Below, one piece after another: positions 1 through 64,000 of a stretch of DNA of 64,000 nt. Source of the DNA: Candidatus Melainabacteria bacterium (GTDB lineage: Bacteria; Cyanobacteriota; Vampirovibrionia; Obscuribacterales; Obscuribacteraceae); assembly GCA_012965515.1 (NCBI GenBank), contig DTSE01000164.1, positions 1-64,000 on the forward strand, in the 5' to 3' direction. Numbering within the stretch: position 1 is the first letter of the stretch; every line of letters starts with the position of its first letter. The notes beneath the pieces are model-generated. The model saw only the letters and a list, made by a program, of their open reading frames with translations, had not been told where the DNA came from and ran no database searches. The position numbers were made by a program, and so were the translations under genes.

Positions 1-213
1 AGGCGTGTGCGAATCGTCAGCCTTACAAAAGAAGGAACAAGACAGATAAAGGTAGCTTTTGCAGAACATCAGAAGCATCTTGAATTGGCGGTTTCACCGC
101 TCACAAAAGATGAGCAACGCCAACTGGTAGAACTCTTGAAAAAACTGGGACAGGGAGCCGATCTTCTAAATATGTCGAAGACCGGGCAAGCAACGCCCCG
201 AACAGTTGCGTAG
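1..213 (+). CDS. MarR-family transcriptional regulator, C-terminal fragment (5' end outside window)
   Basis: The reading frame is open from the first base and ends in TAG at 211-213, so only the last 70 residues are present. The visible start reads RRVRIVSLTKEG, which is the wing of a MarR winged helix (usually DRR..-SLT-x-x-G). A helical C-terminal tail follows (LTKDEQRQLVELLKKL), as in the MarR dimerisation region. The pirin gene begins 37 bases downstream on the same strand, so the two are probably co-transcribed and the regulator may respond to a redox or phenolic signal relevant to the pirin. The ligand cannot be inferred from this fragment. Confidence 0.75.
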   Translation, partial: RRVRIVSLTKEGTRQIKVAFAEHQKHLELAVSPLTKDEQRQLVELLKKLGQGADLLNMSKTGQATPRTVA

Positions 214-250
214 CTGACCTGAAAGGTCTCTACGATACATAGGTGGAATC

Positions 251-1153
251 ATGAAAAACACAGAAAATTTGAATCTGGAAAGAACAAAATCACGCTCGGT
301 AAAAGGCATCATCACTTCGATTGCAACGAGAGAAGGCGCGGGCTTTGCAGTGCGGCGACCTTTTCCAACTCACTCGCTTAGTTATGTAGATCCATTTCTC
401 CTTCTCGATCACATGGAGCCGGTTACGCTCGCTCCCGGTGCAGCCAGAGGCGCACCGGATCATCCGCACCGCGGTTTTGAAACAGTCACATACATGCTCG
501 AAGGACATTTCGTTCATCGCGATTCGGCTGGAAACTCTGGAACAATTGGACCAGGAGATGTGCAATGGATGACCGCTGGTCAAGGCGTTGTTCACTCTGA
601 AATGCCTGATGACGAGCTTCTCGAAAATGGTGGCAGGCTCCACGGCTTTCAAATCTGGGTCAACTTGCCTGCGAGAGAAAAGCTGATAGCGCCTCGCTAT
701 CAGGATATTCCTTCCAGCCAGATTCCGATTGCAGAAAGTGAGGACGGCAAGGTTTGGGTCAAAGTAATTGCCGGTCAATCGATGGGAAAAGAAGCTGTTA
801 TTGACACACGCACGCCAATTACGTTCTTGCATGCGAAGTTGAAACCAGGCGCCAAGCTGGTACAGCCAGTGTCTTCGCAATACAACACGTTTGCATATGT
901 TGTGGAAGGAAAAGGATATTTCGGCAACGAGCAATTGCCGGCAGAAACTGATCAACTCGTATTGTTTTCAAATAACGGTGACACCGTCTTGATTGAAACA
1001 CAGGAGAATCAAGAGTTGAGTGTGCTTATCCTTGGTGGATTGCCGCTGAATGAACCGGTCGCAAGATATGGTCCGTTCGTGATGAACACTCAATCTGAAA
1101 TTGTGCAGGCGCTGCAGGACTATCAAGCCGGCCGCATGGGGGCGATCAGTTAG
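251..1153 (+). CDS. Pirin family protein (bicupin)
   Basis: This 300-residue protein has the full pirin signature. HPHRGFETVTYM spans residues 71-82 and QGVVHSEMP ends near 119, so the expected metal ligands H71, H73, H115 and E117 are all present in the N-terminal cupin. The C-terminal cupin, about residues 170-285, is also present. Bacterial pirins of this type include quercetin dioxygenases (YhhW/YhaK) and modulators of pyruvate metabolism; substrate cannot be told from sequence. No signal peptide is seen, so it is cytoplasmic. An AGGTGG ribosome-binding site lies just before the ATG. It sits directly behind a MarR-type regulator. Confidence 0.92.
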   Translation: MKNTENLNLERTKSRSVKGIITSIATREGAGFAVRRPFPTHSLSYVDPFLLLDHMEPVTLAPGAARGAPDHPHRGFETVTYMLEGHFVHRDSAGNSGTIGPGDVQWMTAGQGVVHSEMPDDELLENGGRLHGFQIWVNLPAREKLIAPRYQDIPSSQIPIAESEDGKVWVKVIAGQSMGKEAVIDTRTPITFLHAKLKPGAKLVQPVSSQYNTFAYVVEGKGYFGNEQLPAETDQLVLFSNNGDTVLIETQENQELSVLILGGLPLNEPVARYGPFVMNTQSEIVQALQDYQAGRMGAIS

Positions 1154-1259
1154 TTCGTGTATGTTCGCTCTATAGGATCCTCAGATAAAGAGTTGCTCGA
1201 GTGAAGTGTTGCACCGACATGACGACAAACGACAGAAGCGCAGCACGCCACTACTGATA

Positions 1260-1304
1260 GTGCCGGGAGTTTGGAAGAGTTTTTCTCTAAATAATTCCCG
1301 GCAC
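1260..1304. repeat. Perfect 9-bp inverted repeat (stem-loop) in a 419-base intergenic region
   Basis: GTGCCGGGA at 1260-1268 pairs perfectly with TCCCGGCAC at 1296-1304. The 27-base loop contains a smaller AGAG/CTCT hairpin. Neither strand has a T-run after the stem, so it is not a convincing intrinsic terminator. It lies between pirin and the next gene (1154-1572), where I find no supported gene. It could be a leader structure, a factor-dependent terminator or an operator. Confidence 0.5.
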
Positions 1305-1572
1305 AATGCCTACCTACAACATTTATCGATAGATTGACAGCTGGCGCCGAAAAGCGTTTTTGTTCGATGGCGTACCAAGTTTGTTTGCGCTGACAGCCCG
1401 AGGCTCTGAAGGATGTTGCTGGCATGTGCATGCAATTTCCTTATAAATGCGGACATACCAATCTGCCAAAGGTAATGTTGGTCTAGACAGGCAGGTATTT
1501 TGAACTAGCAAAGTGAATGAAGTCATGCGCGGCTGTAGTAAGCTTGTTTCGACGTCAATCTCTGTGAGTTTT

Positions 1573-2646
1573 ATGAAAAACAATCTTCGCCTTTCGGAAG
1601 CTTTCGGTTGCGCGCTTGCGGTTTCAATTCTCGGAGCATTTTCTGCTGGTTGCTTTCCCGCAAGGGCGGGAGATGTTTCTTTCCCTACTATCATCAACGG
1701 TCCATCAAACGCTGATAGCCAGATGGTTTTGAAAGCCGCGAAGGCAGCTTTTGATTCGAAAGTGCCTCGTCTTGCCGATGCTGGAAGTGAGGTTCGCAGA
1801 AGAGACAAGAATCTCGTACTCTGGCCTGTTGAGCAATCTGATATCGAATGCGATACCACACTCTTCGATAAATCTCCGGATGGCGGAGAATCCACATTTC
1901 TAGTGCAGAAAAGGCCATTTGAAGGAACGCGCTACATCACACGTCAGAAACCTTTCAACTGGCAAGGTGACAACTACAGTGTTGCGCTGACGACGACTAA
2001 CGACACTTCTTCTGAGATTTTCAAAAAACTCGGTGCCATAGAAATGAACCAACTCCCTAAAGGATATGTCAGTGTGACCGTAGATACATGGCAGCGTCCG
2101 TGGATTTTTAGAAATCCTTCAACGGGAAAGATGATAGCTGTGGTTACGGGACACCCTGCTGATTTTCTGGAAGACTGGAGTGTGTACGAGCCGACAAAGA
2201 GCAGCAAGTGTAAAGAGCTTTGCAAGATCCGATTTAGAAAACCCTCAAAGAAGGTCGCAGACCTTTTGCCACAAGGGCCTCTATCTCAATTAGCAGTGTT
2301 GCTCGACAGTATTATTGGAAAAGCCAAAGAAAATGAAGGAACGATGCAAGCGACTGCTCGCTTGCGTAATGACGTAGAGCGCATGTGGGGAAATTTGCTT
2401 TTGCGCCCATGGGCAATGAAACAGCCTGATAACTCGAAAGCTCAAGTTGAAAGGCATTTGAAACATTGGCAGCGCGGAGCGCGCAGCTACAAGGCTCAAT
2501 ACGCTCGACTGCAAGCGCTGTATCCGCAGGCTCAATTGGCGTTGACGCGGTATTACGAGCAAAATCTCAAGAAGTCTCACGCTGACGCCGCGAAGATGGC
2601 GGCTACGAATCTAGATATTGCTTATCGCAGTCACTTCAGTCTTTAG
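1573..2646 (+). CDS. Secreted protein of unknown function
   Basis: I do not recognise a family. Starting at the ATG at 1573 gives about 357 residues with a clear Sec signal peptide: MKNNLRLSEAF, a hydrophobic core, then processing near ARAG. A longer in-frame GTG start at 1513 would bury the signal peptide, so I prefer 1573, although its ribosome-binding site is weak. The mature part is mixed alpha/beta, with a CKELCK cysteine pair in the middle and a helical, charged C-terminal third. It stands alone between the pirin gene and a second small secreted protein on the same strand. Confidence 0.7.
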   Translation: MKNNLRLSEAFGCALAVSILGAFSAGCFPARAGDVSFPTIINGPSNADSQMVLKAAKAAFDSKVPRLADAGSEVRRRDKNLVLWPVEQSDIECDTTLFDKSPDGGESTFLVQKRPFEGTRYITRQKPFNWQGDNYSVALTTTNDTSSEIFKKLGAIEMNQLPKGYVSVTVDTWQRPWIFRNPSTGKMIAVVTGHPADFLEDWSVYEPTKSSKCKELCKIRFRKPSKKVADLLPQGPLSQLAVLLDSIIGKAKENEGTMQATARLRNDVERMWGNLLLRPWAMKQPDNSKAQVERHLKHWQRGARSYKAQYARLQALYPQAQLALTRYYEQNLKKSHADAAKMAATNLDIAYRSHFSL

Positions 2647-2756
2647 CTGTCTGGCGTGATGCTTTCGAATATTGGCATTGGAAAATCTCGGCGGCAAGTG
2701 TATGCTAGCGCCAAGCCGATTTAACACGCGTCCCCTCATCGGATTAAAGAGTATCT

Positions 2757-3086
2757 ATGAAATTCGCTTTTCTAACGACAATTGCACTTTCGCTTTTCCT
2801 CGTCTCCATTCCTGTTGATGCAAAAGGGAAAGTCTGGACAATCGAAGACAGACAATTCCAATTGATGAAAGACATCAATGAAGGACAGAAAGGAAAACAG
2901 CTCACGAAGAAAGAAGCCGACCGTCTGCGCAGCGATCTTGCTGACGTTGCTCGCAAGAAAAAGAAGATGAAAGGCAAAGCTGATGACGGCAAGCTTACAG
3001 AAGACAATAAGAAAGAGCTGGAAGGCGATCTCAACGGCATTAGCGATTCGATTCACAAGTACAAGCTTGAGAAGCGGGCTCAGTAG
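2757..3086 (+). CDS. Small secreted Lys/Asp-rich helical protein
   Basis: The gene encodes 109 residues with an N-terminal signal peptide (MKFAFLTTIALSLFLVS, cleavage near VDAKG). The mature protein is highly charged and predicted helical. Two related segments, around LTKKEADRLRSDLADV and LTEDNKKELEGDLNGI, suggest an internally duplicated helical hairpin. No enzymatic motif is visible. Function is unknown; a periplasmic binding or chaperone-like role would be a guess. A strong stem-loop at 3149-3176 follows. Confidence 0.65.
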   Translation: MKFAFLTTIALSLFLVSIPVDAKGKVWTIEDRQFQLMKDINEGQKGKQLTKKEADRLRSDLADVARKKKKMKGKADDGKLTEDNKKELEGDLNGISDSIHKYKLEKRAQ

Positions 3087-3148
3087 GCAGACCCAAGACG
3101 ATCTGTCCGCGATTTTTGCATGCCATCGTAGACATCAGCATTCGAAAC

Positions 3149-3176
3149 AAATGGCGCACCGCAAGGCGCGCCATTT
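3149..3176. terminator. Probable bidirectional terminator between convergent genes
   Basis: AAATGGCGC at 3149-3157 and GCGCCATTT at 3168-3176 form a perfect 9-bp stem with a 10-base loop. It lies between the forward gene ending at 3086 and the reverse gene ending at 3210. The flanking T-tracts are short, so it is plausible but not ideal. Confidence 0.6.
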
Positions 3177-3209
3177 CAGTTCTTGACCTTTCAGATCTTT
3201 GGGACCTGT

Positions 3210-4190
3210 TTATTCGTGAGCGGTTACGCCCGGTCTCCTTGAACGCGACTCGTTCTTGATCCATACGATCAACATTTGGGCGAGTTGATCCGTAAGTTGG
3301 TTCTCTTCCAGCAGCAGGTGCTCGCCATCGCCGATAACCATGAGTAGTTTGTCCTGCGTTGACAATCCGTTGAAAAGTTCAATCGTCCCTTCCGGTTTGA
3401 CCAGCTTATCTTTGAAACCGGCAATCAGTAGGACCGGCATTTTTTCAATCAAAGCGGCGGCGTCAAAATTGCCCTTCATAAACTCGTCAAATTGTTTCAG
3501 TTCTTTCGGGGTCAATTCCATGCGATTGCTCCGGTCGGCAAGCATGCGCTTTTGCAGGTTTTGGTTGGCAGTAGCCTTCTCGACGACTGTGGTGCCGACA
3601 TCCATGGGCTTGTTTTTGTTTTCGATATATCGAAGACCGACATGCATCTTGGTTGTCAGGTTGCCGTAACGCTCACTGGATGGCACGGACGAGATCAGTC
3701 CATTGCACAAGTCCGGATAGCGCGAAGCCGCGCGCATCGCGATAGCGCCGCCCATCGATTCTCCGACGAGAAACACCGGCACTCCCGGATAAGCTTTGCG
3801 CACATTTTTCAGGGCGGATTCAATGTCAGTTAGGCAGGCATCGAAGTCAACCTTGTTGCCTTCGCGCTTATCAAGCCATGCACCGAAACCTCTGACATCA
3901 ACAGCATAAACAGCAAATCCATGTGAAGCCATGACTCTGCCGAATTCGTCAAAAGAGTCGCTGCTGAAACCGAGACCGTGCACGCACAAGAGCACTTCTC
4001 TTGGTCTATCCATGGGAATCCACGAGCGGTGTGGAACTTTGATTTTGGCGCTCCAAGCCGGAATCACCGGTTTGCGGGCGGGGGGAGCTGCTTCTGCGAA
4101 AGTGTTGCTTGTAGCCATAAGGCTCGGAGCAAGGGTTGCAGCCTGCACAAGAAGGGTTAGGGCAATGCATTTGGTAAAACGTCCCAGCAT
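3210..4190 (-). CDS. Secreted alpha/beta hydrolase (monoacylglycerol-lipase/Hydrolase_4 type)
   Basis: The catalytic triad can be read directly: nucleophile in VGESMGG, an acidic residue in the GFKDKLV segment, and the His in GDGEHLLLEE. The oxyanion-hole motif is VHGLGFSSD. A signal peptide (MLGRFTKCIALTLLVQAA...) follows the ATG whose last base is 4190. An AAGGAA ribosome-binding site lies 8 bases before that ATG, and none precedes the longer start at 4214, so I use 4190. The protein is likely exported and acts on an ester or lipid substrate. It is a monocistronic gene convergent with the upstream secreted-protein gene. Confidence 0.85.
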   Translation of the reverse strand: MLGRFTKCIALTLLVQAATLAPSLMATSNTFAEAAPPARKPVIPAWSAKIKVPHRSWIPMDRPREVLLCVHGLGFSSDSFDEFGRVMASHGFAVYAVDVRGFGAWLDKREGNKVDFDACLTDIESALKNVRKAYPGVPVFLVGESMGGAIAMRAASRYPDLCNGLISSVPSSERYGNLTTKMHVGLRYIENKNKPMDVGTTVVEKATANQNLQKRMLADRSNRMELTPKELKQFDEFMKGNFDAAALIEKMPVLLIAGFKDKLVKPEGTIELFNGLSTQDKLLMVIGDGEHLLLEENQLTDQLAQMLIVWIKNESRSRRPGVTAHE

Positions 4191-4344
4191 GATTCGTTTC
4201 CTTAAATCAGTCATCGAAATGAGTCCACATTATGTCAGGCGGCTGGCTCTAATTGCATCCCCCGGTTTGGGTGTGGATCTCTGTGTCGCCAAATGACATC
4301 ATTCGGCGCCCAGATTGTCCGCAAGGCAGACATCATGCGAGAAT

Positions 4345-4731
4345 ATGCGCATAATGCAGTCAATTCAATGGCAATTGTTCGTTGCAGGTGAGCCCGTGCA
4401 GCCGGGAGCAAATCTGCGTGTCAACGAAAAGTGGCAAAATGCGGCTGGGGCATATGTCGTTTTGCAACCCGCTGAAAAAGAAAAGACATCGACGTTTTGC
4501 GTTCGATACAACGTTAATATTGGCGGCAAGGACTACTTACTTTTGGAAGACGCACATTCCCCGGAAGGCGAATTGACGATCGTCCGATGTTTTTCTGCGG
4601 AGAGATTCGGCGCCATGGATCCCGACCGATTTTCAAGTTTGCGCAACGCGCTCATCGACTTTCTGCAGAGCGAAGTACCCACAAAAATAGAAGTGCTGGA
4701 CAAACTCTTGGGTGGGCTCGAGGCACGATGA
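4345..4731 (+). CDS. Small protein of unknown function, translationally coupled to a secreted NlpC/P60-like enzyme
   Basis: This encodes about 128 residues from the ATG at 4345 (another ATG lies at 4354, and a longer in-frame start at 4315). I recognise no family. It has no signal peptide and no membrane segment; it looks like a compact alpha/beta protein with a helical C-terminus. Its stop codon overlaps the next gene's start in ATGA (4728-4731), which implies translational coupling with that gene. Because the partner is an exported cysteine hydrolase, a chaperone or inhibitor role is conceivable but is only a guess from position. Confidence 0.6.
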   Translation: MRIMQSIQWQLFVAGEPVQPGANLRVNEKWQNAAGAYVVLQPAEKEKTSTFCVRYNVNIGGKDYLLLEDAHSPEGELTIVRCFSAERFGAMDPDRFSSLRNALIDFLQSEVPTKIEVLDKLLGGLEAR

Positions 4732-5519
4732 TGTTTATATTTCGCCTTGCGCAAATTACAGTCAGTGTTATGGCGATTGCGCTTTTGTGTTCCTCTGCAA
4801 GTGCTCAAACAATCTCGCCAGCGGAAAAACTATTCCAGCGTGCAGATTGGGTTTTCAATAATGCCGAGCAAGTTCATTATGGTCACCGCAAAGTTCCGGC
4901 GATAAACCAAATCAAAAGCTTTAGCAATGGACGATGTGAGGCCGATACTGATTGTTCTGGTTTTGTTAGTTATCTATTGTCCGAGTTTCCTCAGCAATAC
5001 GAAGCGATCAGAAGTTTGCAACCGGAAAGAAAGTATCCGCAAGCAAAGATTTATATGCAGTTTTTCAATGAACTGAAGTTGGACAAACCGACAAGCGGTT
5101 GGTTGAAGATTGGTCAAATCGAGGATTTGCGGCGAGGTGATTTGATCGCGTGGAAGAAGCCTCAGCCCCAAGATGGTGTGAAGAAAAAGTCCAATACCGG
5201 GCATGTCGCGATCGTGATTGATAAACAGGGGACGATTCAAGAAACCGAAATCAACGGAAAGACCTATCGATACCAGTCCATCAACGTTATTGATAGTTCG
5301 TCGGTAAAACATTTTCAGCCCGAACTGTTGCCACCGCTTTCTTCAATGCCGCACCGTGACGGCATCGGCAAAGGTGTTGTCAGAATAATTCTGGATCAAT
5401 CTAATCGCCCGATTGGATACTGGGAGGGAACGTATTGGTATGAAGGCGGCAAGGAGATCAGGAAGCCGACGTTAACGGAGTCAATCGCATTCGCCCGTCT
5501 GGTGGCAAACAACAATTAG
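4728..5519 (+). CDS. Secreted NlpC/P60-like cysteine peptidase or amidase
   Basis: The protein is about 263 residues. A signal peptide (MMFIFRLAQITVSVMAIALL...SAQ) is followed by the NlpC/P60-type catalytic signature TDCSGFVSYLL, with the nucleophile Cys76. The downstream His lies in NTGHVAIVID, in the usual layout for this fold. The segment DLRRGDLIAW is also typical. Such enzymes cleave peptidoglycan stem peptides or related amides in the periplasm. The length between Cys and His is somewhat larger than in minimal NlpC/P60 domains, so it may be a divergent branch. Its start overlaps the stop of the small upstream gene by 4 bases. Confidence 0.8.
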   Translation: MMFIFRLAQITVSVMAIALLCSSASAQTISPAEKLFQRADWVFNNAEQVHYGHRKVPAINQIKSFSNGRCEADTDCSGFVSYLLSEFPQQYEAIRSLQPERKYPQAKIYMQFFNELKLDKPTSGWLKIGQIEDLRRGDLIAWKKPQPQDGVKKKSNTGHVAIVIDKQGTIQETEINGKTYRYQSINVIDSSSVKHFQPELLPPLSSMPHRDGIGKGVVRIILDQSNRPIGYWEGTYWYEGGKEIRKPTLTESIAFARLVANNN

Positions 5520-5555
5520 GAATTGTGCAGGAGCTGAGCTGAAATAGTCGCAGAC

Positions 5556-5584
5556 GAAATCGCAGAAGAAATCGCAGAAGAAAT
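5556..5584 (+). repeat. 12-bp tandem repeat directly before a start codon
   Basis: GAAATCGCAGAA occurs at 5556-5567 and again at 5568-5579, followed by GAAAT. The array ends against an AAGGAT ribosome-binding site and the ATG at 5597. It is not in frame with the following gene. Copy-number change would alter the leader length. Confidence 0.7.
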
Positions 5585-5596
5585 AAGGATAGAGAT

Positions 5597-7006
5597 ATGT
5601 TCAAAGAAATCGTTTCGCAAGCTGTGCCATTCATCGATCACTGGCTTCAATTTCGATATGCCAGGCTGGAAATGCCTGGGTTTGTCGTCGCGATTTCGAT
5701 TGACGGCAAAGTCGAATTCTTGAAAGCATACGGATATGCGGATGCGGAAAAGGGCGAACCGATGACTACCGATCACGTCTTTAGAATCGCTTCGCATAGC
5801 AAGACTTTCGCAGCTACCGCAATCATGCAGCTTGCAGAGGAGAGACTCCTGCATATTGATGAGCCTGTCGCGAAGTATGTTCCCTGGCTGCGCGACCACA
5901 AAGACCATCGAATGGAAAAAGTCACCATCCGTCAATTGATGTCTCACAGCGCAGGCATGATCAGAGATGGCAAAGATGCAAATTTCTGGCAGTTGACTAA
6001 CAGCTTTCATGATCTGGCTGACTTCAAAAAAGCACTGATGAGTTGCGATCTTGTTTTTGACACCAACAAGCAAATGAAGTATTCGAATTTCGGTTATGCG
6101 TTGCTTGGATGTGTGGTTGAGGAAGTTTATGGCATGCCCTTCTCTAGCTATGTGCAAGCGAAAATTCTGCAACCGCTTGGTTTGTCGCACACGACATCCG
6201 AAGTAAATGATGATATGCATTCCAAGCTTGTCGTTGGTTATACTCGCCGTGGCCGCGAGAAAAAACGTCAAGCGATAGAGAAGCATATTGATACAAGACA
6301 AATGGCAGCCGCGACTGGATTCTGCTCGACAGCAGCTGATCTTTGTAAGTACTTCGAAGCTCACTTCGTTGGTTCGAAAAAACTATTGAATGACGAATCA
6401 AAGAAAGAAATGCAGCGAACACAGTGGCGTGTCAAAAACACACACATCGGTGAAGAGTATGGATTAGGTTTTCAAATTGAGTCGGTACTCGATAGAAAGG
6501 TTTATGGACACGGAGGTGCGTTTCCTGGTCAGCGCACAAAAACGATTTGCGATTCCAACGAAAAATTGATTATCGTGGTGCTAACGAATTGCATAGATGG
6601 CGAGGCATCTTACATGGCGCGTGGTTTATACACTGTGCTCGACCATTTTCATGGCAGTGCCTATCGCGCCGATCGAGAAACTATCGACCAACTGCGAAAA
6701 TTCGAGGGAATTTACACAAGTCTTTGGGGCGACCTGGCAATTGTCGAATCCGGAAGAAATCTTATTGGTGTCGATCCAAATACTTGGTTTCCTTTCGGGC
6801 GCGATCAAGAAATTCAGGTGCTGGAGCTGGCCGGCGATAACAGGCTGAGAATTGCCAATGCGAACGGTTATTACAGCGAGGGCGAATATGCCGAGTTCGA
6901 CTTTGACTTCAATGGCAACGTCATTTCCGTCGACTATGCCGGCTACAACATGCTGCCGGAATCCGAATACAGCCACGATTTCGCAAAAACCAAGGTAACT
7001 ACCTAA
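5597..7006 (+). CDS. Serine hydrolase, beta-lactamase class C / penicillin-binding-protein fold
   Basis: This 469-residue protein has the active-site set of the class C fold: SxxK as SHSK (Ser66-Lys69), YxN as KYSNFGYALLG, and HGG in YGHGGAFPG. The N-terminal 350 residues form the hydrolase domain. The last ~110 residues resemble the small beta-barrel domain often appended to such esterases or peptidases. There is no obvious signal peptide, which is unusual because relatives generally act outside the cytoplasm. Function is probably an esterase or D-amino-acid peptidase rather than antibiotic resistance. An AAGGA ribosome-binding site precedes the ATG. A second serine hydrolase of this fold begins at 63626. 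Confidence 0.88.
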   Translation: MFKEIVSQAVPFIDHWLQFRYARLEMPGFVVAISIDGKVEFLKAYGYADAEKGEPMTTDHVFRIASHSKTFAATAIMQLAEERLLHIDEPVAKYVPWLRDHKDHRMEKVTIRQLMSHSAGMIRDGKDANFWQLTNSFHDLADFKKALMSCDLVFDTNKQMKYSNFGYALLGCVVEEVYGMPFSSYVQAKILQPLGLSHTTSEVNDDMHSKLVVGYTRRGREKKRQAIEKHIDTRQMAAATGFCSTAADLCKYFEAHFVGSKKLLNDESKKEMQRTQWRVKNTHIGEEYGLGFQIESVLDRKVYGHGGAFPGQRTKTICDSNEKLIIVVLTNCIDGEASYMARGLYTVLDHFHGSAYRADRETIDQLRKFEGIYTSLWGDLAIVESGRNLIGVDPNTWFPFGRDQEIQVLELAGDNRLRIANANGYYSEGEYAEFDFDFNGNVISVDYAGYNMLPESEYSHDFAKTKVTT

Positions 7007-7076
7007 ATTAACCACCTAGAGAAGCGACTAATAAGGCGTTATACTTCCCTCTTTGAAATATATACAGGTTGACATT

Positions 7077-8678
7077 ATGTTGAGACAAATACTCTCGTTA
7101 GCCCTGGTAGCCGCAGTCTCTTTCTCCGCGGCGACAAGTCCGGTTTTTGCCGGCGTGAGTGCTGTAGGTGAGATTAAGAACACCCCGAAGGATCATCCGG
7201 GGCTTGTATTGGACCAGTTTTACCTCGGGTGCTTATCACACGCCTCCTATCTAATCGGCGACCCGGTGAGCAAAACTGCAGTGGTTGTCGATCCTCAGCG
7301 CGACATCAGTCAATATGTCGAGGAGGCAAAGAAACAAGGTCTAAAAATCACACATGTTTTCCTGACCCACGTGCATGCCGATTTTGTTGCAGGGCATTTA
7401 GAACTGCAGCGAAAAGTAGGTGCAAAAATCTGTCTCGGTTCAAAAACAAAGGCGAGTTTTCCATTTACCAGAATGACCGAGGGCGATGTAGTCGACCTGG
7501 GAAATGTTCAATTGAAGGTTTTAGAAACGCCGGGGCACACTCCGGAAGCGATTTCTCTTCTCGTCTACAACTCCAAGGTGAATAAGGATAAACCATATGC
7601 AGTGTTGACTGGAGATTGCTTGTTCATTGGCGATGTCGGACGTCCTGATTTACTGGCATCGCAGGGTGTCACAGCGCAGGAACTGGCCTGTTTGCTGTAT
7701 GACTCGACCCGCGAGAAGCTCATGAAGTTGCCCGATGAAACACTTGTGTATCCTGCTCATGGTGCCGGATCTCTTTGCGGGAAGAACTTGAGCACAGAAA
7801 CTGTTTCTTCCATCGGACAAGAGAAGAAAACAAACTACGCGCTTAAGTCGATGCCGAAAGAAGAGTTCATTGCACTTATAACGGCGGATCAACCGAAGAC
7901 TCCTCAGTATTTTGGCTATGACGCGAACTACAACTTGAGTCAGCATAAGACTCTAGACGAAGTTTTGGAAAAGTCGCTTAAACCTTTGACTGTGGATGAA
8001 GCTATTCAGCAGCGTAATGCCGGTGCTCATTTGTTGGATGGACGCGAATCCGATGACTTCGCAAAACGGCATGTAGTGGACGCGATTAGCATTCCAATGA
8101 AGGGGCACTATGCTACATGGGCAGGAACTTTCCTCGACCACAACAAACCAGTGGTGATAATTGCTGACGCAGGCAAAGAACGGGAGGCCGCAATGCGTCT
8201 TGGACGCATCGGGTTTGACAATGTTGTTGGCTACGTAAAGGACGGGATTGCTGCCTTTGAAAAGCGCGATGATTTGGTAGTCTCAAATGTGCGCGCGACA
8301 CCAGAAACTCTCTCGGCGCAGATGAAGTCTGAGAAGCCGCCCATGGTTGTCGACGTCCGCAATGACGCAGAGTGGAATTCGGCGAATATTGAAGGCTCTG
8401 TGCACATGCCTTTGATTAGCCTTTTGGACAGAGTCGATAGTCTGCCTCGCGATCGTGAACTGGTCATTCTTTGCGCAACCGGAAATCGTTCATCTACTGC
8501 TGCGAGTCTATTGAGTCAAAGGGGGGTTACGCGCGTAACTGATTTGGCAGGTGGAATAGAAGCCTGGCAGAAGCAGCATCTGCCGGTTAAGCAAGCGGTG
8601 AGCTGCACTAAGAACTCGGAAGTCATGGCTCCTAGAGATGAGAACACCTCAAAACGAGACGCCAAAACAAGCAACTGA
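7077..8678 (+). CDS. Exported metallo-beta-lactamase/rhodanese fusion (persulfide dioxygenase-sulfurtransferase, CstB-like)
   Basis: Starting at the ATG at 7077 (the upstream TTG at 7053 would bury the signal peptide), the protein has 533 residues. A Sec signal peptide occupies 1-25 (cleavage near VFAG). The metallo-beta-lactamase domain spans about 45-250. The expected ETHE1-type iron ligands are H98 (THVHAD), H154 (PGHTPE) and D180 (LTGDCLF). A first rhodanese-like domain, about 305-400, has no catalytic Cys (the loop reads IIADAGKERE). A second, about 410-505, has an intact CATGNRS loop with Cys466. This order matches CstB/BLH-type enzymes, which oxidise persulfides to sulfite or thiosulfate. 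Export to the periplasm is unusual for the family. It heads an operon with a sulfite dehydrogenase and an oxidase. Confidence 0.9.
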   Translation: MLRQILSLALVAAVSFSAATSPVFAGVSAVGEIKNTPKDHPGLVLDQFYLGCLSHASYLIGDPVSKTAVVVDPQRDISQYVEEAKKQGLKITHVFLTHVHADFVAGHLELQRKVGAKICLGSKTKASFPFTRMTEGDVVDLGNVQLKVLETPGHTPEAISLLVYNSKVNKDKPYAVLTGDCLFIGDVGRPDLLASQGVTAQELACLLYDSTREKLMKLPDETLVYPAHGAGSLCGKNLSTETVSSIGQEKKTNYALKSMPKEEFIALITADQPKTPQYFGYDANYNLSQHKTLDEVLEKSLKPLTVDEAIQQRNAGAHLLDGRESDDFAKRHVVDAISIPMKGHYATWAGTFLDHNKPVVIIADAGKEREAAMRLGRIGFDNVVGYVKDGIAAFEKRDDLVVSNVRATPETLSAQMKSEKPPMVVDVRNDAEWNSANIEGSVHMPLISLLDRVDSLPRDRELVILCATGNRSSTAASLLSQRGVTRVTDLAGGIEAWQKQHLPVKQAVSCTKNSEVMAPRDENTSKRDAKTSN

Positions 8679-9909
8679 TTTGCCGGAAAGCATTGACGTT
8701 AGCAGGCGAAAATTTTTGCTTCTAGCGGCGACTTTAGCAGCTGGCAGTTTGACGTCCGCATGTTCGCGCGTGCGTCAGGAAGACTATCAGAAAGGCGGAA
8801 TTATTCAGGTAAAAGAAGGTCTCTCCGTCGCTCGTTTTCCCGAGAAAGAAGAGTTGATCATGCTGACTGATCGTCCTCCACAGCTCGAAACGCCTCTATT
8901 TTATTATCGCCAGGATCTTACGCCCAATGAAGCTTTTTTCGTGCGCTGGCATTTTTCCGGCATACCGACTTCCGTTGACCTGCAAACATTCAAACTTGAA
9001 GTTGGTGGACACGTTCAAAAGCCAGTTTCACTCTCCGTCGAAGAACTGCGAAGACAGTTTGAACCTGTGTCAATCGTCGCCGTAAATCAATGCTCCGGCA
9101 ATTCGCGCAGCTATTTTGCACCGCAAGTGCCAGGCGGACAATGGGGACATGGTGCTGTAGGTAACGCACGGTGGACCGGTGTGCGTCTAAAAGATCTATT
9201 AAACAAGGTTGGAGTAAAATCGCAGGCCGCGCAGGTTACATTCGCTGGTTTGGATGAGCCACCTCTCTACAGCATGCACAAATTTGTGAAAGCCTTGGAC
9301 ATCGACCACGCCACTGGCGATGATGTTTTGGTTGCTTATGAAATGAATGGCGAACCGCTGCCGATGCTAAACGGCTTTCCACTTCGTTTAGTGGTGCCGG
9401 GATGGTATGCGACTTATTGGGTCAAATCATTAGCTAAGATCGAGGTTTTAGCCAGTAAGTTTGACGGTTTTTGGATGGAAAAGGCATATCGTATTCCTAA
9501 AAACGAAAATGCCAGTGAGACTCCTGAGAATCTAGCGAAGGATACTGTTCCAATTAATCGAATGAACGTGCGTTCGATTGTGGTTCGCCCTGATGTCACC
9601 GACGTGGTGCGCGCCGGTAAGTCGTTTGAATTGGAAGGAATCGCTTTCGATGGTGGCAGCGGGATTTCAAAAGTGGAAGTCTCAGTTGACGGAGGCACCA
9701 CTTGGTCCGCGGCAAGATTGGATGATACCGATTATGGCAAGTTTTCGTTTAAGCGCTGGAGAATGTCTTGGACACCTGCTTCCAGTGGGAAGTTCAAAGT
9801 AATGACCAGAGCTACCTCCGGAGATGGAAGAGTTCAAGGAGCGCAATTTTGGAACAAGAGCGGTTACATGAGAAATGGAATTGAGCAGATCGAGGTTCCG
9901 GTGGTTTAG
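8638..9909 (+). CDS. sorA: Sulfite dehydrogenase, molybdopterin subunit (SorA-like)
   Basis: The 423-residue protein belongs to the sulfite oxidase family. A twin-arginine signal (SRRKFLLLAATLAAG, residues 22-36) indicates folded export with the molybdenum cofactor. The cofactor-ligating Cys is in NQCSGNSR (Cys152). NGEPLPMLNGFPLRLVVPG and GWYATYWVKSL are the conserved molybdopterin-domain segments, and the C-terminal ~120 residues form the Mo-co dimerisation domain. There is no heme b5 domain, so electrons must leave through a separate cytochrome, as in bacterial SorAB. It overlaps the upstream MBL-rhodanese gene by 41 bases, and the SorB-like cytochrome begins 4 bases after its stop. The predicted reaction is periplasmic sulfite to sulfate. 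Confidence 0.9.
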   Translation: MRTPQNETPKQATDLPESIDVSRRKFLLLAATLAAGSLTSACSRVRQEDYQKGGIIQVKEGLSVARFPEKEELIMLTDRPPQLETPLFYYRQDLTPNEAFFVRWHFSGIPTSVDLQTFKLEVGGHVQKPVSLSVEELRRQFEPVSIVAVNQCSGNSRSYFAPQVPGGQWGHGAVGNARWTGVRLKDLLNKVGVKSQAAQVTFAGLDEPPLYSMHKFVKALDIDHATGDDVLVAYEMNGEPLPMLNGFPLRLVVPGWYATYWVKSLAKIEVLASKFDGFWMEKAYRIPKNENASETPENLAKDTVPINRMNVRSIVVRPDVTDVVRAGKSFELEGIAFDGGSGISKVEVSVDGGTTWSAARLDDTDYGKFSFKRWRMSWTPASSGKFKVMTRATSGDGRVQGAQFWNKSGYMRNGIEQIEVPVV

Positions 9910-9913
9910 CGCA

Positions 9914-10354
9914 ATGAAAATTTTAAGAATGCCGGTTTTCGCGATCTTGATACTGTCCGCAGTACTCTATCTAGTGTCATACACTTGTGGAGCGCCGCCT
10001 GTGAAGGCTGAAGACACTAATTCCAAAGGCGAACCAACGCAGCTGAATGTACCCAAAGACGCGAAAACAGACAAGAAAGCAGTCCAAGTTACCAGCAAGT
10101 CGATAGAGTTGCCGCACTATCCAGCTGATTTTCCACCGGGCAAAGGAAAAGAGCTGTTTGTCTCTCGTTGTGGTGTATGTCATACGCTCAGATACGTTAC
10201 GATGCAGCCGCATTTCCCAGAGAAAACTTGGGCCAAGGAGGTGGACAAAATGATAAAAACGTACGGTGCCCACATCGACAAAAAGGAAGCAAAAGAGATC
10301 GTTGATTACCTCAACACAATTAAAGGCAAGAGCCCGAGCGTGAATAAGCAGTAA
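9914..10354 (+). CDS. sorB: SorB-like monoheme cytochrome c
   Basis: The ATG at 9914 gives 146 residues. An N-terminal hydrophobic signal or anchor (about 6-25) is followed by a Pro/Lys-rich linker and one c-type heme site, CGVCH (C86, C89, H90). Downstream, W-x-x-x-V-x-K-M, YGAHID and IVDYLNTI match the layout of SorB cytochromes of sulfite dehydrogenases. A Met in YVTMQPHF or DKMIKTYGA could be the sixth ligand. It lies 4 bases after sorA, and its stop overlaps the next start by one base. It is the predicted electron acceptor of SorA. Confidence 0.85.
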   Translation: MKILRMPVFAILILSAVLYLVSYTCGAPPVKAEDTNSKGEPTQLNVPKDAKTDKKAVQVTSKSIELPHYPADFPPGKGKELFVSRCGVCHTLRYVTMQPHFPEKTWAKEVDKMIKTYGAHIDKKEAKEIVDYLNTIKGKSPSVNKQ

Positions 10355-10893
10355 TGGCGGAATCACCAGACGAGATCAAATATTCGGATAAAGGAAGCGG
10401 CAACAAAACGCCCGTGATTCTCGCCGTCCTGATTGCTATTTTTGCTGCAGGCGTTTCAATTTGGGGAGTTAACAGCACCGGACTGATGGCCGGAATTCCG
10501 GATGCAAGCGCTCCTACAGCATCACCACCGACGGTAGCACTGCCGTCTGATAAAAACGAAAAGGAGCGTTTGCTCAAGTTAGGTGCAAGAGTTCATCAAG
10601 AAAGCTGCGCAGGCTGTCATTCTGTCGATGCAAAACTAATTGGACCCTCGTATATAGCTATCTGCAGGAAGTATGGCGAATCAACAGAAGTTAATGGCGC
10701 TCCAACTCCTGGTGTTACTGATCAAATCGATGTCAGCGCAATAAGTGCAATTAGTTTTGCCACCACTCATCCCAAAAACAATTGGCAATCATATCAGCGC
10801 GGTCCTGAATTGAGTCTGTCTGCAGAAGAGCGGCGAGCCGTGGCTATCTGGATCTTCAATTTCTCCAATGAAAGGGAGGGTGCGGATGACTAA
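10354..10893 (+). CDS. Membrane-anchored monoheme cytochrome c
   Basis: The protein has 179 residues. A short cytoplasmic N-terminus is followed by one transmembrane anchor (about 20-38), an Ala/Pro/Thr-rich linker, and a class I cytochrome c domain with CAGCH (C85, C88, H89). The following LIGPSY resembles the loop after the heme site in c5/c551-type cytochromes. It is probably an electron shuttle from the sulfite dehydrogenase to the fused oxidase encoded next. It starts inside the preceding stop (TAATG) and ends 8 bases into the oxidase gene, so all three are translationally coupled. Confidence 0.88.
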   Translation: MAESPDEIKYSDKGSGNKTPVILAVLIAIFAAGVSIWGVNSTGLMAGIPDASAPTASPPTVALPSDKNEKERLLKLGARVHQESCAGCHSVDAKLIGPSYIAICRKYGESTEVNGAPTPGVTDQIDVSAISAISFATTHPKNNWQSYQRGPELSLSAEERRAVAIWIFNFSNEREGADD

Positions 10894-13603
10894 TTCTCCT
10901 GAGAATCTGAAGTCGTCCACCATGCCTGCAGTGGAGTTCGGATTGATCAAGGCGCACGCGATCGCGGCTATGGTTACGGTGCTGATAGCCGTTACTTTCG
11001 GAATATTGGTATCACTGAAACTGCACACCCCCGATTTTGCAAGCGCGAGTCCGTTCTTGACGTGGGGACGATTGCGTTACAACCATACCCAAGGGATTTT
11101 CTTTGGATGGCTGGGCAACGCGTTCTTGATGTTCCTCTATTATGCTGTTCCGATGCTCTCGATGCGTCCCGTTCTCAGCCGCAAGCTCGGATGGATTCTT
11201 TTTAGTCTGTGGAATTTTGCAGTTGTTTTGCCGGGTTGGTTGCTGGTGCTCGCCGGCTTTAGTCAGCCTCTGGAATGGGGTGAGTTTCCACTTATTGTTG
11301 ATGCGTTTGTAGTAGTTGCATTTCTCGCGTCTGTCGCTCAGTTTGCAATACCATTGTTGAAGACAAGACTTTCATCTCTTTATGTCAGTGGCTGGTACAT
11401 TCTGGGTGGACTCATATTCACGCTCTTTGCGTATCCGATTGGCAATGTCATTCCGCAGATTGTGCCCGGTGCTCAAGGTGCTGCTTACAGCGGACTGTGG
11501 ATACACGATGCCATTGGTTTGTACGTGACACCACTCGCTCTTTCAATGGCGTTCTTTGTTGTTCCGCTGGTGACCAAGAGACCGATCTACAGCCACTTCC
11601 TGTCGATGCTTGGTTTCTGGCTGCTCTTCTTTGTCTATCCGTTGAACGGAACGCATCATTACGTCTTTTCAGCGATCCCGATGGATGCACAAAAGGGCGC
11701 GATCGTCGCGTCTGTTTATTTAGGCATGGACGTAATCTTGGTGGTGACAAATCTCCTCGTTTCCATGCGGGGATGTTCAAAGCTGTTAAAGGAAGACCTT
11801 TCTCTGCGTTTCGTCTGGATGGGGACAATTCTGTATTTGATTGTCAGCTTGCAAGGTTCCATGCAGGCGCTATTGCCTTTCAATCGTCTAGTGCACTTTA
11901 GCGATTGGGTGATTGGTCATTCTCACCTGGCAATGCTAGGCTTTGCTACTTTCACCTCTATTGGTGGCATGACGTACGTTTGGCAGCGAGTTCCGCACGC
12001 ACGTTTCAACAAGAGGGCGCTAAATCACGCTTACTGGCTTTTATTGATTGGAATGATCACAATGGTGTCGCTGCTGACTGCAGCAGGCATTGCCGAATCG
12101 AAAGTTTGGGAAACATCGCTTCCTTGGCTCGAATCTGTCAGAGCCGCCAAAGACTATTGGATGTATCGCACTTTCTCTGCCGTATTGGTGATCGGCGGTT
12201 TCATTTCGCTTTTCACATCCTTCTTCACTGGCGCAGCGCGTGAATCATCTGCCCAGACTGTATCGACTGTAATCGACAACAGTGCAGTTGGTAATCAAAC
12301 AAGAGAGACCGAGCCGGACGTAGACAATGAAATCAAAGCTGCATCGCCGGTACCCAAACGTTTGGGAATGGCATATGCGGCTGCGGGAATCGGCGGTATC
12401 GGTTTTTTCTTACTATCGTTCACTGTATTGGCTGTGATACCAGGTATGGCACTGCAAAATGAGATTGCAAGAACAAAGCCATCGACAATGTTACTTCCAA
12501 CTGAGCAAGAGCAAAGGGGTCGCATTGTTTATGCCAGAGAGGGTTGCGCTTACTGTCATACTCAGCAGATTCGCACTGTTCGACAGGACGTCGAGCGATT
12601 TGGTGCGCCTACTCGCGCCTGGGAAAATCGTTATGACTATCCTCAATTGTGGGGAACTCGCAGAATCGGTCCTGACCTCTCGAGAGAAACTAGCATTCGC
12701 TCTGATGATTGGCAATTGACACACTTGTATAATCCGCGCTCGATTGTTCCGGATTCGGTAATGCCATCCTTCCCTTGGTTATTCGATGGTTCGCCTGCAA
12801 AACCGAAGGCAGAAGCCGCTGATTTGCTTGCGTACATAAAATCTCTCGGTAAAGCTCGGCAGTTGTCTGGAAATGATCCAAAGCAATTCACGCTTGCACC
12901 GAATTGTGAATGTCCTGATGAAGTCAAGAAAATTGAAACAACTCCGGTGCCCCTGGACGCTAGTGGTTCGACGCGAACTGTAAATGTGCCACCATTTGAA
13001 GTTACTTTGCCTGGTGATGCTGCGAAACTAGCTAATCTTCAGCGCAAGGGCGCTGCTATTTTTGCCAGGAATTGCCAGGGCTGTCACGGAGAAATGGGAG
13101 ATGGACAGGGACCGGCGGCGGAAGGCTTGCTGCCGAAGCCTTCTGGATTGATCGAGGCAAACTACACAACCAAGCATCTTGTATCCGTGCTCATGAACGG
13201 AGTTCCGGGAACAGCGATGCCTGCCTGGAGAGACTTACCTAGAGGTGATATCGAGGCATTGGTTGCGCACCTCAAGACGCTTCCTGAGCGGCCCGTTTAC
13301 ATAACCTCTGCAGAAGAGATGGCAAGCAAGGAAGTGCAAGAGGGAAAGAAGATTTACGAGCAGAAATGTCTTTCCTGTCACGGTATTGAGGGTGATGGCA
13401 AGGGACCAGCCGCCGCAGGGCTTGATCGACCGCCCGCGAATTTCAAAGAAATTCAACCAGAACCGGATGATCTTCTAACGGTGCTTGAAGTAGGCGTTGC
13501 CGGAACGAGCATGCCGCCGTGGAAAGACCAGCTCACAGAGCAGGAACGGGACAATCTCTCAAGGTACGTTCAAGCATTTTTCGTGGAGGAGACCAAGAAG
13601 TGA
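10886..13603 (+). CDS. ccoNOP: cbb3-type cytochrome c oxidase, CcoN-CcoO-CcoP triple fusion
   Basis: A GGGAGG site six bases ahead selects the ATG at 10886, giving 905 residues. Residues 1 to about 465 form a 12-helix CcoN. H67 fits a low-spin heme ligand, H207 (WIHDAIG) and H257/H258 (NGTHHY) fit the CuB ligands, Y251 (FVYPLNGTHH) aligns with the cross-linked Tyr of C-family oxidases, and H345/H347 (IGHSHLA) fit the heme ligands. A CcoO module follows, with one helix and EGCAYCHTQQIR (C554, C557, H558), then RIGPDLSR. Two further cytochrome c domains carry CQGCH (C730) and CLSCH (C828), like CcoP but without their own anchor. All three core subunits are thus one polypeptide. CcoN-CcoO fusions are known; a three-part fusion is unusual. 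The preserved Tyr argues against a nitric oxide reductase. Confidence 0.92.
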   Translation: MTNSPENLKSSTMPAVEFGLIKAHAIAAMVTVLIAVTFGILVSLKLHTPDFASASPFLTWGRLRYNHTQGIFFGWLGNAFLMFLYYAVPMLSMRPVLSRKLGWILFSLWNFAVVLPGWLLVLAGFSQPLEWGEFPLIVDAFVVVAFLASVAQFAIPLLKTRLSSLYVSGWYILGGLIFTLFAYPIGNVIPQIVPGAQGAAYSGLWIHDAIGLYVTPLALSMAFFVVPLVTKRPIYSHFLSMLGFWLLFFVYPLNGTHHYVFSAIPMDAQKGAIVASVYLGMDVILVVTNLLVSMRGCSKLLKEDLSLRFVWMGTILYLIVSLQGSMQALLPFNRLVHFSDWVIGHSHLAMLGFATFTSIGGMTYVWQRVPHARFNKRALNHAYWLLLIGMITMVSLLTAAGIAESKVWETSLPWLESVRAAKDYWMYRTFSAVLVIGGFISLFTSFFTGAARESSAQTVSTVIDNSAVGNQTRETEPDVDNEIKAASPVPKRLGMAYAAAGIGGIGFFLLSFTVLAVIPGMALQNEIARTKPSTMLLPTEQEQRGRIVYAREGCAYCHTQQIRTVRQDVERFGAPTRAWENRYDYPQLWGTRRIGPDLSRETSIRSDDWQLTHLYNPRSIVPDSVMPSFPWLFDGSPAKPKAEAADLLAYIKSLGKARQLSGNDPKQFTLAPNCECPDEVKKIETTPVPLDASGSTRTVNVPPFEVTLPGDAAKLANLQRKGAAIFARNCQGCHGEMGDGQGPAAEGLLPKPSGLIEANYTTKHLVSVLMNGVPGTAMPAWRDLPRGDIEALVAHLKTLPERPVYITSAEEMASKEVQEGKKIYEQKCLSCHGIEGDGKGPAAAGLDRPPANFKEIQPEPDDLLTVLEVGVAGTSMPPWKDQLTEQERDNLSRYVQAFFVEETKK

Positions 13604-13770
13604 TCTACGGTCTACTTATCCTGATGACTGTTCTAATTGGTGCTTACGTTTTGGCTTGGTTCGTCAGCCCATCGTTGCGCAAATGTTTGGAAAGACCAAA
13701 TCAAAATTTGTTGGATAACAGTGAAAAGTTCGAGCAAGTGCACAAAAACTCTAGCGGAGTGCTGAAATGA
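13600..13770 (+). CDS. Small single-helix membrane protein of the oxidase operon (CcoQ/CcoS-like)
   Basis: A GTG start at 13600 overlaps the oxidase stop in GTGA, with a GGAGGAG ribosome-binding site upstream. The product has 56 residues: a membrane helix at once from residue 2 to about 24 (IYGLLILMTVLIGAYVLAWF), then a short charged tail. Size, topology and position match the tiny CcoQ or CcoS proteins of cbb3 operons, but sequence alone does not decide between them. Its stop overlaps the start of the SnoaL-like gene in ATGA. Confidence 0.75.
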   Translation: MIYGLLILMTVLIGAYVLAWFVSPSLRKCLERPNQNLLDNSEKFEQVHKNSSGVLK

Positions 13771-14159
13771 AGGGCGAGGATAAAGTCGAGATTCAAGAGC
13801 TGACCGCGCGTTATGCCAACGCGATGGACGATACCGACCTCGACTCATGGATGGCGACCTGGGATGCGAACGGATTGTGGAAAGGGGGATTGGGAGATTT
13901 CCAGGGAACCGATAAGCTGAAGAAACTCTTTGCTGCACTAGGCGAGCGGATTAAGAACAGACGCCACGTGATGACCAATTTTGTAATCGAGGGAGATGAC
14001 GCGCAGGCGACGCAGCGTTGTTACATGTTGGTGTTCGATCGAGTGAATGAAGCTCGACTCATAGCTTCGGGCGTTTACAATGACCGCCTAATTAAGTCTG
14101 ACGGTAAGTGGAAGTTTCTGGAGCGCCGGGTAGCTCTTGACCCGAGTTTCCGACCATAG
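13767..14159 (+). CDS. SnoaL-like / NTF2-fold protein
   Basis: This 130-residue protein has the layout of the SnoaL-like (NTF2) fold: an N-terminal helix with IQELTARYANAMDD, then SWMATWDANGLW, and a C-terminal strand-rich half ending GKWKFLERRV. There is no signal peptide. Members of the fold include dehydratases, isomerases and ligand-binding proteins. A polar pocket is likely but no specific substrate is indicated. It is the last gene of the sulfur/oxidase operon and overlaps the preceding gene by 4 bases, so a link to that pathway is inferred only from coupling. Confidence 0.75.
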   Translation: MKGEDKVEIQELTARYANAMDDTDLDSWMATWDANGLWKGGLGDFQGTDKLKKLFAALGERIKNRRHVMTNFVIEGDDAQATQRCYMLVFDRVNEARLIASGVYNDRLIKSDGKWKFLERRVALDPSFRP

Positions 14160-14179
14160 GATCCCAAAGGAATTTGATC

Positions 14180-15424
14180 ATGCTGAAACAGATTGTTATT
14201 GCTCTTAGCTCGGTTGTCATGCTGTCTGGTGCATGTTGGGCTAATGACATTGAAGTTCAGGAGAAGATTCGCACAAAGAGCGGCGAATGGATGGCGCAGA
14301 TGCGTCAGGTGGATAAACTCAAGGCTCAGAAGAAGTGGGACGAAGCTGAAGCCATTATTCGCAAGATAATGGATGAAAGGCAAGAACTGAAGCTTAACCT
14401 GAGCGGTGAAAAGAGATCTTTAGCTGAGCTATTCACGGCTTCAGGCAAACTGGCCGACGCCGAAAAAATGTACAAGGAGCAAATTGCAGATCGAGAAACT
14501 CACGATGGGGTGGAGGATTTCATACTGGTTCCTGTCTTGAATCAATATGCTGAATTTCTGCGTGCTCACGGTAGAGCGAAAGAAGCTGTTCCGATAGAGC
14601 AACGTGCAAAGGCAATTGAAGCCGATGTAAACAAGCCACCCAAAAAACAAATCGCTGCAATTATGGGTGATGCCAAACTCAATAACAACGACAAGTATTC
14701 AAAGCTCTGCGATCTCGGCAAGCGATACTTGGATAGCGACAATGCCACCAAAGCATCATTCGCTTGCACTGAAGCGATCAAAGTGAATCCGTACAAGTCC
14801 AGAGCCTACAAGATGCGTGCTCAGACTTACTACCAGTTGGAAAAACTGCAGCTCGCGCTCGACGATCTCAATAACGCCCTCAAAGCAGACCCGAAAGATG
14901 CAGAAGCGCTCTTCGATCGTGGCCGTCTCTATCAAAGTTTGAACAAACCACTTAAAGCACTTAAGGACTTTGATTCCTCAATTGCTTTGCGACCGGATGA
15001 TGTTGACACCCTTGGTTATCGAGCTAAGCAGTATGCAGCGCTGGGACAAATCGACAAGGCGATTGCCGACTATACAGCCGCCATTAAAGCTCAGCCGCGT
15101 TCTCATTGGGCTTACATTCAGCGTTCCTTGCTCTACCGTGATAACAAAAAAGATACCGCTCAGGCGCTCAAGGACATCGATAAGGCGCTCTCACTCGCGC
15201 CCAGAAACATCGATGACTGGGAGTTGCGTGCCGAAACGCTCATGAAAGCCAGGCGCATGAAAGAGGCAACGGCCGATGCGACCAAGATGATCGAAATCGA
15301 GCCACAAAGCACTCAGGGATACTCAATGCGGTCAAGAATCTATAAAACCATTGAGGGACCAAAATCCAAGAATGCCGCTGCCGACCTGGCGACCATCGAA
15401 AAGCTGAGAAAAGCGCCCCAATAG
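14180..15424 (+). CDS. Exported tetratricopeptide-repeat protein
   Basis: An AAAGGA site 8 bases upstream selects the ATG at 14180, giving 414 residues. A signal peptide (MLKQIVIALSSVVMLSGACWA) precedes at least five TPR units from about residue 180 on, recognisable by motifs such as A-x-x-D-x-x-x-A-L-x-x-x-P and A-x-x-x-R-G/A. The first ~150 residues are also helical and may hold degenerate repeats. It is a periplasmic protein-protein interaction scaffold of unknown partner. It begins 20 bases after the sulfur operon and may be read through from it. Confidence 0.85.
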   Translation: MLKQIVIALSSVVMLSGACWANDIEVQEKIRTKSGEWMAQMRQVDKLKAQKKWDEAEAIIRKIMDERQELKLNLSGEKRSLAELFTASGKLADAEKMYKEQIADRETHDGVEDFILVPVLNQYAEFLRAHGRAKEAVPIEQRAKAIEADVNKPPKKQIAAIMGDAKLNNNDKYSKLCDLGKRYLDSDNATKASFACTEAIKVNPYKSRAYKMRAQTYYQLEKLQLALDDLNNALKADPKDAEALFDRGRLYQSLNKPLKALKDFDSSIALRPDDVDTLGYRAKQYAALGQIDKAIADYTAAIKAQPRSHWAYIQRSLLYRDNKKDTAQALKDIDKALSLAPRNIDDWELRAETLMKARRMKEATADATKMIEIEPQSTQGYSMRSRIYKTIEGPKSKNAAADLATIEKLRKAPQ

Positions 15425-15483
15425 TTAGGCATTTTAGGAACAGCGCCTGTATATATCCGTCTAGATCCCCATTGGTTTGTTCT

Positions 15484-15521
15484 CCTGTTATATGAGAAGA
15501 TGACCTGGGTCTCCTAACAGG
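15484..15521 (+). promoter_or_regulatory. Leader stem-loop touching a ribosome-binding site
   Basis: CCTGTTA at 15484-15490 pairs with TAACAGG at 15515-15521, with an inner GAGA/TCTC pair. The 3' arm runs directly into AAAGGA, the ribosome-binding site of the gene at 15532. Folding could hide or expose that site. It is seen only as sequence complementarity. Confidence 0.4.
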
Positions 15522-15531
15522 AAAGGACGAG

Positions 15532-15840
15532 ATGATGAACAGGTTTGCGATTGCTTTGTCTGTGGTTTTGTTTGCTGCGTTCAGCCTTATTCCGGCTGCA
15601 GACGCGGGGGCGGTTACCAAAGGCATCAAAAAGGGTTATAACGCCACTGCAAACGGTGTTAAGAAGAGCGTTCGGGTTACAGAGAGGGGCACAAAGAAAG
15701 GGCTTAGAGTTACGGAAGGCGGTGTGAAGAAAGGCGTCAAAGTCACAGTTGGCGGCACCAAAAAGGGCCTGCGTGCGACTGATCAGGGCGTGAAGAAAGC
15801 CTGGCGCAGCACAACCAAATTCGTGAAGAAGGTGTTTTGA
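15532..15840 (+). CDS. Secreted protein made of 11-residue Lys-rich repeats
   Basis: The product has 102 residues. A signal peptide (residues 1-25, ending ADAGA) is followed by six and a half tandem 11-residue units beginning at Gly31. Their consensus is G-V/T-K-K-G-x-R/K-x-T-x-x, and the array ends in FVKKVF. The mature protein is strongly basic. Eleven-residue periods occur in apolipoprotein-like and LEA-like amphipathic helices that lie on membranes or bind polyanions, so a surface- or DNA-coating role is possible but not shown. The stop overlaps the TTG start of the VWA gene, so the two are coupled. Confidence 0.75.
   Translation: MMNRFAIALSVVLFAAFSLIPAADAGAVTKGIKKGYNATANGVKKSVRVTERGTKKGLRVTEGGVKKGVKVTVGGTKKGLRATDQGVKKAWRSTTKFVKKVF
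15622..15837 (+). repeat. 33-bp coding minisatellite
   Basis: The DNA repeats with a 33-base period matching the 11-codon units of the protein. Units such as GGCACAAAGAAAGGGCTT and GGCACCAAAAAGGGCCTG are clearly related but diverged, which suggests old expansion with selection on the protein rather than recent slippage. Confidence 0.75.
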
Positions 15841-16919
15841 TCGAGCGAGCACAGCTTAGTACTCGAATTTCAAGGACCCAGGTCACCTGGGAGCGCCGGC
15901 CTATCGTCGGCTTTTTCCTTTTGTTTGTTCTTGCTCTCGTCGGCACTGCCGCATTTGCCAAAGGAAACGAGGGCGCCAATGCAAGTGGACTTGAGTCGAT
16001 GCCCATGGCGGCGCCGCCTATTCACAGGGGCGAGGCTTCTACGAGTGCAGCTGCACCGTTTTCACTAAATGCCTCGAAAACGCAAGAAAACACAACCATC
16101 CCGCGCCCATCGTTTAACCTGAATGCTTCGAAATTCACCCAGGGCGTTGAACAGACTGATCCTCAGCTGCAGCCAGGTTCGCCCAAGTTTGATGTATCCG
16201 CATTTAAGCAGGCTCCTCTTGCTGGAAATGTTCAAACCAGCGGGCCGCTTACTGGTGGAGTGCAGGCGCTAAAGCTGTTGGCGAATTACGACATTGAATT
16301 GATCGTTGACGAGTCTCTTTCAATGAGGCGGACGGACTGCCCAGGAGGCTTGTCACGTTGGAACTGGTGCGGAATGCAAGCGGGACAACTGGCAAAACAG
16401 CTTGCACCATACGTTCGAAACGGATTCACCTTAACCACTTTTGCCGGCGGCTATGAGGTTTATGAGAAATCTAGCCCTGAGCATGTTATGCAGTTGTTTC
16501 AAAGTCCGATGTTCACTTTTGGAACTAGAATGTCACTGCCCCTGGACGATAGGCTGAACAACTATTTCAACAAGAAACAAAGCAGCGGTAGGCCTCTTCT
16601 CATTGCCGTCATTACTGACGGCGTTCCTGCACCGCGACGCGAACCATTTTTGGTGGCAGATGTTCTTATAAACGCGACGAAGAGAATGCGTGATCCTCGA
16701 GATGTTACTGTCGTATTTTTTCAAATCGGAGGGGCTGACTTCAAAGGGCAGCGCTTTCTTAGTTACTTAGACAATGGTTTGATGGCAGATGGTGCGCGGT
16801 TTGATATCGTAAAAAATGTGCCGATGGAGCGTCTTGCTCAAATCGGTTTGGCACAATCTCTGGTAAATTCGATTCAAGAGTTCGCGGCGCAGAATAAACT
16901 TGCACCAAGTGTTCGTTGA
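15837..16919 (+). CDS. Exported von Willebrand factor A-domain protein
   Basis: The only reasonable start is TTG at 15837, overlapping the previous stop. It gives 360 residues: a basic N-terminus, one hydrophobic signal segment (VGFFLLFVLALVGTAAFA), a Pro/Ser-rich linker with FSLNASK/FNLNASK repeats, and a VWA domain from about residue 150. The MIDAS motif DxSxS is present as VDESLSM, and the ITDG loop supplies the third metal-binding segment. Cys residues in RTDCPGG and NWCGM may form a disulfide. VWA domains bind ligands through a divalent metal. Coupling to the repeat protein suggests the two act together at the cell surface. Confidence 0.82.
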   Translation: MIERAQLSTRISRTQVTWERRPIVGFFLLFVLALVGTAAFAKGNEGANASGLESMPMAAPPIHRGEASTSAAAPFSLNASKTQENTTIPRPSFNLNASKFTQGVEQTDPQLQPGSPKFDVSAFKQAPLAGNVQTSGPLTGGVQALKLLANYDIELIVDESLSMRRTDCPGGLSRWNWCGMQAGQLAKQLAPYVRNGFTLTTFAGGYEVYEKSSPEHVMQLFQSPMFTFGTRMSLPLDDRLNNYFNKKQSSGRPLLIAVITDGVPAPRREPFLVADVLINATKRMRDPRDVTVVFFQIGGADFKGQRFLSYLDNGLMADGARFDIVKNVPMERLAQIGLAQSLVNSIQEFAAQNKLAPSVR

Positions 16920-16969
16920 TTGCAAGGCTTAAATAGAATCGTTGTTTAGAAGCGTTAGTTGGGAACGAG

Positions 16970-17425
16970 ATGAAGATTTGGGTTGATGCTGATGCTTGTC
17001 CGGGTGCAGTCAGAGACATTGTCATTGCGGCATCACACAAGCGAAAGATTGAGACTGCATTTGTTGCAAATAAGCCGCTTGCCCTGCCGGTTTCCGATTT
17101 GATCAAATTTGTCCTTGTTGGAAGTGCTCCCGATGCTGCCGACGCGTATATTCTTGAACAAGCGCAGAAGGGAGATCTTGTTATTACGCAAGACATTCCG
17201 CTTGCTCATCCACTTGTTCATAAACAGATAGTTGTGATTAGTCCTCGGGGTTTGATCTTCGATGAGGACAATATCGGAGAACGACTTTCAGTGCGTGACA
17301 TGTTGCAAGACATGCGTGATGTCGGAATTGTTACGGGCGGACCGAAACAATTTGGCGAGAAGGAAAAGCGTGAATTTGCATCGAGCTTTGATAGAGAACT
17401 CACGAAACTCATAAAGAAGGTGTAG
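16970..17425 (+). CDS. YaiI/YqxD family protein (DUF188, PIN-like)
   Basis: The 151-residue protein begins MKIWVDADACPGAVRD, the hallmark of the YaiI/YqxD (DUF188) family, and keeps the later acidic motifs DAADAYI, LVITQDIPLA and the tail motif GGPKQF. Length matches the family. The fold is PIN-like, and several conserved acidic residues suggest a metal-dependent nuclease site, but no activity is established from sequence. It is cytoplasmic. The first of two tandem ATPase genes begins 12 bases downstream, so they may share a transcript. Confidence 0.9.
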   Translation: MKIWVDADACPGAVRDIVIAASHKRKIETAFVANKPLALPVSDLIKFVLVGSAPDAADAYILEQAQKGDLVITQDIPLAHPLVHKQIVVISPRGLIFDEDNIGERLSVRDMLQDMRDVGIVTGGPKQFGEKEKREFASSFDRELTKLIKKV

Positions 17426-17437
17426 ATTAGTAGTCTC

Positions 17438-18631
17438 ATGAAAATTCAAGAAATTGAGATTTCGGGCTACAGGTCTATTGACGACCTTAAACTTGAACTG
17501 AACAATGTGACAGTTCTGGTCGGCGCAAATGGCTGCGGGAAAAGTAACATCTATCAGTCGATAAATCTGATCGCTGCGGCTGCGACGGGGCAATTTGCGC
17601 GTCGCATCGCAGAAGAAGGCGGCATGCAGTCGATACTATGGGCCGGTGATAGAGGGAAGCGAGAGCAGATAAGGACGCGTCTATCAGTCGGATTTGAACA
17701 GCTTCGCTATTCAATAGAGTTTGGGCTGATGCCGGCTAGTGAACGACTGGCCGGTTTCGTCTATCCGGACGGCACGCAAGATACGGAACTCTCAATCTTT
17801 AAGCTTGATCCAGATATCAAAGAAGAGACTGTTGAAATAAAAACTGGTAAGCGTCTGGTTAATCTGTTGAAGAGGAAACGGTCGATTGTCCTAGCGAAAG
17901 ATATCGACGGCGAGGAACAGGCTTATCCAGATGCTCTTGGTGAAAGTGAATCTGTTCTATCCGAACTACGAGAACCACATAGATTTCCGGAGCTCGCGAA
18001 TCTCAGATCTCAGTTTCTTCGCTGGCGTTTCTATCATGATTTTAGAACTGATCTACAGTCTCCCATCAGAGATCCACAACTAGCAACGATGACGCCGGTT
18101 CTTAGTCACGACGGCAGAGATCTGGCGGCAACACTTGCAACAATTCGTGCGGTAGGAGACAAGGCGAAGCTAAATCATTCGTTGAAAAAGGCCTTCCCTG
18201 ATTCCGATGTAATTGTTGAGGAAGAAGGCGGTACAGTTCATATGCGTATGAGTTTTCCAGGAGTAACAAGAGAACTCGAGGCTAGAGAACTTTCTGATGG
18301 AGTTCTGCAGTATCTGTGTTTGCTTGCCGCTTTGTTGACGCCGCGCCCGTCACCATTTATGGTGCTCAATGAACCCGAGACAAGTATACATTTTGATTTG
18401 CTGAAACCAATGGCGGATTTAATTACTGCGGCATCGGAGAATTCTCAGATACTACTCACCACTCACTCGAAAGAACTCGCACGAGCGCTTCGACTCAAAG
18501 GGGCGACAACATATGAGTTGGAAAAGATTGATGGTGCGACTTGTCTGCGGGGAAAGCGCAAGGTAAGAACGCAGGAACAAAAGATGCGTGGTTGGCTTGG
18601 TCCAGAAACAGATGTAATGGAAGATGAGTGA
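17438..18631 (+). CDS. SMC/RecF-like AAA ATPase, first of a tandem paralogous pair
   Basis: The 397-residue protein has Walker A GANGCGKS (residues 29-36), an ABC-type signature ELSDGVLQYL, Walker B MVLNEPETS and the switch His in TTHSKELA. This is the minimal 'predicted ATPase' (COG4637-type) layout, with no TOPRIM nuclease domain as in OLD proteins. The middle insert holds REPHRFPEL and WRFYHDFRTD, conserved in its neighbour. In this copy the usual SLHPDL after Walker B reads SIHFDL. It probably dimerises on ATP; the substrate is unknown. Its stop overlaps a possible GTG start of the second ATPase. Confidence 0.85.
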   Translation: MKIQEIEISGYRSIDDLKLELNNVTVLVGANGCGKSNIYQSINLIAAAATGQFARRIAEEGGMQSILWAGDRGKREQIRTRLSVGFEQLRYSIEFGLMPASERLAGFVYPDGTQDTELSIFKLDPDIKEETVEIKTGKRLVNLLKRKRSIVLAKDIDGEEQAYPDALGESESVLSELREPHRFPELANLRSQFLRWRFYHDFRTDLQSPIRDPQLATMTPVLSHDGRDLAATLATIRAVGDKAKLNHSLKKAFPDSDVIVEEEGGTVHMRMSFPGVTRELEARELSDGVLQYLCLLAALLTPRPSPFMVLNEPETSIHFDLLKPMADLITAASENSQILLTTHSKELARALRLKGATTYELEKIDGATCLRGKRKVRTQEQKMRGWLGPETDVMEDE

Positions 18632-18639
18632 GGGGTGTG

Positions 18640-19773
18640 GTGAGTCTCGCTGAATTCTCAATTCAAAACTATCGCTCCATTAAGCATGCTTGGCTGAAGC
18701 TTGATCGCATGAATGTGATTGTCGGTCCAAATGGATCAGGCAAAAGTAATTTATATCGAGCTATTTATTTACTCGCCTCAACCGCATCTGGAAGATTAGC
18801 CAGGAATGTTGCGGAAGAAGGTGGTATGTCATCCGTTCTTTGGTCTGGAAAAGGTTCAGACAATAAGAAGGTTGAGCTTTCTGTGAAACTAGACAATTTG
18901 CAATACGATCTTACTTTTGCCGCCTTGTCACCTTCTCTTGGTGGTGGCAAAGATTCTGTTTTCAAAAACGATGTTGAAATTCTCAAAGAGGAGATTAACA
19001 TCAAAAGCGGACAGTCTCGCTCTTGCATTTTGAAACGTAGCAAGGCAGCTATCTACTTGGTTGATGCAAAAGGCACCAAGGTTGATTACACCATGCGCGT
19101 GCCTGCCAATGAATCGATTCTCTTTGGGATCAGAGAGCCTCACCGTTTTCCACAACTTTCTGCTCTCAGGCAAGAGTTCTTAAGTTGGCGATTCTATCAT
19201 CACTTTCGTACTGACAAAGAATCTCCTTTGAGAAAACCTCAGTTGGCCGTAATGACACCAAGAATGGCTCACGATGGGAGTGACTTCGTTTCTGCAATTG
19301 CCACTATTCTTCAGTGGGGAGACAGCAATGGGTTGCTCAATAGTTTGGATGATGCGTTTCCCGGTTCCGATTTAGCAATATCCGAGTCGTCTTCTGGTTT
19401 GCGTGTCTTGTTCAAGTCTTCTGATTTACGCAGAGCATTTCAGACGCATGAATTGTCCGATGGCACGCTCCAATATTTGTGTTTGCTCGCGGCTCTTTAT
19501 AGCTTGGATCCACCATCTGTGTTGGTAATTAATGAACCGGAGACTAGTCTTCATCCTGATCTAAGCGAACCGTTGGCCCGACTCCTGGTAGCAGCTTCGC
19601 ATCGCTCACAAGTTTGGATTACTACGCATTCTCGGGATCTTGCCGACTCGATCGTAGAGCTTGGAGGATATTCTCCGATTGAGCTTGAGAAAGTGGAAGG
19701 TGAAACCAAATTGCTGGGCGTAAGTATGGGGCGTTATCGAGAGTCCTTTCAACAATCGGAAGACGACGACTAG
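18640..19773 (+). CDS. SMC/RecF-like AAA ATPase, second of a tandem paralogous pair
   Basis: From a GTG at 18640 the protein is about 377 residues (alternative GTG starts lie at 18628, overlapping the previous stop, and 18637). Motifs are Walker A GPNGSGKS (29-36), signature ELSDGTLQYL, Walker B LVINEPETSLHPDL and TTHSRDLA. It shares REPHRFPQL, WRFYHHFRTD and LAVMTPRMAHDG with the preceding ATPase, so the two arose by tandem duplication and then diverged considerably. No nuclease or membrane domain is seen. Two co-transcribed ATPases may form a heterodimer; a role in DNA repair or defence is possible but unproven. Confidence 0.85.
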   Translation: MSLAEFSIQNYRSIKHAWLKLDRMNVIVGPNGSGKSNLYRAIYLLASTASGRLARNVAEEGGMSSVLWSGKGSDNKKVELSVKLDNLQYDLTFAALSPSLGGGKDSVFKNDVEILKEEINIKSGQSRSCILKRSKAAIYLVDAKGTKVDYTMRVPANESILFGIREPHRFPQLSALRQEFLSWRFYHHFRTDKESPLRKPQLAVMTPRMAHDGSDFVSAIATILQWGDSNGLLNSLDDAFPGSDLAISESSSGLRVLFKSSDLRRAFQTHELSDGTLQYLCLLAALYSLDPPSVLVINEPETSLHPDLSEPLARLLVAASHRSQVWITTHSRDLADSIVELGGYSPIELEKVEGETKLLGVSMGRYRESFQQSEDDD

Positions 19774-19803
19774 GTCCAATGCGCCCCTACGCTTCGCTAT
19801 ACA

Positions 19804-20325
19804 CTATGCAGTTTTCGAAAGATCGATCTTCTCGTGCTCTGTTCCTTCTTCTTTGTATTCTTCGCCAGTTACTGCCGCTTTCAAGAATCCAAATAATTGA
19901 ACGATTGAATACGATGGTGCATCCCAATATTCTGCGTATTCAGGAGTAACGCGCAACACAGCGATCATCGGATCGTCTGGACCTTTCGGAAACCAAGCTT
20001 TCATCAGCGGATTCCAAAGCTCATGTACTTTTGCCGTGTCGCGGTAAGTTTGCCCACTGCCGGAAATGGAAACGTATCTCTGCGACTTCACATCCATGTA
20101 AACCAAATTTACCTGTTCTTGCTGACTGACTTCAGCCACCTTTGCAGTGTTGGTGTTTGTGAGAAACCAAAGTGCATCATCAACATTAACTTCATGAGTG
20201 GCCATTGGTCTGCTGCGCAACTGACCATCTGCGCTGACAGTCGTTAACATCGCAACCTTAATGTCTTTGATTAGTTCCTGCAGTTTCCTTTTGGAGTCTT
20301 CATCATAGTAATTCTGACCTGTCAT
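19804..20325 (-). CDS. Pyridoxamine 5'-phosphate oxidase-like FMN-binding protein (general stress protein 26 family)
   Basis: An AGGAGA ribosome-binding site 8 bases upstream selects the ATG ending at 20325, giving about 173 residues. The split-barrel signature is clear: AMLTTVSADGQLRSRPMA, then ALWFLTNTNTAK, VNLVYMD and YVSISGSG. This matches the general stress protein 26 (YdaG/GsiB-type) branch, which binds FMN or FAD and probably reduces a small molecule. It is cytoplasmic. The gene converges on the ATPase pair, with only about 30 bases between the stops and no clear terminator. Confidence 0.88.
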   Translation of the reverse strand: MTGQNYYDEDSKRKLQELIKDIKVAMLTTVSADGQLRSRPMATHEVNVDDALWFLTNTNTAKVAEVSQQEQVNLVYMDVKSQRYVSISGSGQTYRDTAKVHELWNPLMKAWFPKGPDDPMIAVLRVTPEYAEYWDAPSYSIVQLFGFLKAAVTGEEYKEEGTEHEKIDLSKTA

Positions 20326-20408
20326 CCTGTTTCTCCTTTGCACGCAATTCTGCGCGTTGCTCTGGTTTCAACAGAAGGACTGGTGAATAAGTCTATGGTT
20401 CCAATTGT

Positions 20409-21404
20409 TTAAGGCATTACAACACTTGGCTCAGTTGCCGGCGGTGGTGAATATCCGCTGTTGCCGACAGGCTGGCTCACAGTTGGCTGTGACGGCACCA
20501 CTGGAGCTGGTTGTGGTGATACAGGTTGCCCAGGAAGTGTGCTTGTGGAGCTCGTTGTCGTTCCTGTCGCTGTGCCATCAAAGTTGGCTGGCGCCGTCTT
20601 GCTCATCATTGTGAATCCAAAGAATGCAATAACAATCACCACAACCAGCACAGCAATCATCATATAGCCGGCGTTGTTGTTAGCAGGCATATCACGATTT
20701 TGAAACTGATAGTTTGCATTTGGATCTTGCACAGGAAGACCGGATGCAGATGAAGATGTCATTGCGGATTGATAGTTGTTGTAGTTTTTCATCCACTGCG
20801 GTTGTTCGCCAGGCGGTTTTGCCGGTGCTGCAGGCGGGCGCGAACCGGGAGTGGGGATAGCATTGAGGTCGCTGGCACTAACGCTTGCCGGATTTGAGTT
20901 ACCCATCCCTGGTGTGGGGATCGCATTCAACTGATCTGCAAAACTCATTCCACCCGCTGCAGCTGGTGCTGGTGCCGGCGCCGGTGCTTCCGGTGCTTTT
21001 GCGGCACTGCCTGGAGTTGGAATCGCATCAAGCTGACTCTTGGTGATTGACGCGGCCGGCTTCTGACCGGGGGTTGGGATGGCATTTAGCTGGTCGGCCA
21101 TATTAGGCTCCGCTTTTCCTGGCGCCGGAACTGGCGCAGGGGACGGCTTTGCGCCCCCCGGTGTGGGAATAGCGTCCAGAGCCGATTTCATGTTTTGCTG
21201 GCTACTGGCTGGTTTTGGGGCTGGAACTGGTGCAGGAGCAGGTTTTGCCGCTGCGGCTGCTGGAGAACCCGGGGTTTTAATAGCATCAAGCTGTGCTTTC
21301 ATGCTATCGCCTGCTGCGGCGTGACCCTTGCAATGTGCGTCTGGGGATGCCGGATCGGCGACTTTGGATTTCCCACAAATTGAACAGGTATTTGCGTCAG
21401 TCAT
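20409..21404 (-). CDS. Single-pass membrane protein with zinc-finger-like N-terminus and six 'L-D/N-AIPTPG' repeats
   Basis: I recognise no family. The 331-residue protein starts with a possible zinc site (C7, C10, H24, C25, H28). A long Pro/Ala-rich region carries six copies of L-D/N-A-I-P/K-T-P-G (near residues 39, 76, 106, 125, 159 and 180) separated by PAPAPVPAP-like spacers. One transmembrane helix follows at about 248-265 (MMIAVLVVVIVIAFFGF), then a Thr/Pro-rich tail. With no signal peptide, the repeats should be cytoplasmic and the tail exported. Evenly spaced identical motifs in a flexible chain suggest docking sites for a partner. Divergent from the reductase at 21667. Confidence 0.75.
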   Translation of the reverse strand: MTDANTCSICGKSKVADPASPDAHCKGHAAAGDSMKAQLDAIKTPGSPAAAAAKPAPAPVPAPKPASSQQNMKSALDAIPTPGGAKPSPAPVPAPGKAEPNMADQLNAIPTPGQKPAASITKSQLDAIPTPGSAAKAPEAPAPAPAPAAAGGMSFADQLNAIPTPGMGNSNPASVSASDLNAIPTPGSRPPAAPAKPPGEQPQWMKNYNNYQSAMTSSSASGLPVQDPNANYQFQNRDMPANNNAGYMMIAVLVVVIVIAFFGFTMMSKTAPANFDGTATGTTTSSTSTLPGQPVSPQPAPVVPSQPTVSQPVGNSGYSPPPATEPSVVMP

Positions 21405-21666
21405 AGGTTTAACTCAAAATCGGGGCGATTATTAACTATGTCAAAACATTATATACGCTAGGTTTGTACCCGATTTTTCGGCGTGTACACCACCCCCGAA
21501 AGAGTCACAGGTTGGCTGTAGAGGATTTTGTCACGAGGCAAACGTTTTGCCTTTTGCGAACTTTCGCGCAATTGCGGCTGTTTTTTGCAGGCAGAAAACC
21601 ATGTAAGGCCGATAAAATCATCGTTCGGACAATTCCGCAATTTAGGAATGAAACAAGGACAAATTC

Positions 21667-22701
21667 ATGACAAGTACGATGCAATTGAAGAACCGGCAGT
21701 TTCGACTTAAAACAAGACCAAACGGTCGGGTGACCAAAGACAATTTTGATTTTGTCGAAGAGAACATTCCCGAATTGGCGAAAGACCAGATTTTGGTGCG
21801 CACCATTTACCTTTCGCTTGATCCGACGAATAGAATTTGGATGAGCGATATGGAGCAATACTTGCCGCCGGTCCAAATTGGTGACGTGATGCGAGGATTG
21901 GGGATTGGAAAAGTAATTCAATCTAAGAACTCAAAATTCAAAGAAGGCTCTTACGTCAGCGGTGTGCTGGGTTGGCAGGAATATGTAGTGTCGGATGGTA
22001 GAGGCGCTTGGCCGCTGACTGTTCTTCCGAAGCTGCCCGGATTGTCTTTAGAGATTATGGCGGGAGCCGCTGGAATGACCGGACTGACCGCTTACTTTGG
22101 GCTATACGAAATCGGCAAGCCTAAAGAAGGTGAGACTATGGTTGTTTCTGCAGCAGCAGGAGCGGTGGGAAGCATTGTCGGACAGCTCGGTAAAATTAGT
22201 GGTTTGAGAGTTGTTGGTATTGCCGGTGGTGAAGAGAAATGCAGATGGCTCAAGGATGAACTAAAATTCGATGCTGCAATCGACTACAAGAATCCCAATT
22301 GGAAACAGCATCTAGAGGATGCAACTCCCAATGGTGTCGATATCAACTTCGAGAACGTTGGCGGCGAAATCATGGAAGCCGTCTACAAACGAATGAATCT
22401 GCATGGACGTTTTGTTCTTTGTGGACTGATTTCCGGTTACAACGATACGGATGACAGCAAGTCGCGAATCAGTATTGCGCCTGCGTTGATGAAGCGAATC
22501 AAGATTGAAGGTTTCATCATTACTGACTACGTTCAACGGTTTCAGGAAGCTGCCACTAAAATCATCATGTGGATGGCGGCAGGCAAAATCAAGCACAAGG
22601 AAACAATCATTGAAGGACTTGATAAAGCTCCTGAGTCATTGAATCTGCTGTTCGATGGCGGCAATGTCGGCAAGTTGCTGATCAAGGTTTCCGAGCCGTA
22701 G
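21667..22701 (+). CDS. NADP-dependent medium-chain reductase (CurA/prostaglandin-reductase-like)
   Basis: The 344-residue protein belongs to the zinc-free leukotriene B4 12-hydroxydehydrogenase/CurA branch of the MDR superfamily. Typical motifs are LSLDPTNRIWM, MAGAAGMTGLTAYFGL, and the nucleotide-binding stretch VSAAAGAVGSIVGQLGK. INFENVGGE is also conserved. Zinc-ligand cysteines of alcohol dehydrogenases are absent. The predicted activity is NADPH-dependent reduction of alpha,beta-unsaturated carbonyls. An AAGGA ribosome-binding site lies 7 bases before the ATG. It is transcribed divergently from the 'AIPTPG' repeat gene. Confidence 0.9.
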   Translation: MTSTMQLKNRQFRLKTRPNGRVTKDNFDFVEENIPELAKDQILVRTIYLSLDPTNRIWMSDMEQYLPPVQIGDVMRGLGIGKVIQSKNSKFKEGSYVSGVLGWQEYVVSDGRGAWPLTVLPKLPGLSLEIMAGAAGMTGLTAYFGLYEIGKPKEGETMVVSAAAGAVGSIVGQLGKISGLRVVGIAGGEEKCRWLKDELKFDAAIDYKNPNWKQHLEDATPNGVDINFENVGGEIMEAVYKRMNLHGRFVLCGLISGYNDTDDSKSRISIAPALMKRIKIEGFIITDYVQRFQEAATKIIMWMAAGKIKHKETIIEGLDKAPESLNLLFDGGNVGKLLIKVSEP

Positions 22702-22857
22702 ACCGTCCGCACTATGCCAGCCATGAAACGCGTGCACCCTGGAAAAGTGGTTTCTCCGAACCTCTCCAGGAAATCCCTTAATAGGGGGTGCGTAGTTTCG
22801 TGGAAAGCATTAATATAGTGTCAGTCGTTCGTTGAGTCGTCTTCGGGGTGAGGCATC

Positions 22858-22962
22858 ATGGGAAAAGAGCAAAAGCAGAAAAAAGAAGTGAAAAAGAAGC
22901 CGGCTAAGACTCAGAAAGAGAAAAAGGCGGCAAAACAAGAGAAAAAGCGTTCCGGCTCGTAG
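22858..22962 (+). CDS. 34-residue Lys-rich peptide
   Basis: The ATG at 22858 follows a GTGAGG ribosome-binding site and opens a 34-codon frame ending in TAG at 22960-22962. Lys makes up nearly half the residues (MGKEQKQKKEVKKK... to QEKKRSGS) with Glu and Gln, giving a strongly basic, helical or disordered peptide. A strong hairpin terminator begins 20 bases after the stop, so this looks like a compact independent gene. Similar tiny Lys-rich proteins occur in many proteobacteria as uncharacterised ORFs. A nucleic-acid-binding or ribosome-associated role is possible. Confidence 0.65.
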   Translation: MGKEQKQKKEVKKKPAKTQKEKKAAKQEKKRSGS

Positions 22963-22982
22963 GACAGCCTTATTCAAGTTTC

Positions 22983-23024
22983 AAAGCCATAAGCAAGCGC
23001 CGCGTCGCTGCTTGTGGCTTTTTA
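22983..23024 (+). terminator. Rho-independent terminator
   Basis: AAAGCCATAAGC at 22983-22994 and AGCG at 22996-22999 pair with CGCTGCTTGTGGCTTT across a six-base loop, with one bulged A and one G-T pair. The stem runs into a T-tract ending near 23023. It is the clearest intrinsic terminator in the window and closes the 34-codon gene. Confidence 0.85.
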
Positions 23025-23131
23025 GTCGACAAGAGGAAGGTGACACCGACGAACGGTGTTTTCAATGATCAATTTGCATTAAAATAGCCTGCTGAATCAT
23101 TCGGTCACTTTGGTTTCTTCCGGTATCTCAA

Positions 23132-23980
23132 ATGCCTGGCGCAGCAATAATGTGGATTCGAGACGGCGTTCTGGTTAACAGAATGCACCTCAATCCCGTT
23201 GCGTTCGCTTTTGCGTACTGGTTTTTCACACCTCCTGAGAAGCGTTCGAGACTATCGATTGAGCGATTGATCAATTTTGGCTTCACTAAGTCCGGCTTCT
23301 CATGCGCCGATAAAATGTTTCTCTTCAATCAAGAGAACGATAATGCGCTTTCGAACGTGGATGCTGCCGCTAGCTTTTACAATGAACTGGCCACGGCAGC
23401 GGCTGAGTCATGCTCTTATTTTGATGGAGCCGTGAGCCTTCTGGAGGACCTTCAGAAGGCGGGTGTATACAGCTACATCACGTCGGCGGTCGAGCAGGAA
23501 GTACTCGACAGATGGGCGCAAAGTACCCAGGGAAAATTGATCAGTCCAAAACTTATGGAAATTTTGGGGCGTCGACCGAATTTTTTCAAAGGCACCGATC
23601 ACTTCGAATACGTCAGCGATACTGTCAAGCCTGATGTTATCTACTATGTTGCAGATGCGGTTTCGGAATTGCTGACGGTGCTTGCAAACAAAGAGAGATT
23701 CAAGATTGTTTCAGTTGGTTTTTCCTATTGCATCGATAAGCCGCAAGTGATGGAGGCGGTCAGATTGGTGAAGGAAACTCTGGCACGATTTCCAGCTGAT
23801 GCAATTCCCTATAGTGAAGACTTGCAAGTTGATGAAAGCAAATTACAAGTGCCGGAAGAGTACCAGTTGGCTGAATCACTTAAAGGTGCTGGCGCAGACC
23901 ACGTCGCTGGCGGCGACGCCAATGAGATATTTCCGAATCTGCGAAAGTACTTTGTGGAACAAGGATTGCTGAAGCAATAG
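23132..23980 (+). CDS. HAD-superfamily-like protein without the catalytic nucleophile
   Basis: The 282-residue protein has the outline of a HAD phosphatase. Motif I would be MWIRDGVLV, in which the second Asp and the GVL are kept but the nucleophilic first Asp is Ile. Motif II is fairly intact (SYITSAV) and motif IV is represented by YVADAVSELL. A cap-like helical insertion occupies about residues 25-100. Loss of the nucleophile suggests a non-catalytic binding or regulatory protein. The start context is weak, but no better start is visible. It is a lone gene after the terminator at 22983-23024. Confidence 0.65.
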   Translation: MPGAAIMWIRDGVLVNRMHLNPVAFAFAYWFFTPPEKRSRLSIERLINFGFTKSGFSCADKMFLFNQENDNALSNVDAAASFYNELATAAAESCSYFDGAVSLLEDLQKAGVYSYITSAVEQEVLDRWAQSTQGKLISPKLMEILGRRPNFFKGTDHFEYVSDTVKPDVIYYVADAVSELLTVLANKERFKIVSVGFSYCIDKPQVMEAVRLVKETLARFPADAIPYSEDLQVDESKLQVPEEYQLAESLKGAGADHVAGGDANEIFPNLRKYFVEQGLLKQ

Positions 23981-24225
23981 CCAGAAAAGCCTTTGGTCAG
24001 TACGTTTGGAATGGTTTTGCGACGTGGTGTGGCACCCCCTCGCGGCGTTTAATCTTCGTGACCAACTTCTGACCGCACACTGCCTTAGAGTGCAAGTACC
24101 CCTCAACTAAGCAGCTGCCGAAGTCGCGTTAATGTGATTTCCAGCACATGGCGTTGAGATTCGACTGCCCGGATACGCCTTCCGAAGCACAGTCGTCCAT
24201 ACAAAACACTTATGAGGAAACCTTG

Positions 24226-25176
24226 ATGACATACGAGAGCCATCGCGGTGGAGAAGTACCCACTCAACAGCCCGCACCTCAACTCAATTTGCTTGATGTG
24301 AACAGCAATCGCAATTCCAATCGTAACGATAACACCAATAACAATCGCAACGACAATCGCAACGACAATACATTGATTAACGCACCGCGTCAGGATGTCC
24401 GAGTAAATACAGGACCAACAACGTCTGATTCGCGCTCCAGTGCCGTTTCCGGATCTTCATCGAGCTCTGATGCCCGAGGCGGTTCCGCACAAATCAATGA
24501 CAATCGTACTGAAAACGTCAAATATTATGGTGGCAGCGCTACTGCACCGAATGTCTATGCCAGCGGCTTTTGCAGTGAAGGCGGAAGCACTGGAGTTTAC
24601 GTTCTAGGATTTGGTGTGAGTGGTGGCAAAACCACCCTCAATCAGGAATGTCTCAAGAAAGAAGATTTCCAGCGCACAATGCAACAGGTCTGCAAAGCGA
24701 GCGACGAACATGCGATGGTTGCGTTGCAGTCATTTCAGCTAGAACTGCAGGCTGGCAATCAGTTGGGAACCAATCCCTATGCACCTGGCGTCGGCGCCGG
24801 TGCACGCAGAATCGCTAACGCCAAGGCTGAAGTTTCACTTCAATTGGATAGCGTCTGTTCCACCTTGGCGAACAGTGCCGATGCAACCATGGACTCAATG
24901 AAGAAGTTGGGTCTGGATAAGCCAATCATCATTCCTGCGCAAGCAAGTAACGCCGCTGATCAAAGGCTGATTGACGAAGCCGTCGCCCAAAAACTAGAAG
25001 AATTCAACAACCGTGTCACGAAGGTTGAGCAGAGATCGACTGAGGTGAATGTCACCACCATTAACGTATTGCCGGAGCCACCAAAACCTGTACATCGTCC
25101 TCAACCAGCCAGGCCGGCAAAACCTGCGGCTCCTGCGCCTGCAGATGATTGCCCTCCCGGCGCAAAGAAGAAATAA
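24226..25176 (+). CDS. Asn-rich low-complexity protein of unknown function
   Basis: A GAGGAAA site 5 bases upstream favours the ATG at 24226 over the longer start at 24148, giving 316 residues. I recognise no family. Residues about 25-50 are a low-complexity Asn/Arg/Asp tract (NSNRNSNRNDNTNNN and similar), and a Ser-rich segment follows. The middle (FCSEGGSTGVYVLGFGVSGGKT) is Gly-rich and strand-like; the C-terminal third is helical and ends in a Pro/Ala tail. There is no signal peptide. It is 24 bases upstream of a LysM-containing gene, and the two probably form an operon. Confidence 0.65.
   Translation: MTYESHRGGEVPTQQPAPQLNLLDVNSNRNSNRNDNTNNNRNDNRNDNTLINAPRQDVRVNTGPTTSDSRSSAVSGSSSSSDARGGSAQINDNRTENVKYYGGSATAPNVYASGFCSEGGSTGVYVLGFGVSGGKTTLNQECLKKEDFQRTMQQVCKASDEHAMVALQSFQLELQAGNQLGTNPYAPGVGAGARRIANAKAEVSLQLDSVCSTLANSADATMDSMKKLGLDKPIIIPAQASNAADQRLIDEAVAQKLEEFNNRVTKVEQRSTEVNVTTINVLPEPPKPVHRPQPARPAKPAAPAPADDCPPGAKKK
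24298..24375 (+). repeat. Asn-codon repeat tract
   Basis: AACAGCAATCGC, AACGATAACACC, AACAATCGC and AACGACAATCGC are related short units repeated in frame. They encode the Asn/Arg/Asp tract of the gene starting at 24226. Units are imperfect, so length variation between strains is likely but cannot be seen here. Confidence 0.6.
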
Positions 25177-25200
25177 CTGGCGACAATTGAGGAATTTTCG

Positions 25201-25965
25201 ATGAGACATGTGGAGTATTCTGGTGCCGATTTCGATCGGCATCAGACGGAACAAAGGAGCGAAACAAATGGGCTTGGTATCGAAGCTCTCAGGCTCCTGG
25301 ATCAGAAGGCAGCACGAAACATAAATGAAAAGGATGGCTGGGCTCCCGCGTCAGTCCTGGATTCTTCTGGAAAGAAGGTCTACGCTAGTTGGGCTGCAGA
25401 AATTCTTGACGCGAAGCAATACACGGTGAGAGCGGGTGACAGTCTCTATCAAGTCGCCAGACGTTCGCTGGGTGTAACTGGTAAGCCCGATGCAACTCAA
25501 GCCGAAATCAAGCGTGAGATGAATCGCATCACAGAGCTGAATAAGAAGGATTTTCCGGAATTGAAGAAAGGTCGGGTCTGCGAAGGCGCGACGCTCATTC
25601 TTGAAGCACCAAAAGTCCTGCCTGCGACGCAAGTAGAAGCCACATCCGCCTCCCGCAATGATGTGTCTTCTGATTCTTTGCCTCCGGCGCGTAATGGGGA
25701 TTGCGTGCCGAAGGCAAGAGTCGCAGTTAAGGATGCGGTTGTGCATGCTGAAAAATGCGACAACTTCGAACTGTTCGAAAATGGGATAGCTGTTGTCAGA
25801 CCGGGCGCTGATGTTATCGTCAATTCCGGTGGAAGAGCTTTTGTCTTCGGCGGACGAGTCTCCGCTCGGGTCGGTGCCACAGTTATCGCTGTCGGCGGAG
25901 ATGTAGATGCACAGCCGGGTTCTAGGGTTAGATATGTGACCGATACGCGAGCGACATTCAGGTAA
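25201..25965 (+). CDS. LysM-domain protein with a beta-solenoid-like C-terminus
   Basis: A GAGGA site precedes the ATG. The 254-residue protein has an N-terminal helical region, then a LysM domain at about 77-138 (YTVRAGDSLYQVARRSLGV to GATLILEAP). It is stretched by an insert, as in other LysM motifs with a longer second helix. The last ~70 residues repeat short strands rich in Gly and Val (VVRPGADVIVNSGG, AFVFGGRVSARVGATVIAVGG), like bactofilin or other right-handed solenoids. There is no signal peptide although LysM binds peptidoglycan, so either export is non-classical or the domain has another ligand. It follows the Asn-rich gene by 24 bases. Confidence 0.75.
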   Translation: MRHVEYSGADFDRHQTEQRSETNGLGIEALRLLDQKAARNINEKDGWAPASVLDSSGKKVYASWAAEILDAKQYTVRAGDSLYQVARRSLGVTGKPDATQAEIKREMNRITELNKKDFPELKKGRVCEGATLILEAPKVLPATQVEATSASRNDVSSDSLPPARNGDCVPKARVAVKDAVVHAEKCDNFELFENGIAVVRPGADVIVNSGGRAFVFGGRVSARVGATVIAVGGDVDAQPGSRVRYVTDTRATFR

Positions 25966-26028
25966 TAGGCTGGCAAATTCCTGAACTTTTCTCTTTGCAT
26001 ACTAGCGATCACCTGATACGCTTTTGCC

Positions 26029-28122
26029 ATGCAAGAAACTAGTCATGAATTCAAGCCTTATATCGCGTCGGAAGAAAACGTCAAAGAACTCACGCCGAGA
26101 GCGATTATTCTCGGGTGTCTGTTCGGAGTTCTTTTTGGTGCAGCATCGGTTTACCTCGCATTAAAAGCTGGTCTTACCGTATCTGCCTCGATTCCGGTTG
26201 CCGTTCTGGCAATATCGCTTGGTCGCAAATTGCTCAAGACGACCATACTTGAAAACAACATTATTCAGACGACCGCTTCAGCTGGTGAGTCGATAGCTTC
26301 AGGTGTCGTCTTCACTCTTACCGGCTTTCTATTTCTCAGCGTGACCGACAAAGGCGAAAGTGTCGGTGCACCGTTTTTCGATTACTGGACTATTTTTATT
26401 CTTGCTGCTCTTGGTGGCATTCTCGGCACGCTGATGATGATCCCACTCAGGCGATCATTGATCGTTAAAGAGCATGGCAATCTTCCATATCCGGAAGGCA
26501 CCGCATGCGGTTCTGTGTTAATTGCCGGAGAAAAAGGTGGAAGCTCCGCCAAGACCGCCTATTTAGGTCTTGGTTTTGCAATGTTGTACGCATTTCTACA
26601 GCACGTACTGCATGTCATCGCTGAAACGCCTACGTACGTGACAAAGCAAACGAACAAGTTCTTTCCGTCGGCAACAGTCAATGGAGAAATTACACCCGAG
26701 TATATGGGTGTTGGATATATTGTCGGATTTAGAATCGCCGGATGTTTGGTCGCAGGTGGAGTTCTTGCTTGGCTCGGTCTGATTCCACTTCTCGCCAGCC
26801 TCGTGCCGATGGATGTCATCGCGCAGCAATTGGTAAAACTAGGAAATTTACAGAGTTTGAATGCTGTAGGTGGTCCTGGTAATTGGGATCCCGCAACGCA
26901 TACATTTGCAAATACTGCTGAAGCCGTTTATCGCGCATACGTACGCCAGATTGGTGCAGGCGCTGTTGCGGCAGGTGGTTTCTTCACTCTTTTGAAAACT
27001 ATTCCGACGATTATCTCTTCGTTTAGAGATAGTTTGGGTTCATTTAAAACTGATGGTAGCGCCGGAGCTGTTTCCCGCGTAGACAACGATTTGTCCGTCA
27101 AAACAGTGCTTATTGGCTCTTTGGTTCTTGTCGCTTTGATGGTGGCACTGCCGCAAATTCCAGGTGATTCCATTTTGCAGAAGCTTCTCATCGGTGTTTT
27201 AGTAATCATCTTTGGTTTTTTCTTTGTCACGGTCTCCAGCAGAATCGTCGGTTTGATTGGTTCAAGCTCCAACCCGATTTCCGGCATGACGATTGCTACT
27301 CTAATGGCGACATCGCTTGTGTTCATCGCTTTTGGCTTGACTGGACACCTATATGAACCGATGGTGCTGGTCGTTGGTGGCATCGTTTGTATTGCCGCAG
27401 CAAATGGTGGCGCTACGTCTCAAGACTTGAAGACCGGATACATTGTTGGTGCCACACCGAGAAATCAGCAGCTTTGTCTTTTCATTGGCGCTGTTGTTGC
27501 TTCTATTGTTATTGGTTTGACGGTCAAGATGCTCGATCACCCGTCGCCTGATATGGTGGCAAAAGGAATTGTTCACGCGATTGGCAGTGACAAGTTTCCC
27601 GCACCTCAAGGAACATTGATGGCGACTCTCATCAAAGGAATGTTGTCGTTCAACCTTGATTGGAATTTCGTTTTGGTTGGTGTTTTCCTTGCCACCACCA
27701 TGGAACTTTGCGGTGTCAATGCATTGAACTTTGCAGTAGGTGCTTATCTTCCCTTGTCTACGACTCTTCCAATATTTGTCGGAGGGGTGATCAAGAAATT
27801 TGTAGAAATCACTGCGAAACGCAAAGGCGAACATTCGGCTGATGACGAATTGGGCAGCGGCAGTTTGTTTGCCACCGGTCTCGTTGCAGGCGGTGCACTT
27901 GCTGGCGTGATTGTGGCACTGCTTTCGATACCAGAGCCGATCTACAAATTTCTGCAGTCAGTCAGTTGCGAGCACACACTCACGCAGTTGCTAGGTGAGC
28001 AAGGCTATCAACTTGCCGGTGTAATATTCTTCGCGCTAATGGGTTTTACTCTCTATCGAGTGGCGACTGCAAAGCCTGAAGAACCGCCCGCAGAGAATAA
28101 ACCTGAAGCTGCTGCCGCATAG
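26029..28122 (+). CDS. OPT-family oligopeptide transporter
   Basis: The 697-residue protein is a polytopic membrane protein with about 14-16 hydrophobic segments. It carries family hallmarks: LTPRAIILGCLFGVLFG at the N-terminus, NNIIQTTASAGESIASG, and NLPYPEGTACGSVL. These place it in the bacterial OPT family (TIGR00728/00733-type), which imports oligopeptides by proton symport. A charged C-terminal tail (KPEEPPAENK) is cytoplasmic. It is monocistronic. The ribosome-binding site is weak, so the start rests on family alignment. Confidence 0.92.
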   Translation: MQETSHEFKPYIASEENVKELTPRAIILGCLFGVLFGAASVYLALKAGLTVSASIPVAVLAISLGRKLLKTTILENNIIQTTASAGESIASGVVFTLTGFLFLSVTDKGESVGAPFFDYWTIFILAALGGILGTLMMIPLRRSLIVKEHGNLPYPEGTACGSVLIAGEKGGSSAKTAYLGLGFAMLYAFLQHVLHVIAETPTYVTKQTNKFFPSATVNGEITPEYMGVGYIVGFRIAGCLVAGGVLAWLGLIPLLASLVPMDVIAQQLVKLGNLQSLNAVGGPGNWDPATHTFANTAEAVYRAYVRQIGAGAVAAGGFFTLLKTIPTIISSFRDSLGSFKTDGSAGAVSRVDNDLSVKTVLIGSLVLVALMVALPQIPGDSILQKLLIGVLVIIFGFFFVTVSSRIVGLIGSSSNPISGMTIATLMATSLVFIAFGLTGHLYEPMVLVVGGIVCIAAANGGATSQDLKTGYIVGATPRNQQLCLFIGAVVASIVIGLTVKMLDHPSPDMVAKGIVHAIGSDKFPAPQGTLMATLIKGMLSFNLDWNFVLVGVFLATTMELCGVNALNFAVGAYLPLSTTLPIFVGGVIKKFVEITAKRKGEHSADDELGSGSLFATGLVAGGALAGVIVALLSIPEPIYKFLQSVSCEHTLTQLLGEQGYQLAGVIFFALMGFTLYRVATAKPEEPPAENKPEAAAA

Positions 28123-28160
28123 GTTCGATGACAATCCAATGCGACTCTAGTCTGGTCGTC

Positions 28161-28202
28161 AGTAAAAAAGGAAATCGGAACACCGAATCAGGTGTCCCGA
28201 TT
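28161..28202 (-). terminator. Rho-independent terminator of the reverse-strand gene at 28230-28517
   Basis: Read on the reverse strand, AATCGG and ACACC pair with GGTGT and CCGATT (28173-28202) around a GAATCA loop, with a single mismatch. A T-tract follows, from the A-run at 28164-28169. The forward side lacks a T-tract, so it serves the reverse gene. Confidence 0.75.
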
Positions 28203-28229
28203 ATCTAAAGTTGAAAACCGAACGGACGA

Positions 28230-28517
28230 TTACCAGATGAATTGAGCTTTCTGGTCGCCGCTTACGAATTGAAAGCCGAACTGTTCAATTTCGCTGGGAT
28301 CGGCGTTGAAGAACTCAACAACATGAACATCTTTCTTCGAAACCGGAAGCGGAGCGCCAACGGAACGGAAGAGTTCGATAGTTTTCTTGGTGTCCAGAAC
28401 TACTTGAGTGGAGCGGCGATCATCGCCGTAAAAGGTTACGGAAGCCATCCAGCCTTCGTTGGCTTGACGCTTGATTTGAACGATTCCACGAGTTCCTACT
28501 TTTGATGCCGTGATCAT
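28230..28517 (-). CDS. Small conserved-looking protein of unknown function
   Basis: A GGAG site about 7 bases upstream selects the ATG ending at 28517, giving 95 residues instead of the 126 of the longest frame. No family is recognised. The composition is that of a small soluble alpha/beta protein (strands around IVQIKRQ and WMASVTFYG, then helices). It has its own terminator (28161-28202) and a plausible promoter (28645-28674), so it looks like an independently expressed gene rather than a chance frame. Confidence 0.6.
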   Translation of the reverse strand: MITASKVGTRGIVQIKRQANEGWMASVTFYGDDRRSTQVVLDTKKTIELFRSVGAPLPVSKKDVHVVEFFNADPSEIEQFGFQFVSGDQKAQFIW

Positions 28518-28644
28518 GATTGACTCCAGGTTTCTTGGCGGGTTGCTTAATGGGTTTCCGAGACGAAATACGCGCCACTCAGGAGGTGGCTGTTCTCTAC
28601 TACATGGCAAAGAGGGGCAATCATAAGCTAGAACCTAGAACCGG

Positions 28645-28674
28645 TATATATTTTCAGTCTTAGGTCCTTGACAA
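28645..28674 (-). promoter_or_regulatory. Putative sigma-70-type promoter
   Basis: On the reverse strand TTGTCA (28669-28674) and TATATA (28645-28650) are separated by 18 bases. It would drive the gene starting at 28517 with a leader of roughly 120 bases. The rest of the 385-base gap 28518-28902 holds no supported gene. Confidence 0.4.
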
Positions 28675-28902
28675 ACTTAATATTGTTGCGAGAAATCTGG
28701 GCAATTTCAAAAGAACTCACTTGCTTGTCAAGTAGGCGGGGCGCATTGCCGTCATTGCCTTTTCGGATTTATGCAGTCTTGTGCGTTTCGCTGTAGTAAA
28801 CCATTTCTGTTTACAACCAATCGGAAGAATGTATTAACGCTCTGGTGGACCTGATCCGATGCGTTCGAAATCGGCCGGAGCATGTACGTCCAGCCGGCAA
28901 TT

Positions 28903-30534
28903 CTACTCAGGCATAACTGAGTGGACACAGGTGACAGCTAGTGAGCCGTCTCCCACTGCAAACCCCACTCGTTTTGTAGAGCCGGAGCGAATGTCTCCAG
29001 CTGCAAGCAATCGCGGCACTGAAGTTTCTAATGCGCATGGCATGCGATCTTTCACCGTCCATTTCCCGGACTGTGCGGCGTCAGATCCCGTGAGGATAAA
29101 GCCGTCCTCGTCTCGTGCAACATCGGAGGGCAGCCAGGTTGCGCCTGGTTCTGCGCCGATGAAGACGAACACCGCTTTGACTTCGAGCTTGCTTTCTTGT
29201 CCGTTTCCATTAACCAGGTCGACACTGTCGATCAAGTATTCACCGCCGTTTACGCGTGATATTTTTGTGTTTTCGTGAACTTTGATATTTTTGGTGGCAT
29301 GGATTCGTTGGCACAGGTACTCGGACATACTCGGTCCGAATTTCCCGCGGCAAAGCACATGTACTGTCCTCGACGGGCAGCATTCCGCTAGATACATGGC
29401 TGCCTGTCCTGCGGAATTTCCGGCGCCGACTACAGCAACGTCCTGAGTGTCATGCAGCATGACTTCGACGTTCGTGCAGGCGTAATAGACCCCTGCGCGC
29501 TCATAGTTGGATGCGTTGATTGCGTCCAGTTTTCTCCATGTGACACCGGTTGCAATAAGAACTGTTTTTGCCGTGATTACGGCGCCGCAATCGAGTGTGA
29601 GTTCGTGCGGATCTTTTGCAGTTTTTCCTGCAGTGAATTTTTCAACCCTAGTAGGGGCAATCAATTGTGCGCCAAACTTGACCATTTGCAATACGCCGCG
29701 CATCGCAAGCTCTGTTCCCGACAAACCTGAAGGAAAGCCGATGAAGTTTTCGATTTTTGACGACCCGCCGGCTTGCCCGCCCGGGCCAAGCTTGTCCAAT
29801 ACCAGCGTGTTCAGACCTTCTGATGCGGCATAAACCGCTGCCGCAAGTCCTGCTGGACCGGCACCGACAATCGCTAAATCTACGCTCTGGCTTGGGCATT
29901 CATGCCATAGTCCGCATTCGTAGGCCAAGTCCTGAAGATCTGGACGAACCAAAACGCTGCCGTCCGGTTTTTGAACGATTGGAAATTCACCGTATCTTCG
30001 AATCGCTGCTTGGCCAATATCTGTGTCCTTGTCGTACCACGTGAAAGGTACGAAATTCTTGTGCATAAATTCGCGTAAAAGAGTGGTGTCACTGCAAAGT
30101 CCGCATCCGATGATTCTGAAACCGATTTTTCCGGTTTGGTTGAGTAGCTCTCTGCGCATCTGAAAAGCGACCAGAAGTTTTTCTGAAAGATGCGGAATTT
30201 TGATCATCACTTCTTTCAAACGATCGCGGTGTACACGCAATAAGTGAGTTTTGCCGCGAGCTACACCGGTAACGATAGGTGGACGGCGAATAATGATGTC
30301 GATGTCTCCGGAGAATCCTCCGACTTCGTGTACTGCTACAACCTTATGGTCATCGCTCGGATTCTGGATCTCGAGAGCTCCTGATTTGACCACGAAAAGG
30401 TCTGCATCGGCCTGTCCGGCGCGAAATGCTTGCTCGCCGTCTTCGAGATAGGTGCAAACTGCCATTGGCTGCAGCAGTTCTAACTCCTCTGCAGTCAACT
30501 TTGGAAACGCATGCTCGAGTGTCGCTGAGACCAT
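28903..30534 (-). CDS. Cyclic-nucleotide-binding/glutaredoxin-like/thioredoxin-reductase-like fusion
   Basis: A GGGGTGA site selects the ATG ending at 30534, giving 543 residues. Order of domains: a cNMP-binding beta-barrel (about 10-130), a thioredoxin/glutaredoxin-like domain (about 137-215) with a CGLC pair (C144, C147), then a thioredoxin-reductase-like FAD/NAD(P) module (from 218) with VGAGPAG and VVGAGNSAG and the C-terminal AAGDIR FAD motif. The active-site CxxC of thioredoxin reductase is missing: YYACTNVE keeps one Cys (C353). The CGLC pair of the middle domain might take over redox chemistry. The cNMP domain suggests allosteric control. It is divergent from phosphoglucomutase. Confidence 0.88.
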   Translation of the reverse strand: MVSATLEHAFPKLTAEELELLQPMAVCTYLEDGEQAFRAGQADADLFVVKSGALEIQNPSDDHKVVAVHEVGGFSGDIDIIIRRPPIVTGVARGKTHLLRVHRDRLKEVMIKIPHLSEKLLVAFQMRRELLNQTGKIGFRIIGCGLCSDTTLLREFMHKNFVPFTWYDKDTDIGQAAIRRYGEFPIVQKPDGSVLVRPDLQDLAYECGLWHECPSQSVDLAIVGAGPAGLAAAVYAASEGLNTLVLDKLGPGGQAGGSSKIENFIGFPSGLSGTELAMRGVLQMVKFGAQLIAPTRVEKFTAGKTAKDPHELTLDCGAVITAKTVLIATGVTWRKLDAINASNYERAGVYYACTNVEVMLHDTQDVAVVGAGNSAGQAAMYLAECCPSRTVHVLCRGKFGPSMSEYLCQRIHATKNIKVHENTKISRVNGGEYLIDSVDLVNGNGQESKLEVKAVFVFIGAEPGATWLPSDVARDEDGFILTGSDAAQSGKWTVKDRMPCALETSVPRLLAAGDIRSGSTKRVGFAVGDGSLAVTCVHSVMPE

Positions 30535-30842
30535 AATTTCACCCCAAAGGCAGTGGGCGCGTCGGTGTCTTCGCCTGATGTCGGCTACCGTGCCGCGTAT
30601 CATCCAGCATTATGACAGACCCTGTGCCGCTTCGTGCGGACTTTTAAGTATCCTATTGGTTGCTTGTATGTTTTTGGAACACCTTGCAGGTAGCCGTTTC
30701 GACGGCAGTAGGGCTTTTCTGACCAGGTCTCTCTCGATACTGAACGGTAAAGTTTTTCTTGACAAGTAGATGTCTAGCCTATCTCTAGCTATGATATGCA
30801 GCTAGTTTTCCATATTTTCGATGAATATCTAGGAGATATCAC

Positions 30843-32495
30843 ATGCTCAGCCCGTTAGCAGGCAAACCAGCCCCTCGAGAACTGCTCGTCAATGTGCCTC
30901 GCCTCATCACGACCTATTACAGTGAAAAGCCGGACGTTAACGTTGCCAGCGAAAAGGTGGCGTTTGGAACCTCCGGGCACCGCGGCTCCGCCTTCAATCG
31001 TGCTTTCAACGAAGAGCATATCCTGGCAATCACGCAGGCTATTTGCGTCTATCGCAAAGAGCAGGGTATAACGGGGCCACTTTATCTCGGCATTGATACG
31101 CACGCTCTCTCGGAGCCGGCTTTCGCTAGCGCCATGGAAGTTCTGGCTGCTAACGAAGTCAACGTCATGATTGATAAAGACCTGGGTTACACGCCTACTC
31201 CATCAATCTCGCTGGCCATACTTACTTACAACAAGGGCCGTACAAGCGGACTTGCTGACGGAATCGTCGTAACCCCATCGCACAATCCTCCGCAGGACGG
31301 CGGATTTAAGTACAATCCGCCCAATGGTGGACCAGCAGACACGAACGTAACGGGCTGGATTGAGAAGAAGGCCAATGAGTATCTGTCAAAAGATCTTGCT
31401 GGAGTGAAGCGAGTTGGCTTCCGCCAGGCGATGGCTGCTGCTACTACGCACAGATTCGATTACATGGATTTGTATGTGCGCGAACTGGCTTCCGTCGTAG
31501 ACCTTAAGGCGATTCAAAAGTCTGGCATCAAAGCAGGTGTCGATCCGCTCGGTGGAGCTGGTGTTCACTATTGGGAAAAACTGATTGAAGTGCACAAACT
31601 TCCGATCGAGGTCGTAAACCATGTTGTCGATCCGACATTTTCGTTTATGAGCGTTGATTGGGATGGAAAGATCCGAATGGATTGCTCGTCACCATATGCG
31701 ATGGCAGGATTGATTCAGCACAGCAAGCGCTTTGACATTGCTTTTGCAAACGACACGGATCACGATCGCCACGGTATTGTTACGCCGACTGGCTTGATGA
31801 ATCCCAATCACTTCCTTTCGGTAGCAATCGACTATCTCTTCCAAAATAGAAAAGAGTGGCGCAAGGATGCAGCGATCGGGAAGACTGTTGTGAGCACTAG
31901 TCTTATTGACCGTGTCGCTCAAAGATTAGGAAGAAAACTTGTTGAGGTTCCAGTCGGCTTCAAATGGTTTGTTGACGGTTTGATCGACGGTTCGTTTGGT
32001 TTCGGTGGCGAAGAAAGTGCAGGAGCCTGCTTCCTTCGAATGGACGGCAGCGTTTGGACTACCGATAAGGACGGTATTATCCTTGCTCTTCTTGCCGCTG
32101 AGATAACCGCTGTTACAGGAAAAGATCCAGGAAAACACTACGAAGATTTGACAAAGGAATTCGGCAGACCTTATTACGCGAGAATCGATGCTGCTGCCAC
32201 TCCTGATCAAAAAGCGAAGCTGAAGAAACTCTCTCCTGATGACGTAAAAGCGAAGGAGTTTGCAGGCGAGCCAATTGTTGGCAGATTCACTAGTGCACCT
32301 GGAAACAATGAAGCGATCGGTGGGCTCAAAGTAACCACGGAAAACGGCTGGTTCGCAGCGCGTCCCTCTGGCACTGAAGATGTCTATAAGATTTATGCTG
32401 AAAGTTTCAAGAGTGAAGATCACTTGAAACAAATCCAAACCGAGGCACAGGAATTGGTGACGCAAGCTCTTTCGCCAACGGCGCAAAAAGCATAA
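30843..32495 (+). CDS. pgm: Phosphoglucomutase, alpha-D-glucose-specific
   Basis: The 550-residue protein matches the alpha-D-glucose phosphomutase (E. coli Pgm) type in length and motifs. The catalytic phosphoserine lies in [13 protein letters not shown] (Ser146), the metal-binding loop in [10 protein letters not shown], the sugar-binding loop in GGEESAG, and the phosphate-binding loop in [12 protein letters not shown]. It interconverts glucose 1-phosphate and glucose 6-phosphate for glycogen and cell-envelope sugar synthesis. An AGGAG ribosome-binding site 8 bases upstream supports the ATG. The 308-base gap before it (30535-30842) contains no supported gene. Confidence 0.95.
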
Positions 32496-32680
32496 GCTGA
32501 TTCATCCAGTAAAGCCGGTCCTGAAGTCGTTCTGCCCTACCTTTGTAGGAGCTGCGCGCTACCTCGGTATGAATATTAAATCTCTCAGGTTCGAATATCC
32601 CTCCCATGGAACCCACGGGGGTTTTTGGAGTCTACTCCGAAGAAGCCAGCAGAGGGGGTAATCCCCAGGTTAAGGGGTTG

Positions 32681-34387
32681 ATGACCATGGGAATTAAGCT
32701 CGATCCGCAGTACCTGAAGAGGTATAAGGAAATTGCGGGATTGCTAATGAAATACGGCAATTCTGATTTAGTAAAAAATGCCGGCTTGGAAGAAGCTCTA
32801 AAAGACGACGAAAACCTTTCGAAGCAAGTAAAAGGAACAGCTGAAGAACTGGCTGCGGATCTGGAGAGGTTAGGACCAGCCTATGTCAAACTCGGGCAGA
32901 TTCTATCTACACGTGGTGACTTGTTGCCGCCTCCGTACCTGCTCGCGTTGTCTAGATTGCAGGATAATTGCGAGCCGTTCAGCTTTGCTGAAGTCGAAAA
33001 AATAATTCAAACCGAACTTGGTGTCAAAATCAACAAGGCTTTTGCTGAGTTCAATTCTGAACCGCTTGCTGCCGCTTCGCTCGGGCAAATACACAAGGCG
33101 AAGATGAGAGACGGGCGTGAAGTGGCAGTAAAAGTCCAACGTCCATGCATTCGAGAACAGATACTGCAAGACCTTGAAATTTTTGCTGATGTGGCTGAGT
33201 TTTATGTGCTCCACACAGACTTAGGGAAGAAGTATGAATTCGACGTTATGGTCGATGAGTTTCGCAAATCACTTTTGGGCGAACTCGACTACCGTCAAGA
33301 AGCGCAGAATTTGGAAACTTTGCGGCGCAACGTTGCCGAGTTCGACATGATTGTGGTGCCTTACGCAATTGATGCGTTCACCACGACCAAAGTGCTGACG
33401 ATGGAGTTTATCAAAGGGAAAAAAGTAACAGGCATTACGAACTTGGAGCGGACAGAGCTGAATGGAGGCCCGCTAGCAGAGCAGATCTTCGCGGCCTACT
33501 TGAAACAAATTCTGGTAGATGGATTTTTCCATGCCGATCCGCATCCTGGAAATGTTCTTCTCACCGAGGATGAGAAAAAGATTGCCCTCATCGATCTCGG
33601 CATGGTGGCACGACTCACCCCTCGCATACAAAAACAACTCTTACAGTTGGTTATTGCGATTAGCGAAGGACGCGCCGATTCGGTAGCTAACATCGCCGTT
33701 GAAATCGGTGAGCCGAAACCGAAGTTTGACGAACAGCAGTTCCGCCATAAAGTTTCGGAACTTGTTCAGGTTGATTTAGACGCAAACATTGCCAGAATGA
33801 AAGTCGGACACGTTATCGTCGGGATAACGAAAGCCGCTGGTGAAACTGGGATACGAGTACCTGCAGAACTGACTATGCTTGGAAAAGCAATGCTTCACCT
33901 TGATGAAGTAGGGCGTTCGCTTGATCCGAATTTCGATCCGAACGCATCTGTGCGCAGAAACGCAGGTCACATTCTCGAGCAACGTTTAGTCAACGAAATT
34001 TCTCCAGGGCATTTGCTCAATACATTGATCGAAGCGAAAGATGGTTTTGAAAAGTTTCCAAGAAACATCAACAAGATAATGGATCTCGTTGCACAGAATC
34101 AGCTGTCCGTGAAGGTTATCGATGAGCCGCTGCTTGTAGATTCGTTTCAGAAGGTGGCGAACAGAATCACCCTTGGATTAGTTCTAGCTGCATTGATCAT
34201 CGGGGCATCCAACTTGATGAAAGTCCCGAGCGGATTTACGCTCTTTGGCTATCCTGGTCTGGCGATTTTACTCTTTCTTTTGGCTGCTGGTGGTGGTTTC
34301 GCTCTGGCGATTCAGATTGCATTCTACGATCAAAAGCTGCAGAAGCTTGGAGATCCAGACGTTGTTAGTCCGCTGGTTCGTAAGTAG
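32681..34387 (+). CDS. ABC1/UbiB-family atypical kinase
   Basis: From the ATG at 32681 (another at 32687, with better spacing from AAGGGG) the protein is 568 residues. The UbiB hallmarks are present: the KxGQ motif in YVKLGQILSTRGDLLP, the Ala-rich loop AAASLGQIHKA, VAVKVQRP, HADPHPGNVLL and LIDLGMVARL. Two C-terminal membrane helices (about 510-560) anchor it. Such proteins are ATPases or kinases that help quinone synthesis or handling. The longest frame (from 32606) adds residues without a ribosome-binding site. It follows pgm, separated by about 185 bases. Confidence 0.9.
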   Translation: MTMGIKLDPQYLKRYKEIAGLLMKYGNSDLVKNAGLEEALKDDENLSKQVKGTAEELAADLERLGPAYVKLGQILSTRGDLLPPPYLLALSRLQDNCEPFSFAEVEKIIQTELGVKINKAFAEFNSEPLAAASLGQIHKAKMRDGREVAVKVQRPCIREQILQDLEIFADVAEFYVLHTDLGKKYEFDVMVDEFRKSLLGELDYRQEAQNLETLRRNVAEFDMIVVPYAIDAFTTTKVLTMEFIKGKKVTGITNLERTELNGGPLAEQIFAAYLKQILVDGFFHADPHPGNVLLTEDEKKIALIDLGMVARLTPRIQKQLLQLVIAISEGRADSVANIAVEIGEPKPKFDEQQFRHKVSELVQVDLDANIARMKVGHVIVGITKAAGETGIRVPAELTMLGKAMLHLDEVGRSLDPNFDPNASVRRNAGHILEQRLVNEISPGHLLNTLIEAKDGFEKFPRNINKIMDLVAQNQLSVKVIDEPLLVDSFQKVANRITLGLVLAALIIGASNLMKVPSGFTLFGYPGLAILLFLLAAGGGFALAIQIAFYDQKLQKLGDPDVVSPLVRK

Positions 34388-34561
34388 CTGCAACTGGCAC
34401 GTCACGATACGGTCACTTTGGCGATCGATAGTATTTGGTGAGGACTTCTTCTCATCGCTACATCTTCCTAGAAAACCTGTCAGCTCTCAAACGCGATTTA
34501 CGTGTCAGCTTTGGCGAACACGTTATTGGCGCGTTCCCACTAGTATTTGAGTTGCAAGATC

Positions 34562-35041
34562 ATGATTGTTTCGCTCTATGCCGGACTTTCCGAATTCGCA
34601 ATGCCGACCCCCGCAATAAAACAGGAAGGGGAAGAAGTATCGCATGAAGGGAAGGGCTCTCCTCAATCATTATATGAAAGCGTTAGCGCAGAACATTCGG
34701 CGGCGAAAGGAAAACCGGCTGCTCAAGATGGTGATGCCGCTGTTCTTGCGGATAAAGCGAGATGGGCTGCACTGACTGCCGATTTTCCACCAATAAAAAT
34801 TGGAGAGAACTTCGCTGAAGCTAATCTGAGCGATGGCTATAGATTGCACGATGTCAGATTAGATAATCTGGACGCGATGAATGAGAGTCTTTCTACATCA
34901 AAAGTGAAAGAGGTCGCTGCTGTTCCAGCAAGCGCCGCGTCCGCAATACTCCCAAGTATTGAATTGGATTATTCTTCAGAAACGTCTATCTCTCAACGTT
35001 CGATTACGGGAGCGACTGCAGAGCACCAGTCTGTCGCCTAA
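34562..35041 (+). CDS. Hypothetical acidic protein, uncertain
   Basis: A 160-codon frame opens at the ATG at 34562 (also 34601; longer TTG at 34547). No domain, signal peptide or membrane segment is seen. The product is acidic, rich in Ser/Ala/Glu and probably disordered, ending SITGATAEHQSVA. There is no good ribosome-binding site, but no competing frame covers the space. It may be a lineage-specific protein or a chance frame. Confidence 0.4.
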   Translation: MIVSLYAGLSEFAMPTPAIKQEGEEVSHEGKGSPQSLYESVSAEHSAAKGKPAAQDGDAAVLADKARWAALTADFPPIKIGENFAEANLSDGYRLHDVRLDNLDAMNESLSTSKVKEVAAVPASAASAILPSIELDYSSETSISQRSITGATAEHQSVA

Positions 35042-35189
35042 ATTCAGATCTGCAAGAACGCTTAATCATTGGAGTTAATCTCAGCGCAATGCTATATCCT
35101 AATTCTCTTGAAGGCGCGTGCGCCTGACCCAAAACTGCTCGCACATTTGGTTCGTGGCTAATTTCGAAGAATGTGCGCAAGGAGGAGCA

Positions 35190-35678
35190 ATGACGGCAGA
35201 TGTTTACGAATTTACTGCAAAATCATTGGACGGCAAGGATATAGAGCTGTCGCAGTACAAAGGAGACGTGCTCCTCATTGTCAATACTGCTAGCCAGTGT
35301 GGCTTTACCGGGCAATATGCCGGTTTGGAGCAATTGCACAAAGATTTTGCAGCAAAAGGGCTGAAGGTCCTTGGTTTTCCATGCAATCAATTCGGAGCAC
35401 AAGAACCCGGGGGTTCCTCCGAGATTGGAGCATTCTGTCAGAAGAACTATGGTGTTGACTTTCAGATGTTTGAAAAGATTGATGTGAACGGCAAGGATGC
35501 ACATCCCTTGTATCAGTATTTGACGTCGAATGCTCCTGGAGTTCTTGGAACAGAAAACATCAAATGGAATTTCACCAAGTTTCTGGTTGGGCGTGACGGC
35601 AAGGTCTTTAAACGCTATGCGCCGCAAGTCGAGCCCAAAGACATGACCAAAGACATCGAGCAGTTGCTGGCGAAGTAG
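35190..35678 (+). CDS. Glutathione peroxidase family protein
   Basis: A perfect AGGAGG site 5 bases upstream selects the ATG at 35190, giving 162 residues, the normal size of bacterial GPx proteins. The motifs are VNTASQCGFTGQY (peroxidatic Cys37), LGFPCNQFGAQEPG and IKWNFTKFLV, which provide the Cys/Gln/Trp/Asn active site. The Cys in GFPCNQF and C83 in GAFCQK are candidates for the resolving cysteine, so it is probably thioredoxin-dependent. It reduces lipid or hydrogen peroxides in the cytoplasm. The upstream frame extending to 35118 has no support. Confidence 0.93.
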   Translation: MTADVYEFTAKSLDGKDIELSQYKGDVLLIVNTASQCGFTGQYAGLEQLHKDFAAKGLKVLGFPCNQFGAQEPGGSSEIGAFCQKNYGVDFQMFEKIDVNGKDAHPLYQYLTSNAPGVLGTENIKWNFTKFLVGRDGKVFKRYAPQVEPKDMTKDIEQLLAK

Positions 35679-35715
35679 TTGCACCAACGAGTAGTTGCGC
35701 TAATGCAGGTATTCT

Positions 35716-36891
35716 TTAGCGCAGCTTTTCAACAAACGTGCGCATTCTGGACAGAGCCAGTTCGAGTTTCTCGACACTGGTGGCATAAGAGCAGCGAATG
35801 TGACCATCTCCTCCAGCACCGAAAGCGGTGCCGGGTACGACGGCAACGCGCTCCTCTAGAAGTAGTCTTTCTGCAAACTGCTCAGCTGTCAAACCTGTCG
35901 ATTCAATCGATGGAAACGCATAAAATGCACCAAGCGGCATGTGGCATGTGAGGCCAAGCCTGTTCAATCCATCAACAATCAGTCTTCGTCTTTGTCTGTA
36001 GTGTGAGACCATCTCTTCCACTTCTTTTTCCGCGTGCTTTAGCGCTTCAACGGCTGCTATTTGTCCAGTAATTGGTGCGCAAAGCATCGTGTAAGAGTGG
36101 ATCTTCATCATCATTTTGAGAATATGCTCCGGCGCGCATGCGTATGCTATTCTCCAACCCGTCATCGCATGCGCTTTCGAAAATCCGTTCAATAGCACTG
36201 TAATTTCGCGCGCTCCTGGCACGGATGCAACGCAGGTGTGAATTCCCTCGTAAGTCAGACGATCGTAAATTTCATCAGAGACTACATATAGTCCTCGCTC
36301 GCGCGCGAAGTTGATAATTTCGATAATTTGTTCTCGGCTGAGAACAGCGCCAGTCGGATTGGATGGATAACCCAGAAGAATTGCCTTGGTGCGCTCAGTA
36401 CAAGCGGCTTTCAATTGTTCTGCGGTAACTGCGAATTTTGCATCAGAGCGAGTTTCTACTCCAACAGGAACGCCGCCGGCAAGCGAAACACAAGGTCTAT
36501 AAGAGACATAACAAGGTTCTGGAATCAAAACTTCGTCGCCTGGATTGAGCAGGACACGCATAGCCAGATCGAGTCCTTCTGAAACACCGACGGTGACCAG
36601 GATTTCTGCTTCCGGACTGTAATCGACTTTGTATCGCTTATTGAGATATCGCGCTATTTCCCTGCGCAATTCCAGCAAACCATAATTCGATGTGTAAGTG
36701 GTTTGTCCTCTCTCAAGCGAGTAAATTGCAGCCTCGCGCACTGACCACGGAGTTACAAAGTCAGGCTCACCAACACCAAGCGACACCACATCCTGCATCG
36801 AGGCTGCAATGTCGAAGAATCTCCTGATTCCAGAGAAGGGAACGTCGAGAGCTGTTTTAGACAACGGTTTGAGCGAAAGACTCTGGCTCAT
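35716..36891 (-). CDS. PLP-dependent class I/II aminotransferase (AlaT/AspC-like)
   Basis: The 391-residue protein is a fold-type I aminotransferase. Its motifs are VGEPDFVTP near the N-terminus, LLGYPSNPTGAVLS, and the PLP-binding Lys in NGFSKAHAMTGWRIAY. The C-terminal RCSYATSVEKLE supplies the substrate-carboxylate Arg. It begins after an AGGTGA site and lies 7 bases downstream of an Lrp-type regulator on the same strand. This pair resembles Bacillus alaT (yugH) with its regulator alaR (yugG), so alanine or a related amino acid is a reasonable substrate guess. Confidence 0.9.
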   Translation of the reverse strand: MSQSLSLKPLSKTALDVPFSGIRRFFDIAASMQDVVSLGVGEPDFVTPWSVREAAIYSLERGQTTYTSNYGLLELRREIARYLNKRYKVDYSPEAEILVTVGVSEGLDLAMRVLLNPGDEVLIPEPCYVSYRPCVSLAGGVPVGVETRSDAKFAVTAEQLKAACTERTKAILLGYPSNPTGAVLSREQIIEIINFARERGLYVVSDEIYDRLTYEGIHTCVASVPGAREITVLLNGFSKAHAMTGWRIAYACAPEHILKMMMKIHSYTMLCAPITGQIAAVEALKHAEKEVEEMVSHYRQRRRLIVDGLNRLGLTCHMPLGAFYAFPSIESTGLTAEQFAERLLLEERVAVVPGTAFGAGGDGHIRCSYATSVEKLELALSRMRTFVEKLR

Positions 36892-36898
36892 GTATCAC

Positions 36899-37393
36899 CT
36901 AGGGCGAAACTACAAGTCTTTGATCTTGTTCTGATTCAAAAAACAGTGCGCCGTCTTCTTTGTATCTCTTCAACAGGAAGTGAGACGTCGTACCTGTTAC
37001 ACCATCAATAGTGGCAAGTTTCTCTGCCACAAAAGTTGCCAGCTCACGCAAGTTCGGTGCCTCGACGACAACTCGCAAATCGCTGCCGCCCGATACCAAC
37101 CACACACTCTGTACCTGTGCAAAACGCGCGATTCGGCATGCTACTGCATCGAATCCGACATCGCGAGCGGGAGTTACTTTCACATCGATGAAGGCAACTA
37201 CTTTTTCGCAGCCGGTTTTTTCCCAATCGATGACCGTGTGGTAGGTCTTAATGACGCCCCGCTGCTCATAATCACGAACAGCATCTTTCACTTCTTCCAC
37301 GGAGCGACCTGTCATTTTGGCGATCGTGTCTGAAGGTGTGCGCGCATCCCTTGCGAGGATGGTCAATATCTCGTCCGGAACTTCGTTTGACAT
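36899..37393 (-). CDS. Lrp/AsnC-family transcriptional regulator
   Basis: The 164-residue protein has an N-terminal helix-turn-helix (DEILTILARDARTPSDTIAKMTGRS) and a C-terminal RAM ligand-binding domain (CEKVVAFIDVKVTP, then VWLVSGGSDLRVVVEAP). These are the standard two halves of Lrp/AsnC proteins. It is followed by the aminotransferase gene after 7 bases, so it probably controls that gene in response to an amino acid, as AlaR does for AlaT in Bacillus. No ribosome-binding site is obvious before its ATG. Confidence 0.92.
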   Translation of the reverse strand: MSNEVPDEILTILARDARTPSDTIAKMTGRSVEEVKDAVRDYEQRGVIKTYHTVIDWEKTGCEKVVAFIDVKVTPARDVGFDAVACRIARFAQVQSVWLVSGGSDLRVVVEAPNLRELATFVAEKLATIDGVTGTTSHFLLKRYKEDGALFFESEQDQRLVVSP

Positions 37394-37549
37394 GCGGGAA
37401 GTCTACCATAAGGCTGACTCCTGTTGGGAAACAACGTCTATTGGACTGACGAAGAGCGAAGGTTGTGGAGAGCTTGGTAGAATCATTAGAACGTCAAGCC
37501 GAAACGACCGGTTTCGGGCACTTCTCCCCGGTCCTAGCAGGGCAATGCT

Positions 37550-38161
37550 GTGGAAAACGAAGAAGATAAGATTAGTGAAACCGCCTCACCAGGCGAGGTT
37601 TACACCATTGGTCATTCAAACCATCCAATTGAGGCCTTCTTATGGCTTCTTGAGAGGTATGAGATTGAGGTGTTGGTTGACGTTCGCACCAATCCATTTT
37701 CACGTTTTTCCAGGCAGTTTAGCCATGGACCACTGAAAAACTCAATTCAAAATGCGGGTCTCAGGTACCTGCACCTGGGTAAAGAGTTGGGCGGGAAGCC
37801 AAAGGAGCCCGAATTCTACGATCTGGAAGGACATGTTGATTATGGTCGAATCGCGCAGTCGCAACGGTTCGCTGAAGGGCTTGAAAGATTAGTCTCCGGA
37901 TGCCGCAAGTATCGAGTTGCGATTATGTGTGCAGAGGAAAATCCGTCGGATTGCCATAGAAGACGCTTGATAGGTCCGGCTCTTGCTCAACGTGGTATAG
38001 AAGAGAAGCATATTCGCGGCAATGGCGAACTACATTTGGAAAGTGAGCTCAAGCTGGATGAGAAGAACCTCTCCGATGAATATGAGCAATTGACGCTGTT
38101 TTCACAGCCTGCCCCCCAAAAGCCATGGCGGTCTTCGCGTCCCGCTAAGGGCAGGCCATAA
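37550..38161 (+). CDS. DUF488 family protein
   Basis: The 203-residue protein has the DUF488 signature: VYTIGHSNHPIEAF, VDVRTNPFSRFSRQF, LGKELGG and the Cys-containing MCAEENPSDCHRR near the C-terminus. The start is GTG at 37550. The family is widespread and its function is unknown; the paired Cys and His residues hint at a nucleic-acid or redox role. A DUF5131 gene follows 16 bases later, an association that recurs in other genomes. Confidence 0.9.
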   Translation: MENEEDKISETASPGEVYTIGHSNHPIEAFLWLLERYEIEVLVDVRTNPFSRFSRQFSHGPLKNSIQNAGLRYLHLGKELGGKPKEPEFYDLEGHVDYGRIAQSQRFAEGLERLVSGCRKYRVAIMCAEENPSDCHRRRLIGPALAQRGIEEKHIRGNGELHLESELKLDEKNLSDEYEQLTLFSQPAPQKPWRSSRPAKGRP

Positions 38162-38177
38162 CCACAGAAGGAATCCG

Positions 38178-38894
38178 ATGTCCGTTACTTCTGAAATCGA
38201 GTGGACCGACGCGACGTGGAACCCTGTAACGGGTTGCACAAAAATTAGCCCGGGGTGTGCAAACTGCTATGCCGAGACGTTTGCTGAACGCTTTCGCGGC
38301 GTTCCCAATCACCCCTATGAGCAGGGATTTGATTTGCGCATCTGGCCGGATCGACTTGTGCTGCCACTTACATGGAAGAAGCCCAAGCGCATTTTCGTGA
38401 ACTCGATGAGCGACTTGTTCCACAAAGATGTTCCGTTTGAGTACGTGAAACAGGTATTCGAGGTGATGAGAAAGGCTCATTGGCACCAATTTCAAATTCT
38501 TACCAAGCGGCACGACCGGCTTTTGGAACTCGACCCTGAGCTGGGATGGGCTCCTAATATTTGGATGGGAGTGAGCGTTGAAAGTGCAGACTATGTTCAC
38601 CGAGTCGACTTCTTGCGCAAAACCGGCGCTGCTATCAAGTTTTTATCGGTGGAGCCGCTGCTCGGACCAATTGAAAATCTGAATTTGGAAGGTATTGATT
38701 GGGTGATCGTCGGCGGAGAGTCAGGGCGTCGCGTCCGAGCGCTACAGCCTGAATGGGTGGGGCTAATCCGCGATCAATGCCAGGCAGCTGGTGTGGCATT
38801 CTTCTTCAAACAATGGGGCGGACATAATAAGAAGAAGGCGGGCAGAATATTTGAAGGACGGACTTGGGATGATTTGCCGAGTGGCACTCGATGA
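38178..38894 (+). CDS. DUF5131 / phage Gp37-Gp68 family protein
   Basis: The 238-residue protein begins SEIEWTDATWNPVTGCTKISPGC, the hallmark of the Gp37/Gp68 (DUF5131) family. Cys20, Cys27 and Cys30 (C-x6-C-x2-C, then Tyr) form a three-Cys cluster that resembles an iron-sulfur site of radical-SAM-type enzymes. The repeats of beta-alpha units (FVNSMSDLFH, FQILTKRHDR, WMGVSVES, FLSVEPLLG, WVIVGGESG) suggest a TIM-barrel. Function is unknown. Homologues are common in phages and on chromosomes. It follows DUF488 and has an AAGGAA site. Confidence 0.92.
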   Translation: MSVTSEIEWTDATWNPVTGCTKISPGCANCYAETFAERFRGVPNHPYEQGFDLRIWPDRLVLPLTWKKPKRIFVNSMSDLFHKDVPFEYVKQVFEVMRKAHWHQFQILTKRHDRLLELDPELGWAPNIWMGVSVESADYVHRVDFLRKTGAAIKFLSVEPLLGPIENLNLEGIDWVIVGGESGRRVRALQPEWVGLIRDQCQAAGVAFFFKQWGGHNKKKAGRIFEGRTWDDLPSGTR

Positions 38895-38942
38895 TATGCT
38901 TTACGGTCGGCGTCTCGTTGTGGACCTTTGAGGAGAGACTTT

Positions 38943-39482
38943 ATGCGCAAGCCACAAGCAAAAACCAGATTGGCAATGCTGGCCGGGACTCTGATTTTGG
39001 GTATTCTTCAGAACTCTTCAGCTGTGATGGCAAAGGAGAAGGAGAATACTGGTGCTACTTTGCCGACGCCGTCTACCGTAAAGGCCGGTTCTACATATCC
39101 AAAAGCAGATGCAAGTCCGGAAGAGTTGGAAAGACGCTCACTGGAAATTGATGAGAAGCGTAGAGATCTTGATCGGGAGCGACGTGCGCTTGAAGAGAGA
39201 CGTCTCAATTTGCAGGAGCCATTGCAGAAGATCGATGAGGTCAGGTACAAACTTCAGGAAGAAAGATTGAACTTGGACAAGCAAAGATCTGAATTGGATC
39301 GCTTGCGTGCAGAACTTGATGAGAAGTGGAGGCAAACTGATTTCCAACGTTTGCCCTTGGATAAGCAACGTCTGGAAATTGATGTTGCCGGGCGAAAGCT
39401 TGAGTTACAGAGATTAGAGCTGGATCGTCAGCGTGTCGCGGTCGAGGAGCAAAGACGTCATTTGAGAGAAAAGCAGCAGTAA
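38943..39482 (+). CDS. Exported coiled-coil protein
   Basis: A GAGGAGAG site selects the ATG at 38943, giving 179 residues. A signal peptide (MRKPQAKTRLAMLAGTLILG...AVMA) is followed by a short linker and then about 120 residues of uninterrupted coiled coil rich in Leu, Glu and Arg. LEIDEKRRDLDRERRALEER-like units recur with an 11-residue flavour (L-D-K-Q-R-x-E-L-D). No catalytic motif is seen. It would form a long periplasmic rod or filament. It follows the DUF5131 gene but functional linkage is not evident. Confidence 0.72.
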   Translation: MRKPQAKTRLAMLAGTLILGILQNSSAVMAKEKENTGATLPTPSTVKAGSTYPKADASPEELERRSLEIDEKRRDLDRERRALEERRLNLQEPLQKIDEVRYKLQEERLNLDKQRSELDRLRAELDEKWRQTDFQRLPLDKQRLEIDVAGRKLELQRLELDRQRVAVEEQRRHLREKQQ

Positions 39483-39572
39483 ACGACCGGCAGTCCCAGT
39501 GAAAGTGCGCATGCAATGCGCTGCGTCAAAAATGTGTGTTTGCAACGCGCTCCACGCCTTACAGAGCAGCAA

Positions 39573-40157
39573 TCAAATCGGTGGGCTATTCCAGATCTTG
39601 ATCGCTGGGGTTTCTCTCTCGTGCGAGAGGACTGAAATAGTGCTTGTGTCGAGCATGAAGTGTTTGCCTTCCTGCGGCGACAGCCTGAGCCATGTCGCAG
39701 TGAGAATTCGGAGAATATGCCCGTGAGCGAAAACGGCAACTTTACCGCCGATACCGTTGGCGGTGTCAATCACATTCCGGCAGCGCTTTGCAGCGTCGTC
39801 TAATGTTTCTCCATCCGGACACGGATGAGTCCACACCGTCCATCCTGGAACTTCTTGACGAATTTTGTCTGTTGTTAGCCCTTCATATTTTCCATAGTGG
39901 AATTCGGACAGATCTGCGCAAATTCTCGGTTCTTTCATACCGGCGAGTTCCGCTGTTTCCCGGGCCCTTGAAAGAGGACTGACCAAGACTGCAGAGAAGT
40001 CAATGTGACTCACGGCGTGGCGCAGCGCTCTCGCCTGGTCGCGTCCCACCTCTGTAAGTGGGATATCGGTGCGTCCTGTATGCTGCCCCAGCCGCGCCCA
40101 CTCGGTCTGTCCATGGCGGAAGATGTAGAGTGTTACAGGCTTTGACGAATTGTTCAT
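39573..40157 (-). CDS. Histidine phosphatase family protein (phosphoglycerate-mutase-like)
   Basis: The 194-residue protein starts with the catalytic IFRHGQTEW motif and has the second catalytic His in VAVFAHGHILRIL. LVSPLSRARETAEL and the Glu in ADLSEFHYGKYEGL complete the active site. This fits the cofactor-independent branch of histidine phosphatases (GpmB/CobC-like); substrate unknown. A GGAG site lies 5 bases before the ATG. It is divergent from trhO, and a short GGGC-AAAAA-GCCC hairpin lies between them at 40170-40185. Confidence 0.9.
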   Translation of the reverse strand: MNNSSKPVTLYIFRHGQTEWARLGQHTGRTDIPLTEVGRDQARALRHAVSHIDFSAVLVSPLSRARETAELAGMKEPRICADLSEFHYGKYEGLTTDKIRQEVPGWTVWTHPCPDGETLDDAAKRCRNVIDTANGIGGKVAVFAHGHILRILTATWLRLSPQEGKHFMLDTSTISVLSHERETPAIKIWNSPPI

Positions 40158-40249
40158 GGGGCTCCAGTGGGCAAAAAGCCCGCACTGTTATGTTCTATGA
40201 AACTCGACGGCTAGTTTACTATGCTAAATGGGCTGTAGAATAAGTGGCT

Positions 40250-41044
40250 ATGCAAATAGTCAATATTGCTGCGTATAAGTTCGTCGGCATTCCCGAACCG
40301 GCCAAGTGGCAGCCTGTAATTAAGGACCGTTGCGTTGCTCTTCATTTGAAGGGCACTGTTTTGCTTGCCACGGAAGGAATCAATCTCTTCCTGGCTGGCA
40401 GTCGTGATGCGATCGATCAGTTCTTGAGCTTTTTGCAAACTGACGAGTTTTTTGGTGGACGCTTCACTGAACTGGACGTCAAGGAAAGTTTTTCTGTCAG
40501 TCAACCGTTTCGAAAAATGGTGGTTCGCATTGCTGCGGAAATAATAACAATGCGGCATCCAATGATTCAACCGGAAGCAAGCCGAGCACCTCATGTCGAT
40601 GCTGTCACACTGAAAAGGTGGCTCGACCAGGGCCGTGACGATGAAGGACGAGAGATATTGCTTCTTGATACTCGTAACGACTTTGAAGTGGAGATGGGGA
40701 CATTTGAAAACGCACTAGATCTTCACATAGAAAAGTTTAGCGACTTTCCCGATGCCATATCTACAACCATGGATAAGGCAGACAACTCATTGAATGACAA
40801 AACAATTGTTTCCTTTTGCACCGGCGGTATTCGTTGTGAGAAGGCTGCACTGTATTTGCAGGAAAAAGGCCATCCGAAGGTCTTGCAACTTGATGGCGGA
40901 ATCCTGAAGTATTTCGAAGAAGTTGGCGGCGCGCACTGGCAGGGTGAGTGTTTCGTGTTCGATGAGCGTGTTTCGCTCGATCCAGGTTTAAAAGCGAGTG
41001 GGAAAACTCTTGCCGATCGCCGCGAAAAGAAAGCAAAAGAATAG
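40250..41044 (+). CDS. trhO: tRNA uridine hydroxylase / rhodanese-domain protein (TrhO, YceA family)
   Basis: The 264-residue protein matches TrhO: N-terminal acylphosphatase-like domain (IVNIAAYKFVGIPEP, then LATEGINLFLAGS), a middle helical region, and a rhodanese domain with LLDTRNDFEVEMGTF and the active Cys in FCTGGIRCEKA. The C-terminal QLDGGILKYFEEVGG is diagnostic. TrhO hydroxylates uridine 34 of tRNA using oxygen, giving ho5U. The ATG at 40250 has a weak ribosome-binding site; a GTG at 40244 is an alternative. It sits upstream of a secreted NTF2-like protein by 13 bases. Confidence 0.93.
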   Translation: MQIVNIAAYKFVGIPEPAKWQPVIKDRCVALHLKGTVLLATEGINLFLAGSRDAIDQFLSFLQTDEFFGGRFTELDVKESFSVSQPFRKMVVRIAAEIITMRHPMIQPEASRAPHVDAVTLKRWLDQGRDDEGREILLLDTRNDFEVEMGTFENALDLHIEKFSDFPDAISTTMDKADNSLNDKTIVSFCTGGIRCEKAALYLQEKGHPKVLQLDGGILKYFEEVGGAHWQGECFVFDERVSLDPGLKASGKTLADRREKKAKE

Positions 41045-41057
41045 GAGTGGTTTTGAG

Positions 41058-41561
41058 ATGCTTCGGATGTTTTGCCTCTTGTTTGCACTGGGATTGTTTC
41101 TTCCAGCGCGACTTTTGATGGTTCCCGCTTGCGCAAAAGAGAATGAAGTTAAGTCTCCGGCACTAACGGTCGGTGAGCGGAGTACCTCCAAGTTTGCAAA
41201 GGAAATTGCTGCTCTTGTTTCCAGGCAAGAACAAGCTTGGAACAAAGGTGATTTGGATGCTTTTCTCGGCGAGTATTTAAAGTCCGCTCAAGTCACTTAT
41301 GTCTCTAACGGATCAGTGAAGCGAGGATATGATGCTATAAGAGAGCACTATCTCAAACGCTACGGAAACAGCAAATCTTCAATGGGCGCATTGAGACTTT
41401 CCGATTTAGAAATCAGCGACATCGGTGATAAGCACGTCCTTTGTATAGGAAAGTTCACCGTTATACATCACGCACATGTGCCAATCTATGGCAGATTCAG
41501 TCTCATTTTTGTGAAGAGCAAAGGTGCTTGGAAAATTATGTACGATCACAGTTCTCAGTGA
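41058..41561 (+). CDS. Secreted NTF2-like (DUF4440/SnoaL-like) protein
   Basis: From the ATG at 41058 (AGGAG upstream) the protein is 167 residues. A signal peptide (MLRMFCLLFALGLFLPARLLMVPACA) precedes an NTF2-like domain with the typical RQEQAWNKGDLDAFLGEY start, AQVTYVSNGSVKRGYDAIREHYLKRY, and a C-terminal WKIMYDHSS. These domains bind small molecules in a cone-shaped pocket; catalytic use is not evident. It is exported. The gene ends one base before the stop of the convergent DUF2156 gene. Confidence 0.8.
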   Translation: MLRMFCLLFALGLFLPARLLMVPACAKENEVKSPALTVGERSTSKFAKEIAALVSRQEQAWNKGDLDAFLGEYLKSAQVTYVSNGSVKRGYDAIREHYLKRYGNSKSSMGALRLSDLEISDIGDKHVLCIGKFTVIHHAHVPIYGRFSLIFVKSKGAWKIMYDHSSQ

Positions 41562-41562
41562 G

Positions 41563-42810
41563 TTAGTGCTTTTCTTGAGAAGCAGTTTGTTCTACTGCTT
41601 CTGCGTTTTTCTTGCACAGTGCTGAGCGGAATAGTTCAATCGTTGATCTTTTGATGTGATTGATCGTTTGCTGCAGTGGATTGAGACCCAAGACGCGATA
41701 TACGTCGTAAAGTCTGATCAGAAAGAAGCGCGTTTTCATCGCGCAATAGACTTTGTCTTCTCGTGCACCTTCCAATTCCGGTCGGTACTTGAGCTTGTGA
41801 CGCGCCAAGTTCTTGAAGTTGTAGAGGAAATTCGCTCTTTCGAATGCGTACTTGAAGTGCGCTTTCAGGAGTTTGCTGTGTTTGAATTCCTGCGAGTCAT
41901 CAACTTTTGCCAGCGGTGAAAGTCCAAGCGAGAGGTCTTTCTTGCCTTCTTGTTTGAACTTTTCGATTGCTTCCAAAATGATGAAATCAACAATGGAATA
42001 TGTTCTCTCCAAATTGGTGCGCAAATGATTAGCGATGTATCCGCTCACCTTTCCATCTTCGTACATTGGATCGAATATCACGAAGCCGACAACCTCGTTG
42101 TCCTTTATGGCGACGAACTTTCTGACATCTATTTCGTCGACGAATACGACTGGACGCACAATAAATTGCATCTCGTTGTCGCTGATCACTTTCTCTTTCA
42201 TCCAGCCATCGCTGATTTTCTTGAAAGACTTCAGCATGGCATCGTCTACGGTATCAATCTCAACAACCGTAAGATTGTCTTTCTTTGCACCGTTGCGAGC
42301 ATTTCTCAACTGCTGTTTCTTGTTGCCCACCAAATTGAACTTCTGAATCTCAATTACGGTTTCAACACCAAGTTCGTTCACCGTAAATCCCATTTCGTTC
42401 AGAATTTTGCCGGTGTCGTGCGAAATGTGCAGGAATACAGGATCATTCTTTTCTTTCATGAACTCTTGAATCAGAGCTTTCATGTTTTCCTTGCTGCAAA
42501 TCGGATCTGCAAGCACGCAAACTGAGTTGGGACCGTCTCTCAATGGCGTGTACGCGATATAGCCAAGCTCAGGGTGCATGAAGTACTGCAAGCCCTTTTG
42601 CAGTGACGAGTAAGCAAGCGAGCCATATCCATGCATCTGGAGCTTTTCAATGCGGAATTTTGCAGTCTCAGTGCTGTTTTTCACTGAACTCACAGCAGTT
42701 TGAAGCTTCTCTTGATTCGCCTTCATTGCTCTAAGGGTCATTCCAAGCTGACCCCTCGTGAACTTCAAGGTCGGTGGCGCGGATACTGCCGTTTTCTTTG
42801 TGTCGTTCAC
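41563..42810 (-). CDS. DUF2156 protein (LPG-synthase catalytic-domain-like, GNAT fold)
   Basis: The 415-residue protein contains the double-GNAT DUF2156 domain found at the C-terminus of lysyl-phosphatidylglycerol synthase: YIAYTPLRDGPNSVCVLADPIC, then KKQQLRNARNGAKK, and VSGYIANHLRTN with a C-terminal basic stretch. The start is GTG after a GGGAG site. No transmembrane segments are present, whereas LPG synthases carry an N-terminal flippase domain. Family knowledge suggests transfer of an aminoacyl or acyl group; the substrate is unknown. It is convergent with the gene ending at 41561. Confidence 0.8.
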   Translation of the reverse strand: MNDTKKTAVSAPPTLKFTRGQLGMTLRAMKANQEKLQTAVSSVKNSTETAKFRIEKLQMHGYGSLAYSSLQKGLQYFMHPELGYIAYTPLRDGPNSVCVLADPICSKENMKALIQEFMKEKNDPVFLHISHDTGKILNEMGFTVNELGVETVIEIQKFNLVGNKKQQLRNARNGAKKDNLTVVEIDTVDDAMLKSFKKISDGWMKEKVISDNEMQFIVRPVVFVDEIDVRKFVAIKDNEVVGFVIFDPMYEDGKVSGYIANHLRTNLERTYSIVDFIILEAIEKFKQEGKKDLSLGLSPLAKVDDSQEFKHSKLLKAHFKYAFERANFLYNFKNLARHKLKYRPELEGAREDKVYCAMKTRFFLIRLYDVYRVLGLNPLQQTINHIKRSTIELFRSALCKKNAEAVEQTASQEKH

Positions 42811-43123
42811 TTAACGAAACTCCCATTGCCGGATGCCCATTCGAACTAATGGAGTGACAGCCTGCGGATTACTCGGACAGAATCGTCCGGCGCCGCGCAT
42901 GCTCGACGTTTATAACTGTAAGCCCCCTCACTACTATACAACAGGTGAGTGTCCGGATTGCCGCATATTGGCAATATCGACGGTTGCTAAGTGGCTGCGA
43001 GTAGGGGATTTGCGACCTTGTGCTTTGCAACCTCTGGGTCTTGTTCTGACCAGGCAGGGGGATTTTCGACTGTTTCGGAATACAATTAATGGATTCAGTT
43101 TCCGATGGCTTGCGTTCAATCTT

Positions 43124-44953
43124 ATGTCTCGCATCTCTGCCAGAATCAGGGTTTTGTTGATTTCAGCGCTCATTTGCAGCTGGTCGGCTTGTTTCCTACA
43201 TTACAGTCCTGCCGCAATGGCACAGGACACGGTCTGGTCGTCTATGTATGACGTGGCTGCGAAGGCTTTCGAGGATGAGGACTATTCACGCGCTGAGAAG
43301 CTGGCTCTAGAAACGGTCGAGGAAGCCGAATCACTTCCGAAAGATGGCAATCAGCTCGCAAAAACGCTCACGTTGCTTCGAAAGATCTATGAGGCTGAGA
43401 AGAAGCAAGGCGAAGCTGAGAAAGTTGCCGCACGTATCGAATCTCTCGGCGGATACAAAGAAGAACCACCAAAGAGAGCTGTTCGCAGAACAGTCTCGAA
43501 GACTGAAGAGAAAACTGCTGCGAAAGTAGAGGATTCAACCGTCAATTCGGATGAGAACGTGACGGCAAAGGCAGAAGACAAAGTTTCTGCAAAGACCGAA
43601 GAAAAGATTTCGACAAAGACTGAGAGCAAGGCAAGTTCTAAGAAGGAAGAGAGCGTTGAAAATTCTGCTGATTTAAAAACTGAGGATAAAACACCGGCAA
43701 AGACTGAGTCCGAATCGAAAGACGAACCTAAGACCGAGGTAAAATCAGAATCCAAAACTGAATCGAAGTCTAAAACGAAAGTTGCCGCTAAATCAGAGAA
43801 CAAGGCAGACACTGCAGCAAGTGAAAAACTCGCAGATCGAAGCTCTGATAAGAGCGGCGATAGCAAAGGCATTTTCCGAGACGAGAAATCCGATCCTCTG
43901 CAATTTGAAGTGTCCACAAAACCTGATGGAAAAAAAGCAGAAACTCCAAGCAAGCCAGCAGCTAAGACTGAAGAACCTGAGTTGAATATTGAGCGTGAGT
44001 TGAGAAACTCGCAAGTTGCGTCAAATGCTGTCAGCCAGGTAAAAACAGAAGGCAATGCCCAAGTTTACAAGTTGAAAGAAGTAATGAAACTTGAAGGGCA
44101 CATGGGCTGGAGCAAATGTGTCGATATCTCCGCTGACGCGACACAAGCGCTGTCTGGAAGTGCGGACAACACCATGAGACTTTGGGACTTAACCACTGGC
44201 AAAGAAATCCAGAAATTCGAAGGGCATGACGAGCCGGTCAACAGTGTTGCGTTCTCACCTTCCGCCGATCGAGGACTATCCGGAAGTAGCGATAAGACCG
44301 TTCGCCTATGGGCTCTCGAAGCAGGAACAGAAATTAGGAAATTTCTCGGTCATGCAAATCTTGTCACTTGTGTTGCGTTTGCACCGATCGGTTCGTTGAT
44401 AGCGTCCGGCAGTTACGATGGCACCGTGCGCATCTGGGACTCTCAGACAGGTAAAGAAGTCAACCGACTAGAAGGCAATTTGGGCACGGTCAAGTGTCTT
44501 GCCTTCACTCCTGACGCAGATGAGATCATTTCCGGTGGCACTGATAAGTTATTGACTCTTTGGAATGTGAAATCCGGTAAGAAGCTGAGAACCTTTACTG
44601 GTCACTCTGCAGAAGTCGCTACCGTTGCAATCTCGGATGATGGCAGTAGAGTTGTTTCCGCCGGGCGTGATACCACTGTGAGAACTTGGGACATCGACTC
44701 TGGTGAAGAATTGAAGTCTATGACCGGTCACACTAATTGGGTCGTCAAAACTCGATTTATTTCTGTCGATAAAGTTATTTCGGGCAGCCTGGACAAGACG
44801 TTTCGAATTTGGGACGTGGACGAAGGGCGCGAAGAAAGAATCTTCAATCTTCAGCATTTTGGAATGTGGAGCCTGGGATTTTCAGAACTTGGTGATAAGG
44901 CAATTACCGGGAGCGACGACTTCACCTTGCGCGTTTGGCAGATGAAGCCTTAG
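43124..44953 (+). CDS. Secreted WD40 protein with long Lys/Glu/Thr/Ser linker
   Basis: An in-frame ATG at 43124 opens a signal peptide (MSRISARIRVLLISALICSW...AMAQ), giving 609 residues; the frame is open up to 42833 but that stretch lacks protein-like features. After a TPR-like helical segment (about 45-115) comes a low-complexity linker (about 122-285) of KTEEK, KTESK and KAEDK units. Seven WD40 repeats (from about 315) follow, with repeated GHxxxV, SGSxDxTxRxWD motifs, forming a beta-propeller. It should be an exported scaffold. Its last 32 bases overlap the 3' end of the opposite-strand TPR-caspase gene. Confidence 0.85.
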   Translation: MSRISARIRVLLISALICSWSACFLHYSPAAMAQDTVWSSMYDVAAKAFEDEDYSRAEKLALETVEEAESLPKDGNQLAKTLTLLRKIYEAEKKQGEAEKVAARIESLGGYKEEPPKRAVRRTVSKTEEKTAAKVEDSTVNSDENVTAKAEDKVSAKTEEKISTKTESKASSKKEESVENSADLKTEDKTPAKTESESKDEPKTEVKSESKTESKSKTKVAAKSENKADTAASEKLADRSSDKSGDSKGIFRDEKSDPLQFEVSTKPDGKKAETPSKPAAKTEEPELNIERELRNSQVASNAVSQVKTEGNAQVYKLKEVMKLEGHMGWSKCVDISADATQALSGSADNTMRLWDLTTGKEIQKFEGHDEPVNSVAFSPSADRGLSGSSDKTVRLWALEAGTEIRKFLGHANLVTCVAFAPIGSLIASGSYDGTVRIWDSQTGKEVNRLEGNLGTVKCLAFTPDADEIISGGTDKLLTLWNVKSGKKLRTFTGHSAEVATVAISDDGSRVVSAGRDTTVRTWDIDSGEELKSMTGHTNWVVKTRFISVDKVISGSLDKTFRIWDVDEGREERIFNLQHFGMWSLGFSELGDKAITGSDDFTLRVWQMKP

Positions 44954-47600
44954 CACCTTTTCGAGGTTCTCCGCCACCAATACCTTTTCGAGCGTCGCCA
45001 CTACTGGCGGTGCTTGAAGTCGGTTGATCCGGAAGATCTATACTGCCGATACCCTTGATAGGATGTGCAGGCGGCACACCGATGATTAATTCATCGCCTT
45101 CCCATTTGCTCTTCATTACAGGATTTTGCAGCACGCCTCGGTCGCGCATAACTTCTCGCTGCACTTCTTCATTGAGGTAGTTAAATGCTTCACCAAGCTT
45201 GGTCATTTTCCCGTTCTTTCTCAATCCTTCAATGAGGTGTTTCGTAAACACGCTTCCTTGATATCTTTTCGATTCCCAGGAGCGTTGCTCCGGACTGCTG
45301 GAGGAAAGTACCAGTTGTCCGGTGCCTTGCACGATATTATCAACGTTGACGTTGGCTGCACGAGCCAATCCTTTTGAGCTTGGTGCCGCGTTTCCGCTGT
45401 GGCATGCATCAAGGAGAACCATGACTCGATCGCAATGAACGCGCTCTTTAATGATGCGCGATAGATCTTGCATGGCGATTCCAGTTACGTATAGATCGTT
45501 GACGTCGGTGTCGTGTGCCACCAAATAGTTAACCCCGCCTACATCCAAGCTGGACGGACTGCCGTGGCTGGAGAAATAGATAACCACAAGGTCATCCGGC
45601 TCAGCCACACGAGGAAGCCACTTGTTGCCCAATAGCGAAAGAATGTTCGCACGAGTCGCTGAACTATCGGTTAGCAATTGGACGTGATCTGGTGCAAAGT
45701 TTTTTTCAGTGACCAGGAAATCGTAAAAGTCTTTCGCGTCTTTTGCACAGTAGTGCAAATTGATGCTTGAATCTTTGAAATTGCTGATACCAACAATGAG
45801 AGCCCATTTGTCTCGAATCGGTTTGTTATTGACTGTCTTTTGCGTTGGTGCAATTGCTGCAGCTGCAACTTCTTCTATATTGCGCGAAGCAACGACAGGC
45901 TCCGCGCCACCACCTTGCTGCGCCAGTTCTTCTTGTTGCGCTGCTCGTTTTCTTTTCTTGAATGATTCTATTGCACGTTCTGCTTTGCGTGATAAGTCAC
46001 CGGTAAATGCACGTTCGTTCATGCCTGTAACAGCTCTAGCCATACGCGTATCGACAAGAATCGCACCGGCTTCTTCTTGGTTTGAAGAATTTATGAGCAC
46101 CTTTGCACAATCTTCTAAGTTGAAGATGGCAAACTTCTGAGTGCCGTCGGCGCTGTTCTTAAGTTTTGCCATTGCTGTGCGGAACAACGCTTCAGCCTTC
46201 GTTGGTTGGCGCTTCTTGAGGTAAACACGTCCAAGCATCATATAGCTGTAATAGAGTTTTGGATCGTTCTTGCTCATCTGCTTTTCTTTTATTCCGAGCG
46301 CGCGTTTCTCCAAGGCTTCTGCCGTGTCGCCGCTGTTTTCCGCAAGTTCGATAAGTGCTGCCTGCTCTAGCATATCTGCCAGTGCTAAATCCTTTTCGGC
46401 TTTAGCTTCCTTGGCACTGATTGCTTCTTGGAGTTGTTGCTTTTTGTTGGCAAGATATTGAGCGCCGAAATTTTTGGCCTCGCCTATGTCGGAAACAGCA
46501 CCGCTGCTGTCTCCAATTGCCATGCGCGCCATAGCTCTGCTGTAGAAACCCTCGGCGGTCTTTTCTCCACTCAATGCGGCATCGAGGTCCTTTTGTGCAT
46601 TGATGTATTCGCCCTGTGCGACGTATGCAGCAGCGCGATCCATTAGCGCCGGGCTGTATTTCGGGTTTAAGCGAATTGCTTCGCTGAGGTCGGTAATTGC
46701 GCCCTTACTGTCGCCTTTGCCCAGTTTTAACTTTCCTAGGTGATAGCGAGTCGTCGCTTCATCCGCTTTCCATGCGGAAGCTTCCTGTAAGTCCGATATT
46801 GCTTTGTCTGTCTCTCCCAATTGCGCGTATGCGAGTCCGCGTTGGAGATAATACTCTCCGTTTTTCCGGCTACCTTTCAAATTTTTACTGTAATAAGCGA
46901 TAACCTGTTTGAAGTTTTCCTCAGCTGAACCTTTGCTTCCCTTTTTGAGCTGCACTTCTGCGAGTTGGAATCTCAATCCAGTGGCGCCCGACTTGTTCTT
47001 CTTGAGTAAGTACTCGTAGTCTTCGATTGCCCCGTCTAAATCATTAGATAATGCGCGGCAATCTGCTCGTTCCTTAATTGCGTCGAAAGAGCCAGGGTCT
47101 AATTTAAGAGCGGTTGAATAGTCATTAATCGCTTTTTGATAGTCGCCAATCTTCTTGTACGCGGCACCTCTATTCAGGAGGGCGCTCGTGTTTTTGGGGC
47201 TTAAACGTAGGGCCTGCGAGTAGTCTTCGACTGCCGGCGGATATTCGCTTTGCTTTGCGTGGAGTTCGCCGCGTTTAATGAAGGACTCGACCACGTTTGG
47301 ATTAATCTTGATCGCCTGGTCGTAGTCCGCCAGAGCTCCCTCATAGTCTTTCAGTTCGGAGCGCGCGGCGGCCCTGTTTAAGTATGCTTCGTATACGTTT
47401 GGATTGTCCCTGAGAACCAGGGTGAAAGATGCGACCGCACTCTCATAGTCTTTCTTGACCATTTGATAGAGTCCACGGGTCAAATCCTTCTGATAAGTTT
47501 TCGTGTCAGAGAATGCCGGCTCAGTCGTGACGGTTAACACGCTCAATAGAAAAACACTCAAAGCCAAGGCTGTTGCGCCGATACGGTAGAAGTCCTTCAC
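44922..47600 (-). CDS. Secreted TPR-caspase (peptidase C14-like orthocaspase)
   Basis: The 892-residue protein begins with GTG (47600) and a signal peptide (FYRIGATALALSVFLLSVLT...PAFS). About ten TPR units fill residues 35-520. A caspase-like p20 domain spans about 605-800 with WALIVGISNFKD, the catalytic His in VIYFSSHGS (H679) and the catalytic Cys in LLDACHSGN (C733). A Gly/Lys-rich tail follows. The dyad is intact, so an active Arg/Lys-specific protease is plausible. A signal peptide on an orthocaspase is less usual. The gene overlaps the WD40 gene tail-to-tail by 32 bases. Confidence 0.9.
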   Translation of the reverse strand: MKDFYRIGATALALSVFLLSVLTVTTEPAFSDTKTYQKDLTRGLYQMVKKDYESAVASFTLVLRDNPNVYEAYLNRAAARSELKDYEGALADYDQAIKINPNVVESFIKRGELHAKQSEYPPAVEDYSQALRLSPKNTSALLNRGAAYKKIGDYQKAINDYSTALKLDPGSFDAIKERADCRALSNDLDGAIEDYEYLLKKNKSGATGLRFQLAEVQLKKGSKGSAEENFKQVIAYYSKNLKGSRKNGEYYLQRGLAYAQLGETDKAISDLQEASAWKADEATTRYHLGKLKLGKGDSKGAITDLSEAIRLNPKYSPALMDRAAAYVAQGEYINAQKDLDAALSGEKTAEGFYSRAMARMAIGDSSGAVSDIGEAKNFGAQYLANKKQQLQEAISAKEAKAEKDLALADMLEQAALIELAENSGDTAEALEKRALGIKEKQMSKNDPKLYYSYMMLGRVYLKKRQPTKAEALFRTAMAKLKNSADGTQKFAIFNLEDCAKVLINSSNQEEAGAILVDTRMARAVTGMNERAFTGDLSRKAERAIESFKKRKRAAQQEELAQQGGGAEPVVASRNIEEVAAAAIAPTQKTVNNKPIRDKWALIVGISNFKDSSINLHYCAKDAKDFYDFLVTEKNFAPDHVQLLTDSSATRANILSLLGNKWLPRVAEPDDLVVIYFSSHGSPSSLDVGGVNYLVAHDTDVNDLYVTGIAMQDLSRIIKERVHCDRVMVLLDACHSGNAAPSSKGLARAANVNVDNIVQGTGQLVLSSSSPEQRSWESKRYQGSVFTKHLIEGLRKNGKMTKLGEAFNYLNEEVQREVMRDRGVLQNPVMKSKWEGDELIIGVPPAHPIKGIGSIDLPDQPTSSTASSGDARKGIGGGEPRKGAKASSAKRAR

Positions 47601-47709
47601 CTTAAAGCCCCATATTGAAGGTATCTATATTTGTCTAATTCGGATTCCTTGCCTTCTTATTCCCCGTAACACGCTCTCGGCAAACGGGAAAAGCTTGAAC
47701 TATTGAGGG

Positions 47710-49338
47710 TTAAGCTCTCTTTGGGGATGGAAACAGACAGGCGCAGCCGAAAGTGGTGAGGGCGCCCGCCAGAATCCTGAAAGGAAAGGCAATTTGGGGA
47801 AAGGCCGGGGCCGTGTTAATGGACAGAAAATGAAAGATTTGGTCAGGCAGCCCGGAAAAGATTGCCACAATAACAAAGCCGGCGCACATCGCGATGAGAT
47901 TGCCTAGATCATTACCGCGGCTCTTTGTAAGCAGGCCCACCAGAAAGACTCCCAGCAGTGAACCATAGGTGTAGCCAAAAATTCCGAGAACAATTGGAAT
48001 GATTCGAGATTCTGGATGCTCGATAACGAAATATGCGGTGGCGCTGGCGACGAGGATCATAAATACGGCAAAAACATAAGTGAATCTTCGAACAGTGCGG
48101 ACCGCCTCGTCTTCTTCTCTTTCTCCTCTTTCTCCTTCATGTTCTTTCGTTTTAGAAACAGGCTCAGCGACGGATGCTTTGTGCCAGTCACGTGTATAAC
48201 TAGTGGCAAGCGCATTTAAAGCAGCGCTGAGAGAGCCCATCGATGTTGCGAAGATGCCCGCGATCAGAAGTCCTCGCAATCCGGCCGGAAGATGTTTCAG
48301 AATGAAATAGGCAAAAACCTCATTGGTCTTCTCAGGCAGACCAGGATCGTGATTCGATTGAAAGTAAATGCTCATGAGAATTCCGATCGTCAAGAAAATG
48401 AAGCCGATTGGCAAATCAGCGATACCGGAGAGCACAAGGGATAACCTGCTTTTCTTGTAATCAGTTGCGGTGAGCATGCGCTGCACCATGTCCTGATCTG
48501 TGCCATGTGTGGCTAGTGTTGTAAATGTCATTCCTAGCAATGCAGCCCAAATTGTGTATTCGGAGGTAAGAATATTCAGAATATTCTTCTGAATTGTTTC
48601 ACCAGATATAGTGCCACTAGTAAACAGCGATAAACTGCCGCTTTCGATCAAATGGCGTAGAGCGTTTGCACCGCCGGTGTTTTGAATCTGAGCCAGGAGA
48701 ACTAAAATCGCTCCAAGGGCACCGGTAAACATGACAGTAGATTGAATGCAATCGGTCCAAATTACAGCTTTGATACCACCTAAGGAGGTGTAGATAGCGG
48801 TCAAAGCGGTGATTAAAACTATGGAGCTAATGTATATGACGAGCTGCTCTGCGTGATTGGCCTGGGCGCCTGTCATTATGCTGAAACCGACTGCAAGTAC
48901 GATCGCAGCAACATAGAGACGCGCGCCGGATGCCAGCGTGCGTGTGAGCAGGAAAATCGCAGAGGCGGCTTGACGCGTTCTTTTTCCAAAACGCCATTCG
49001 AGAAATTCATAAATTGAGTAGACCTTCAAATCATAGAAAGGTTTGATGAACAAAAACGCTACTATGATGCGGCCGATAATAGTGCCAAAGACGAGTTGCA
49101 AAAAGGTGTAGTTGACGAGCTTGTATCCTTCACCAGGGGTTCCAAGAAAGGTGGCGGCGCTTGTCTCCGCTGCGATGATTGACGCAAGTACAGCCCACCA
49201 TGGAATCGACCTGCCACCCAGAGCGAATGACTCGAGATTGCTTTCCTTCTCTGCGAATCTGAGACCGACAAACATTACGGCACCAAAATATGCAAGTATC
49301 ACAGCAATATCTATGGCAATTTGCAATCCGGAATTCAT
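47710..49338 (-). CDS. Sodium:solute symporter (SSS family)
   Basis: The 542-residue protein has about 13-14 transmembrane helices and SSS signatures: FALGGRSIPWWAV near the N-terminus, YEFLEWRFGKRTRQ, and TSLGGIKAVIWTDCIQS. These are the conserved residues of SglT/PutP-like sodium symporters. A charged cytoplasmic loop (KEHEGERGEREEDE) lies late in the protein. Substrate (sugar, amino acid or carboxylate) is not determined. It starts 14 bases after the stop of histidine kinase 1, so it belongs to the same operon as the two kinases and the response regulator. Confidence 0.92.
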   Translation of the reverse strand: MNSGLQIAIDIAVILAYFGAVMFVGLRFAEKESNLESFALGGRSIPWWAVLASIIAAETSAATFLGTPGEGYKLVNYTFLQLVFGTIIGRIIVAFLFIKPFYDLKVYSIYEFLEWRFGKRTRQAASAIFLLTRTLASGARLYVAAIVLAVGFSIMTGAQANHAEQLVIYISSIVLITALTAIYTSLGGIKAVIWTDCIQSTVMFTGALGAILVLLAQIQNTGGANALRHLIESGSLSLFTSGTISGETIQKNILNILTSEYTIWAALLGMTFTTLATHGTDQDMVQRMLTATDYKKSRLSLVLSGIADLPIGFIFLTIGILMSIYFQSNHDPGLPEKTNEVFAYFILKHLPAGLRGLLIAGIFATSMGSLSAALNALATSYTRDWHKASVAEPVSKTKEHEGERGEREEDEAVRTVRRFTYVFAVFMILVASATAYFVIEHPESRIIPIVLGIFGYTYGSLLGVFLVGLLTKSRGNDLGNLIAMCAGFVIVAIFSGLPDQIFHFLSINTAPAFPQIAFPFRILAGALTTFGCACLFPSPKRA

Positions 49339-49352
49339 TGGAAGAATGTTTG

Positions 49353-51188
49353 TCAGTCGTGGAAAAGGCTTTGATCTGAGTGATCGGCAAGCTGAGTTGT
49401 CTGCGGAAGGTTTGCCGTAGGCAGTGTAAACCAGAAATTGCTACCTTTACCGCTTTGATTTTCAGTCACGCCGATTCTTCCACCATGTGCTTCGACAATC
49501 ATTTTGCAAATCGCCAACCCTAGACCGGTGCCTTGACTTTTGCTTGAAGGCGCTTGTTGATAAGGTTCAAAGATTCGCTGACGATACTCTTCCGGAATTC
49601 CGGGACCTCTGTCGGTGATCGTGAAGCTTATTTGACTAATAGAATCTGTATTGTCGGCTTCGCTGATAGAGATGCTAATTGTGCCGTTGTCCGGACTGAA
49701 TTTGATGGCATTGGACAGCAGATTCAATATCGTTTGGGTAACCTTTCCGTGATCGCAAAAAATTTCAAAATTTGTTGGGGTGTAATCGATACTCAGATTC
49801 TTCGTTGCGGCAACTTCTTTGACGAGTGAAATTGCCTCCTTTACGATTTCGTTCGAGCTGCAATAAGTCTTGTCCAGCTGAACTCTGCCTTCGTCCAGTT
49901 TTTGAAAGTCGAGGAGGTCATTGATGAAATTGATCAGAATTTGAACGTTACGACTTGTCGCTTTGATTTCTTTGAGCGCATCAAGGTTATTTACGTCACC
50001 AAGAGAACCCTTTTCAATCATTTCCAGGGTGATACCAAGATTGGTCAGTGGACTGCGCAGGTCATGGCTGACCATATCGATAAAGTCCTGTTTCAAACGT
50101 GATAAGGCTTTCTCCGCGCTGATGTCGCGAACCACGCAGAATACTCGACTTCGCAGTGGTGACCAAACGGCTGACCAGTGTGTTTCAACTTCTTGTCCTG
50201 TCGCGGCTCTTAGCCTCAGCTCAAAATTTGTCACTTCCTCTGAGCTGCGAGTCTTGCGTAAATATTCGTCGGTGATTAGAAACTCGCTTGCGACTGCTAT
50301 GTCGCCAACCGACTTGCCAAGCAAATCTTTCGCAGACACTCCTAGCATTCCTTCGGCTGCGGCGTTTGCTTCAAGAAATATGCCATCTTCGCTTAAGGAG
50401 CAGACAAGGTCACTGACATTGTGGATCAGTGCCATCTCTCTTTCAGACGCGACCTTCACTGCTTCATAGGTGCTGTGCAGGCGTCTATCCAAGCGGCTGA
50501 GTTCGTCATTACCTTTGAGCGGAGGCAAAAGGGTAATTCTTTTCGAAAGGCGCTTACTGTTTTCCGCAATGTGTTCTAACGGTTTTTTGATGCTCCAGGT
50601 AAAAAATGCAAACATAACGGCTGCCACCAAGAGCGATGCGCAGATTGCGAGCCAAATGAAACGCAAGATCTCTCCCTGCGCCTTTGCGAATTTGCTGAAT
50701 TCACTTATGCGGAGTTCATTACTCTTGGCGATTACCGTTTGCATCTCCAATATGAAAGGAGGTATGCAGTGCAAAACCCGGTGGAATGTGCTGATTCTAA
50801 GTTTGTCAGGATTGGTTTTTCCGGTGTTTAATGTGTCGGCTGACGACTGAAGGATTGATAGCATTTCCTTCAAGCGTGCATTCAACTTTTGTGTGTCTTC
50901 CGGTGCCAACGTTTTTAGCAGTCCATTCAGCTCCGTCACTTGCTTTGTTTGTTGCGTATTGGGACGATTTATATTTTGAAAATCAAACTCGTGAAAAACG
51001 AGACTTTCATTTATTGACGATGCAACTTTGTTGAGACGCAAGTAAGTCTCACGCATTTGCAAAGCGCGTTCGAGCGAATGCTGTGCGTTGATAAGCATGA
51101 AGATCACCGCAAAGATGAAAAACCCCTGGCAAACCATGGGAAAGGCAATGAGCATCGCTCCACGCCATTGAAGAGGAAGCGTTTTCAT
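49353..51188 (-). CDS. Membrane sensor histidine kinase, copy 1 (PAS, HisKA, HATPase)
   Basis: The 611-residue protein has two membrane helices (about 10-32 and 170-192) around a helical periplasmic sensor, then a HAMP-like segment, a PAS domain (about 245-365, with the FLEANAAAEGMLGVSAKDLLG stretch). A HisKA domain carries the phosphorylated His in DMVSHDLRSPLTN, and the ATPase domain shows LLSNAIKFSPDNG and ITDRGPGIPEEYR. Motif GTGLGLAICKMIVEAHGG is complete. Its ATG overlaps the stop of the second kinase in ATGA, so the two kinases are translated together. Confidence 0.92.
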   Translation of the reverse strand: MKTLPLQWRGAMLIAFPMVCQGFFIFAVIFMLINAQHSLERALQMRETYLRLNKVASSINESLVFHEFDFQNINRPNTQQTKQVTELNGLLKTLAPEDTQKLNARLKEMLSILQSSADTLNTGKTNPDKLRISTFHRVLHCIPPFILEMQTVIAKSNELRISEFSKFAKAQGEILRFIWLAICASLLVAAVMFAFFTWSIKKPLEHIAENSKRLSKRITLLPPLKGNDELSRLDRRLHSTYEAVKVASEREMALIHNVSDLVCSLSEDGIFLEANAAAEGMLGVSAKDLLGKSVGDIAVASEFLITDEYLRKTRSSEEVTNFELRLRAATGQEVETHWSAVWSPLRSRVFCVVRDISAEKALSRLKQDFIDMVSHDLRSPLTNLGITLEMIEKGSLGDVNNLDALKEIKATSRNVQILINFINDLLDFQKLDEGRVQLDKTYCSSNEIVKEAISLVKEVAATKNLSIDYTPTNFEIFCDHGKVTQTILNLLSNAIKFSPDNGTISISISEADNTDSISQISFTITDRGPGIPEEYRQRIFEPYQQAPSSKSQGTGLGLAICKMIVEAHGGRIGVTENQSGKGSNFWFTLPTANLPQTTQLADHSDQSLFHD

Positions 51189-52999
51189 AAATCCTCCTCC
51201 TCCTCGTCCATTAGGCGTGGTACTTGGACCCAGAAGCGGCTACCTTTTCCTAACTCGCTTTCTACTCCAACAATGCCTCCATGCTCTCGTATGATTGCTT
51301 GCACAATTGCCAGCCCAAGTCCCGTGCTTTTGAGCGACCTATTCGTGCTTTTGCCAGCTTGCTGGAAACGATCGAAAACTAGACTCACATGCTCTGGAGC
51401 TATTCCGGGGCCACAATCTGTAATGCCAATTTCAACGAAACCATTCGACTGTTTGACATCGAACTTAATCGTTGAACCTTGAGGCGAGAACTTGATTGCA
51501 TTGGAAAGGAGATTCACGAGCACCTGAGTCAGGCGCTTAACATCGACTAAAATCGCTGCATCTCCCGAAGGTCCGGTGATATTGACGCCGGATTTTGATG
51601 CAAAGCTTTCCAGTTGCTCTTTTGCATAGCTGCATACCTCTGCTGCGCTCGCCACTTCTGTTTGCAGAGTGATTGTTCCAGATCCAATTTTTTCAAGCTC
51701 GAGCAAATCGTGAACCAATTGCGAAAGTATTTCCATACTATTTCGCGACTTTGTCAGCTGTGACTTTACACGTGCCGGCAGTTCACCCAAGCGGTTTTCG
51801 GCGAGCATGGATAGTCCTATGGATACGGAATTCAGAGGAGTGCGCAGGTCGTGACTGACCATCGCCAGGAAGTCTTGCTTGAGTTTTTCCATTGCACGCA
51901 ACTGAGTTACATCGTGAGCTACGCAGTAGTAAATTTGGTCTTCGGATCGCCAGTTAATTGTCCAGAGAAATGTTTTCTGAGTTCCGTCCTTGCAGCGAAT
52001 TGTGTTTTCCAGCTTTCCTTGATTGGCTCCTTCTGCAATTTCCAGAAATCCGAGTCTAGTAGACTCTGTGTTCTCTTCCGTTAGTAATGACAATATGATT
52101 CTGCCGGAAAGTTCATCTATTTCATAACCCCAATTTCTTGTTGCTGCTTTTCCGATATCGCGCAGTCGCAAGTTTTTATCGATACTACAGAGAACATCGG
52201 TTGCGTTGTCCAGAATTGCTAGCTCGCGTTTTCTCGCTTCTTCCAGCTCCTGTCCAGCCGTATAAACAGCCTGGTCCAGTTCGGCGATTTCATCACTTCC
52301 GGCTTGAACTGCAAACAGAGGTTGTCGGTAAGAAATTCGTTTTGTGTTCTCGCTTATGTTCTTCAGTCTTTTAACGATGTCCAGAGTAAAAGCGCGACTT
52401 ATCCAGAGGCAGATTGCACAACTGGTTGCTAAACCTAGAATTAGCCAAGCATGAAATTGACTTTGAAATCGTGCCATCTCATTTGGTTGCATGGCACCCA
52501 ATTGTCCTTCTATGTTGAAGGCCAGATCATTGAGTCCCTTCGCCTCCAGCATCAGTGGCATCAATTCTTGCTGGTCGATTATCGTGCGATACATTGGCCT
52601 GTGACCAGGAGTTAGAATCTCGCTTCTAAACTTCGCAATGATCACACTTGCATGTTTGTGAAAGCTCTCGAGACCTTCTCGCAATTCTACAAATTCAGGA
52701 AACTTCTCACCTTCTTCCAGAACGAAAGGAGTTGTCTCTATGTCCATTGTTTCGATCGCGGTCAGTCTCTTGTTTTTGTCTTTCTCTTTGTCATCGAGAG
52801 CGCCGCAAATTGCCAGGTAGAGAGAACCTCGCTGCTGTGTCATTGTGGCAAGAGCATCAATTGAGCGCTGCACACGAAACAGTTTCGTAAAAGTATCGGA
52901 TAGCATCACTGCCAGGTAAGAGGCGAATGAAATTTCAATCAGTACCGGCACCAAAACCAGTATCAATCCCTTGGCAGTAATGTTCAGCCGTGAAAACAA
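51185..52999 (-). CDS. Membrane sensor histidine kinase, copy 2 (PAS, HisKA, HATPase)
   Basis: The 604-residue protein has the same architecture as its neighbour: helix 1 (about 10-32), periplasmic helical sensor, helix 2 (about 185-202), HAMP-like region, PAS (about 255-370), HisKA with MVSHDLRTPLNS and an ATPase domain with LLSNAIKFSPQG and ITDCGPGIAPEHVS. The two kinases are paralogues but the sensor domains differ, so they probably sense different inputs. The only start in range is TTG at 52999, four bases after the regulator's stop; this should be tested. It overlaps the next kinase by 4 bases. Confidence 0.9.
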   Translation of the reverse strand: MFSRLNITAKGLILVLVPVLIEISFASYLAVMLSDTFTKLFRVQRSIDALATMTQQRGSLYLAICGALDDKEKDKNKRLTAIETMDIETTPFVLEEGEKFPEFVELREGLESFHKHASVIIAKFRSEILTPGHRPMYRTIIDQQELMPLMLEAKGLNDLAFNIEGQLGAMQPNEMARFQSQFHAWLILGLATSCAICLWISRAFTLDIVKRLKNISENTKRISYRQPLFAVQAGSDEIAELDQAVYTAGQELEEARKRELAILDNATDVLCSIDKNLRLRDIGKAATRNWGYEIDELSGRIILSLLTEENTESTRLGFLEIAEGANQGKLENTIRCKDGTQKTFLWTINWRSEDQIYYCVAHDVTQLRAMEKLKQDFLAMVSHDLRTPLNSVSIGLSMLAENRLGELPARVKSQLTKSRNSMEILSQLVHDLLELEKIGSGTITLQTEVASAAEVCSYAKEQLESFASKSGVNITGPSGDAAILVDVKRLTQVLVNLLSNAIKFSPQGSTIKFDVKQSNGFVEIGITDCGPGIAPEHVSLVFDRFQQAGKSTNRSLKSTGLGLAIVQAIIREHGGIVGVESELGKGSRFWVQVPRLMDEEEEDL

Positions 53000-53003
53000 T
53001 GCT

Positions 53004-53678
53004 TTATTCTGACTCGATGCAGTAACCCTGGCGCAAAACTGTTTTTACCAGGTCGCCTAACTCAATCTCCGTAAGTTTATGCCGGAGGGTTTTCATGCAT
53101 GTACGTACAGTTTCCTCTGAAACTTCGCTGTCCATTGGCCAAACGCTATCCAGTAGATTCTTCGATGAATAAAACCTGTTGGTATGGCGCATCAAGAATT
53201 CGAGCAAGGAGGTTTCTCTTGGTGACAAGCGAGTAGTGCGCTCACCATACTTGACGTTGCGTGTAAGAATGTCTAGAGTTGCACCTTTCACGGTAAGGTC
53301 GTTTGAGGTGAGTCCTGCTGCTCGTCTCAAGAGGCTTTTTATTCTGGCTGACAGTTCGCGCTCATGAAATGGTTTGGTTAAATAGTCGTCTGCCCCGGCC
53401 GTCAGACCCAACTCTTTATGGTCGATATCGCTCTCGCCGGTCAAAAAGATTATTGGTGTGGTGCCGCCTAATTTGCGGAACTTCTGGCACACCTCCAGTC
53501 CGGTGATACCAGATAGATTCCAGTCCAGAACAATTACGTCGAAATTGAAATTGTTGAGCATCTGCAAGGCATCTTCGCCCGAACTTGCGGATTCCACCAG
53601 GTATTTTTCCGATGTAAGCCATGCGCTTATATGACGCAAAAGTTCCTGGTCGTCTTCGACAATCAAAAGTTTTGGCAT
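53004..53678 (-). CDS. OmpR-family response regulator
   Basis: The 224-residue protein has a receiver domain (acidic pair in LIVEDDQEL, phospho-Asp in VLDWNLSGI, conserved Thr/Ser in FLTGESD, Lys in LTKPFHERE) and a C-terminal winged helix (SPRETSLLEFLMRHTNR, ETVRTCMKTLRHKL, VLRQGYCIE). It is the first gene of a run that includes two histidine kinases and a symporter. One regulator therefore integrates two sensors and probably controls the symporter. The 235-base gap upstream (53679-53913) should carry the operon promoter; no sharp motif was found. Confidence 0.93.
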   Translation of the reverse strand: MPKLLIVEDDQELLRHISAWLTSEKYLVESASSGEDALQMLNNFNFDVIVLDWNLSGITGLEVCQKFRKLGGTTPIIFLTGESDIDHKELGLTAGADDYLTKPFHERELSARIKSLLRRAAGLTSNDLTVKGATLDILTRNVKYGERTTRLSPRETSLLEFLMRHTNRFYSSKNLLDSVWPMDSEVSEETVRTCMKTLRHKLTEIELGDLVKTVLRQGYCIESE

Positions 53679-53913
53679 CTGTCTAGTGTGTCCCCAAAGT
53701 CACTAGGAGCCGACTCAAATAGCAAAGGATTCCGTTAGATCTCTAACTAAAGCTCTAGGTATTTATTACATGCCAAATTTTGTCCGCCGGCAATCCTTAT
53801 TATCGGAAGCTGAAGGCTGCTAACCGCGATCGCATGAGCGACCGTCCATAGGGCGGCATTATTCCCGCCCGCATGAAAGGAACATGCCGTGCGCTGCTGC
53901 GCGAAGTTTCGAA

Positions 53914-55875
53914 CTATTTCTGTAACATGTCGGCGGTGGCGAGCCAGTCTTCCACATAAATCTTGTCGAATGCCGCAGAAAAGGCGCTTAGGGACAAGGT
54001 TGTCGAGCCATCTGCATTACGATGAGTAGGATCTGAAAAGTTGTCAGCGGAGTTATCTCTAAGCGGGTCGCTTACCGTTACGCGGCCGCCTCTATGGTCG
54101 AAATTGGTGACTCCGCAAACGGCGCTCTTTGAGATGAAGCGGTTCCCGTTCATGCGCGGGCTGTTTCTTAATCCGGCTGCAATCATGATTCGGCGCTGTT
54201 TAAATGTGTTGCGCATGAAGGTGTTCAATTCTGTGAGTGGCATATCGGTGGTGTTTATCCAGCGTCCGCTCTGTCCGTTCAGCAGACGGCAAATTCTTTC
54301 CACCGCTTGTAAGTGATCTAGATCCTGAGTTCCGGTTCGCACATTTTCATATTGCTCATACGCGTTTTCAATAACGGCCATCCAGAAACCGAATTTACTT
54401 CCGTGCAAGTATTCAGCCAGACAGCTGCTCGTGGGAGCGTTTACAGTTATTGGATTTGCTTCGCCAGGGAAAGTCACCTTGAATCGACCGTCGACCGTTG
54501 GGCTAATCATGCGCACAACCAGATGTGGACACTGAACGATCAAAGATTCAAAAACTGCATTGAAAATGCCTAGTGCCGGATCGTTCTCTCGGCGTTGAAT
54601 GGCTTGTGGCACTATGCTTTCCATCGCATTCGCCGGATCGACGAACAGTGTTCGAGTAGATGTTTCACTTGCTTGCAAGCACTCGTCTGTCCCCCAACCG
54701 GCAATCTGGATGTGACCGCGGATCTCTCTCTTGTATCCGTCTTTGTAATACTGGACTAAATCGCTTCTTGTGAGATAGTTTGCTTTCGCGGCAAATGCTG
54801 CGTTTTTCCCTTCAAACTGATTGCGCATCTCTTCATACATTGTTTGCAGAATTGCTTTGGAGACATTGTCGCGTTCATGTCGCTTGTCATATGCAATACG
54901 AACTTGATTCATTGACACTGCACCTTCTCCAGTAATGTCAAGTTCATCAAAAAGCGTTCTTACCACTGCCACTGCATGCAGTGGCGCAGCGCATCTCGAG
55001 TCTTGTTCAAGCTTTGTGGCTTCGTCGAAAGAAAGAATGTCGTCGATTGTAATACCGGAGCCCTGGCGGCACAGTGCATGGCGTCGGCTCGCGCAAATTG
55101 CATCGAAGTGGGATTGCATCATCGATATTAGTTGAATTGCATCCGACTCTTGCCAAATTTGTCGAGCTGCCAGCTCAAGTTCCTCTTTGCTCAGACTCGA
55201 GTCTTGGTTTTTATCGATGCTTCTAAAAATAGCAAACAGTGTTCGCTTCAAATCAAAGCCTGCCGTAAATGGAGTCCAAACCACGATTCGTCCACTTAGA
55301 GTGCATGTTTGAATGACGCCTGCGGAACTAATAACTTGATACGTTCCATCAGGAATCACAACCATGGACATGTCGCATGTTTGTCCTTCCGATGATTTCC
55401 ATGTCGAGATATTTCTATGATCGGGTTGCGTAATGCGAGTCCATTCCATACCATCTCTATCCAAGACGCGCACTAGCCTTTCGGATTCGTCGTATTCGAA
55501 TTCGGCGACACTTCTGTCCGGATACTTAATTCGGTGGGGCCTAATATTCCAGCGACCATACCAAATCACTGCACCAGAATCATCTGTTGTTTGTCGATCC
55601 AGCCACTTCTCACTTTGTGTTTGGGATGAAGCGGACTCCGTAGTGTGAATCTCAACTGCCTGAGATGGTGTCATAGCTGGTGGCACCGTAGGCACCGGTG
55701 TGACAGCTTGTGTCGGAGTCGCCGGAATTTCGAAATTGAAGGTTGACGTAAAGACGGGTTGAAAAAACTCGTAGACAAATTCGCCCGGCGCTAAGTCTTT
55801 GTCTTCTTTGTTGTCTTGAGAAAATGCCTGTTGATTCATCGAAGTAAAATCCGCCGCCGCTGGTTGGTGAACCAC
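53914..55875 (-). CDS. Pseudo-calpain with EF-hand calcium-binding region
   Basis: The 653-residue protein starts with GTG at 55875 (ATG at 55839 is possible). After a Thr/Pro-rich N-terminus comes an RHS/YD-like strand region (about 110-200). One canonical EF-hand (DKNQDSSLSKEE) and one degenerate loop (DITGEGAVSMNQ) follow. The C-terminal ~240 residues look like a calpain cysteine-protease core: VTFPGEANPITVNAPT, KFGFWMAVIENAYEQY, and DGSTTLSLSAFSAAFDKIY correspond to calpain segments. The Cys, His and Asn of the calpain triad all appear replaced, so it is probably not a protease. No signal peptide. Confidence 0.6.
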   Translation of the reverse strand: MVHQPAAADFTSMNQQAFSQDNKEDKDLAPGEFVYEFFQPVFTSTFNFEIPATPTQAVTPVPTVPPAMTPSQAVEIHTTESASSQTQSEKWLDRQTTDDSGAVIWYGRWNIRPHRIKYPDRSVAEFEYDESERLVRVLDRDGMEWTRITQPDHRNISTWKSSEGQTCDMSMVVIPDGTYQVISSAGVIQTCTLSGRIVVWTPFTAGFDLKRTLFAIFRSIDKNQDSSLSKEELELAARQIWQESDAIQLISMMQSHFDAICASRRHALCRQGSGITIDDILSFDEATKLEQDSRCAAPLHAVAVVRTLFDELDITGEGAVSMNQVRIAYDKRHERDNVSKAILQTMYEEMRNQFEGKNAAFAAKANYLTRSDLVQYYKDGYKREIRGHIQIAGWGTDECLQASETSTRTLFVDPANAMESIVPQAIQRRENDPALGIFNAVFESLIVQCPHLVVRMISPTVDGRFKVTFPGEANPITVNAPTSSCLAEYLHGSKFGFWMAVIENAYEQYENVRTGTQDLDHLQAVERICRLLNGQSGRWINTTDMPLTELNTFMRNTFKQRRIMIAAGLRNSPRMNGNRFISKSAVCGVTNFDHRGGRVTVSDPLRDNSADNFSDPTHRNADGSTTLSLSAFSAAFDKIYVEDWLATADMLQK

Positions 55876-55911
55876 CGTGGAAAAGGGTTGTTTGGAAAAG
55901 AGAGGTTTGTG

Positions 55912-55975
55912 TTAACAACGTATCACGACTAATGAGTCTATTAGCAGTTCTTAACAACGTGCTAATTATCACGAC
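55912..55975. promoter_or_regulatory. Direct repeat pair flanking an inverted repeat upstream of the pseudo-calpain gene
   Basis: TTAACAACGT occurs at 55912-55921 and 55951-55960. Each is followed by ATCACGAC (55922-55929 and 55968-55975). Between them lies CTAAT/ATTAG (55929-55933 and 55940-55944). The arrangement looks like paired operator half-sites just upstream of the reverse-strand start at 55875. Confidence 0.45.
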
Positions 55976-56072
55976 CCAAGCGCGTTTCCCGACCTATATA
56001 TAGGTTTATTTCACATATGCAGAATCAATGGTGCTGCATCAGATTGAGAGCAACCGCAAAGTCTTTGACTGA

Positions 56073-57470
56073 CTAAGCTACGGCTGTGCCACCGTTTTGT
56101 TTCTTGAAGTTTTCGACGACGCCTTTGACTGTTGCGACATACTGCCGTTCATTGTTGCCGTCGCTCGATGGCGCGTACACGCTGATTACTTGTGACATCG
56201 TTTCCAATCCGCGTTTTTGGACGTAGCTTTCGTCGATTAATCTCGCCCAGTCGCGAGCACCTTCTGCCCATGTGTTGTATTTGCGGAAAGTGCCGTCGGT
56301 TTGACCTGATTCCGGAGAGGTGCCCTTGATGTTTCCTAAGCTGTGATTGCCATTGGCGCGACCGAATTTGCCGCACGTAGACTCTTGAAGGAAGAAGCCC
56401 ACTGCCACAGCAGGATCAATGCCACGATCCGTGCATGCGTCATAGAGGGCTTGGGAGAAGCCCTGCTCTTTCGCCGCTGGCGAGCCCATCTTGGTGAGGA
56501 ATTCCTGTATTTGATCAACGGTGCATGAAGGTGGTCCTTTGATTGCCAAATCTCCGGCAACTGGAGCCGGAATGGCAGACCGGTCAATGGGGCCGCCGGC
56601 GTCAAGGCTGCCGTCGCGATATCCGCTGGACGGGGCAGAACCGATATTGCTGTTGCCGACACGCTCCGGTGCTCCTCCACCGGGACCTCCTCCGCCGGAA
56701 TAGCCTCCTGAGGCTACCGGTTGGGGCATTTCTCTGGGAGCTGCTTGCTGAACTGGTGCTTCTTGCTGTGGTTGGATTTGCGGCATTTCAACGCGCGGCT
56801 GAGCTTGCTGTTGAGGCGCCGGGACATCGACGTCTGCTGTCTGAGCCGTGTGTAGCATGCCTTTCAGGAATTCCGGAATGCCAGTTGCACCGGGATTGGC
56901 CTTTTGCCAGTAGAAAATCTTCTCTTGAACAGCGGCCACTTGCAGTTGTTGAGCAACTTTCTTGGCTGCCTCTAAACCTTGCTTATTGTCCACCTGCACT
57001 GTGATTGAGCCGTCAGGGTTGGGCGTGGTTTTGGCCGGGTTTTTGACCATCTTTCCGTCGTCACCGACGATATAGTCCGGGACTTGCCCGCTAGCTGCAG
57101 TTACGAATTTGACGTTTTTGTCGCCTGCGGTCCATTCACTGATTTGGGACCACGCTGCTGCATCTATCCCCGCCGGTGGCGCTGGAGCGTCGATTGGGCG
57201 GATAAAGAGAGAGCTCGGAAAAGAGTCAGGGGCGCTCGGTTTTGCAAACCGGGTAGTCTGAAAGTCGCCCTGAAACGCAGCAGTGGCCGTATTTACAGCC
57301 AATGAATCGGATGCGGTTACGGAACTGATTGATGCGTCGAAATTCGCGTTAGCGACCACTACATGTGCCTCGTAGGACAGGCCTGCGTCAAATCTGTATA
57401 GGTAGCTTAAGGGGCTATTTTCCGGGAGTATAGATCTGGCCTGGGGCCGTGTCCATGGTAGAAATCCCAT
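56073..57470 (-). CDS. Glucosaminidase/lysozyme-like peptidoglycan hydrolase with long Pro/Gln linker
   Basis: The 465-residue protein has an N-terminal region of unknown fold and a Pro/Gln/Gly-rich linker (about 215-300). The C-terminal ~150 residues form a glucosaminidase-like domain with the catalytic Glu in GFFLQESTCGKFG (E363) and NHSLGNIKG, RKYNTWAEGARDWARLI and ISVYAPSSDGNNERQY, typical of mannosyl-glycoprotein endo-beta-N-acetylglucosaminidase/LytD domains. No signal peptide is evident at the annotated ATG, which has no ribosome-binding site, so the start is doubtful or export is non-classical. Confidence 0.78.
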   Translation of the reverse strand: MGFLPWTRPQARSILPENSPLSYLYRFDAGLSYEAHVVVANANFDASISSVTASDSLAVNTATAAFQGDFQTTRFAKPSAPDSFPSSLFIRPIDAPAPPAGIDAAAWSQISEWTAGDKNVKFVTAASGQVPDYIVGDDGKMVKNPAKTTPNPDGSITVQVDNKQGLEAAKKVAQQLQVAAVQEKIFYWQKANPGATGIPEFLKGMLHTAQTADVDVPAPQQQAQPRVEMPQIQPQQEAPVQQAAPREMPQPVASGGYSGGGGPGGGAPERVGNSNIGSAPSSGYRDGSLDAGGPIDRSAIPAPVAGDLAIKGPPSCTVDQIQEFLTKMGSPAAKEQGFSQALYDACTDRGIDPAVAVGFFLQESTCGKFGRANGNHSLGNIKGTSPESGQTDGTFRKYNTWAEGARDWARLIDESYVQKRGLETMSQVISVYAPSSDGNNERQYVATVKGVVENFKKQNGGTAVA

Positions 57471-57528
57471 GGGCTGATGCTTTTGGGTCCCGAACAGTTA
57501 ACGCCAGCAGGTCTGAGTAACCTCGAGC

Positions 57529-58110
57529 CTACTCTAGGCTCCAAACATCACTTTTGTGTGATCGTTTGAGGTGCATGAGCTGGCAGTTGTTGATTTCGCC
57601 GTAGGGCAGCTCCAGATGGCGGGCAACGCGATGCCAGACTCCACCGTGGGCAACTATGAGGACGGGGCCGGGATGGGAAAGTGCTGTCTCCAACCCTTTT
57701 CGAACTCGGGCGGCAAACTCCTCGTTGCTCTCTCCGCCAGGCGGATTTCCGACTCTGAAGTCGAGTTCGTGCCAGGAGCGACGCTCCCATTCGCCCAGGT
57801 GCCACTCTCTAAGCTCGTCGACTACGACCACTTCGGCATTGATAGCTTCATTGATGATTTCAGCAGTTTGGCGAGCCCTAATCATCGGGCTGACGCAAAT
57901 TGTCTTGACACAACGGAAGTGATGAATCGCATCGCTTTCTCTGAGCGCACGTGCTTGTTCCATTCCAGTTGCATTCAGTTCAATGTCCCAACCGGCGCCA
58001 GCGGCTAATTCCGCCAGGTTCGCATCCGTTTGCCCGTGTCTGACGAAGAAGAATTTCTCTTCCAAAATTTCTTCGACCGTAGGCTTTTCTTGTTCTGCTT
58101 GTTGTGACAT
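57529..58110 (-). CDS. Histidine phosphatase family protein
   Basis: The 193-residue protein contains the catalytic FFVRHGQTDANL motif, CVSPMIRARQTAEI, the Glu-containing LREWHLGEWE, and the second His in VLIVAHGGVWHRVA. It is a phosphoglycerate-mutase-like phosphatase. A GGAG site precedes the ATG. It is the second such enzyme in the window (the other at 39573) and they are clearly distinct in sequence. Substrate is unknown. It lies next to unrelated membrane-protein genes. Confidence 0.9.
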   Translation of the reverse strand: MSQQAEQEKPTVEEILEEKFFFVRHGQTDANLAELAAGAGWDIELNATGMEQARALRESDAIHHFRCVKTICVSPMIRARQTAEIINEAINAEVVVVDELREWHLGEWERRSWHELDFRVGNPPGGESNEEFAARVRKGLETALSHPGPVLIVAHGGVWHRVARHLELPYGEINNCQLMHLKRSHKSDVWSLE

Positions 58111-58165
58111 GAGGCGTCTCCGGTTTTTGACCGTACAAGACTACCAGAAAAAACGCGAATCTTCC

Positions 58166-59335
58166 TCAGGTGGCTAGTAGTTCTCTTGTTCCTTTGTCTT
58201 TCAGTCGCCAAATTGCGTGGTCCACAATTACATGGTGAAACTGAACGGTTGTGAAAATTGCAGTGACGGACATTATGTAGTTGAAGCCGAACTGTTGGAG
58301 GATGTGCGGAATGCCGATGAAGATGGCGACTCCTGCCAACAGAAGAAATCCAAAATAGCGTAACGCTTTCTTTTGCAGCAACAGAGTTGCAATCTTTTTT
58401 GGTGGCAAATTTGCTAGTTGTCCTTGATCTTTCAAGTACACAGATGTGGTGACGGTCAAGTATTGGCTGCCATGGAAGAATGCCGGAACGTATAACCATA
58501 ATGTGCCGGTCAAGTTTGAACCTAATACGAAAATCAGTACTCCGGTTGTGGTAAGCAAGAGTGCTGGTAATGGAATGAACTGATGGATAGTGCATCTATA
58601 GAACAGTCGCGCCACCATGACACACACAGACGCGGCGAGCCATATGCAACATGAGACGAAAATCCATTCCGGTATCGGACCCCAGAATGGAATTTGCTGA
58701 CCTAAAAACTCTCCACCGCTCCAGCTCTTGAAAGTCAATTGTCTGACAATCGCGAACATCATCGTAGCTTGCATTAGATTCGCAAGGATTCTCTTATCCC
58801 AATCTCCCATTTTGTAATCGTGTTTTATGCAGTACAACAAAACAATTCCGTAGGTCTGTTTTGTGAAGTGTTGAGAAACGATTAATAGGTAAATCTTTGC
58901 CAGAATGGGTGGAATTTCTTTGTTAGAACATGCCACCAATGCTAGTGCTGACAGTGCCAGAGGTAAAAGATGAGTGTAGAAGGAAAAACCTGACTCGAAC
59001 CTCTTTTCACCATAGAGGCGAACAAGGCTTGCAATTGTGTGAGTCTCTCCTAAAAAGATTGTGCCGAGCGCCGCAACTGTGAGAAGAGTTTGAACTTGAA
59101 TACTGTTTGTGTCTGGACCCAGAACGAAGTAGTGAAGCGCGAAAAGCAACCAAACGATTCCGCCACAACAGAAAAGGAGATCGATGACCGGATTCAAGAT
59201 CCAGCAATACGTTGTTGATTCTGTTGCATCGGCAGGTGATTCCACGACATGAATTTTTTCGAAGTCGTGAATATCTGCGTTTGCTGGAAGCGAGCTGATT
59301 GCGCTCGACGAAACTGCTTGCATTTTCTGGGTCAC
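58166..59335 (-). CDS. Polytopic membrane protein with conserved His motifs, unknown function
   Basis: Starting from GTG at 59335 (ATG at 59323 is an alternative) the protein has up to 389 residues and about nine transmembrane helices. Distinct His-containing segments within or next to helices, GETHTIASLVRLYG, SQHFTKQTYGI, FFHGSQYLTV and FHHVIVDHAIWRLKD, look like metal-binding or catalytic sites. I recall similar 'FHH-x-x-VD-x-x-IWR' endings in uncharacterised membrane proteins but cannot name a family. It follows the 59336 gene with no gap, so the two are coupled. Confidence 0.7.
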   Translation of the reverse strand: MTQKMQAVSSSAISSLPANADIHDFEKIHVVESPADATESTTYCWILNPVIDLLFCCGGIVWLLFALHYFVLGPDTNSIQVQTLLTVAALGTIFLGETHTIASLVRLYGEKRFESGFSFYTHLLPLALSALALVACSNKEIPPILAKIYLLIVSQHFTKQTYGIVLLYCIKHDYKMGDWDKRILANLMQATMMFAIVRQLTFKSWSGGEFLGQQIPFWGPIPEWIFVSCCIWLAASVCVMVARLFYRCTIHQFIPLPALLLTTTGVLIFVLGSNLTGTLWLYVPAFFHGSQYLTVTTSVYLKDQGQLANLPPKKIATLLLQKKALRYFGFLLLAGVAIFIGIPHILQQFGFNYIMSVTAIFTTVQFHHVIVDHAIWRLKDKGTRELLAT

Positions 59336-60013
59336 TCAACTGAAAAGATTTGCGTCTCTAGCCATCGCTACCAACCAATTCACCAGCCCTGGAATTGAGA
59401 GTCCGCTTTTGATGAGCAGCAGTGAAACCCAAAAATTCATATGCAACTTGTCTTTACGCTTCCATGGGGGATCGCTTGCAAAGGCTGCGCAGTTAATCAC
59501 ATTGGTGATAATACCCAGACCTGTGCAGAGAAAACTGACACACACTCCAACAGATAGAAGGAAACGTTTGATTCCATATTGTTCTTTGAGCATGTACATT
59601 AGACTGCCAATCATCAGACATGCACCCCAGATGATGGTGATTATTTCCGCACCGTTTGCGGCGATATTGAGCAATGCTTCCAAATTGGCTAACATATTGA
59701 TCCGTACGGTCCCGACTCTGTTCACTCCACTGATGACAGTCGCATCTTCTCCTTGCGGACCGATTGTCCCCATGGTTGCTCCTTGCAGACATGGTGGCTC
59801 AGGATCTGCCGTTCCTTGCATCAGAGGACGGGCTAATGTTTGCGTGTTACAAGCTCTTTCAGCGGAAGGATTAGCATCACTTGCGCTTCCCATTGCCTGA
59901 ACGACATGTCCTGAAGTGTATTGAGCCAAGCACGGTTGCATCGTAGTTGTGAGTGAAATAAGCAGTACGAGGTTTGCCGCTTTTCTTAAGGCGGCACGCC
60001 AATGTCTTTCCAT
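59336..60013 (-). CDS. Membrane protein of unknown function
   Basis: The 225-residue protein begins with a signal-anchor or signal peptide (KAANLVLLISLTTTMQPCLA), followed by an exported Cys-containing region (RACNTQTL, PPCLQGAT). Three membrane helices follow (about 112-132, 148-170 and 188-208). A GGAGA site 7 bases upstream supports the ATG. No family is recognised. Its stop lies directly against the start of the downstream nine-helix protein, so they may form a complex. Confidence 0.65.
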   Translation of the reverse strand: MERHWRAALRKAANLVLLISLTTTMQPCLAQYTSGHVVQAMGSASDANPSAERACNTQTLARPLMQGTADPEPPCLQGATMGTIGPQGEDATVISGVNRVGTVRINMLANLEALLNIAANGAEIITIIWGACLMIGSLMYMLKEQYGIKRFLLSVGVCVSFLCTGLGIITNVINCAAFASDPPWKRKDKLHMNFWVSLLLIKSGLSIPGLVNWLVAMARDANLFS

Positions 60014-60339
60014 CCAGATTTCTCCGATGTAAGAAGGATTAAACGATTTCAGTTCTTAGTAAATGGAGACTGTCTGCGGAGCGGCGCTTGTGCCGGTTTT
60101 GGACAGTTCCAACAGTATTGTCTCCAAGGTAGGGGTATTCTTGAATGGGGGAAACCCTGAACCGCACCTTGGTACCCTCTTGGGAGTCTACTGCCGGTTG
60201 CGGACTGAGAAGGCAGATATCCTCATTGCATACAGGGCTGAATCACAGGCTAGTCGATGGCTATACTCGCGCTTAGCTGTGAAAATAAATCTCCTCTACA
60301 ATCAGAGTGAGCACTGGGTCTGGGTTACAATCTTGACTT
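60014..60339. other. 326-base intergenic region between divergent genes
   Basis: It separates the reverse-strand membrane-protein gene and the SprT-like gene and should hold both promoters. A 95-codon forward frame (60063-60350) overlaps the next start by 11 bases, but it lacks a ribosome-binding site and protein-like composition, so I do not call it. No tRNA or recognisable RNA was found. Confidence 0.5.
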
Positions 60340-60924
60340 ATGAATACTGAAAAGCCTCCAAAGAAGTCGGATGACCGGGCAGAATACGCTCGCAGCGATG
60401 CGTTGAAGACAATTCAGCTGCCTCCAGCAGAGCCTTTTCGCACTTATGCAATCCGATTGAAGGATGCTCTGGCTAGCGATGAAAAAAAGGAAGTCCAGAG
60501 CGTTTGCAAACTGCTTATTGACGAACTCAGCGTAGCTTATGGTGTGGAAAAGCCAACCATAAAAATTCTTAGTGTTAGACCACGTGAGGAAGGAAAAGAC
60601 TGGGTTTATGAAACGTTCGGTGATTATGATCCAGAGACGTTGCGCATCAGACTATGGATGAGAACAGCAGTTCAAAAGAAGCCAACCTCATATGGTGTTT
60701 TACTGAGCACGTTATGTCATGAGTTTTGTCATCATCTAGACATGGTGCAACTCGATTTTCCGAATACGTTTCATACAAGAGGGTTTTACGATCGAGTCGG
60801 CCTTCTGTACCATCACATACAAAACACACCCGTGCGTCAAATTGTTTGGCAAGAACACAGAGATGGCTCTCATAGCATTGATTGGGGACGAACTATGAAG
60901 GGTTCTCCAAAGGTACTGGCGTAG
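60340..60924 (+). CDS. SprT-like zinc metallopeptidase-like protein
   Basis: The 194-residue protein has a zincin motif: LCHEFCHHLD contains HExxH (H127, E128, H131). A downstream His in FPNTFHTRGFYDRVG (H145) is the likely third ligand, placed as in SprT-like and other short-spacer zincins. No signal peptide is seen. The N-terminus is hydrophilic, and a predicted helical domain precedes the zinc site. The target is unknown; a processing or DNA-protein-crosslink role is possible for SprT relatives. The start context is weak. Confidence 0.75.
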   Translation: MNTEKPPKKSDDRAEYARSDALKTIQLPPAEPFRTYAIRLKDALASDEKKEVQSVCKLLIDELSVAYGVEKPTIKILSVRPREEGKDWVYETFGDYDPETLRIRLWMRTAVQKKPTSYGVLLSTLCHEFCHHLDMVQLDFPNTFHTRGFYDRVGLLYHHIQNTPVRQIVWQEHRDGSHSIDWGRTMKGSPKVLA

Positions 60925-60982
60925 ATCTCTGGCTGGTTTTCTCGATCACATAATACTTTCAAGCAGATCGCAGCGCAATTGG

Positions 60983-60996
60983 TACCGCGCGCGGTA
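60983..60996. repeat. 14-bp perfect palindrome
   Basis: TACCGCGCGCGGTA is a perfect palindrome in the convergent gap between the genes ending at 60924 and 61143. It could be part of a terminator or a binding site. Confidence 0.45.
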
Positions 60997-61026
60997 TTGA
61001 GTGAAAACGTGTACAAACGTCGAAAA

Positions 61027-61060
61027 GCGATGATTGTTGACGTGGGTTGGCAATCATCGC
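61027..61060. terminator. Bidirectional terminator hairpin between convergent genes
   Basis: GCGATGATTG (61027-61036) pairs perfectly with CAATCATCGC (61051-61060) across a 14-base loop. A short T-tract follows on both strands (CTTTC forward, TTTTC reverse). Confidence 0.65.
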
Positions 61061-61142
61061 CTTTCATTGACCGATCCTTCGCAGTCAACCGGAGCTGGCT
61101 GCGTGATCTAATCGTTGTATTGATTTTTAGCTAACTGCTGTG

Positions 61143-61460
61143 TTATTCAGCGGTCGAAGGTGCCGGAGCTTCAGGGGCTGGTGCTGGCGCGGCTTCCGGT
61201 GCTGGTGCCGGTGCCGGTACTGGTGTCGGTACCAAGACAGGTCTGTCCACTGGTACTGAATTGGTAGTCGATGTCGTTGTATCCGTGTTGCGTTCAATAA
61301 CCGTCGATGTTCCGCCGTTGCTGAAAGCGTAGATGCCGTATCCAATTGCTGCTACGAGCGCGATACCAAGAATTGTGCCTACAATGGCACTGCCTGAGCT
61401 ATCTGCTTCTACGGTAGTAGTTGTGGTCGGTGGCGACGGAGGTGTAATAATGGTTGTCAT
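61143..61460 (-). CDS. Small single-pass membrane protein with Pro/Ala-rich tail
   Basis: An AGGAG site before the ATG supports a 105-residue protein. A Pro/Thr-rich N-terminus (MTTIITPPSPPTTTTTV) is followed by one membrane helix at about residues 24-46 (AIVGTILGIALVAAIGYGIYAF), then a Thr/Ser and Pro/Ala low-complexity tail (PAPAPAPEAAPAP). The topology recalls the 'AIPTPG' protein at 20409-21404 but the sequences are not alike in detail. Function unknown. Confidence 0.65.
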   Translation of the reverse strand: MTTIITPPSPPTTTTTVEADSSGSAIVGTILGIALVAAIGYGIYAFSNGGTSTVIERNTDTTTSTTNSVPVDRPVLVPTPVPAPAPAPEAAPAPAPEAPAPSTAE

Positions 61461-61599
61461 AAATCTACTCCTAATCCCCTACGGGAAGCGTGTTTTCCAT
61501 GAGTAATCCGGTCTGGATGTGAAGACTGAGTGCCTTCTTCAGAGTTCCAACCTGTTTCATTCCTTAAAATTTGGAAAATGCGGGAACCCCAAATCAGTC

Positions 61600-62469
61600 T
61601 TATCTGGGCACAGCTGCTGTTTTTTTGAGTAGATTTGGAGACTTGAGTCGCGCGCACATCGCTTCGAAAGAGTCTGTTTGACCCTTCCATCTTAGTTCCT
61701 CAATTTCATTGAAGACCGGTGCGTCGGTGCGCAGAGTAGCAAGCTTGCGATACAAGATAGCTTCCTCCCATGAACCGAATAGTGTTGCCGCCAACTTTGC
61801 GCTACCGCGAATTGCTGAATTCCAATTTTTCGGATCAGTTGGAATATCTTCCAAATGAGGATAGATGGAAAGTACCGATGCCGCACCCTTGGCGCCCCAT
61901 CCAGGAAGTCCTGGATAACCATCGGACGCGTCCCCAACCAGTGCTAAATAATCCGGGATTGATTCCGGTCTGACACCAAATTTGGTGAACACTCCTTCAG
62001 CATTTCTGATTTCATTTTTTCTTCTGTCGAGTTGGACGATTTTGTCTCCAACTACACATTGACTGAGATCTTTATCCGGGGTGCAGATGATAACAGTGTC
62101 TACGTCTTTGTCTTGTGCCGCTTTAACAGCTGCGGCAGCGAGTGCATCATCCGCTTCGAATTCAACCATTGCCCAAACCAACACACCCATCGCTCCCAGT
62201 GCTTCTTCTAGAAGATTGAACTGTGACCATAGATCTTCAGGGATACCTTCGCCTGTTTTATAGTGTGGATACAGATCATTTCTGAACGATTCGATTACGT
62301 GATCCGTTGCTACTCCGATGTGTGTTACTCCTTTTTCCAGTAGCGAGAGAACGGAGGTAAGAACACCTCTAACGGCGCCGATCTCATTACCCTCGGCATC
62401 AGTCGCTCCCGGAACGGCAAAATAATGCCTGAAGAGTTCGTAAGTGCCATCAATTAGATAGACATCCAT
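61600..62469 (-). CDS. 5'-3' exonuclease / FEN-like nuclease (Pol I N-domain-like)
   Basis: The 289-residue protein is the 5'-3' exonuclease domain without a polymerase. Acidic metal-site residues are in VYLIDGTYELFR, EADDALAAAAV and TPDKDLSQCV, followed by the helix-hairpin-helix GDASDGYPGLPGWGAKGA. It resembles the stand-alone FEN-like proteins (Xni/ExoIX type), acting in flap removal or repair. An AAGGAA site precedes the ATG. It is monocistronic and sits beside a DUF4239 gene in the opposite direction. Confidence 0.9.
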   Translation of the reverse strand: MDVYLIDGTYELFRHYFAVPGATDAEGNEIGAVRGVLTSVLSLLEKGVTHIGVATDHVIESFRNDLYPHYKTGEGIPEDLWSQFNLLEEALGAMGVLVWAMVEFEADDALAAAAVKAAQDKDVDTVIICTPDKDLSQCVVGDKIVQLDRRKNEIRNAEGVFTKFGVRPESIPDYLALVGDASDGYPGLPGWGAKGAASVLSIYPHLEDIPTDPKNWNSAIRGSAKLAATLFGSWEEAILYRKLATLRTDAPVFNEIEELRWKGQTDSFEAMCARLKSPNLLKKTAAVPR

Positions 62470-62660
62470 CGACAGTTCCTTAAATCAGTTTGTATTGTTG
62501 ATTCGTGCTTGAGTGCCAAAGATACCACAGGCTGACTTTCAAAGAGAAGAATTTGTTGACAACGCTTGAAGCGTTGAAATTGTTGGCGTTCAGCCTGTAG
62601 TATTGCGGTTTAACAGTCACCGACGGACGAGTTTGGTCCTGCAAACATAGGCTTCTAACG

Positions 62661-63629
62661 ATGAGCTCATTTACTGATTGTTTACTGATTGTCGGCTTAA
62701 CGACATTGCTATCAGTTGTTGGATTGTTGTTGGTTCGCAAGAAGTTCAAGCGCGAACAGTTTGAGTCTTGCCACGAGGTTGGTGGTTTTCTTCTTTCGGT
62801 GGTTGGAACCCTGTATGCGATTTTGGTTGGATTGATTGTCGTCAATTCGCAAGGAAAAGTTGATGCTGCAAGCCAGATGGCTGTTTCTGAAGCAAACATG
62901 CTTTCCAATATTTACCATTTGTCCAACACCTTTAAGGAACCGACGAGAAGCAGAATCCACAAGCATATTTATGACTATGCAGTTGCAGCCGTGAACCAGG
63001 ATTGGTCACTTGTCGAAGAAGGAATGGAAAAGGAAGCGACCATTCCTGCGTATCAAGCACTCTGGAAAGACATTACTCATTACGTCCCTCGTGAGGACAA
63101 TGAGTCGCAATGCTACGCGACGATGCTGGGAAACATTCAAGAGTTATCCGAAGCACGTAAGTACAGAATGGTGGCAGCGCGAGGAGGTCTATCTCCGGTG
63201 CTTTGGTCTGTATTGATAGCCGGTGGTGCAATGATTGTTCTCTTCACCTATTTTTTCTTTGTGGAGAGTTTGATGGCTCAAGCTATCATGACTATGTTTG
63301 TCGCGGTCTTTCTCTCCCTCAACGTTTATCTGATCTACATTTGCCAAAATCCTTATCGCCCCGAACTTGGTGCGAAGGAGGCGGGCTTTGGATTTAGTTT
63401 TACACCAAATTGGTTCAAAGACAGGCCGAACGTGCCTCATATAGAGTCGAACATTCGCGAGAAGAATGAACAACCGACTACTGAGGTAATGACGGATGAG
63501 AAGTCAGATGTGAAGACCGACGTTAAAACAGAAGTAAGAGAAAATGATGTGACATTGCAGAAAACGGAAACGAAAACAGAGACAAAATCTGAGATAAAAA
63601 CTGACGATAAAACGGAAACAAAACAGTGA
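62661..63629 (+). CDS. DUF4239 membrane protein with Lys/Thr/Glu-rich tail
   Basis: The 322-residue protein has two N-terminal helices (about 5-25 and 42-65), an extramembrane helical domain, two more helices (about 178-200 and 205-227), as in the bestrophin-like DUF4239 family; EVGGFLLSVVGTLYAILVGLIVV is typical. The last 50 residues are a low-complexity tail of KTDVKTEV and KTETKTE units, similar in style to the linker of the WD40 protein at 43124. Its stop overlaps the GTG start of the following serine hydrolase. Confidence 0.82.
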   Translation: MSSFTDCLLIVGLTTLLSVVGLLLVRKKFKREQFESCHEVGGFLLSVVGTLYAILVGLIVVNSQGKVDAASQMAVSEANMLSNIYHLSNTFKEPTRSRIHKHIYDYAVAAVNQDWSLVEEGMEKEATIPAYQALWKDITHYVPREDNESQCYATMLGNIQELSEARKYRMVAARGGLSPVLWSVLIAGGAMIVLFTYFFFVESLMAQAIMTMFVAVFLSLNVYLIYICQNPYRPELGAKEAGFGFSFTPNWFKDRPNVPHIESNIREKNEQPTTEVMTDEKSDVKTDVKTEVRENDVTLQKTETKTETKSEIKTDDKTETKQ

Positions 63630-64000
63630 AATTGAAAACTTACGCAGCATCGCTAGTAGTGGCAATGGCATTCGGAATCGCTCCGAGTCTTTCACAACCT
63701 ATGAGCCCACCAGGACAAACACTGCCCTCGTCCGTGCAACAATTTCCGCCGGCGATGGCGCAGCCACTTCCCGAAGCTTATGTTCCTCCGGCCACACCAG
63801 CCACGCTTGATCCGGATCTGCAATCTCGCCTACAGAGAATTGACGCTATGGTTGTGGATCGCATGAAGACGCTGAATATGCCGGCGTATTGTCTCGTCGT
63901 CATTAAAGACGGGAAAGTGGTTTTTCAAAAGCCCTATGGCTATGCAAACCTCGAATCCAGACAGCCGACAACCAATGACACTATTTTTGGTTTGGGTTCA
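63626..64000 (+). CDS. Secreted serine hydrolase, beta-lactamase class C-like, 5' part (3' end outside window)
   Basis: A GTG at 63626 overlaps the preceding stop in GTGA. The first 125 residues are visible: a signal peptide (MKLKTYAASLVVAMAFGIAPSLS), a Pro/Gln-rich linker, and the start of the hydrolase domain (RLQRIDAMVVDRMK, AYCLVVIKDGKVVFQKPYGYA, then TIFGLGS). The last codon seen is the Ser that would begin the SxxK active-site motif. It is a second member of the fold in the window (the first is at 5597), this one exported. The rest is beyond the window. Confidence 0.82.
   Translation, partial: MKLKTYAASLVVAMAFGIAPSLSQPMSPPGQTLPSSVQQFPPAMAQPLPEAYVPPATPATLDPDLQSRLQRIDAMVVDRMKTLNMPAYCLVVIKDGKVVFQKPYGYANLESRQPTTNDTIFGLGS

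Follow-up and report, generated by a model that had tools for sequence, protein, structure and literature searches.

We found that seven consecutive genes in the analysed window, a 64,000-nucleotide stretch of DNA from a Candidatus Melainabacteria genome (contig DTSE01000164.1), probably encode a dedicated, membrane-anchored sulfite:oxygen respiratory unit, for which a persulfide dioxygenase (PDO) would be the probable source of sulfite in Obscuribacterales. In this non-photosynthetic relative of cyanobacteria, the genes form a tight cluster on the plus strand. A PDO/rhodanese gene (7077..8678, ATG start) overlaps by 41 bases with SorA (8638..9909), which is followed by SorB (9914..10354); the ATG at 9914, leaving a gap of 4 bases, is the most likely SorB start, with an alternative at 9875. 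A membrane cytochrome c gene (10354..10893) overlaps SorB by 1 base and is itself overlapped by 26 or 8 bases by CcoNOP, which runs from 10868 or 10886 to 13603. A small membrane protein (13600..13770, GTG start) and a SnoaL-like protein (13767..14159) complete the run, each overlapping its predecessor by 4 bases. A preliminary description had placed all seven genes on one strand with gaps and overlaps of at most 4 bases; this holds for the strand and the gaps, but overlaps reach 41 bases. Pfam and NCBIfam confirmed the domain content of the seven genes. A scan of the cluster for promoters and terminators gave no signal exceeding shuffles.

The gene order extends well beyond this genome. SorA, SorB and CcoNOP were adjacent in all SorA-bearing genomes of the family (11/11, Obscuribacterales), with the adjacency spanning a contig break in one of them (G196). 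The order SorA-SorB-(c)-CcoNOP was also found outside this phylum, in soil bacteria belonging to Acidobacteriota, Planctomycetota and Pseudomonas, with CcoN and CcoOP split in the Pseudomonas cassettes. Gene order kept in four phyla rules out chance adjacency, and the recurrence in three other phyla suggests a dedicated, transferable sulfite-to-oxygen path. The conserved core consists of SorA, SorB, usually the membrane cytochrome c, CcoNOP and the small one-helix protein. The seven-gene set first put forward is not kept as a whole, and we rejected it as the conserved unit because PDO and SnoaL are lineage-limited.

In the tree, the cassette-type oxidases group apart as a clade of their own (100/100 support), and they are about 30% identical to ordinary cbb3 oxidases. 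SorAB or thiosulfate-type genes lay near 26 of the 27 clade loci, the remaining one being truncated, compared with 0/16 ordinary cbb3 loci. The tree does not establish that the SorAB linkage arose only once (one-clade test, p-AU 0.158). The second Edaphobacter oxidase copy adjoins a sulfide-quinone-reductase-like gene, a thiosulfate dehydrogenase homologue and a SoxA/TsdA-type cytochrome, with a CstB-like PDO and TauE also nearby. We see evenly balanced chances for a wider reading, in which this clade, recognisable by its rebuilt CuB-side motif SGLWIHD, arose to serve periplasmic sulfur dehydrogenases of SorAB or thiosulfate type as their own terminal oxidase; the two would form a membrane-anchored sulfur-oxyanion:oxygen oxidoreductase complex that passes between phyla as a block.

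In Pseudomonas and in an acidobacterium from a lichen, the cassettes are flanked by transporters of the SLAC1/TDT family, a parallel with Ssu1; no paper that we found supports a role of bacterial TDT proteins in sulfite export. In Deinococcus, too, TDT-family transporters adjoin an ordinary SorA, and in Methylobacterium SorA has a putative sulfate exporter encoded close by.

The preliminary description had left it to be seen whether the organism has a bc1 complex and the Tat and molybdopterin pathways. TatC and MoaA are present, and a Rieske/cytochrome b cluster was found on another contig (C245) together with a different cbb3 oxidase. The SorAB-CcoNOP operon itself contains no cytochrome b or Rieske genes. 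With that other cbb3 lying beside the Rieske/cytochrome b genes, the cassette would form a second, bc-independent branch. We also rejected an alternative complex III as electron donor, as an NrfD-family protein was absent from the 9 genomes searched. The proposal of a dedicated sulfur-to-oxygen path bypassing bc1 is thus strongly supported by comparative evidence, namely the SorAB and oxidase neighbours in four phyla, the sulfur-linked clade and the separate bc-linked cbb3. Its first step, the oxidation of sulfane sulfur, survives as an option: PDO is present in Obscuribacterales, but it forms no part of the cassette in other lineages and was apparently lost in one member of the order.

A rival reading makes the oxidase a general one that takes electrons from the whole cytochrome c pool; it would lie next to SorAB because the genes are regulated together or transferred as a block, and would not mark a private electron route. 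Such a reading fits the free exchange of electrons that is usual for periplasmic cytochrome c. Furthermore, SorAB of Starkeya novella works from its own locus, sigE-orf1-sorAB, while oxidases, including the cbb3, are encoded elsewhere (PMC3797975). We nevertheless consider it unlikely, because the link to sulfur runs through the entire clade and none of its 27 loci showed an ordinary setting, because the sulfur dehydrogenase partnered with the oxidase differs between branches, and because the host already possesses another cbb3 encoded with complex III genes of its own.

CcoNOP (911 amino acids) contains COX1, FixO and two CBB3 domains (Pfam), and its CxxCH motifs at residues 560, 736 and 834 correspond to three haem c groups, as in a monohaem CcoO plus a dihaem CcoP. 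The protein matched chain A of 3mk7 (E 2.4e-38). The structure model was mediocre (pLDDT 60, pTM 0.52), with its CcoN part fitting cbb3 structures best (TMt 0.81 against 3mk7). The CcoN ligands H73, H213, Y257, H263, H264, H351 and H353 are invariant, and the metal-ligand histidines and cross-link tyrosine are retained in 27/27 clade oxidases. Because the haem and CuB ligands and the cross-link tyrosine are all conserved, CcoNOP is by sequence an O2 reductase and not a NOR; the tyrosine, together with the CcoO and CcoP domains, led us to reject an identity as NO reductase. At P. stutzeri position 203, Gly occurs in 27/27 clade members and Trp in each of the 16 ordinary cbb3 oxidases compared, and on the CuB side the clade has SGLWIHD where ordinary members show the W..GHN pattern. 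Trp203 is thought to be involved in charge transfer near CuB; as it is described as highly conserved in most rather than all members, it does not strictly define cbb3. Use of the unit at low oxygen would follow by analogy with cbb3 oxidases in general, and the active-site motif of this clade is altered.

The clade-wide change of the CuB-side motif, with the loss of Trp203, could indicate instead that the fused oxidase is chiefly a scavenger of O2 or NO with little or no proton pumping, sulfite being merely its electron source. In Nitrospina gracilis, a related loss of this Trp was interpreted as affecting charge transfer (PMC3578206). This possibility seems to us more doubtful still, as the metal ligands, cross-link tyrosine and three haem c domains are all kept, and the genome encodes a separate qNOR-like protein for NO, a name based on its size and the look of its sequence, not on a model search. 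The small protein after CcoNOP (56 amino acids, one helix, hydrophobic residues 1-19) occupies the place of CcoQ, and homologues follow CcoNOP in Obscuribacterales, Pseudomonas (L067, L071), Acidobacteriota (L076) and Planctomycetota (L069, L115).

The product of 8638..9909 is, on sequence grounds, a SorA-type molybdenum sulfite dehydrogenase with sulfite as its predicted substrate. Its NCBIfam score for SorA (513.5 bits) did not reach the equivalog cut-off of 600, though SorA was nonetheless the best family by more than 300 bits (SorT 197, SoxC 171). SoxCD in place of SorAB was rejected, the SoxC model TIGR04555 giving its 171 bits against a cut-off of 420. Aligned to the SorA structure 2blf (E 3.6e-112), the protein conserves the Mo ligand C152 and the sulfite-site residues R103, H105 and Y284. 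Its N-terminus has a Tat signal (RR23-24), a hydrophobic stretch and then a conserved Cys42, a putative lipid anchor. Action on another substrate, such as a SoxCD-like sulfane carrier or an organic sulfur compound, would fit the score below the curated cut-off and the persulfide enzyme upstream in Obscuribacterales, but is highly improbable given the margin over SorT and SoxC, the retained Cys, Arg, His and Tyr, and the transporters found near SorA in the cassettes, Deinococcus and Methylobacterium.

SorB, a SorB-like monohaem cytochrome c by its sequence, has a single CxxCH and an N-terminal hydrophobic segment; its best NCBIfam match was SorB at 77.4 bits (cut-off 93). The membrane cytochrome c (PF00034, one CxxCH, hydrophobic segment 21-39) is a likely electron relay, and a homologue search gave no match to it in cassettes L060, L061, L068, L069, L074 and L076.

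The PDO contains Pfam domains Lactamase_B and two Rhodanese, and its best full-length PDB matches were 3tp9 (E 5.5e-90) and 3r2u (E 7e-64). The alignment to 3r2u over residues 43-493 has the CstB architecture of MBL, pseudo-rhodanese and rhodanese, with MBL motifs from residue 97, H154 and D180, and an active-loop Cys confined to the last rhodanese (C466). Its hydrophobic residues 5-23 were judged a signal peptide from sequence and hydropathy, a feature shared by relatives L060 and L061; the enzyme is therefore probably periplasmic, which departs from the cytoplasmic location of CstB. We thus predict an exported CstB-like persulfide dioxygenase. Among the loci compared, PDO lies upstream of SorA in Obscuribacterales only, and one member has apparently deleted it while retaining SorA and the oxidase; sulfane sulfur therefore appears to be an optional input and sulfite the core substrate. 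PDO is probably an Obscuribacterales-specific addition feeding sulfite to the unit. CstB-type enzymes may yield thiosulfate instead of sulfite. SnoaL (PF13577, E 1e-20), previously counted as part of the unit, was co-located only in genus-level relatives and probably lies outside the core; a downstream TPR gene is likewise restricted to close relatives.

In the mechanism we propose, SorA, Tat-exported and probably held by a lipid anchor on the outward-facing side of the membrane, would oxidise sulfite to sulfate. SorB and then the membrane cytochrome c would carry the electrons to the haem c domains fused to the CcoN core, which would reduce O2 to water with charge separation and without a bc1/b6f complex. 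In Obscuribacterales, the exported PDO/rhodanese probably makes the sulfite from persulfides or thiosulfate. The unit may serve to remove toxic sulfite with some energy gained.

In the usual picture, sulfite oxidation by SorAB feeds a shared cytochrome c pool. If our reading is correct, one dehydrogenase and one oxidase would make up a minimal respiratory chain, mobile between phyla and without a quinone or bc complex. This would explain sulfite disposal with energy gain by soil and biofilm heterotrophs, including non-photosynthetic cyanobacterial relatives, and would offer a natural test system for the role of the CuB-side tryptophan in cbb3 oxidases. Cultured cassette hosts include Edaphobacter aggregans DSM 19364 and Pseudomonas spelaei CCM 7893. 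SorAB and fused cbb3 oxidases (in Nitrospina gracilis) are already known; in the open-access literature, we found no description of the coupled cassette or of the sulfur-linked oxidase clade.

Staphylococcus aureus CstB likewise joins an MBL persulfide dioxygenase to an inactive and an active rhodanese in a single chain, whereas the PDO here has a signal peptide and is encoded beside a sulfite dehydrogenase and an oxidase. SorAB of Starkeya novella shares the Mo subunit, monohaem cytochrome c, catalytic residues and periplasmic export, but cassette SorA has the putative lipid-anchor Cys and its own oxidase encoded alongside. FixNOQP/CcoNOQP oxidases (C-family) share the CcoN ligands, the CcoO and CcoP haem domains and a one-helix protein after the oxidase; the cassette oxidase differs in combining N, O and P in one chain, in its roughly 30% identity to ordinary CcoN, in Gly at 203 and in having no adjoining cytochrome b/Rieske genes. 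The 954-amino-acid cbb3 of Nitrospina gracilis likewise has its three subunits fused in one gene and Gly203, and a SorAB-type enzyme is encoded in that genome; the text consulted draws no link between the two (PMC3578206). By motif comparison, Nitrospina has His202, Tyr205 and Tyr208 and the cassette clade Ser202, Trp205 and Asp208, so that only Gly203 is common. Finally, the complex III/IV cluster of aerobic Melainabacteria also combines a cbb3 with the genes of its electron donor, but in that cluster electrons come from a quinol-oxidising b6f-like complex (PMC6349859; also our contig C245), whereas in the cassette the proposed donor is a sulfite dehydrogenase.

The seven genes described as a compact run at 7077-14159 do lie on one strand, never more than 4 bases apart, and their overlaps reach 41 bases. 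Pfam, NCBIfam and PDB searches also bore out the functions assigned in the preliminary description: a CstB-like persulfide dioxygenase with two rhodanese domains (PDO; 7077-8678), a SorA-type molybdenum enzyme as the second gene, a SorB-like cytochrome and then a membrane cytochrome c, a 911-residue CcoNOP fusion of CcoN, CcoO and two CcoP haem domains, and, at the end of the cluster, a one-helix protein and a SnoaL protein. The source contig, C164, belongs to a metagenome-assembled genome of 6.3 Mb that is 76% complete and whose closest relatives with names are Candidatus Melainabacteria/Obscuribacterales records. Upstream of the cluster are a pirin-family gene (251-1153), likewise upstream in the related loci L044/L070 and L045, and a beta-lactamase-family (serine hydrolase) gene (5597-7006) directly 5' of the PDO gene, an order conserved in the genus (L056, L058, L075). 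A tandem pair of similar AAA/SMC-like ATPase genes, ~390 residues each, occupies 17438-19773; the first matches AAA_21, a putative AbiEii-toxin AAA model.

The best-supported reading, drawn from genomics alone, is a sulfite-to-O2 path in which electrons would pass from sulfite through SorA, SorB and cytochrome c to the CcoNOP haem c domains and from there to O2. SorA was the best NCBIfam model for the molybdenum enzyme (513.5 bits, below the cut-off of 600), with SorT and SoxC far lower, and the SorA active-site residues are conserved. A Cys follows the Tat motif in every Obscuribacterales, Acidobacteriota and Planctomycetota cassette SorA long enough to reach it, and is absent from the Pseudomonas cassette SorA and four plasmid SorA of other loci. 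We read this Cys as a putative lipid anchor; the residues preceding it do not always fit a strict lipobox. With SorA bound to the membrane, SorB and the cytochrome c also in it, and haem domains tethered to the oxidase, the parts would function as a single surface-bound unit.

Among 40 related genomes searched and 84,980 species genomes scanned, the fused oxidase occurs in the same genus, two further genera of the family Obscuribacteraceae, Acidobacteriota, Planctomycetota and Pseudomonas, where it is two genes, CcoN and CcoO-P. The gene order sought in relatives held for SorA, SorB, (cytochrome c) and oxidase where the contig was long enough, or a thiosulfate-type neighbourhood stood instead; it did not extend to the lineage-limited genes, with PDO upstream of the cassette only in Obscuribacterales, and SnoaL and a TPR gene beside it only in near relatives. 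SorA was present in 11 of 50 family genomes, with an adjoining oxidase in all 11; in one family member, G196, the genes of the cassette lie on two contigs. The sulfur-linked clade of 27 oxidases is rare: it was found in five of 247 sampled Acidobacteriota genomes (not counting three more matches only 34-35% identical), in 2/246 Planctomycetota and, in the Pseudomonadota scan, in just the two previously known genomes. The records for loci L066 and L067, assigned to Pseudomonas poae DSM 14936 and P. graminis DSM 11363, agree in genes, coordinates and sequence starts throughout the stretch they share, reflecting either a mislabelled record or a very recent transfer.

SorAB lies at 18 of the 27 clade loci. 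Another seven carry SoxA/TsdA-type cytochromes, in some cases accompanied by thiosulfate dehydrogenase or DsrE-annotated genes. The L065 sequence breaks off upstream but includes a downstream thiosulfate dehydrogenase homologue, and L063 is truncated. No SorA or thiosulfate dehydrogenase match was found at the 16 ordinary cbb3 loci, a contrast that is not a tally of independent events because the clade loci include near-copies. Weak SoxA-like matches (26-27%) at two of these 16 are probably those loci's own cytochromes. The sulfur label is mixed across the CcoN tree, with two changes needed each for SorAB and thiosulfate neighbourhoods; a one-clade SorAB constraint was not rejected (p-AU 0.158) with L063 and L065, both truncated, scored as SorAB because of their tree position.

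The thiosulfate type is exemplified by a second fused CcoNOP copy in Edaphobacter aggregans (L114:7179-17257), clustered with a type III sulfide-quinone-reductase-like gene, a thiosulfate dehydrogenase homologue scoring under its curated cut-off, a solute-binding protein, a SoxA/TsdA-type dihaem cytochrome, a CstB-like protein with no evident signal peptide, and TauE. Related oxidases lie on Acetobacter, Komagataeibacter and Paraburkholderia plasmids with DsrE-annotated proteins, solute-binding proteins and cytochromes c. The plasmids of Acetobacter ascendens and Komagataeibacter xylinus (L091, L093) are mobilizable, and their sulfur-linked cbb3 gene layout is nearly identical in both acetic acid bacterial genera. 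On Paraburkholderia fungorum plasmid NZ_CP099624 (L134:1-6548), SorA and a cytochrome c lie downstream of a distinct cbb3-like oxidase and are separated from it by a P-type ATPase; that oxidase shares 31% identity with the one in the window and 64% with an Azoarcus oxidase. This is a second, separate SorAB-oxidase neighbourhood. SLAC1/TDT transporters stand beside SorAB cassettes in Pseudomonas and in an acidobacterium from lichen, and in Deinococcus a TDT transporter is next to an ordinary SorA. These transporters are putative sulfite exporters, like yeast Ssu1.

The exported PDO/rhodanese of Obscuribacterales may act outside the cytoplasm, turning persulfide or thiosulfate into sulfite. Its product could instead be thiosulfate, which SorA could not use as a substrate. 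In G196 (contig C547, L140:1190-1446), the PDO gene appears to consist only of residues 1-46 joined to 490-529, through either loss of a large internal stretch or mis-assembly; this reduced PDO beside an intact SorA fits an optional role for PDO.

The host was also checked for a bc complex and for the Tat and molybdopterin pathways; TatC and MoaA are present, and contig C245 carries an ordinary cbb3 oxidase (CcoN, CcoO-P) with a cytochrome c, a Rieske gene and two cytochrome b genes, in agreement with the complex III/IV gene arrangement reported for aerobic Melainabacteria (PMC6349859). Because this bc-linked cbb3 is separate, the window cluster is a second O2-reducing branch without bc genes of its own. 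The host's third oxidase-family member resembles a quinol NO reductase, and a search for NrfD found none.

SorAB, fused cbb3 and CstB are each already known; in the open-access literature we found no paper on their union or on a consistently sulfur-linked cbb3 clade. In a CcoN tree of 43 rows, a long branch with 100/100 support divides the 27 clade oxidases from the 16 ordinary cbb3 sequences, and the split persists after removal of three long-branched outgroup rows. Within the clade, none of the seven residues examined, which comprise the ligands and the cross-link residue, varies. The CuB His motif is SGLWIHD in the clade, whereas ordinary members have Trp at position 203 (P. stutzeri CcoN numbering) and GHN; Trp203 is replaced by Gly in all 27. 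Gly203 has also been reported for some Sinorhizobium oxidases and for the 954-residue fused oxidase of Nitrospina gracilis, which has other substitutions nearby (PMC3578206).

Follow-up and report, generated by a model that had tools for sequence, protein, structure and literature searches.

The window, that is, the whole stretch of 64,000 nucleotides that was analyzed, carries on its minus strand an open reading frame at 20409–21404, which was confirmed and encodes a bitopic protein of 331 aa (Table 1). Elsewhere in the window, two adjacent paralogous AAA_21 (AbiEii/RecF-like) ATPase genes overlap by a few bases at 17438–19773 (+), and 24148–25176 (+) encodes a protein that has an Asn/Asp/Arg-rich repeat (NRNDNTNNNRNDN) and is rich in Pro/Ala at its C-terminus. 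A plasmid search found no plasmid.

Table 1. Features of the gene for the 331-aa protein, with positions in the window.
Feature	Position	Strand	Basis
Gene, bitopic 331-aa protein	20409..21404	-	Homologue searches and alignment
Cys/His head CSICGKSKVADPASPDAHCKGH, residues 7–28 (putative zinc site)	21321..21386	-	Alignment; C7, C10, C25, H28 retained if a head is present
Motif copy 1, variant LDAIKTPG, residues 39–46	21267..21290	-	
Motif copy 2, LDAIPTPG, residues 76–83	21156..21179	-	
Motif copy 3, LNAIPTPG, residues 106–113	21066..21089	-	
Motif copy 4, LDAIPTPG, residues 125–132	21009..21032	-	
Motif copy 5, LNAIPTPG, residues 159–166	20907..20930	-	
Motif copy 6, LNAIPTPG, residues 180–187	20844..20867	-	
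Second conserved element PQWMKNY, residues 202–208	20781..20801	-	Alignment; AF2 predicts a helix start (203–216)
TM helix, residues 247–267 (AF2 helix 244–267)	20604..20666	-	Sequence and AF2
Pro/Ser/Thr-rich C-terminal tail, poorly conserved	20412..20603	-	Alignment

The earlier note had described six near-identical, regularly placed motifs in this protein. Five copies match L[DN]AIPTPG exactly, and the first is a variant. The copies start at residues 39, 76, 106, 125, 159, and 180, and the resulting gaps of 37, 30, 19, 34, and 21 residues are irregular. When the 6.3-Mb genome was searched for the DNA pattern encoding AIPTPG, all 5 matches fell inside this gene, and the reversed control gave 0. 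One TM helix was recognized, consistent with the single-pass architecture proposed before; it is preceded by the PQWMKNY element, which the earlier note had missed. In the AF2 model, only the PQWMKNY helix and the TM helix are ordered with any confidence, and the remainder is predicted to be largely disordered. A Lys residue directly after the TM helix leaves the charge rule ambiguous for topology. A cytoplasmic position of the repeat region is plausible, because HD-GYP and receiver proteins carry the same motif.

The Cys/His head is missing from several homologues. Where it exists, C7, C10, C25, and H28 are kept in the alignment, and position 24 holds N, S, or Q instead of His in other homologues. 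Judged from these sequences, the head is plausible as a CCCH zinc site that is optional in the family; the zinc-binding set suggested earlier would keep these four residues but loses H24. Pfam and NCBIfam scans of the protein returned sub-threshold noise and no family, and a literature search for the motif strings found no mention of them, which agrees with the previous view that no such family has been described.

To compare motifs and spacers, we collected homologues of the protein. A single-sequence search detected it in 13 of 60 genomes, the window's own included; among the 13 are all same-genus genomes but the least complete one. A profile search placed its family in about 17–18 of the 50 genomes of the taxonomic family; the weaker matches of that search were other motif-bearing proteins. 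The alignment showed that the motifs and the PQWMKNY element are retained, whereas the spacers change in both sequence and length. Identity with the 331-aa protein was counted for 12 homologues, and motif identity exceeded spacer identity in every one (motif/spacer 0.96/0.83, 1.00/0.78, 0.92/0.58, 0.79/0.64, and 0.87/0.52). For distant members, the values were 0.69/0.24, 0.75/0.27, 0.71/0.28, and 0.66/0.26, a contrast inflated by the anchoring of the alignment on the motifs; the same-genus pairs, whose alignment is the least ambiguous, carry the argument. Homologues with motifs no better conserved than their spacers were sought and not found. Distant homologues hold one to seven motif copies. 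Within the gene, copies 2–6 use different codons at 4–7 of the 7–8 shared residues; by these synonymous differences, the copies are old and have been kept constant at the protein level. As the motif outlasts the spacers, differs synonymously between copies, and recurs in unrelated proteins of the order, the sequence comparisons lend good support to the earlier idea that selection acts on it, in the sense of a functional short motif; its role as a docking site, as proposed before, is putative. Comparison of gene neighborhoods showed no neighbor of this gene that is conserved beyond the genus and would hint at a partner; conserved blocks surround the HD-GYP and receiver genes.

The distribution of the motif was determined by pattern searches with reversed patterns as controls. 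L[DN][AS]IP[TSA]P matched in 46 of the 50 genomes of the family, with ~181 matches against 11 for the reversed pattern (summed over the table), and in the sister family (3 genomes), which belongs to the same order, with 6 matches against 0. The 141 genomes of the class outside the order yielded 7 matches against 1, and the longer form L[DN][AS]IPTPG gave three single matches in 291 other genomes of the phylum. A further form, WG[DN]LD[AS]IPTP, was sought in ~85,000 species genomes and returned 40 stretches, on Obscuribacterales-type contigs only. These are labeled Obscuribacterales, Obscuribacter, Melainabacteria, Cyanobacteria, or plain bacteria, apart from two isolates labeled Proteobacteria and Actinobacteria, which match at the same positions as two family members (G014 and G010). 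These results show that the motif is restricted to the order Obscuribacterales and stays near background elsewhere in the class and phylum.

Within the order, the motif occurs in unrelated architectures: the family of the 331-aa protein, a GAF/HD-GYP protein, receiver-TM proteins, a MshEN/PilB-like protein, and a TM-TPR protein. A core carrier is the HD-GYP protein, whose gene is present in 48 of 53 genomes of the order and in 22 of the 22 good ones. It holds one to three copies in the linker, mostly of the WG[DN]LD[AS]IPTP form, and WGxLDxIxxP or the strict core was found in each of the 28 full-length orthologues that were checked, with at least one WGxLDxI-type copy per protein. In the alignment, W, G, L, D, I, and P show little or no variation, whereas the surrounding linker is not conserved. 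The AF2 model places the motif in a low-confidence linker and predicts no intramolecular docking.

In the receiver-domain carriers, one to five copies are combined with a TM helix at the C-terminus. Their receiver domain shows a weak but clear match to the CheY/CheB/TadZ kind and is paralogous to the receiver in a CpaE/TadZ-like ATPase that occurs throughout the order. This protein of ~395 aa with a receiver and a MinD-type ATPase (L273, L276, L280, and further relatives) shows striking conservation among the genomes of the order. The short receiver-TM protein of the window's own genus lacks the motif, whereas the 331-aa protein there has six copies. A large protein free of Pfam hits (scanned in a 1,333-aa copy) is encoded directly upstream of the motif-bearing receiver gene on the same strand (L083:3780-7778 (+) and L088:2466-5528 (+)). 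It is present in 18 of ~23 such loci and is a candidate partner.

A large MshEN carrier, with a PilB-like N2 segment where complete, is found in the window's own genome on contig C477 with two motif copies (L078:3-5216 (-)) and in relatives (L079, L085). In these proteins of 1,700–1,900 aa, two MshEN domains of the c-di-GMP type are accompanied by Pro/Ala linkers of great length, by motif copies, and by a VPEWMN element. A complete frame encodes only the N2 part of a PilB/GspE ATPase; the carrier is apparently a PilB-like protein without the ATPase core. The TM-TPR carrier holds a six-fold tandem array in one genome (G020, L086). At L086:5329-8430 (-), six near-identical tandem 12-residue repeats ALDAIPSPVDKS precede a TM helix and a TPR array; this array is a recent amplification of the same motif. 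Single matches in other proteins, among them a VWA protein, may be due to chance. The membrane-tethered carriers thus vary by genus: the 331-aa protein in the window's genus, receiver-TM proteins in the genus of Ca. Obscuribacter phosphatis, and the TM-TPR protein in G020. A constant copy in the HD-GYP protein, together with membrane carriers that differ by genus, fits a scaffold role that can be filled by different proteins.

Outside the core, a hydrophobic residue was found at positions -5 to -3 in 143 of 145 copies, against 23–36% of spacer triplets; in the WG form, it is a Trp at -3. This anchor, L at 0, and I at +3 would lie on one face of a short helix ending in P-T-P. The upstream context varies by family (WG versus KxQ/ADQ), and families with different contexts may not bind the same site. 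VP[EQ]WM was considered as a second shared motif and rejected: among the contexts read, it is a conserved element only in the family of the 331-aa protein and the MshEN protein, and its genome-wide enrichment over the control is weak.

We propose that Obscuribacterales use the LDAIPTPG-like unit as a private short linear docking motif and that the 331-aa protein, tethered to the membrane, acts as a multivalent scaffold for a partner shared with the other carriers, a reading to which we assign a probability of about 0.6. The motif would consist of the hydrophobic anchor 3–5 residues upstream followed by L-[DN]-[AS]-I-P-[TSA]-P, set in Pro/Ala-rich linkers that the models show as disordered. On a flexible arm that probably faces the cytoplasm, the 331-aa protein would display as many as about seven copies, and it would concentrate the partner at the membrane by avidity. 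The HD-GYP, receiver-TM, and MshEN/PilB-like carriers would either recruit this partner as well or compete for it; the signaling network would probably be tied to c-di-GMP and pilus functions. As fits a docking motif, the unit is more conserved than the disordered linker flanking it and recurs above chance in non-homologous proteins. Peptide binding, a single shared partner, the topology, and the c-di-GMP/pilus link are inferred. Counting against the network, the 331-aa protein occurs in only about 17–18 of the 50 family genomes, and the receiver-TM proteins of its own genus are devoid of the motif; network membership would thus be fluid.

Other explanations of the repeats were weighed against this reading. 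The carriers that point to pili also raise the possibility that the motif is a localization tag for the Tad or type IV pilus machinery or for the cell pole, with a specific pilus ATPase or a CpaE/TadZ protein as its partner. The motif-bearing receivers are paralogous to that of the order-conserved CpaE/TadZ-like ATPase, and another carrier combines MshEN with PilB N-terminal domains. However, no pilus gene was recognized beside the gene for the 331-aa protein or the HD-GYP gene, and the case is one of guilt by association; we consider such a tag unlikely. A phosphorylation site, in which a Ser/Thr kinase modifies the threonine of T-P, an FHA-like domain reads it, and the scaffold acts as a multi-site sensor, has a still smaller chance of being correct. 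T or S occupies this position in most copies (T73 S9 A3 of 85; T42 S6 A6 of 54), and a gene near one homologue encodes a Ser/Thr-kinase-like protein whose Cys-rich head is similar in style. Nevertheless, Ala is found instead in 9 of 139 copies, and the search pattern itself conditions these counts. The positions of L, I, and the two P residues vary no more than this one, and the upstream hydrophobic residue would be left unexplained. The kinase-like protein itself (L089:3462-5885 (+)) lies two genes from the homologue, and its N-terminal head is of the CxxC type, like that of the 331-aa protein.

Least probable, and disfavored, is that the repeats arose by shuffling or slippage of a low-complexity linker, have no specific ligand, and were spread among proteins by recombination. 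The repeats do sit in Pro/Ala-rich low-complexity linkers, and the near-identical tandem array in the TM-TPR protein (G020, L086) shows that duplication occurs. This explanation is contradicted by the synonymous divergence between copies, by the retention of the motif where spacer similarity is lost, and by the HD-GYP protein, of which no full-length orthologue checked across the order lacks the motif. Returning to the docking motif, a more far-reaching version is a private multivalent network in which one undescribed binding domain reads the anchor plus L-D/N-A/S-I-P-T-P in the core HD-GYP protein, CpaE-type receiver membrane proteins, the MshEN/PilB-like protein, and dedicated scaffolds such as the 331-aa protein, and clusters c-di-GMP and pilus signaling at the membrane; we put this forward tentatively, as possible but on balance doubtful. 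An order-wide motif that is present in every full-length orthologue checked of a core signaling enzyme and amplified in membrane scaffolds would define a signaling hub in an almost unstudied non-photosynthetic cyanobacterial lineage, and the motif peptide would be a direct bait for finding the receptor.

Short linear motifs common to several unrelated proteins are commonplace in eukaryotes; in bacteria, to our knowledge, few are known. The conserved C-terminal peptide of FtsZ serves as a docking peptide for SepF/FtsA/ZipA. Like the motif, it is short, conserved, and placed behind a disordered linker, with a superficially similar L-D-(x)-I-P core; the motif differs in having an extra residue between D and I, in lacking F-L, and in being internal and repeated. 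The FtsZ tail in the window's genome reads ILDIPEFLKSR plus a few residues, and ILDIPEFL tails in 11 genomes of the order, the window's included, rule out that the motif is the FtsZ-tail sequence (LDIPxFL). The C-terminal tip of SSB (DDIPF-type) is likewise a short acidic/hydrophobic peptide that recruits several proteins, but it must be C-terminal and ends in Phe, whereas the motif is internal and ends in P-T-P-G.

Among membrane proteins, GltJ/AgmX of Myxococcus, a polarity/motility scaffold with a zinc finger, a GYF domain, and a TM helix, shares the zinc-type head and membrane tether with the 331-aa protein, which lacks a GYF domain. GYF as the reader of the motif was rejected, as GYF_2 (PF14237) was found in 9 of 53 genomes of the order and was not detected in the window's genome or genus. 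Another likeness is to ZitP of Caulobacter crescentus, a bitopic zinc-finger polarity regulator of 311 aa with a CXXC-x19-CXXC zinc_ribbon_5 (PF13719) and a periplasmic DUF3426 (PMC5182063). Both proteins are bitopic and similar in length, with an N-terminal Cys-based zinc-type head, a linker, and a single TM helix. Binding of a polar hub (PopZ) is a further mark of the ZitP family. Membership of the ZitP family was rejected: Pfam gave no zinc_ribbon_5/zf-MJ0042 match up to E=1 and no DUF3426 match in the 331-aa protein, whose tail is Pro-rich. Its head is CxxC...CxxH, in contrast to the CXXC-x19-CXXC of ZitP, and its distinctive part is the motif array, of which we know no counterpart in ZitP. 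ZitP is a membrane-bound recruiter of other proteins, and it is to this type of architecture that the 331-aa protein may be likened.
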